Below, piece by piece: positions 1 to 23,651 of a stretch of 23,651 nt of DNA. Source of the DNA: a virus; IMG/VR virus record IMGVR_UViG_3300042516_003704, positions 1 to 23,651 of that record. One strand, 5' to 3'. The first letter of the stretch is position 1. Each line of letters opens with the position of its first letter. Made by a program: the position numbers and the translations under genes. Under the pieces are notes generated by a model. The model did no database searches. It was not told the DNA's origin and saw only the letters and a program-made list of their open reading frames with translations.

Positions 1-894
1 TTCGATTGTTCCGGATTTAAAAGATTAATTATTGGTGGATTATACAAATCAAAATGGATGTCATATAAAGAACATTTACCGATGAAGAAAGCTATCAGTT
101 TCTTTATGGATTTAGATGATTTAGATGAAATTCCTCCATATACAGAATCAATAGCAATGGAATGTGGTTGGGTTTGGAAAATACCAATTCAAGATAGATT
201 TGGATGTGGGTATGTTTTCGATTCAGATTATATAACTGTTGAAGAAGCTAAAGAAGAAATAATTAAAAAATTCGGAAATGATATTAAGTGGGGAAAAGAA
301 TTTGACTTTGACGCAGGCATGTATGAAACTCCATGGGTAAAGAATTGTATTGCAATTGGTTTATCGTCTGGTTTTATTGAACCTTTAGAGGCCACATCAC
401 TGATGTTTCAAGTTATAGCACTTAATTCATACTTAGATGATAATTTAGGAGCTATTGCTAAAAATCAATTTTATATTGATCGATATAATGAAAGAATGCG
501 TTCTGTAAATGGAGAAAATATGGAATTTATTTATACTCATTATTTAACTCAAAGATCAACAAGTAAATTTTGGACTGAATTTAGGGACAAAAATAAAATG
601 CCGGAGCGTGTTAAAGAACTATTAGATGAATGTGAAGTAACAATGCCCGATGAGATGTTTTTAACATCAAGACGTAAATTATTAGCATATGGTATTCCAA
701 GTTGGTATTCAATTCTTGCTGGTTTAAAATTATTCAAACCTAAAATTGCAGTTGAATGTATAGAAGCTATATTGTCTGATATGCGACGAGAAGAAATGGA
801 GATTCATCGTAGTAAATTTAAAGTAAACATGTTATTAAATGAACATACATTTATAAAACATAGTGTATTCATTGAATATATGTTAGAGTTATAA
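1..894 (+). CDS. Flavin-dependent tryptophan halogenase-like protein (5' end missing)
   Basis: The reading frame is already open at base 1 and runs to 892-894, so only the last 297 residues of a family usually near 500 residues long are present. The ATG at base 58 is internal: the 19 codons before it read DCSGFKRLIIGG, a stretch typical of the family. Other family hallmarks are WVWKIPIQDRFGCGYVF (about bases 169-216) and GLSSGFIEPLEATSL (about 358-402). The Glu of PLEA (bases 388-390) matches the conserved Glu near the chlorination site of PrnA and RebH, where Ser follows; here it is Ala. The FAD-binding GxGxxG and the catalytic Lys lie upstream of the window. Family members halogenate tryptophan or other aromatic compounds using FADH2; the substrate here is unknown. 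Halogenase genes are known from cyanophages. The gene ends with three in-frame stops in a row (TAA TAG TAA). Confidence 0.88.
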   Translation, partial: FDCSGFKRLIIGGLYKSKWMSYKEHLPMKKAISFFMDLDDLDEIPPYTESIAMECGWVWKIPIQDRFGCGYVFDSDYITVEEAKEEIIKKFGNDIKWGKEFDFDAGMYETPWVKNCIAIGLSSGFIEPLEATSLMFQVIALNSYLDDNLGAIAKNQFYIDRYNERMRSVNGENMEFIYTHYLTQRSTSKFWTEFRDKNKMPERVKELLDECEVTMPDEMFLTSRRKLLAYGIPSWYSILAGLKLFKPKIAVECIEAILSDMRREEMEIHRSKFKVNMLLNEHTFIKHSVFIEYMLEL

Positions 895-909
895 TAGTAA
901 ATAAAAGTT

Positions 910-1248
910 ATGATTTATCCAATTATTTTTGTTATTTATATTTCCTTATTATATTTTATTATTGGTTATGATAGAATATTGAATCGGTACCAAATGTATT
1001 TTGATAAAAAATACTGGACTGATTACAATACGATTGAAGCCGCTGCTTGGATGGCAAAAGCAATTATCATTATACCCGGATTAATATTTGGTATTGAATT
1101 ATGGTATATGCATTTTTTAACATTAGCAACATCATCAGCATTAATTTGGGCATCAATGAGAAAATCATTACCAACATTAATTTTATTTAATACAATATGG
1201 ATTTGTGTTTCATTAACAATTATTATTAAACACCTATATGGAGAATAG
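910..1248 (+). CDS. Small multi-pass membrane protein, unknown function
   Basis: This 112-residue protein is strongly hydrophobic. Likely membrane segments are residues 3-20, 44-63, 64-83 and 87-107, with a polar, aromatic-rich loop at 21-42 (DRILNRYQMYFDKKYWTDYN). I recognise no catalytic motif and no clear family. It sits 15 bases after the halogenase stop, and its 3' end overlaps the dioxygenase start by 11 bases, so the three genes are probably translated from one message. The neighbours suggest a link to the halogenase/dioxygenase chemistry, for example anchoring it at the membrane or moving a substrate, but that is inference only. No Shine-Dalgarno sequence is visible. Confidence 0.7.
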   Translation: MIYPIIFVIYISLLYFIIGYDRILNRYQMYFDKKYWTDYNTIEAAAWMAKAIIIIPGLIFGIELWYMHFLTLATSSALIWASMRKSLPTLILFNTIWICVSLTIIIKHLYGE

Positions 1249-1822
1249 ATTAATATTTCCCAGAGATCAATCAATTGATCAAACAATGCCTTATATTTTT
1301 GAAAATGTGTTTAATGAAGAAGAATTAGAATGGATCAATAATTTACAAGAATTATATCCATTTCAAGAAGCAACAATTATTGGAAATAATAATGATAATA
1401 TTCGTAAATCTAAAATAAAATGGTTACATAATGATGAAAGATCATTTTGGGTATATGAAAAAATATGCAAATTAGCTATGGAAGCTAATAATGAAATGTG
1501 GAAATTTCATCTACATTCAGTAATAGATGCTATCCAATATACTGTTTACTATGAAGGTGGTGGTCATTATGATTGGCACGTTGATATAGGACCTAGCAGT
1601 ATTAGTGACAGAAAAATCAGTTGCTCAGTTCAATTATCCGATCCAAACAAATATGAAGGAGGCGATTTAGAAATTTGGTCCGGTGGAACTTTTAAAACAA
1701 TTGAACGAAAACAAGGATGTGCAATTTTCTTTCCATCATTCTTAATGCATCGAGTAACTCCAATAACTAAAGGTATTCGTAAAAGTTTAGTTTTATGGAT
1801 GGGTGGAGATTCTTATAAATAA
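1238..1822 (+). CDS. 2-oxoglutarate/Fe(II)-dependent dioxygenase (PKHD-type hydroxylase-like)
   Basis: This 194-residue protein has the complete metal and cosubstrate site of the superfamily. The HxD pair is H114 and D116 in HYDWHVDIG, the distal His is H171 in FLMHRVTP, and the 2-oxoglutarate-binding Arg is R181 ten residues later in RKSLVLW. The GGDLEIW and GCAIFFPS strands on either side fit the double-stranded beta-helix fold of prolyl-4-hydroxylase/PKHD enzymes. Such enzymes hydroxylate a protein or small molecule using O2 and 2-oxoglutarate; the substrate cannot be read from sequence. The start overlaps the membrane-protein gene by 11 bases. A second ATG 16 codons downstream (1286) is possible, but the first keeps the tight operon spacing. 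Related oxygenases are common in T4-like marine phages. Confidence 0.88.
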   Translation: MENRLIFPRDQSIDQTMPYIFENVFNEEELEWINNLQELYPFQEATIIGNNNDNIRKSKIKWLHNDERSFWVYEKICKLAMEANNEMWKFHLHSVIDAIQYTVYYEGGGHYDWHVDIGPSSISDRKISCSVQLSDPNKYEGGDLEIWSGGTFKTIERKQGCAIFFPSFLMHRVTPITKGIRKSLVLWMGGDSYK

Positions 1823-1835
1823 TCTTAAATTATTA

Positions 1836-1848
1836 TATATTTATATAC
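1836..1848 (+). promoter_or_regulatory. Putative late promoter (TATATTTATATAC)
   Basis: The core TATTTATA at 1838-1845 lies 26 bases before the ATG at 1872, just after the dioxygenase stop. The full 13-base string recurs exactly at 5278-5290, ahead of another transcription unit. Its role as a promoter is inferred from repeated position. A T4-style TATAAATA also occurs at 1814-1821, overlapping the upstream stop codon. Confidence 0.45.
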
Positions 1849-1871
1849 AAAAACATAAAATAAAGGTAAAA

Positions 1872-2351
1872 ATGAAAAATCAATCATTAAAATTATTTGA
1901 ATTATTAAATTTAGAAGCTGAATTAGCAGGTGCTACAAATAATCAAACCGGTGAAAAAATTATCGAAGGTTTACTAAACCAAAAATTACCAGTAGTAACT
2001 AAATACTATTTAAATACTTTAGTAGAATCATTATCAGCAGAAAAGAAAACAATCGATGCTTTACGTGATGAATTAATTAAAAAACACGGTACTGAAGATG
2101 CAAATGGTAATGTAGGTATTTCAATGGTTATCGAAACTGAAAACGTTGACGATAAAGGTGAACCAATTAAAGACATTAACCCAGCATATATTGCTTTTAA
2201 TGATGAATATGGTGAATTATTAAATCAAGAAAAAGAAATTAAATTACCAGAAATTAAATTATCTGATTTAGATAAAATCGAAACTAAAGATAATTATGTT
2301 TTAGTATTTAAGCATCTAATTGAAAAACCATCAGTTGAAGAAGTAAAATAA
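1872..2351 (+). CDS. Hypothetical phage protein, 159 residues
   Basis: I chose the ATG at 1872 (MKNQSLKLFELLNLEAEL) over an in-frame ATG at 1803. The earlier start would lie inside the dioxygenase gene and upstream of the putative promoter at 1836-1848, and it would add a lysine/isoleucine-rich leader unlike the rest. The protein is acidic and mainly helical in its first 85 residues (LNTLVESLSAEKKTIDALRDELIKKHG), then mixed alpha/beta. It resembles hypothetical proteins common near tail genes of phages, but I cannot assign a function. The stop TAA shares its last base with the ATG of the next gene, implying translational coupling. Confidence 0.72.
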   Translation: MKNQSLKLFELLNLEAELAGATNNQTGEKIIEGLLNQKLPVVTKYYLNTLVESLSAEKKTIDALRDELIKKHGTEDANGNVGISMVIETENVDDKGEPIKDINPAYIAFNDEYGELLNQEKEIKLPEIKLSDLDKIETKDNYVLVFKHLIEKPSVEEVK

Positions 2352-2578
2352 TGAATAAATTTGTAGAAATTGCTAAATCATGGATTATAGGATTTAATCC
2401 AACAAAAGAACAACAACAAAAAGCAGATCAGCGTATTGCTATATGTAATGATTGTCCTTTTATTAAACACAATGATATAGGTGATTTTTATTATTGTGGA
2501 AAATGTGGATGTCCATTAAAAGGTAAAGTATATTCACCAGTAGAAAAATCATGTCCAATGGGTTATTGGCCTGTATAA
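2351..2578 (+). CDS. Small Cys-rich zinc-ribbon-like protein
   Basis: This 75-residue protein has Cys at 32, 35, 49, 52, 54 and 68. They are arranged as CNDC, then CGKCGC, then a late CP followed by GYWPV. Two CxxC pairs suggest a zinc ribbon, with two further Cys available. An N-terminal helix (EIAKSWIIGFNPTKEQQQKADQRIAIC) precedes it. I know this pattern as a recurrent small phage protein of unknown role; a DNA-, RNA- or protein-binding adaptor is plausible. The start codon overlaps the previous stop by one base (TAATG). Confidence 0.72.
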   Translation: MNKFVEIAKSWIIGFNPTKEQQQKADQRIAICNDCPFIKHNDIGDFYYCGKCGCPLKGKVYSPVEKSCPMGYWPV

Positions 2579-2587
2579 AATAAAATT

Positions 2588-2854
2588 ATGATCAAAGCAA
2601 CAAAAATAACAGACGAAGAATTAGCAGAAGTAAAACAATTACAACAAGATTTTCAATTAATAACATATCAAATTGGAGAATTAGCAGTAGTTGAACATAA
2701 TCTTCAAAACCAAATTAATAATGTTAAAACAGAATTAAATAATTTTTATTCGAGTTTAAAAACCCTTCAAGATAAAGAAAAAGATTTAATAGATAAATTA
2801 AATCAAACTTATCCAAATGTAAATATTAATTTCGAAACAGGTGAACTTTTATAG
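2588..2854 (+). CDS. Small coiled-coil protein, unknown function
   Basis: The 88-residue product is nearly all helix-forming and rich in Glu, Lys, Gln, Leu and Asn. Heptad-like hydrophobic spacing from about residue 10 to 75 (LQQDFQLITYQIGELAVVEH, LQNQINNVKTEL, LKTLQDKEKDLIDKL) points to a long coiled coil. It ends with a short non-helical tail, VNINFETGELL. It lies 9 bases after the zinc-ribbon gene and is the last gene before a terminator. No family is recognised. A structural or scaffold role is possible given the sheath gene just downstream. Confidence 0.65.
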   Translation: MIKATKITDEELAEVKQLQQDFQLITYQIGELAVVEHNLQNQINNVKTELNNFYSSLKTLQDKEKDLIDKLNQTYPNVNINFETGELL

Positions 2855-2868
2855 TTCACCTTTCGTTT
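2839..2868 (+). terminator. Intrinsic terminator overlapping the stop codon
   Basis: An 8-bp perfect stem, AGGTGAAC (2839-2846) with GTTCACCT (2854-2861), encloses the 7-base loop TTTTATA and is followed by TTTCGTTTT. The TAG stop of the coiled-coil gene (2852-2854) lies at the loop/stem edge, so coding sequence forms the left arm. Confidence 0.75.
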
Positions 2869-2882
2869 TATAATATCTATTA

Positions 2883-2895
2883 TATATTTATTATA
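2883..2895 (+). promoter_or_regulatory. Putative late promoter of the sheath gene
   Basis: TATATTTATTATA lies 14 bases after a terminator and 31 bases before the sheath ATG. It matches TATTTATA in seven of eight core positions and occupies the same place as the other motif copies. Confidence 0.45.
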
Positions 2896-2926
2896 GAAAT
2901 ACCCAAATTATAATCATTAAATAACA

Positions 2927-4681
2927 ATGGCAGAAAAAATTATATCACCTAATGTTTTTGTTCGCGAAAGTGATAAATCATTAGTTACAAGAGGACCTGT
3001 TACTACTGGAGCTGCAATCGTTGGACCAACGGTTAAAGGTCGTCCATTAGTTCCTACAGTAGTTACTTCATATTCAGAATATCAATCACAATTTGGCGAA
3101 ACTTTTAAATCAGGTAGCCAATACTTTGAATATTTTACTTCATTAGCAGCTAAAGAATACTTTTCAGGTGGTGGTACATCATTACTTGTAACTCGTATTA
3201 TTTCATCATCTGCTTATAATACATACGCTCAGGCATATGTTAACGTATCTGGTTCAACTTTATCAACAGCTAATTCATCTTCATTTACTTTAGAAGTTAG
3301 AGATTATGGTAATGTTGCTAATAATACGTCTTCAATTTCATCAGCAGGTGCTTTAGATTCAGGATCAGCTGATAATATTCGTTGGGAAATATCAAATGTT
3401 GATTACTCAAAAGGTACATTTGCTGTAGTAGTACGTAGAGGTGATGATACAACTGCAACTAAAAATATTTTAGAAACATGGACTAATTTATCATTAGATC
3501 CACAACAACCAAACTTTATTTCTCGCCAAATTGGTGATGAAAAACCAGTATATGTAGCCGCAGTTGGTGCTGAATCAGCTTACGTACAATTAACTGGATC
3601 GTTTGCAGGTAGTTCTCAATATATTCGTGTTGCTTCTATTTCAACGCCACATATTGATTCATTCGATAATGAAGGTAATTTTAAAGCTCAATATTCATCA
3701 TCATTACCTGCTCTTGGATCTGGTTCATTCGGAGGAACATTTACAGGTGGCGTTGCTGCAACTACTTTAGGTGGTGCTGCTTTCTTTGATGCTATTTCAC
3801 CTTCATCAACAAATTCTCAAGGATTTACTGATGTAGATTATACAAAAGCATTATCATTACTTACAAATAAAGACGAATACGATTTTAATTTATTATTAAC
3901 TCCAGGTATGTTCTTAGGAGCTAATGCTTCAATTTCAGATGATGATGCAATTTCAACAGTAGAATCTCGTGGTGATGCATTTGCAATTGTAGATTTAGTT
4001 GCTTATGGTGATACTAAAGCAAATGCTGTATCAGCTGCTGCTGGTTCAACTTCAAATTATGGTGCTGGATATTGGCCATGGGTTCAAACATTTAGTGCTA
4101 ATTTAGGTCGTCCAGTATGGGTTCCACCATCCGTAGTAATGGCTGGTGTTTATTCATTTAATGATCAAGTAGGTGCTGAATGGTTTGCTCCTGCAGGTTT
4201 AAATCGTGGAGGAATTGGTTCAGTAATTCGTGCAGAAAAGAAATTATCTGCTGATGATCGCGATACTTTATATGAAGCAAATGTTAATCCATTAGCTACA
4301 TTCCCAGGAGAAGGAGTAGTTGCATTTGGTCAGAAAACATTCCAAAAACGTGCTACTTCATTAGATCGTATTAATGTTCGTCGTTTATTGATTAACTTGA
4401 AACGTTACGTTTCTTCAGTTTCTCGTCAATTAGTATTTGAACAAAACTCAACAGTAACACGTAATCGTTTCTTAGCAACAGTTAATCCATATATGGAATC
4501 AGTTGTTTCACAACAAGGATTATTTGCTTACAAAGTAGTAATGGACGAAACAAACAATACAGCAGATGTAATTGATCGTAACCAATTAATTGGTCAGATC
4601 TATGTTCAACCTACTAAAACTGCTGAATTTATTATCTTGGATTTCACACTTCAGCCAACTGGAGCTACTTTCCCAGCATAA
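2927..4681 (+). CDS. 18: Tail sheath protein (gp18-like)
   Basis: This 584-residue protein forms the contractile outer sheath of the tail. The N-terminus (EKIISPNVFVRESDKSLVTR) and the C-terminal third match contractile sheath proteins: NPLATFPGEGVVAFGQKT near residue 455, INVRRLLINLKRYV near 482, then NRFLATVNPYMESVVSQQG and a final LDFTLQPTG strand. The C-terminal part is what links neighbouring sheath subunits in known structures. The middle is Ser/Thr/Ala-rich and variable, as expected for outward domains. T4 gp18 is 659 residues, so this one is somewhat shorter. It follows a terminator and promoter-like motif, is followed directly by the tube gene as in T4, and ends in tandem TAA TAA stops. 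Confidence 0.95.
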   Translation: MAEKIISPNVFVRESDKSLVTRGPVTTGAAIVGPTVKGRPLVPTVVTSYSEYQSQFGETFKSGSQYFEYFTSLAAKEYFSGGGTSLLVTRIISSSAYNTYAQAYVNVSGSTLSTANSSSFTLEVRDYGNVANNTSSISSAGALDSGSADNIRWEISNVDYSKGTFAVVVRRGDDTTATKNILETWTNLSLDPQQPNFISRQIGDEKPVYVAAVGAESAYVQLTGSFAGSSQYIRVASISTPHIDSFDNEGNFKAQYSSSLPALGSGSFGGTFTGGVAATTLGGAAFFDAISPSSTNSQGFTDVDYTKALSLLTNKDEYDFNLLLTPGMFLGANASISDDDAISTVESRGDAFAIVDLVAYGDTKANAVSAAAGSTSNYGAGYWPWVQTFSANLGRPVWVPPSVVMAGVYSFNDQVGAEWFAPAGLNRGGIGSVIRAEKKLSADDRDTLYEANVNPLATFPGEGVVAFGQKTFQKRATSLDRINVRRLLINLKRYVSSVSRQLVFEQNSTVTRNRFLATVNPYMESVVSQQGLFAYKVVMDETNNTADVIDRNQLIGQIYVQPTKTAEFIILDFTLQPTGATFPA

Positions 4682-4701
4682 TAAGAAATTTAAAAATTAG
4701 A

Positions 4702-4709
4702 TATTTATA
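4702..4709 (+). promoter_or_regulatory. Putative late promoter of the tube gene
   Basis: An exact TATTTATA core within ATATTTATAATA lies 19 bases before the gp19 ATG, between the sheath and tube genes. There is no terminator between those genes, so this would add extra transcripts for the tube. Confidence 0.42.
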
Positions 4710-4728
4710 ATAAACAAGAATATAAAAA

Positions 4729-5217
4729 ATGGCAGTATTAGACGCAAATGAAATTATGTTTACCGCTTTTGAACCTAAGGTTCAAAACCGGTTCATAATG
4801 TATATAGACGGTATTCCCGCTTATTTGATCAAAAAAGCTTCATCACCATCATTTGAAGCTGGAGAAATCATATTAGATCATATCAACACTTACCGTAAAA
4901 TTAAAGGTAAAGTAAAATGGAATGATTTAAGTTTAGATCTTTATGATCCAATCGCTCCATCAGGTGCTCAAGCCGTAATGGAATGGGCTCGTTTGGCTCA
5001 CGAATCAGTAACAGGACGTGATGGTTATTCAGATTTCTACAAGAAAGATATCGTATTAAACGTATTAGGACCGGTAGGTGATGTAGTATCTGAATGGATT
5101 GTTAAAGGTGCTTATGTTAAAACTGCTACTTTTGGTGATTATGATTGGTCACAAGGTGAAGCTGCTGCCACTATCTCCTTAACAGTTGCAATGGATTATT
5201 GCGTATTGAATTACTAA
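4729..5217 (+). CDS. 19: Tail tube protein (gp19-like)
   Basis: At 162 residues it is almost the length of T4 gp19 (163). It forms the inner tube through which DNA passes. Family features include the N-terminal FEPKVQNRFIMYIDGIPAYL strand pair, LDHINTYRKIKGKVKWND, the LYDPIAPSGAQAVMEW helix region and the C-terminal FGDYDWSQGEAAATISLT. Position directly after the sheath is the conserved order. The coding sequence carries a strong palindrome at codons 13-20 (see the separate entry), and the gene ends in a strong terminator. Confidence 0.95.
   Translation: MAVLDANEIMFTAFEPKVQNRFIMYIDGIPAYLIKKASSPSFEAGEIILDHINTYRKIKGKVKWNDLSLDLYDPIAPSGAQAVMEWARLAHESVTGRDGYSDFYKKDIVLNVLGPVGDVVSEWIVKGAYVKTATFGDYDWSQGEAAATISLTVAMDYCVLNY
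4767..4787. repeat. Perfect 21-bp palindrome inside the tube gene
   Basis: TTTTGAACCT (4767-4776) and AGGTTCAAAA (4778-4787) are exact reverse complements around a single A. As RNA this is a 9-bp stem with a TAA loop. A further GGTTC follows at 4790-4794. It begins 38 bases into the coding sequence. Function is unknown. Confidence 0.6.
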
Positions 5218-5237
5218 AATTTGATTGTGAATAGTAT

Positions 5238-5275
5238 AAAAACCTCTCGGCATATTGTCGAGGGGTTTTTTCTTT
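5238..5275 (+). terminator. Strong intrinsic terminator after the tube gene
   Basis: AAACCTCTCG pairs with CGAGGGGTTT (one G:T pair) around GCATATTGT-type loop bases, followed by a T-rich run ending near 5276. It starts about 20 bases after the gp19 stop and is one of the most GC-rich spots in the intergenic DNA. Confidence 0.85.
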
Positions 5276-5277
5276 TA

Positions 5278-5290
5278 TATATTTATATAC
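5278..5290 (+). promoter_or_regulatory. Putative late promoter of the chaperone gene
   Basis: TATATTTATATAC, identical over 13 bases to the copy at 1836-1848, lies directly behind the terminator and 18 bases before the ATG at 5309. Confidence 0.5.
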
Positions 5291-5308
5291 GCACAATAAA
5301 ACTGTTAT

Positions 5309-6073
5309 ATGGAATCAAAATTCAAATTACCTACTGAAACAATCACTTTACCTTCAAAAGGTTTATTATATCCAAAAGATAATCCATTATCTTCAGGCGA
5401 AATTGAAATGTCTTATATGACTGCGAAACATGAAGATATTTTAACTAATGCTAATTATATTAAAAATGGAACAGCAATCGATAAATTATTAGAAGCATTA
5501 GTTGTTTCTCCAATCAGCTTTAATGATTTAATTATTGGTGATAAAAATGCTATCCTAATTGCAGCACGTATTTTAGGATATGGTAAAGATTATCCTATTC
5601 AATTTTTTAATGAAGCTACTAGACAACAAGAAGAATATACAGTAGATTTAACTTTATTAAAAGAAAAAGAAGTAGATGAATTATTATTTACATCTGGTAA
5701 AAATGAATTTACTTATGAATTACCTCAATCAAAAAATACTATTACTTTTAAATTATTAGATGGAAGTGATGAAAAAAAGATTGATCAAGAACTAAAAGGA
5801 TTAAAAAAATTATATCCAAATGATTCATTTGAATTAACTACTCGTTTGAAATTCATGATAACATCAGTTGAGGGTACGCGCGAGGCTAAAGATATACGTG
5901 AATTCGTCGACAAATATCTTACTGCGCAAGATTCACGTGCTTTACGCGATTATTATAACCAAGTAATGCCGGATGTTGATATGAAAATTGATATCGAAAA
6001 AGATGGATACACACAGGAGGGTGTAATGGTTCCTATCGGACTAAACTTTTTTTGGCCTGACGCTGGAGTATAG
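5309..6073 (+). CDS. 26: gp26-like baseplate/tail assembly chaperone, unshifted frame
   Basis: The 254-residue zero-frame product has an N-terminus (ETITLPSKGLLYP, then IEMSYMTAKHEDILTN) of the kind I associate with the T4 gp26 baseplate protein family. It continues with GDKNAILIAARILGYGKDY and a C-terminal helical part (TRLKFMITSVEGT). It lies exactly between the tube and tape-measure genes, where many tailed phages encode the G/GT tail assembly chaperone pair. The last codons read AAC TTT TTT TGG and the frame stops at 6071-6073. A second open frame continues for 97 codons past this run of T, so part of the ribosomes probably shift to make a longer protein of about 341-342 residues. The gp26 family name is from memory of motifs and is less certain than the chaperone position. 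Confidence 0.8.
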   Translation: MESKFKLPTETITLPSKGLLYPKDNPLSSGEIEMSYMTAKHEDILTNANYIKNGTAIDKLLEALVVSPISFNDLIIGDKNAILIAARILGYGKDYPIQFFNEATRQQEEYTVDLTLLKEKEVDELLFTSGKNEFTYELPQSKNTITFKLLDGSDEKKIDQELKGLKKLYPNDSFELTTRLKFMITSVEGTREAKDIREFVDKYLTAQDSRALRDYYNQVMPDVDMKIDIEKDGYTQEGVMVPIGLNFFWPDAGV

Positions 6074-6335
6074 AAGTTATTTATTCTCACAAATACATGA
6101 AATAGTATTTCATGGTAATGGAGGATATGATTGGCAAACAGTTTATGATATGCCTATATGGCTTCGTAAATTTACATTTCATAAATTAAAAGAGCATTAC
6201 GATAAAGAAAAAGAAGAATATGAAAAACAACAAAACCAATTAACAAATAAATCTACTTCAAAAGATATCGCTCGTCCAAACATAGTTCCTAAAAATAATA
6301 CACCTACATATTCATATAAAGCACCTAAAAAATAG
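6045..6335 (+). CDS. C-terminal extension of the gp26-like chaperone, reached by frameshift
   Basis: This frame opens right after a TAA at 6042-6044 and reads TFFGLTLEYRSYLFSQIHE, then IVFHGNGGYDWQTVYDMPIW and LRKFTFHKLKEHYDKEKEEY, ending in a Lys/Asn-rich tail. The first ATG is only at 6150, in the middle of what looks like one continuous domain, and there is no ATG, GTG or TTG before it. The stretch is therefore best explained as an extension of the upstream gene through a -2 or +1 shift at TTTTTTT (6047-6053). If only the ATG at 6150 were used, the product would be a 61-residue protein lacking the conserved-looking first half. This matches the GT arm of tail chaperones that recruit the tape measure. 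The stop TAG overlaps a terminator. Confidence 0.72.
   Translation, partial: TFFGLTLEYRSYLFSQIHEIVFHGNGGYDWQTVYDMPIWLRKFTFHKLKEHYDKEKEEYEKQQNQLTNKSTSKDIARPNIVPKNNTPTYSYKAPKK
6047..6054 (+). other. Probable programmed frameshift site (T7G)
   Basis: The zero frame reads AAC UUU UUU UGG. A tRNA-Phe on UUU can slip +1 or -2 within the U run and still pair perfectly, entering the frame that reads UUU GGC CUG. A -1 shift would meet UGA at 6058-6060 and is excluded. T7G is the slippery sequence known for the phage P2 tail chaperone pair, where the shift is -1. Confidence 0.65.
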
Positions 6336-6344
6336 GTGCTTTTT
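6318..6344 (+). terminator. Intrinsic terminator overlapping the stop codon
   Basis: AAAGCACCTA (6318-6327) pairs perfectly over 10 bp with TAGGTGCTTT (6333-6342), loop AAAAA, then TT. The stop TAG (6333-6335) is in the right arm. The flanking A and T runs could make it work in both directions. Confidence 0.8.
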
Positions 6345-6356
6345 ATATTTATATTA
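6344..6356 (+). promoter_or_regulatory. Putative late promoter of the tape-measure gene
   Basis: TATATTTATATTA, with an exact TATTTATA core at 6346-6353, begins on the last T of the preceding terminator and ends 16 bases before the ATG at 6373. Confidence 0.5.
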
Positions 6357-6372
6357 TATCATAATGTAGTAT

Positions 6373-8904
6373 ATGGCTGATAATTCACCAAATCCCAAAG
6401 ATTTACAACAGATTGAACAGTATCTTAGAGCTTCTGGGTTAAGTGCTCAAGACTTAGTTAATAGAATGAACGCTATTAAAAATAGTACTGCTGACTTTAA
6501 TAGAGAATTAGAAAATGCTAAAAGACACTTTGCTGAATTAGATGATGAACTTAATGATTTAAGTAGAACATTTAAAAATGTTTTAGATGATTTAAGAAAA
6601 TGGGATGATACTTCTAATAGAATAAATAGAAGTTATGCAAAATTAGGAAGTTTTTCAGATAAATTAAGATATGATGCTAGAGATTTAAGTCGTTTAAGTC
6701 TTCAAAATATAAAAGATTTAGATAAAAAATCAAAAATTGAATTAGAAAATCTAAATGAAAGAAGAAAAGATTTACAATTAAGATATAATAGTAATGATCT
6801 TTCAAATAAAGAATTAGATCAATTAATTGAATTAAACGGTGTATTTACCGAATCAGGACGATTAAGACAAGATGAGAATAATTACGCTCAACGATTATTA
6901 AATATAATCCAAAGAAGAAAATTAGAAGAAATAAAAATAATCCAAACCTTAGGAATATCAGGCAAATTAGTAGATGGTATTGTAAATTCTTTAGGTAAAT
7001 TAGGCGTTAGTAGTGAGTTTTTTGAAAATTTAAAAGACGATATGCGGGAAGCCGCTAAATCCGGAGATAAATGGAAAGTTATTACTGCTGCTACTAAAGG
7101 ATTAATATCAGGTATAGGTGATGCGTTAACAGATCCTGTTACTAAATTAGCTCTACTTCAACAAGCTTTTAGTTTCTTTTTAAATGCTGCAATCAATACT
7201 AGTAAACAATCAGTTGAATTAGGAAAAAATTTAGGTTATGGTGCTGATAATGCTGATAGAGTACAAAGTAACTTTAGAGTTATTGAAAGAACAGCTAATA
7301 ATTTAAATGTCACTACTGCTAATTTAAATGAAGCCTTTAACCAATTATCAGAATCTACAGGATTTGTATCTGAATATTCAGATGATGCTTTAACAACTCA
7401 AATTAAACTAACTAAACAGTTAGGATTAACAGGTGATGAAGCAGCAGGTGTATATAGATTTTCAGTATTAACTGGACAATCATCTGAAGCAACATACCAA
7501 TCAATGTTAAGAGGATATGTTGCTACTCGTAATTCATTAAATGTTGGTGTTCCTTTTAGAGCAGCAATGGCTGAAGCGGCTAAAGTAACAGGCCAATTAG
7601 CTGCTAACATGGGCTATAATGCTGAAAATACAATTAGAGGTGTTGTAGCAACTAAAGCATTAGGTACTTCATTAGAACAAGCAAAATCACAAGGTGAATC
7701 TTTACTTGATTTTCAATCATCAATTGAAAATGAATTAAAAGCTGAATTAATTACTGGTCAACAATTAAATCTTGAACGTGCTAGAGCAGCTGCTTTAATG
7801 GGTGATCAAGTTACTGTTGCTGAAGAATTAGCAGCTCAAGGTATGACGGCTGCTAAGTTTAGTGGCATGAATGTAATTGCTCAAAAATCATTTGCTGAAG
7901 CATTAGGTACTACATCAGATGAATTAGCTAATCAATTAGCTAAACGTGAAATGGCATTAGCTTCAGGCAAATCATTAGCTCAAATTACTGCCGAAGAAGC
8001 GGATGAGGCTGCTAAACGTCAAGATATACAAGAGAAGTTTAACGCAGCTATGTTAAAATTACAAAGTGTTATTGGTAATCTATTAGCTGGTCCGTTAGGT
8101 TCATTCTTAGAAATGTTAGCTAGTGGATTAGATTTAATAAATAGAATGATATACCCATTAACTGCAATTGGGGCTTTATATGCTGGATTTAATGTAGCTA
8201 AACAAGTAGGTTTAGGACTTGATCGAGCGGCCTTTGTTTTAAAAGGCCAAGAAATGGGACAGGTATTTTTCTTAAATAGACAAAAAGAAGTTGGTCTTCT
8301 AATGGACAAACAAGGTTTAATAGCTAGAATTGCTTATAACGTTCAATTAGCTAGTTCAGCAGCTATTGAAGGAACAATATCCGGAGCTAAAAAACTACAA
8401 GTAGGAATAGAAACTGTTCTTCTTTCACTTAAAAGAAGTGGTTTAGCAATAACTATTAGAGAAGCACTTAATAGTATAGCATCAGCTGCAATGGCTGCTT
8501 ATGAATCAGCAGCAAAAATTCCAGGGATTGGATGGATATTAGGTGGAGCTGCTGCTGCTGGAGTAGTTGGATTAGGTTATAGTTTAATGAAAGATGGTGT
8601 TGTAGATCCAAATAAAGGACCAGTAATGACTGGGGAATTTGGTACTGTACAAATGGATCCAAAAGATAAAGCAATGTATGGTGCTGATGGGAAAATTAAA
8701 GTAGGTACTAATTTATTAGGAGATGATAACGGAAAAATAACATCAATAAAATCTACTCCAGCTATGGATATTACACCAATGGTATCAGCTATTAATCAAG
8801 TAACAGCCGCAATAACAAAAATGAATGATAAATCATGGGATGTGAAACTTGATTCTAAATCAGTAGGAGCTGGATTGATACAAAATTCATATAGATCTGC
8901 TTAA
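6373..8904 (+). CDS. Tail tape-measure protein
   Basis: This 843-residue protein should fix tail length. Residues about 1-190 are long charged helices with coiled-coil character (FNRELENAKRHFAELDDELN; LENLNERRKDLQLRYN). The middle is Ala-rich and helical (TAANLNEAFNQLSESTGF; EAAGVYRFSVLTGQSSEA). Hydrophobic stretches lie near residues 569-610 (LLAGPLGSFLEMLASGLDLI and following) and 716-738 (IPGIGWILGGAAAAGVVGLG), as tape-measure proteins often have. The last residues (WDVKLDSKSVGAGLIQ) resemble the common C-terminal ending of this class. The position after the chaperone gene is decisive. T4 gp29 is 590 residues, so this tail may be longer. I see no lytic motif inside it. Confidence 0.87.
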   Translation: MADNSPNPKDLQQIEQYLRASGLSAQDLVNRMNAIKNSTADFNRELENAKRHFAELDDELNDLSRTFKNVLDDLRKWDDTSNRINRSYAKLGSFSDKLRYDARDLSRLSLQNIKDLDKKSKIELENLNERRKDLQLRYNSNDLSNKELDQLIELNGVFTESGRLRQDENNYAQRLLNIIQRRKLEEIKIIQTLGISGKLVDGIVNSLGKLGVSSEFFENLKDDMREAAKSGDKWKVITAATKGLISGIGDALTDPVTKLALLQQAFSFFLNAAINTSKQSVELGKNLGYGADNADRVQSNFRVIERTANNLNVTTANLNEAFNQLSESTGFVSEYSDDALTTQIKLTKQLGLTGDEAAGVYRFSVLTGQSSEATYQSMLRGYVATRNSLNVGVPFRAAMAEAAKVTGQLAANMGYNAENTIRGVVATKALGTSLEQAKSQGESLLDFQSSIENELKAELITGQQLNLERARAAALMGDQVTVAEELAAQGMTAAKFSGMNVIAQKSFAEALGTTSDELANQLAKREMALASGKSLAQITAEEADEAAKRQDIQEKFNAAMLKLQSVIGNLLAGPLGSFLEMLASGLDLINRMIYPLTAIGALYAGFNVAKQVGLGLDRAAFVLKGQEMGQVFFLNRQKEVGLLMDKQGLIARIAYNVQLASSAAIEGTISGAKKLQVGIETVLLSLKRSGLAITIREALNSIASAAMAAYESAAKIPGIGWILGGAAAAGVVGLGYSLMKDGVVDPNKGPVMTGEFGTVQMDPKDKAMYGADGKIKVGTNLLGDDNGKITSIKSTPAMDITPMVSAINQVTAAITKMNDKSWDVKLDSKSVGAGLIQNSYRSA

Positions 8905-8910
8905 TTTTAA

Positions 8911-8918
8911 TATTTATA
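8911..8918 (+). promoter_or_regulatory. Putative late promoter after the tape measure
   Basis: An exact TATTTATA followed by C, 16 bases before the ATG at 8935. There is no terminator between it and the tape-measure stop. Confidence 0.42.
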
Positions 8919-8934
8919 CTAAAACAATAACAAT

Positions 8935-9159
8935 ATGGGTTTATTAAATTTATTACCAAAAATGCGTTTAGGATTTAAAGGTGCTAAACCAAAATTTAAT
9001 GCTGAAAGTAGAACTTCAACATTACATAATCAATCATCAACAATAGGAGTACCTCCTATTACTCGTAATCATTCATTATTAAATGAAAACAGTATTTTAA
9101 ACCAAAATAAATTCAGATCTAAACCTGGACAAAAATATAACGATAATAAACTAAAATAA
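8935..9159 (+). CDS. Small basic tail protein, unknown function
   Basis: This 74-residue, Lys/Asn/Ser-rich protein begins MGLLNLLPKMRLGFKGAKPK, a hydrophobic then basic N-terminus that resembles the starts of the next two proteins. It also carries TSTLHNQSST, which closely matches TSILHNEVST in the next protein. The rest looks unstructured. It is the first gene after the motif at 8911 and lies 1 base before the next gene. The neighbours imply a tail or baseplate component or assembly factor; I cannot name it. Confidence 0.68.
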   Translation: MGLLNLLPKMRLGFKGAKPKFNAESRTSTLHNQSSTIGVPPITRNHSLLNENSILNQNKFRSKPGQKYNDNKLK

Positions 9160-9160
9160 T

Positions 9161-9652
9161 ATGGGCTTATTTGATAAACTAAAATTAACCGGAACTAAAA
9201 TGGTAGCTAACTACCAAGCAGGATCTGCTACAGATAATTTGAATGTAAAAGGATCTGCAATAGAATATAAAACCGGTGAACTTTCGGGATATAGTGATGG
9301 TAAAGGATCATTAACTGGAGGTGATAGTATTAATACATTAATTGCAAAACCAACTTCTATATTACATAATGAAGTATCTACTAAAGAAACTCCTAAAAAA
9401 GTAAGTGATGTTTTAAATCCATCATCATATACTCAAAAATATCATAAAACGGCATTAAACGGAATAACTCCAGAAGCATCTAAAATTGATGAAGGTTCTC
9501 CTGCTAAATTTATTGCGCCTTCAAGCCCTTCAGTTAAAGGAAGAAATATAAATACTAAAAGTTATTCTACTGCTTATTCATCTACTAAAACATATCAATC
9601 AACTTTTGAAGATTATAAAAAAGTAGACCCAAATATTACATCTAGGTTTTAA
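9161..9652 (+). CDS. Low-complexity tail protein, unknown function
   Basis: The 163-residue product starts MGLFDKLKLTGTKMVANYQA and continues as a Ser/Thr/Lys-rich chain without obvious globular domain. It shares the LHN-containing segment (TSILHNEVST) with the preceding protein and the MGLFDKLK-type start with its neighbours. Tyr/Ser/Thr-rich repeats near the end (SYSTAYSSTKTYQSTFEDYK) suggest an extended structural or linker role. It is packed 1 base after the previous gene and 2 bases before the next. No homologous family is recognised. Confidence 0.68.
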   Translation: MGLFDKLKLTGTKMVANYQAGSATDNLNVKGSAIEYKTGELSGYSDGKGSLTGGDSINTLIAKPTSILHNEVSTKETPKKVSDVLNPSSYTQKYHKTALNGITPEASKIDEGSPAKFIAPSSPSVKGRNINTKSYSTAYSSTKTYQSTFEDYKKVDPNITSRF

Positions 9653-9654
9653 TT

Positions 9655-11412
9655 ATGTTATTTGACAAATTAAAAAGTACTAAACTCAAATCATTAAAAT
9701 TTGGGGGGACGAAAACTAAAGGAGATTCTATTGAACCTTATATCGTAACTGATATAAATTCATTAGATAATCCTAATAATCCTTCCCAATTCACTACAAA
9801 TGATGATGGATTTATACGTGGAGGTGTAACAAACGCCTTTAATTCATCTATTACTGATACTAAACGTATTTTTAAATTTTTTACCGATCCAACTAAAGGA
9901 CCTTTATTTATTGCTAAACAAGTTGGATTACAACTTTCAAATCCTCCATTAGAAACAAGAAAATTAAGTGTTGAAGGAGAAGGAACTTTAGCTAATGTAA
10001 CTAATGCTGCTTTAAGTGTAGTTAATGCAGCAAATAGTTTATTTGGAGGTAATACTCGTATCTATAATTTAGGTATTAATACATTAGCTCAAGTGCCTTT
10101 ATCAGCATTTGGTGGGCATATTGTTCGTCATGGTTTTTTACCTATTAAAACAGATGATCAAAAATATGAATCAGTAGTTACTTTTAATAATAAAAATACT
10201 AATGCTAATCGTTTAGTAGAATTACGTAAAAAGTTTTTTTTATTAAATAAAGATCGTGACAATAAAGTTGAACAAACTAATCCAAATGAATTAAAAATAA
10301 AAACTAGTTTTGGTAGTTCTAATTCATTATACGGTATAGGTTTTACTTCAATTCATAGAACAACATTTACAGGAGATGGATACAAATTTAATGAATCTCT
10401 TGATAAATCAAAATCAAAAACTAATGGGGGAAATTATCCATTTCTTCTAAAAGTAGAACCACAATCAACTGATTATACAACATATCGAAAAGCTAAATTT
10501 GATACGCAAGTAAAAAATTTAAATATACTTATTGGTCCAACAGCCAAACCAACAGGTTCAATTTTACTAGGAGATGTTGAAAATAGAGGAAAACTACTTA
10601 CAAAAGTATCTCCATTACAACCAACACCTTCAGACGTTCGTGTTGATAATACTATTGTAAAATATAAACCAAGCGGTAGTAATACTGAATTTATTAAACC
10701 TTTTTCTAAGACTAAAAGTGCAATTTATAATAAATTAATACAAACAGCTGCTTTAGTTAAAAATGATGATACTAAAACAACAAAAGAAATTGTAAAAGCA
10801 GGGCAAACGAAATCAATAAAAATTGATTTAAATAAAACAGCTCCAGCAGGTACTATATTTGATTATAATTATAATATTAAAGCATTAACTGCTCCCTATA
10901 ATAGAAATGATGATGGGATAATGAAAGTTACATTTAAGCCAATAAATCCATGGAGTCTTACTACTACCCCATTAGAATTTAAAGCTTTTATAACTGGATA
11001 TAATGAATCTCATGATAGTGGTTGGGATTCTATAAAATATAATGGTCGTTCAGAATTTTTATATACTTTTAACAGTTATAAAAAAACAGCTAATTTTAAA
11101 TTAAAAATACCATCATTTAATAAAACCGATTTAGATACTAATCATACTCGATTAAAAATTCTTCAAAACGCAATGGCTGGAGGATATTTTGAAAACAGAT
11201 TAGGAGGATATATAATAGAAATAAATTTAGGAGGGTATATAAATTCACCATGTATAATTAACAGTATGAATCTTTCCATTCCTGATGAAGCTTCTTGGGA
11301 TATAGACAATAAATCTGAAGATGGAAATAATAATTTACCATTATCTACTTTACTTGAATCTACCTTTAATGTTATTGTTTTAGGAAACGAAGTACCAGGT
11401 ATATATTCATAA
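9655..11412 (+). CDS. Baseplate or tail structural protein, unknown class
   Basis: This is a 585-residue protein. Its start (MLFDKLKSTKLKSLKFGGTK) again resembles the two preceding ones. A helical, conserved-looking block follows at about residues 52-105 (FIRGGVTNAFNSSITDTKRI; GPLFIAKQVGLQLSNP), then beta-rich sequence. The C-terminal 150 residues look like a compact beta domain (PLEFKAFITGYNESHDSGWD; GRSEFLYTFNSYKKTANFKL; LGGYINSPCIINSMNLSIP), reminiscent of phage baseplate/tail-tube-like folds. It lies between the tape measure and the gp53-like and hub-like genes, so a baseplate or tail-end protein (equivalent to gp48/gp54 or hub parts) is likely. I cannot decide which. Confidence 0.72.
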   Translation: MLFDKLKSTKLKSLKFGGTKTKGDSIEPYIVTDINSLDNPNNPSQFTTNDDGFIRGGVTNAFNSSITDTKRIFKFFTDPTKGPLFIAKQVGLQLSNPPLETRKLSVEGEGTLANVTNAALSVVNAANSLFGGNTRIYNLGINTLAQVPLSAFGGHIVRHGFLPIKTDDQKYESVVTFNNKNTNANRLVELRKKFFLLNKDRDNKVEQTNPNELKIKTSFGSSNSLYGIGFTSIHRTTFTGDGYKFNESLDKSKSKTNGGNYPFLLKVEPQSTDYTTYRKAKFDTQVKNLNILIGPTAKPTGSILLGDVENRGKLLTKVSPLQPTPSDVRVDNTIVKYKPSGSNTEFIKPFSKTKSAIYNKLIQTAALVKNDDTKTTKEIVKAGQTKSIKIDLNKTAPAGTIFDYNYNIKALTAPYNRNDDGIMKVTFKPINPWSLTTTPLEFKAFITGYNESHDSGWDSIKYNGRSEFLYTFNSYKKTANFKLKIPSFNKTDLDTNHTRLKILQNAMAGGYFENRLGGYIIEINLGGYINSPCIINSMNLSIPDEASWDIDNKSEDGNNNLPLSTLLESTFNVIVLGNEVPGIYS

Positions 11413-11426
11413 CAATATATTAATTT

Positions 11427-11726
11427 ATGAGATACAATAATCCAGAAATAAAACATACAACATCAGGTAAACGATACTATAAGAGAAAAACATATCCTCA
11501 AATACCTTTTTCTGATACTGATGTATATGTTATTACTACAGTAGGGGATCGTCTAGATTCAATAGCTTATAGTTATTATAATAATGCTGAATTATGGTGG
11601 ATTATATCTATGGCTAATAATAATTCAACAAATGGATCTATGTTTCCACAACCTGGTATTCAATTAAGAATTCCTACTGATATTAATTATGTTTTAAATT
11701 TATTTGAGTCTGAAAACGAAATATAA
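11427..11726 (+). CDS. LysM-like baseplate protein (gp53/gpX-type)
   Basis: This 99-residue protein contains a LysM-type segment: VYVITTVGDRLDSIAYSYYN, then AELWWIISMANN and a closing PGIQLRIPTD. LysM-like domains of this form occur in T4 baseplate wedge protein gp53 and in the small P2 gpX-type tail proteins, where they help join tube, hub and wedge instead of binding cell wall. T4 gp53 is about twice as long, so only this core is present here. The genes before and after, an unknown tail protein and the hub-like gene, match that location in contractile tails. The gap to the next gene is 5 bases. Confidence 0.78.
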   Translation: MRYNNPEIKHTTSGKRYYKRKTYPQIPFSDTDVYVITTVGDRLDSIAYSYYNNAELWWIISMANNNSTNGSMFPQPGIQLRIPTDINYVLNLFESENEI

Positions 11727-11731
11727 AAGTT

Positions 11732-14700
11732 ATGTCTTTATTTAAAGAACCATTTGATGGAAAAATTGTTAAACAATTAGAAGAGCGTCAAAAATTAATT
11801 GGTAATACTTCTCGTTCAAATGAACCCTTCCGTAATAGTATAACTCTTCTTAATTCAAAAACAGCATGGATAAAATTATATTCTAGTGTAGATTTTACTT
11901 ATGATGGAGTAAAAGATGCTTCTGGAGCTGCAAAAAATAATGTATTATTAGGTGGTCGTTTATATGAAAATACAAGTCGTATTAAAAAAACAATAGCTAC
12001 TGATAATGATGAAGGAATTTATGATTATGAAACTATAAATAATTCGACTGGAATTACATCTGCTAATCTTCTTGGTCGTAGACCAATGCCTGGTATAAAT
12101 AATATATCTATTCAAAGTAAAAGTGCATATGGTTCGTTACGTCAAGCAACAGTTAATTTTCAATGTTGGGATGTAGAACAACTTAATATTTTAGAAGCTC
12201 TTTATATGCGTCCCGGTTATACTGTATTATTAGAATGGGGATGGTATCCTTATATGAGTAATGATGGTAAAATAAGTTTACTTAATTGGGAAGATAAAGG
12301 TTTCTTTGATCGTAAAAATATAGATGTTCAAGAATATTTACTTAAATTACGACAAAGATCAATAAATAGTCATGGTAACTATGATTCAATGTTTGGTTAT
12401 ATTAAAAATTATAGTTGGAAATTAAGAAATGATGGTGGTTATGATTGTATGACTGAAATTATTTCTACTGGAGAATTATTAGAATCATATAAAATAAATT
12501 TTTCCGGAGCTTCAATTTCAACTAATAGTACTGGTACTTTATTATCTAATACTGAATACGATCATATTAAAGAAATTAATAAAGAATATCGTAGAAATAC
12601 ATTAGCTGGATTATTAGCTGAAACTTATGCTTTAGCTAAAGAAAACGCAGGTGTATCATCAATGGATATCGGCAATGATATAGTTGCAGTAGTTGGAATT
12701 AACCCAGATAGATTTACAACAATCAACCCAACAAGTGATGTTATACCATATACATCGATCAATAATAAAACTGGGAATATATACTATGCAACAAAAGAAA
12801 TTGAATTAGAAAAAGAAGGTTGGCTTTCAACAGATTCAGAAGCTAATGATGGAAAAAAAGCAACAGAAGGATTTATAACTGATGATGATTCTAATGTTTA
12901 TATTACATTACGATCTTTTGTTGAATTATTAAATAATTTTATATTATTAGAAAATCCAGATTCTTCTAAAACCGATAGAAATATTATTAAATTATCAGTA
13001 GATGATAGACCAGATTCTATAAATGCTAATCAACCTCTTCGTTGTTTATATAATCCACTTCAAATTTCAGTTGATCCTCGTATTTGTATAATAAAAAATA
13101 ATTTATTTGAACCTTTAATTCAAGGAATTAACATAGTTGATAATCCTCAAGAAACACCTCAAGTAATTCAAACAATAGATCCTAAAACAACTGCTGCTCA
13201 ATTTGAACCTATAATTAAACAATTGAAGGATATAAGAGCAAAAGATAGTTTAGGGGGTGGGTTAGAACAAGAATTTAAAAATGCACTAGCAAAAATAAAA
13301 ACTAAAGAAGAATTAGCTGGAATTTCTGATTATTATTATAATAAATATAATCAAACTTTTTATCGTTTTTTAATTAATGATGATCTTAAATCAAGTAGTT
13401 TAACAGAATTTAATGTTGATGATGTATTTGTAGGATTAGGACTTACTTATGAAGATGTAAAATACTTTGAAAATGATTTTTTAAGAATTATTAATGGTGC
13501 ACTTACAACATCTTCTGCTATATTCCGAATGTTTACAGATATAGACCCGTTTCTTAGAAAAAAAAGAGCAATAAGTTCAGCTAAAAATCAAACAGAAGAA
13601 CAACAAGAAACATTAGACGAAGCAAAAGAAGAAATTAATAGTAATGAAGAAGGTTATTTATCATTTTGTAATAAATTATCTCAAGCATATCATACAAGTG
13701 ATACTAGTATAAATTATGGAGTTCATGGTAATATATTTCTTAATTTAAGAATGTTATATAATTTAGCCGGGTCAGAAGAATTAGAAGGTCAAGATCCAGC
13801 AGAAAAACAATCAATATCTTTGATGAGTTATTTAAAAGATGTATTAACAATGGTCCAAAATTCAATTGGTAATGTTAATAATTTTGAAGTAGTAATTGAT
13901 GGAAATGTTGGATATATTATAGATTTAAATTATGTCTCTCCAGATGATAAACAAACACCTTTTGTTTTTTCAATAAACGATAATACTTCTATTGTTAGAG
14001 ATATATCATTAGAATCACAAATATTTTCTGATCAATCTACTATTATAGCAGTCGCCGCTCAATCAGATGCTGGTAAATTAGGATTAGAAAATAGTTCAAT
14101 GGTTGCTTATAATCAAGGTGTTAAAGATAGAAATATATCTCGAAAAGATACGCCTATTAATAGATCAAAAACAGATAATGATCAACTACAAGGATTCATT
14201 ACAGCTTTATATGATCTATCAGAATTATTTAATTCTATGGATAAAATGTTAGGATTTTTTGATTCTGAGTTATTAGTTGATAGTATACCTAAATATAAAA
14301 AATCATTAACTGATATTATAGTATTTTTTACATCTTATTTTGCTGCTCCTAACAAATATAGAGCTTTATTACCAACTAAATTATCATTAACTATAGATGG
14401 AATTGGTGGATTAATTATTGGAAATGTGTTTGACATAGATAAAAAATTTACTCCTCGATCATATACTGGTGATACTAGTAAATACGGAGTAAATTTACTT
14501 TATACAGTTACTAATATTAAACATGATATTGGAAGTAATGGACAATGGACTACAACAATTGATGCAAATCCATTTATTGGTGACCCAGTTATTAATGACT
14601 TAAATGCAGGTAAACAACAAATTAGTACAAACATAACTCTTAATAAAGTATATTTTTACGATGAATCTACAGGACAAGTAATATCAAAAATTGAAACAAG

Positions 14701-15271
14701 TGATACTCTAAATCTTAATCCTAATAGGATTGGTGAATATGAATACCCTGGTCCTCCAGAGTGGAAAAAATTTGGTTATCAAAATGCCGCTATCGATATT
14801 GAAAAAATGGTTGGTGTTCAAATTGGAGGTGGAGGTGCAAAACCTAGATATACATATAGAGGAACAAAAAATTGGGTATTATTACATCCAGAAGCGGCCG
14901 CACAATATGTAAAATGGCAGGAACAAGCTAAAAAAGATGGAATTTCATTTTCAATTTCTTCGGGTTATAGAGATTTAGCTCACCAGGCTGAAGTAAAAAA
15001 AGTTGCTGGTAAGGCTGCAACTGAACCTGGTTCATCACCACATGGTTGGGGTACTACTATTGATATTAGTGGTCTTAAAGCAGCAGCGGGTGATAGTACT
15101 GCTCCTGGTCCTAATGCAAATGTTAGAAAAACCAATCCATTATATCAATGGCTTGCTAAAAATGGACCTGATTATGGTTGGTATAATCCTTATAGATTAG
15201 CAGATGGAAAACGTCAAGAAGAATGTTGGCATTGGGAATATTGGGGATTCTGGGCTAAACCTAAAAAATAA
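11732..15271 (+). CDS. Large baseplate hub-like protein with C-terminal M15 peptidase
   Basis: This protein has 1179 residues. The N-terminal third (LGRRPMPGINNISIQSKSAY, then YGSLRQATVNFQCWDVEQLN and LYMRPGYTVLLEWGWYPY) looks like the beta-rich hub proteins of contractile tails. The middle contains a charged helix with coiled-coil character (about residues 610-645). The last ~105 residues form a VanY/D-Ala-D-Ala carboxypeptidase-type M15 domain: SGYRDLAHQAE at 1077, zinc ligands H1104 and D1111 in PHGWGTTIDIS, catalytic-base candidate E1164 and third ligand H1167 in EECWHWEYW. The set is complete, so the domain should be active. It likely cuts peptidoglycan peptides at injection, the job done in T4 by the lysozyme domain of gp5. 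The hub assignment rests on position and general look; the peptidase is firm. Confidence 0.88.
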   Translation: MSLFKEPFDGKIVKQLEERQKLIGNTSRSNEPFRNSITLLNSKTAWIKLYSSVDFTYDGVKDASGAAKNNVLLGGRLYENTSRIKKTIATDNDEGIYDYETINNSTGITSANLLGRRPMPGINNISIQSKSAYGSLRQATVNFQCWDVEQLNILEALYMRPGYTVLLEWGWYPYMSNDGKISLLNWEDKGFFDRKNIDVQEYLLKLRQRSINSHGNYDSMFGYIKNYSWKLRNDGGYDCMTEIISTGELLESYKINFSGASISTNSTGTLLSNTEYDHIKEINKEYRRNTLAGLLAETYALAKENAGVSSMDIGNDIVAVVGINPDRFTTINPTSDVIPYTSINNKTGNIYYATKEIELEKEGWLSTDSEANDGKKATEGFITDDDSNVYITLRSFVELLNNFILLENPDSSKTDRNIIKLSVDDRPDSINANQPLRCLYNPLQISVDPRICIIKNNLFEPLIQGINIVDNPQETPQVIQTIDPKTTAAQFEPIIKQLKDIRAKDSLGGGLEQEFKNALAKIKTKEELAGISDYYYNKYNQTFYRFLINDDLKSSSLTEFNVDDVFVGLGLTYEDVKYFENDFLRIINGALTTSSAIFRMFTDIDPFLRKKRAISSAKNQTEEQQETLDEAKEEINSNEEGYLSFCNKLSQAYHTSDTSINYGVHGNIFLNLRMLYNLAGSEELEGQDPAEKQSISLMSYLKDVLTMVQNSIGNVNNFEVVIDGNVGYIIDLNYVSPDDKQTPFVFSINDNTSIVRDISLESQIFSDQSTIIAVAAQSDAGKLGLENSSMVAYNQGVKDRNISRKDTPINRSKTDNDQLQGFITALYDLSELFNSMDKMLGFFDSELLVDSIPKYKKSLTDIIVFFTSYFAAPNKYRALLPTKLSLTIDGIGGLIIGNVFDIDKKFTPRSYTGDTSKYGVNLLYTVTNIKHDIGSNGQWTTTIDANPFIGDPVINDLNAGKQQISTNITLNKVYFYDESTGQVISKIETSDTLNLNPNRIGEYEYPGPPEWKKFGYQNAAIDIEKMVGVQIGGGGAKPRYTYRGTKNWVLLHPEAAAQYVKWQEQAKKDGISFSISSGYRDLAHQAEVKKVAGKAATEPGSSPHGWGTTIDISGLKAAAGDSTAPGPNANVRKTNPLYQWLAKNGPDYGWYNPYRLADGKRQEECWHWEYWGFWAKPKK

Positions 15272-15280
15272 TATATTTTA

Positions 15281-15290
15281 TATATTTAAA
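15281..15290 (+). promoter_or_regulatory. Weak putative late promoter (TATATTTAAA)
   Basis: The core TATTTAAA at 15283-15290 matches TATTTATA in seven of eight bases and lies 22 bases before the ATG at 15313, in the short gap after the hub gene. Confidence 0.33.
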
Positions 15291-15312
15291 TTTTCCTAAT
15301 TATAATTAAATA

Positions 15313-15834
15313 ATGAGACCTCCTAAAAATCAAATATTAGAAAATCTTTACACTGCAGGTAATGAATATATATTATCTAAAACATATGATAATTATGTAG
15401 GTTATTATCATTCAGTATCAGGAAAATATTATATAGGAGCTACATATAATTCTAATGCTATTCAACTAGTACCATATACAGAAAAACGAGAAGTTGCAGC
15501 ATACAATTTATCTAAAATTGATCCTGTTTATATGCGTAACAATCCTAATGTAATTAATATTATTAAAAAAGATGCATTTCCTATTGTTCGTGTTATGTAT
15601 CAATTTTCATTAACTCCACAATATAGATTTTTTATTAAACGAATAAATGAAATAAATGCTCCAATATTTGAAGTAGATAAACAAACATATACAAGTGCTA
15701 AAACAACAAATTTTTATTATACAACAAATGTACTTTGGAGATCTTCTTCAATCGATTATAAACAATTAGAAAAAGAATTACCAGGAATAAATGCATTTTT
15801 AGAAAATAATCCAATGTATGTAAGTGGGGATTAA
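15313..15834 (+). CDS. Hypothetical phage tail-region protein
   Basis: This 173-residue protein is rich in Tyr and Asn. The N-terminal segment (NLYTAGNEYILSKTYDNYVG; YYHSVSGKYYIGATYN) is a pattern I associate with recurring proteins of unknown function near phage baseplate genes. Segments RVMYQFSLTPQYRFFIKR and TTNFYYTTNVLWRSSS look like beta strands. No catalytic motif is visible. It closes the tail cassette. A structural baseplate role is an inference from place. Confidence 0.7.
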   Translation: MRPPKNQILENLYTAGNEYILSKTYDNYVGYYHSVSGKYYIGATYNSNAIQLVPYTEKREVAAYNLSKIDPVYMRNNPNVINIIKKDAFPIVRVMYQFSLTPQYRFFIKRINEINAPIFEVDKQTYTSAKTTNFYYTTNVLWRSSSIDYKQLEKELPGINAFLENNPMYVSGD

Positions 15835-15862
15835 AAATATTTTGAAATTATAGTTTCTTATA

Positions 15863-15872
15863 TATATTTAAT
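15863..15872 (+). promoter_or_regulatory. Weak putative promoter upstream of the polymerase gene
   Basis: TATATTTAAT has the core TATTTAAT, two mismatches from TATTTATA, 14 bases before the ATG at 15887. An AAAAGG at 15874-15879 lies seven bases before that ATG and is one of the few Shine-Dalgarno-like sequences in the window. Confidence 0.28.
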
Positions 15873-15886
15873 TAAAAGGTTATACT

Positions 15887-17179
15887 ATGTTTTATATTAT
15901 TGAAAAACAAGATCAATTAGATCAGTTACATATTGGTGAGGATACGTTTATTCATATCATTCCTACTAATGAAAATTATCACCCTGTTTTACAAAATATC
16001 AGTTTAATTTATATTCGATGGATAAAAGGACATAAAGGATATATTCTATGTGTAAACCATACCGAATCATTTGCATTAACAATCACCGATATACTCGATA
16101 AACTATCTAAAGTCAATAACTTGTATGTATTGGATAAGAAAGCGGTGTTACACCACTTTCCCACGTTGAGTCCTCAATTAATTGATGTGCAACTGATTAG
16201 TTCATATTATACACTTCAAAATATTAATGTAGAACAATATGAGTCAAAAGTTGAATTAGATTTTAAATGTAAATACTATACTGAATCACCATCTATATTA
16301 ATTCCTATAACAAAACATTATGAAAAATACGAAAATATATATGATCATATTGAACAAACTATAAATAAAATAAGTGAAAATTTAGATGAGTACGTATTTC
16401 TAAATCATTATATTGCTCCATTATTTTATAATATTGAAAAATCAGGCATTAAATTAAGTAAGGAATCATTCATTGAGTATTTTAAAACATTACCTAACCC
16501 TAAATTTTCAGTATCTAAAGGTAAAATATATACACAATATAATTTAAATACATTAACAGGCAGACCATCAAATGCATTTAATGGTGTTAATTTTGCAGCA
16601 TTAAACAAAACAAATGGCGAACGTGCTGCGTTTATTCCTGAAAACGATACATTAGTTGAAATAGATTTTAAAGCATACCACCCAACTATTATCGCTAAAT
16701 TAGCTGGGTATGAATTTACAGGAAACATATACGAACAATTATCGCTCCAATTTCCTGGATCAACACCTGAAACAATTAAGGAATTAGTATTCCAACAATT
16801 ATATGGGGGTGTTAGAAAGAATTTCCAAGATAAACCATTCTTTAAACAAGTAAATGATTATACAAATCAATTATGGAGTAATGAAGGAGCAATTGGTGCA
16901 CAATTCGGTAAACGTTTCACCAAAGAAATGATTGAAAACCCAACACCACAAAAATTACTTAATTATATTGTACAAAATACAGAAACGGTATTTAACGTAG
17001 TTCAGTTTTCAGCAGTAATGAATTTACTTAAAGATAAGAAAACAAAAATTATATTATACACATACGATTCTATATTATTGGATTATGATTCGTCGGAAAA
17101 TTTATTAGATAATATAACTTCGCTACTAAAATTTAATTACTCCACGAAATCTGGACAAAACTACGCAGAAATAAAATAA
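15887..17179 (+). CDS. Family A DNA polymerase, compact, degenerate exonuclease region
   Basis: This 430-residue protein holds the family A palm and fingers in order. T224-G225-R226 lies in YNLNTLTGRPSNAFNGVNFA. Motif A (VEIDFKAYHPTIIAKLAG) carries catalytic D260. The O-helix (K298, F302, Y306-G307 in IKELVFQQLYGG) has the same spacing as E. coli K758, F762 and Y766-G767. N359 and Q363 match N845 and Q849. Motif C is YTYDS with catalytic D394. Compared with E. coli Pol I, E710 is His265, H881 is Tyr393, E883 is Ser395 and R754 is Pro294. The N-terminal 180 residues keep traces of the 3'-5' exonuclease fold (LIDVQLISSYYTL) without the DxE metal site. I recall that Rhodothermus phage RM378 carries a family A polymerase separated from its exonuclease, a possible parallel. 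T4 uses family B gp43 instead. Confidence 0.85.
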   Translation: MFYIIEKQDQLDQLHIGEDTFIHIIPTNENYHPVLQNISLIYIRWIKGHKGYILCVNHTESFALTITDILDKLSKVNNLYVLDKKAVLHHFPTLSPQLIDVQLISSYYTLQNINVEQYESKVELDFKCKYYTESPSILIPITKHYEKYENIYDHIEQTINKISENLDEYVFLNHYIAPLFYNIEKSGIKLSKESFIEYFKTLPNPKFSVSKGKIYTQYNLNTLTGRPSNAFNGVNFAALNKTNGERAAFIPENDTLVEIDFKAYHPTIIAKLAGYEFTGNIYEQLSLQFPGSTPETIKELVFQQLYGGVRKNFQDKPFFKQVNDYTNQLWSNEGAIGAQFGKRFTKEMIENPTPQKLLNYIVQNTETVFNVVQFSAVMNLLKDKKTKIILYTYDSILLDYDSSENLLDNITSLLKFNYSTKSGQNYAEIK

Positions 17180-17190
17180 ATCATATATTT

Positions 17191-17625
17191 ATGGAGGACT
17201 TAAGTTACGATTTATTTAATAATACATTTTTAATGGCTAATAAGCTATTCTGCACATTCACGTCTCCCGAGGAATTAGATAATACTCTAAATACTTTAAC
17301 GACTAAATATACTATTTTATATTCTAAAATATTTGTATTAGAATCGCTGTCGACTGAAGAATATGTCTGTACTTATAATATAGATACTTTCAATATGGAG
17401 CAACAATCAGTATTACCTAATACAATATTGCTACATCGTAAAAAAGAGTCAAATACGTTATATACAATAAATGCATTAAACGCATTAATAAAGTCTTTAA
17501 ATAATGGTGTTTTAGATACCAATTATCGCATTACGTGGTTGGATTATAAAAATTCAATCTTGTTAATTCAAAATAATGATTTGAATATTATTCAAACAAA
17601 AATATTCAAAATAATAAATCTATAA
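17191..17625 (+). CDS. Hypothetical protein between polymerase and gp32
   Basis: This 144-residue protein has an apparent alpha/beta make-up. Its most distinctive part is LPNTILLHRKKESNTLYTIN, ALNALIKSLNNGVLDTNYRI, TWLDYKNSILLIQ, a compact second half that looks well folded. No motif allows a function call, and it does not resemble T4 RegA or the clamp-loader proteins. The ATG at 17191 overlaps a promoter-like TATTTATG; an in-frame ATG at 17233 (MANKLFCTF) is an alternative start. It lies 11 bases after the polymerase and before a terminator, so it is probably co-transcribed with the polymerase and may act in replication. Confidence 0.7.
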   Translation: MEDLSYDLFNNTFLMANKLFCTFTSPEELDNTLNTLTTKYTILYSKIFVLESLSTEEYVCTYNIDTFNMEQQSVLPNTILLHRKKESNTLYTINALNALIKSLNNGVLDTNYRITWLDYKNSILLIQNNDLNIIQTKIFKIINL

Positions 17626-17628
17626 ACT

Positions 17629-17651
17629 GGCTTGTCAATCAAGCCTTTCTT
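17629..17651 (+). terminator. Intrinsic terminator before gp32
   Basis: GGCTTG (17629-17634) pairs with CAAGCC (17640-17645) around TCAAT, followed by TTTCTT. It starts three bases after the stop of the 144-residue gene and separates the polymerase unit from the gp32 unit. Confidence 0.7.
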
Positions 17652-17695
17652 ATCTATATTACGTTTACAATAATTACTTAAAACTTAGAACAGTT

Positions 17696-18565
17696 ATGGA
17701 CATTAATTTGTTAAAATCAAAGCTGAGTTCTCTAAACAGCGCGGGTAAAAAATCCGGAACACAAGGAGAAAAAATCGATTATACTAAAATCTTTTGGAAA
17801 CCACAACCAGGTAAATATCAGATTCGTATTTTACCATCTAAATTCAATAAATCTAATCCATTCCGTGAGGTATTTTTCCATTATGGGTTTGCTAAAGGTC
17901 CTATTTTAGCATTAAATAACTTTGGTGAGGCTGATCCAATCATGGAGTTTGCAGCTAAATTACGTGCTACACGTGATAAAGAAAATTATTTATTGGCTAA
18001 AAAATTAGATCCGAAAATGCGTGTTTTTGCACCTGTTATTGTTCGTGGTGAAGAAGATAAAGGTGTTCGTTTATGGGAGTTTGGTAATACGATTTATAAA
18101 ACATTATTAGGTTTTGCAGCTGATGAAGATTATGGTGACTTTACAGATATTGCTGAAGGTCGTGACTTTACAGTAGAAGCAGATTATACTGAAGTAGCTG
18201 GTAAGCGTGTTGTAGGTTGTACACTTCGTATTAAACCAAAAACAACATCTATTTCTGAAAGTAGCGAATATATTAATAAATGGTTAGAAGAACAACCAGA
18301 TATTATTGCATTAAATCGTAAACGCGAATATAATGATATTAAGGAATTATTAGCTAAATGGTTAGATCCAGAAGCTGAAGAAGAGCAACAAGTACCTGCT
18401 GCTCCTGCTCCAACACCTGCAGATTTAATTCCAGCACCAATGCCTGGAACACCTCCGGCACCACAATCAGATTGGGTGAATGATAATCAGGTAACAGAAC
18501 AAGAACGTGCTGCATTTACTTTAAATACAAATCCATCAGATAAATTCGACGAATTATTTAATTAA
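17696..18565 (+). CDS. 32: Single-stranded DNA-binding protein (gp32-like)
   Basis: This 289-residue protein (T4 gp32 has 301) coats single-stranded DNA during replication and recombination. The order of parts matches gp32: a basic N-terminal cooperativity segment (LLKSKLSSLNSAGKKSGTQG), an OB-fold core starting KIFWKPQPGKYQIRILPSKF, KMRVFAPVIVR, FTVEADYTEVAG, a Pro/Ala-rich linker at 233-256 and an acidic C-terminal tail (DKFDELFN). T4 gp32 binds zinc through one His and three Cys. Here only H62 remains in that region and the sole Cys, C175, lies elsewhere, so the zinc site is lost. It follows a terminator and a 44-base leader with no TATTTATA motif, consistent with non-late control. uvsX follows after 2 bases. 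Confidence 0.9.
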   Translation: MDINLLKSKLSSLNSAGKKSGTQGEKIDYTKIFWKPQPGKYQIRILPSKFNKSNPFREVFFHYGFAKGPILALNNFGEADPIMEFAAKLRATRDKENYLLAKKLDPKMRVFAPVIVRGEEDKGVRLWEFGNTIYKTLLGFAADEDYGDFTDIAEGRDFTVEADYTEVAGKRVVGCTLRIKPKTTSISESSEYINKWLEEQPDIIALNRKREYNDIKELLAKWLDPEAEEEQQVPAAPAPTPADLIPAPMPGTPPAPQSDWVNDNQVTEQERAAFTLNTNPSDKFDELFN

Positions 18566-18567
18566 TA

Positions 18568-19674
18568 ATGGCTAAAAAATCACCATCCGAGACTGTCACC
18601 CATATTTTGGGTGACAAGTCCAAGTTTAACTTGTCTGCATTTAAGAAATCTAAATACTTAGATCAAACAACTAAATTTAAAGAACAAAAATGGATTCCAT
18701 TTACACCAGCAGTTAAAGAAGCACTTTCTATTCCTGGTGTACCGATGGGACAAATTACAATCGCACGTGGAGGTTCCGATACTGGTAAAACAACTTTACT
18801 TATCGAAACTGCTGTTACAGCTCAGAAAATGGGTATATTGCCTGTTTTTATTGTTTCGGAAATGAAATGGGATTTTTCTCATGCTCAAAAAATGGGATTA
18901 GAATTAAAAGCAATTCCAGATGAAGAAACAGGTGAAGTAATTGATTACGATGGTTTTTTCTTATATATTGATAGAGGATCGATTAATGCTATTGAAGATG
19001 TAGCTGCATTTATTTCAGATATTTTAAATGAACAAGCTAAAGGTCGTTTACCGTATGATTTATTGTTTTTATGGGATTCGGTTGGATCATTACCATGTCA
19101 AATGAGTGTAGATCAGGGCAAGAACAATCCAATGTGGAACGCAGGTGCAATGGCTACTCAATTTGGTAATTTTATTAATCAACAGTTTCCATTATCACGT
19201 AAAGAAAAATATCCTTATACAAATACATTCTTTGTTATTAATAAAACAGGTGTTCAACCGGCTATGATGCCGATGGCTCAACCTAAACGTACTAATAAAG
19301 GTGGAGATACAATGTATTGGGATGCAGCAGTTGTTATTACTTATGGTAATATAACTAATTCAGGTACATCAAAAATTAAAGCAACTAAAAATGGTAAATC
19401 AGTTGAATTTGCTAAACGTACTAAAATTGCAATTGATAAAATTCATGCCGACTGTGGAGTTGCTACGGCTTCTACTATTATTGTAACACCACATGGTTTT
19501 ATTGAAGATACACCAAATGCAATTGCTAAGTATAAAAAAGAGCACGCACATGAGTGGTTTCAAGGATTAACAGATGTAGATGATCTACAAATTACTGAAG
19601 ATGCAAGTGAATGGGATGAAGGTAAAAATATTGCTCCTACAATTGCAATCGATGATGAATTAGATAATGAATAA
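18568..19674 (+). CDS. uvsX: UvsX-type RecA-like recombinase
   Basis: This 368-residue protein (T4 UvsX has 391) is an ATP-dependent strand-exchange protein that acts with gp32 in recombination-dependent replication. Walker A is GGSDTGKT (residues 68-75), the probable catalytic Glu is E98 in VSEMKWDF, and Walker B is LLFLWDSVGSLP with D170. The loop INKTGVQPAMMPMAQPKRTN (225-244) fits DNA-binding loop 2. The C-terminus is acidic. The first 24 codons use C- and G-ending codons rarely seen elsewhere here and contain two alternative hairpins (separate entry). It starts 2 bases after gp32 and its end overlaps the next gene by 8 bases, so the genes look translationally linked. Confidence 0.93.
   Translation: MAKKSPSETVTHILGDKSKFNLSAFKKSKYLDQTTKFKEQKWIPFTPAVKEALSIPGVPMGQITIARGGSDTGKTTLLIETAVTAQKMGILPVFIVSEMKWDFSHAQKMGLELKAIPDEETGEVIDYDGFFLYIDRGSINAIEDVAAFISDILNEQAKGRLPYDLLFLWDSVGSLPCQMSVDQGKNNPMWNAGAMATQFGNFINQQFPLSRKEKYPYTNTFFVINKTGVQPAMMPMAQPKRTNKGGDTMYWDAAVVITYGNITNSGTSKIKATKNGKSVEFAKRTKIAIDKIHADCGVATASTIIVTPHGFIEDTPNAIAKYKKEHAHEWFQGLTDVDDLQITEDASEWDEGKNIAPTIAIDDELDNE
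18594..18635 (+). promoter_or_regulatory. Two mutually exclusive hairpins at the start of uvsX
   Basis: Hairpin A pairs TGTCACCC (18594-18601) with GGGTGACA (18609-18616), 8 bp perfect, loop ATATTTT. Hairpin B pairs GACAAGT (18613-18619) with ACTTGTC (18629-18635), 7 bp perfect. The arms share bases 18613-18616, so only one can form at a time. They begin 26 bases after the start codon. A regulatory role is inferred. Confidence 0.45.
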
Positions 19675-20701
19675 AGACTTCTTAAATAAATTACTATCAG
19701 AACTAAAAGCTGATAAGAATAATTCAAAAAACGCTAGAGTACTTATTGTAGACTCAATGAATACGTTCTTACGTTCATTTGCTATTATTCAGCATTTAAA
19801 TCCCAACGGCCACCATGTAGGTGGTCTTGTTGGCTTCCTTAAATCGGTTGGTTATGCTATTAAGCTATATCAACCGACTAGGGTTATTTTAGTATTTGAT
19901 GGACAAGGTAATTCCACTAATAAAAAGTATCTATATGCTGATTACAAAGCTAATCGTACTAATTTAAAAGTAACTAATTGGAAAGTGTTTGGTGATAAGA
20001 ATGAAGAAAGCGAATCTATGGCTAATCAAATGGGCCGTTTAATTGAATATTGTACTCAATTACCTGTATCAATGATTTCAATTCCAAAAATTGAAGCCGA
20101 TGATACTATTGGTTATTTAACTAAACAATTTGAAGCCAATCCAGAAGTAGATGAAATAATAATTATGTCTGCTGATAAAGATTTTTTACAACTAACATCA
20201 AATAAAACTGCTATATATTCTCCAACTAAAAAGAAAACATATAGACCAGCAGATGTATTAGAAGAATACCAAATTCACTCTCATAACTTTATTAATTATA
20301 AATTACTAATGGGTGATTCAGGCGATAATGTACCTGGAGTACAAGGATTAGGTCCTAAAAAACTAATTAAACTATTTCCAGAACTATTATTGCCTAAACA
20401 ATTAGAAATTGAAGATTTACTTAAAAAAGCACAAGATAATGAATCATCGAATCCATTATATACTAAAGTACTTCAATTTGCTAATCAATTAGATATTAAT
20501 TATCAATTAATGTCATTAAAAAATCCAAATATATCAGATGAGGATAAACAAATAATCGATGATGTAATTGCAGAACCACCTCCTCCATTAAATGTTGGTA
20601 ATTTTGTTGAAATGACAGAAGATGATCAATTAAATGAAAGAGTAAATTGGACAAATTGGTTAGTTGAGAATTTTTCTTCATTATATTGGGGAGATAAGTA
20701 A
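19667..20701 (+). CDS. rnh: RNase H / 5'-3' exonuclease (FEN family, T4 Rnh-like)
   Basis: This 344-residue enzyme (T4 RNase H has 305) removes RNA primers and nearby DNA from lagging-strand fragments. The acidic metal-site residues of the flap endonuclease family are all visible: D29 in LIVDSMNTFLR, D78 in VFDGQGN, E143/D145/D146 in IEADDTIGY, D170/D172 in MSADKDFLQL and D217/D220 in LLMGDSGDNVPGV. A helix-hairpin-helix DNA-binding motif follows (VQGLGPKKLIKLFP). K86-K87 and the KANR motif fit the helical arch. The start overlaps the uvsX end by 8 bases. A strong hairpin lies in codons 46-56. The C-terminal 60 residues are acidic and carry a PPPP run. Confidence 0.9.
   Translation: MNKDFLNKLLSELKADKNNSKNARVLIVDSMNTFLRSFAIIQHLNPNGHHVGGLVGFLKSVGYAIKLYQPTRVILVFDGQGNSTNKKYLYADYKANRTNLKVTNWKVFGDKNEESESMANQMGRLIEYCTQLPVSMISIPKIEADDTIGYLTKQFEANPEVDEIIIMSADKDFLQLTSNKTAIYSPTKKKTYRPADVLEEYQIHSHNFINYKLLMGDSGDNVPGVQGLGPKKLIKLFPELLLPKQLEIEDLLKKAQDNESSNPLYTKVLQFANQLDINYQLMSLKNPNISDEDKQIIDDVIAEPPPPLNVGNFVEMTEDDQLNERVNWTNWLVENFSSLYWGDK
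19803..19833 (+). other. Strong hairpin inside the rnh coding sequence
   Basis: CCAACGGCCACC (19803-19814) pairs with GGTGGTC and GTTGG (19820-19826 and 19829-19833) around loop ATGTA, with a TT bulge and one G:T pair: about 12 bp, very GC-rich for this genome. It encodes the NPNGHHVGGLVG stretch with rare C-ending codons. Confidence 0.45.
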
Positions 20702-20720
20702 ACAATAATAAAGGTTATAA

Positions 20721-22109
20721 ATGACGGCATTAGATAATTTAGATAAATATGGAAATACCTTCCAAACTAAAGTACTCGGATTACTGTTAACAGATAAAAA
20801 ATTTCTAGTTAACGTATCCGATTCTTTAACGGATGAGTATTTTGAAAATCCATCACGAAAATGGATTGTTAAGCGATTGCAAAAATATTTTGATGAATAT
20901 AATACCACACCTACATTAGAGGCATTAAGTATTGAGGTCAAGAAGGAGGAAAACGATGTTTTAAAAATAGCATTAACCGAAGAATTAAAACAAGCTTATT
21001 CATTAGCCGAAAAAAGTACAGACAACGAATATATTGAAAAAGAATTTAGTGAATTCTGTCAGAATCAACAAATGAAAAAAGCTATCATGACATCAGTTGA
21101 TTTATTAAATGATGGTGATTATGAATCGATTCGTACATTAATTTCTAAAGCAATTATATCAACAGAAGAAAAAAATGTTGGTCATGATTATGAAAAAGAT
21201 GTTGAATCTCGATATCGACCAGATGATAGACGTGTTATTCCTACTCCTTGGCCTGAAATTAACGCAATTACGCAGGGTGGATATGGTAAAGGAGATTTAA
21301 TTATATTCTTTGGTGGTCCAGGTGCTGGTAAATCATGGGCTACAATATCGATGGCGTTAGAGGCTGTTAAATTAGGTGGTAATGTGGTTTATTATTCATT
21401 AGAATTAGGAGATGGTTATGTTGGCAAACGATTCGACGCCAATCTAACTAAAATACCTGTTGATCAGTTACCTATGCATCGATTAAAAATTGAAGAATCA
21501 GTAGCTGGTTTATCAGGTAAATTAATTATTAAAGAATTTCCGCCTAAACGCGCATCATTAGATGATATAGAACGTCACTTAGACCAGTTACATACCCAAC
21601 ATAATTTTAAACCAGATGCGGTTTTTATCGATTATTTAGATTTGTTACGTAATAGACGTTCTAGAAATGAACGTAAAGATGATTTAGATGATATCTATAC
21701 AGATGCAAAAGGATTAGCTAAAGAATTAGGTATTCCATTTATTACACCTTCACAAGTAAATCGTTCAGGCGCTGCAGATAAAGTAGTGGAAGGTGATAAA
21801 GCTGCTGGTTCGTATGATAAAATTATGATTGGTGATATTGTTATTTCTACATCTCGTTTACGAAAAGATAAAATAAATAATACTTCACGTTGGCATATTA
21901 TTAAAAATCGATATGGTAATGATGGTATTACATTTACTTGTGATTTTGATGGTTCAACTGGTATAACTCGTATTACTGGAGAATATATTGAAGATGATGA
22001 AGAGCAAGATAATACAACTAAATCTCAACAAAAACCAAAATCAGATTTTAATTCTGATGATAAAGATTATCTAAGAGAGAAGTTTTTTGAATTATCAAAA
22101 TCTTCTTAA
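20721..22109 (+). CDS. 41: Replicative DNA helicase (gp41/DnaB-like)
   Basis: This 462-residue protein unwinds DNA at the fork as a hexamer. The N-terminal ~150 residues are helical, like the DnaB N-domain. The RecA-like core has Walker A GGPGAGKS (198-205), the conserved Glu in YYSLELG (E228), Walker B VFIDYLDLL with D304, the ITPSQVNRSG sensor (Q345) and a probable arginine finger in KNRYGNDGIT (R397). T4 gp41 is 475 residues, similar in length. The C-terminal ~45 residues are acidic and low in complexity. It lies 19 bases after rnh with no terminator between. A primase, usually paired with gp41, is not in the window. Confidence 0.93.
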   Translation: MTALDNLDKYGNTFQTKVLGLLLTDKKFLVNVSDSLTDEYFENPSRKWIVKRLQKYFDEYNTTPTLEALSIEVKKEENDVLKIALTEELKQAYSLAEKSTDNEYIEKEFSEFCQNQQMKKAIMTSVDLLNDGDYESIRTLISKAIISTEEKNVGHDYEKDVESRYRPDDRRVIPTPWPEINAITQGGYGKGDLIIFFGGPGAGKSWATISMALEAVKLGGNVVYYSLELGDGYVGKRFDANLTKIPVDQLPMHRLKIEESVAGLSGKLIIKEFPPKRASLDDIERHLDQLHTQHNFKPDAVFIDYLDLLRNRRSRNERKDDLDDIYTDAKGLAKELGIPFITPSQVNRSGAADKVVEGDKAAGSYDKIMIGDIVISTSRLRKDKINNTSRWHIIKNRYGNDGITFTCDFDGSTGITRITGEYIEDDEEQDNTTKSQQKPKSDFNSDDKDYLREKFFELSKSS

Positions 22110-22128
22110 TTATATTAAGTATATACGG

Positions 22129-22136
22129 TATTTATA
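22129..22136 (+). promoter_or_regulatory. Putative late-type promoter before thioredoxin
   Basis: An exact TATTTATA 30 bases before the thioredoxin ATG, in the 57-base gap after the helicase. The spacing is longer than at most other copies. Confidence 0.35.
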
Positions 22137-22166
22137 TCTGCACCTTAAAAAATTAAAATAAAATCT

Positions 22167-22427
22167 ATGTTAAAAGTACTTAAATTTTCTGCTTCTTGGT
22201 GTGGTCCTTGTAAGCAGCTTGCCCCTATATTTGATCAAGTTAAATCAGAAGTATCTGGTGTTTTATTTCAAGACGTTGATGTTGATGCTGATTCGGCGTT
22301 AGCAATTAAATACAATGTAAGAGGTGTTCCTACTATCGTAATTGAAAAAGATGGACAGGAAGTAAAACGTCTTGTTGGAATGCAACAAAAACCATCATTA
22401 ACTTCAACTATTAACTCGTTTAAATAA
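22167..22427 (+). CDS. Thioredoxin
   Basis: This 86-residue minimal thioredoxin has the active site WCGPC (C12 and C15), the cis-proline motif RGVPT and a short C-terminal helix. It lacks the extra N-terminal strand and helix of the ~105-residue bacterial proteins. It is one base before nrdB, so its likely job is to reduce the phage ribonucleotide reductase after each catalytic cycle. T4 has a comparable NrdC. In T7, thioredoxin also serves a family A polymerase as processivity factor, but that is the host protein and needs a thioredoxin-binding loop that I do not see in this polymerase. Confidence 0.93.
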   Translation: MLKVLKFSASWCGPCKQLAPIFDQVKSEVSGVLFQDVDVDADSALAIKYNVRGVPTIVIEKDGQEVKRLVGMQQKPSLTSTINSFK

Positions 22428-22428
22428 T

Positions 22429-23376
22429 ATGATCACCGATAAGCGTTTATTCTATAAGCCGTTTGAATACGACCAAGCCCACGAATTTTTAAAAGCACAA
22501 CAACGTGTACATTGGTTACCCGAAGAAGTTACATTAGCTGCTGATGTTAATGATTTTAAATTAAAATTAACCGAATCAGAAAAGAATTTAATCGGTCAAA
22601 TCTTAAAATCATTTGCTCAGACTGAAACACACGTAGAAGATTATTGGTCATCTTATGTATCGCATTGGTTTCCAAAACCAGAAATACAATCAATGGCTGT
22701 TACGTTTGGTTCATTTGAATCTATTCATGCTGAAGCATATTCATTATTAAACGAATCATTAGGTTTAGATAATTTTGAAGCATTTATGGATGATGAAGAA
22801 GCTCGTAATAAAATTGAACGACTGCAACAAGTAAACGCAGGAACTATGGATGAAATAGCGCAATCTTTAGCTATATTTTCTGCATTCACGGAAGGCGTTA
22901 ACTTATTTAGTTCGTTTGCTATCTTAATGTCTTTCCAAATGAGGAATTTGATGAAAGGTATGGGACAAATTGTTGCTTGGAGTGTTAGAGACGAATCATT
23001 ACACTCGAAAGCAGGATGTTGGTTATTTAGACAATTATTAGAAGAACGTCCTGAATTAAATACAATTGATTTACAAGAACAAATCAAAATAGCTTGTGCA
23101 ATTTCAGTAGAATTAGAATTTGCATTTATTAATAAAGTTTTTGAAATGGGCGACTTAGAAAATTTAACTAAGGAGCAATTAAAAAATTTCATTCGTGCTC
23201 GCGCTAATGAAAAAATGGTAGAATTAGGTTATAAACCACTATATGATGTAAATGAAAAACTATTAGACGAAATCGCTTGGTTTGGTCAAATCACATCAGG
23301 AGTGGAACAACAGGACTTCTTTGCACAACGACCTAGTGCATACTCGAAGTCGACAGCAGATTGGTCGGATTTATAA
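22429..23376 (+). CDS. nrdB: Class I ribonucleotide reductase small subunit (NrdB)
   Basis: This 315-residue R2 protein houses the metal/radical cofactor. Ligands in order are E97 and H100 in FGSFESIHAEAY, E155 in FTEGVNLF, E189 and H192 in VRDESLH. Y104 sits at the position of the radical tyrosine (E. coli Y122). By spacing, the first ligand (E. coli D84) would be E66 in QTETHVEDYW, a Glu in place of Asp. The C-terminal tail (SKSTADWSDL) would dock on NrdA. No ATP-cone precedes the core. The order trx-nrdB-nrdA with 1- and 16-base gaps points to one operon for dNTP supply. Confidence 0.94.
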   Translation: MITDKRLFYKPFEYDQAHEFLKAQQRVHWLPEEVTLAADVNDFKLKLTESEKNLIGQILKSFAQTETHVEDYWSSYVSHWFPKPEIQSMAVTFGSFESIHAEAYSLLNESLGLDNFEAFMDDEEARNKIERLQQVNAGTMDEIAQSLAIFSAFTEGVNLFSSFAILMSFQMRNLMKGMGQIVAWSVRDESLHSKAGCWLFRQLLEERPELNTIDLQEQIKIACAISVELEFAFINKVFEMGDLENLTKEQLKNFIRARANEKMVELGYKPLYDVNEKLLDEIAWFGQITSGVEQQDFFAQRPSAYSKSTADWSDL

Positions 23377-23392
23377 TATAAAATAATAAAAA

Positions 23393-23651
23393 ATGAGCAT
23401 TACAGTTGATACCCGTAAATGGGTTGTAGGAAAAGATTATCCCGAATGGATGGATGATATTGCAGTAAGTATGATCTCTAAAGGTTACTTACTATCAGAT
23501 GAAAACGTATTCGAAGGATTTAAACGTGTGTCTAAATCTGCTGCTCGTAGGTTACGTCGTAAAGATCTTCAACCATTCTTTTATGAAGCAATGGTTAAGA
23601 ATTGGTTATGTTTAGCCTCTCCTGTATTATCAAATATGGGTACAGAACGTG
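23393..23651 (+). CDS. nrdA: Class I ribonucleotide reductase large subunit (NrdA), 3' end cut by window
   Basis: The ATG at 23393 opens a frame that stays open to the window end (86 codons). It reads MSITVDTRKWVVGKDYPEW at the start and NWLCLASPVLSNMGTER at the end, the entrance to the R1 barrel of NrdA/NrdE. That motif is reached by residue 70, far earlier than in enzymes with an N-terminal ATP-cone of about 90 residues, so the activity-control domain appears absent. Catalytic cysteines lie beyond the window. It follows nrdB by 16 bases with an A-rich leader and no Shine-Dalgarno sequence. Confidence 0.92.
   Translation, partial: MSITVDTRKWVVGKDYPEWMDDIAVSMISKGYLLSDENVFEGFKRVSKSAARRLRRKDLQPFFYEAMVKNWLCLASPVLSNMGTER

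Follow-up and report, generated by a model that had tools for sequence, protein, structure and literature searches.

How can a conserved protein region be produced from a reading frame that offers no start codon ahead of it? This question is raised by two overlapping frames in the window, by which we mean the whole stretch of viral DNA analyzed here (23,651 nucleotides): A gp26-like open reading frame on the plus strand, coding for 254 amino acids, ends in CTA AAC TTT TTT TGG CCT GAC GCT GGA GTA TAG, and a second frame, shifted by +1 (equal to −2) relative to the first, opens at 6045 after a TAA and extends over 96 codons plus the stop, up to 6335. The first ATG, GTG or TTG of this second frame is found at 6150. 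The coordinates agree with those of an earlier note on this DNA, which had described a 0 frame ending at 6073 and a start-less second frame from 6045. The T run at the junction is one of only two runs of at least seven T on the plus strand of the whole window (T7 at 6047 and T8 at 10234). As that note had pointed out, a −1 shift at this run meets a stop at once (TGA), whereas shifts by −2 or +1 pair perfectly on T7; the computed products of 254 amino acids without a shift and of 341 (+1) or 342 (−2) amino acids upon read-through likewise match the sizes it had given (about 254 and 341–342). The junction would be translated as NFFGLTLEYR, with two F, under +1 and as NFFFGLTLEYR, with three F, under −2. 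The predicted tryptic junction peptide is DGYTQEGVMVPIGLNFFGLTLEYR under +1 and the same peptide with FFF under −2, while DGYTQEGVMVPIGLNFFWPDAGV is predicted without any shift. The features of the locus are collected in Table 1.

Table 1. Features of the chaperone locus and its neighbors (window coordinates).
Feature	Position	Strand	Basis
Tail sheath	2927–4681		Position beside tail tube, as in Immuto
Tail tube protein	4729–5217	+	phrog_4542, E 2e-23
TAC-N (gp26-like short chaperone, 254 aa, 0 frame)	5309–6073	+	PF12322, phrog_150, IMG/VR conservation, AlphaFold2
SD-like AGGAGG, 26 nt before T run	6015–6020	+	SD-like 5-mer enrichment, Glu codon bias
TAA closing +1 frame upstream of slip site	6042–6044	+	Sequence
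Putative slip site TTT TTT T(GG C)	6047–6053	+	TTT TTT TGG in 211/240 junctions
TAC-C domain, +1 frame (GLTLEYRSYLFSQIHEIVFHG...), C-terminal part of putative long form	6054–6335	+	dN/dS, hhalign, helical model
TAG, 0-frame stop, ends short form	6071–6073	+	Stop position conserved in 240 junctions
Tape-measure protein	6373–8904	+	Homology and synteny; 25% identity, E 2e-38 to annotated Immuto tape-measure protein

We propose, with a probability of about 0.8, that a programmed +1 ribosomal frameshift makes two tail-assembly chaperones (TACs) from this one gene. According to this mechanism, most ribosomes would read AAC UUU UUU UGG and terminate at the UAG, thereby producing TAC-N, a counterpart of lambda gpG. 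A minority would slip forward by one nucleotide with tRNA-Phe paired to UUU in the P site, where UUU re-pairs with UUU; these ribosomes would read GGC at 6054 next and produce TAC-NC, a protein of 341 amino acids that resembles gpGT and carries TAC-C. By analogy with lambda, TAC-N would coat the tape-measure protein and TAC-C would recruit the tail-tube protein. We infer the slip itself, its efficiency and the chaperone function, as well as, by comparison of related loci, the direction of the slip. The programmed frameshift with a G/GT-like logic that had been suggested earlier is supported by the conserved offset, the conserved site and the strong purifying selection on the start-less second domain.

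The identity of the gene is supported by its product, which scores 29.5 bits against PF12322 (cut-off 24.5) and matches phrog_150 with an E value of 9e-15. Tail assembly chaperones are usually encoded just upstream of the tape-measure gene, and the gene order in the window is tube, TAC-N/TAC-C and tape measure, with the chaperone gene directly upstream of the tape-measure homologue. The assignment of the earlier note, a T4-type chaperone gene of the gp26 family, is thus upheld. The structures of the TAC-N and TAC-C halves were predicted separately: The AlphaFold2 model of TAC-N (pLDDT 92) resembles other gp26 proteins in BFVD, and its best matches in the PDB are two TACs, YqbN (Z 5.5) and HK97 gp13 (Z 4.5), both of them weak. 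The model of TAC-C is helical, with a pLDDT above 90 over about residues 11–60.

The frame offset, the site, the selection, the homology of TAC-C and the gene order can be read directly from the compared loci. Each of the 156 IMG/VR loci coding for both parts has the second domain in this +1/−2 frame, at nearly the same junction. Further scans beyond these loci led to 248 distinct junctions, 242 of which are +1/−2; three are −1 (jumbo phages), two have a separate start (L341, L346) and one is unassigned (LR756511, L166). The overlapping-frame arrangement is thereby confirmed well beyond chance, and the homologue alignment that had been advised as a check finds the T run, the frame offset and the second domain conserved. 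Isolates with the arrangement are Flavobacterium phage Immuto, Microcystis phage Mel-JY01, Bacillus phage SP-15, Listeria phage LIS04 and Streptococcus phage GXN1. Ten relatives reside in bacterial genome contigs, four of them in Flavobacteriales bins (Winogradskyella sp., Flavobacteriaceae or Flavobacteriales) and one in a Sphingobacteriales bin; judging by these bin assignments, the close clade probably infects Bacteroidota. In one contig (L100:762-3431), the TAC-C frame lacks a stop and is continuous with that of the tape-measure protein over 890 codons; this is either a natural deletion fusion or an assembly error.

Selection follows the second frame. We computed dN/dS for the 99 nt past the slip, nearly all of which precede the earliest potential start codon in the window: The +1 frame has a value of 0.18 (0.185 when 89 independent pairs are used), and the two other frames have values of 1.1–1.8. 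For the 24 nt that the two frames share up to the 0-frame stop, the values are 0.45 (+1 frame) and 0.88 (0 frame). The low values of the +1 frame indicate that the second frame is translated from the T run onward, that is, before the 0-frame stop. Moreover, in each of the 240 junctions with a recognizable site, over which the site statistics were taken, this stop follows the first base of the slip at a distance of 15–27 nt, so that the short product is kept as well. Judged by such comparison, the +1 clade appears real and is well supported.

The direction of the slip can be approached via the natural variants of the site, whose per-position conservation is 0.96–1.0. Apart from the predominant TTT TTT TGG, the 0-frame codons read TTC TTT TGG in nine junctions (one clade), TTT CTT TGG in six, TTT TTT TAY in four, TTT TTT TTC and CTT TTT TGG in three each, TTT CTT TAC in two and TTT CTA TTC in one; TTC CTT TGG of L346 was left out as a frameshift site because its TAC-C has its own start. 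The second codon is TTT or CTT (CTA once) but never TTC, even though TTC accounts for 19% of the Phe codons in the rest of these ORFs. Good re-pairing is possible in every variant if the ribosome slips forward on one or the other of these codons. The main competitor is a −2 slip on T7, as in phage Mu, within the same two-product gene, which would add one Phe and yield 342 amino acids. It re-pairs perfectly on T7, fits the TTT TTT AGT site of LIS04 well and agrees with the first codon, which, as −2 needs, is never TTC in the main clade (0/229, against the same 19% elsewhere). This absence exceeds what slipping on codon 2 only would need and would be explained by slipping on codon 1, slipping on either codon, or −2. 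In three lineages, however, −2 re-pairing is mismatched, namely in the TTC TTT TGG clade, in GXN1 (TTC TTT CGT) and in LR756508 (TTT CTA), all of which nonetheless have the domain in the same frame, so that under −2 the direction would have to change between close lineages. Because these three independent lineages with broken T runs fit +1 only, +1 is the sole single direction compatible with all natural site variants and is to be preferred by comparison, while −2 is unlikely. The earlier wording, "−2 or +1", was right about the offset and is narrowed here to +1.

In the window alone, the two directions are indistinguishable, since T7 sites, like TTT CTT sites, re-pair acceptably under either. 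The CTT variants, which arise at five points of the TTTTTTTGG background on a quick tree with many open forks, look at first like proof of +1 but favor neither direction. The common argument for +1 from a rare codon does not hold: The +1 A-site codon GGC, at 3.7 per 1000 in the window, is rarer than UGG at 12.1.

TAC-C might also be initiated separately, at an internal or non-AUG start or by reinitiation after the UAG. Such a solution exists in L341 and L346 (the same contigs as L373 and L374), where an ATG-started TAC-C with an N-terminal extension follows just after the TAC-N stop in another frame and no +1 fusion is possible; the conserved SD-like element upstream of the slip site and the TAATG/TGATG overlaps of some −1 relatives would also suit it. 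For the window it is very improbable: The +1 frame offers no start before 6150, selection acts from the T run onward, and the TAA closing this frame prevents any initiation further upstream in it from yielding TAC-C. Across the family, 156 of 240 loci have a +1-frame stop at most 30 nt before the slip, 147 of them together with an SD-like motif, and 103 of 240 are free of any start codon up to 81 nt past the slip. A separate start in homologues, which the earlier note had counted against its own proposal, does occur, but in only two of the 248 junctions, and the conserved region of the window is devoid of start codons. As the closest sisters of the two, L375 and L376, retain TTT CTT TGG and the domain in the +1 frame, frameshifting looks like it was lost there in favor of a separate gene.

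RNA polymerase slippage on T7, which would generate a mixed mRNA population, would profit from the homopolymer at the junction. Yet members with a broken run (TTTCTTT, TTCTTTT, TTTCTA) retain the frame, which excludes slippage of this kind for them; seven T's are, moreover, short for RNA polymerase slippage, and we find the explanation hardly credible. The chance of a sequencing error or pseudogene is negligible in spite of the homopolymer, since hundreds of independent contigs and also isolates (Immuto, Mel-JY01) share this junction; together with the dN/dS of 0.18, this excludes for the family also the T-run length error that had been raised before.

Within the preferred +1 frameshift, the SD-like element calls for an explanation of its own. 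An SD-like 5-mer is present within 60 nt upstream of the slip in 214 of 240 junctions versus 10% of the control windows taken from these ORFs, the best [AG]GGAGG match has its end 23 or 26 nt upstream of the T run, and the Glu codon at −30 is GAG in 138 cases and GAA in seven, compared with 19% GAG elsewhere. A role as ribosome-binding site of TAC-C is ruled out by the +1-frame stops between element and domain. The CUU UGG C and UUU UGG C forms of the site, preceded by AGGAGG, resemble the +1 site CUU UGA C of prfB (RF2) with its SD. They differ in that a sense UGG occupies the A site and the element lies 23–26 nt before the T run, whereas RF2 has a stop codon there and an SD that precedes the slip codon by about 3 nt; at this distance the element is too far away for RF2-type or dnaX-type stimulation. 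No consensus RNA structure around the site was found with RNAalifold, and single-sequence z-scores are only mildly low (mean −1.1, 12–90 nt downstream). In Bacteroidia, whose ribosomes hide the anti-SD, prfB frameshifting with AGGAGG has been kept (PMC8710568). As a tentative and rather doubtful idea, the element could stimulate +1 frameshifting in a new way, from a distance of about one ribosome footprint, via a trailing ribosome or the normally hidden Bacteroidia anti-SD, in a T4-like family that switched direction and also gave up frameshifting for a separate gene. In cyanophage Sf-FS3 (L356:2107-2196), GGAGGG is found about 9–10 nt before T_TTT_TTC, the classical distance of a −1 stimulator, in contrast to the distant element in the +1 clade.

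TAC-C is a conserved domain of 95 residues that connects the +1 clade to phages with other arrangements. In hhalign comparisons, the +1-frame TAC-C, represented by 102 members, is matched to the −1-frame domain of T4-like relatives with a probability of 96% (E 4e-9) and to the SP-15 domain with 74% (E 3e-5). The −1 group comprises 121Q, Atu_ph07, RaK2, EniLVp02, Sf-FS3, IC12, PA5oct, XacN1 and RAS14, with sites of the type T_TTT_TTC or T_TTT_TTT. In T4, both gp26 and gp51 belong to PF12322/phrog_150, with phrog_634 at the C terminus of gp51. Direct hhalign comparisons of TAC-N and TAC-C with gp51 are weak (TAC-C against the gp51 C terminus: E 0.008, 5%); the link runs via the −1 group and the common Pfam and PHROG families. 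The overlaps TAATG/TGATG are situated at the TAC-N stop in L351 (121Q), L354 (EniLVp02) and L358 (Cygsa01), with TAC-C in the −1 frame, and in these phages TAC-C might also arise by termination-reinitiation.

Vladimirov, Gautam and Davidson reportedly identified TACs in T4-like phages in 2022 and linked the gp26 family to the G/GT chaperones, so that this link, also drawn by the earlier note, holds but is not new. Their work is cited in both PMC12846349 and PMC10885494, the former referring to polyT −1 signals in T4-like TAC genes and the latter to some T4-like phages in which two genes, one short and one long, take the place of a frameshift. G-T frameshifting occurs by −1, −2 or +1 in different phages, and the review of the subject still counts T4 as an exception (Atkins et al. 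2016, PMC5009743). In the open papers we found no description of a +1 clade among T4-like TACs. What is new here is this large clade, the switch of direction within one homologous family, the conserved SD-like element 23–26 nt upstream and the two relatives with a separate ATG-started TAC-C.

With T4 and its relatives, the window shares the protein family, the short and long forms and, with the −1 relatives, a homologous TAC-C; it differs in that T4 uses two genes (26 and 51) rather than one frameshifted gene, and the other T4-like groups examined shift by −1 on T_TTT_TTC/TTT, where the window would run into TGA. Like the G-T genes of lambda and other long-tailed phages, it has one gene with short and long products just before the tape-measure gene, a likeness of gene organization, and lambda shifts by −1. 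The +1 shift of the archaeal myovirus HSTV-2 and the −2 shift of Mu enter the same frame in tail chaperone genes (PMC5009743); they concern other hosts and are compared here by the frame entered. The forward direction is unusual for this phage family, though the frameshift switch is known. The G/GT rule thus gains a large environmental T4-like clade that would use a forward slip while its homologues use −1 or two genes, and this natural series can be used to study the evolution of frameshift direction at a single gene. Current annotations overlook TAC-C or cut it short, and the long forms should consequently be annotated as joined genes. In Immuto, gp038 (L159:6854-6964), annotated as a hypothetical protein of 36 amino acids, is the truncated end of TAC-C and starts past the conserved region.
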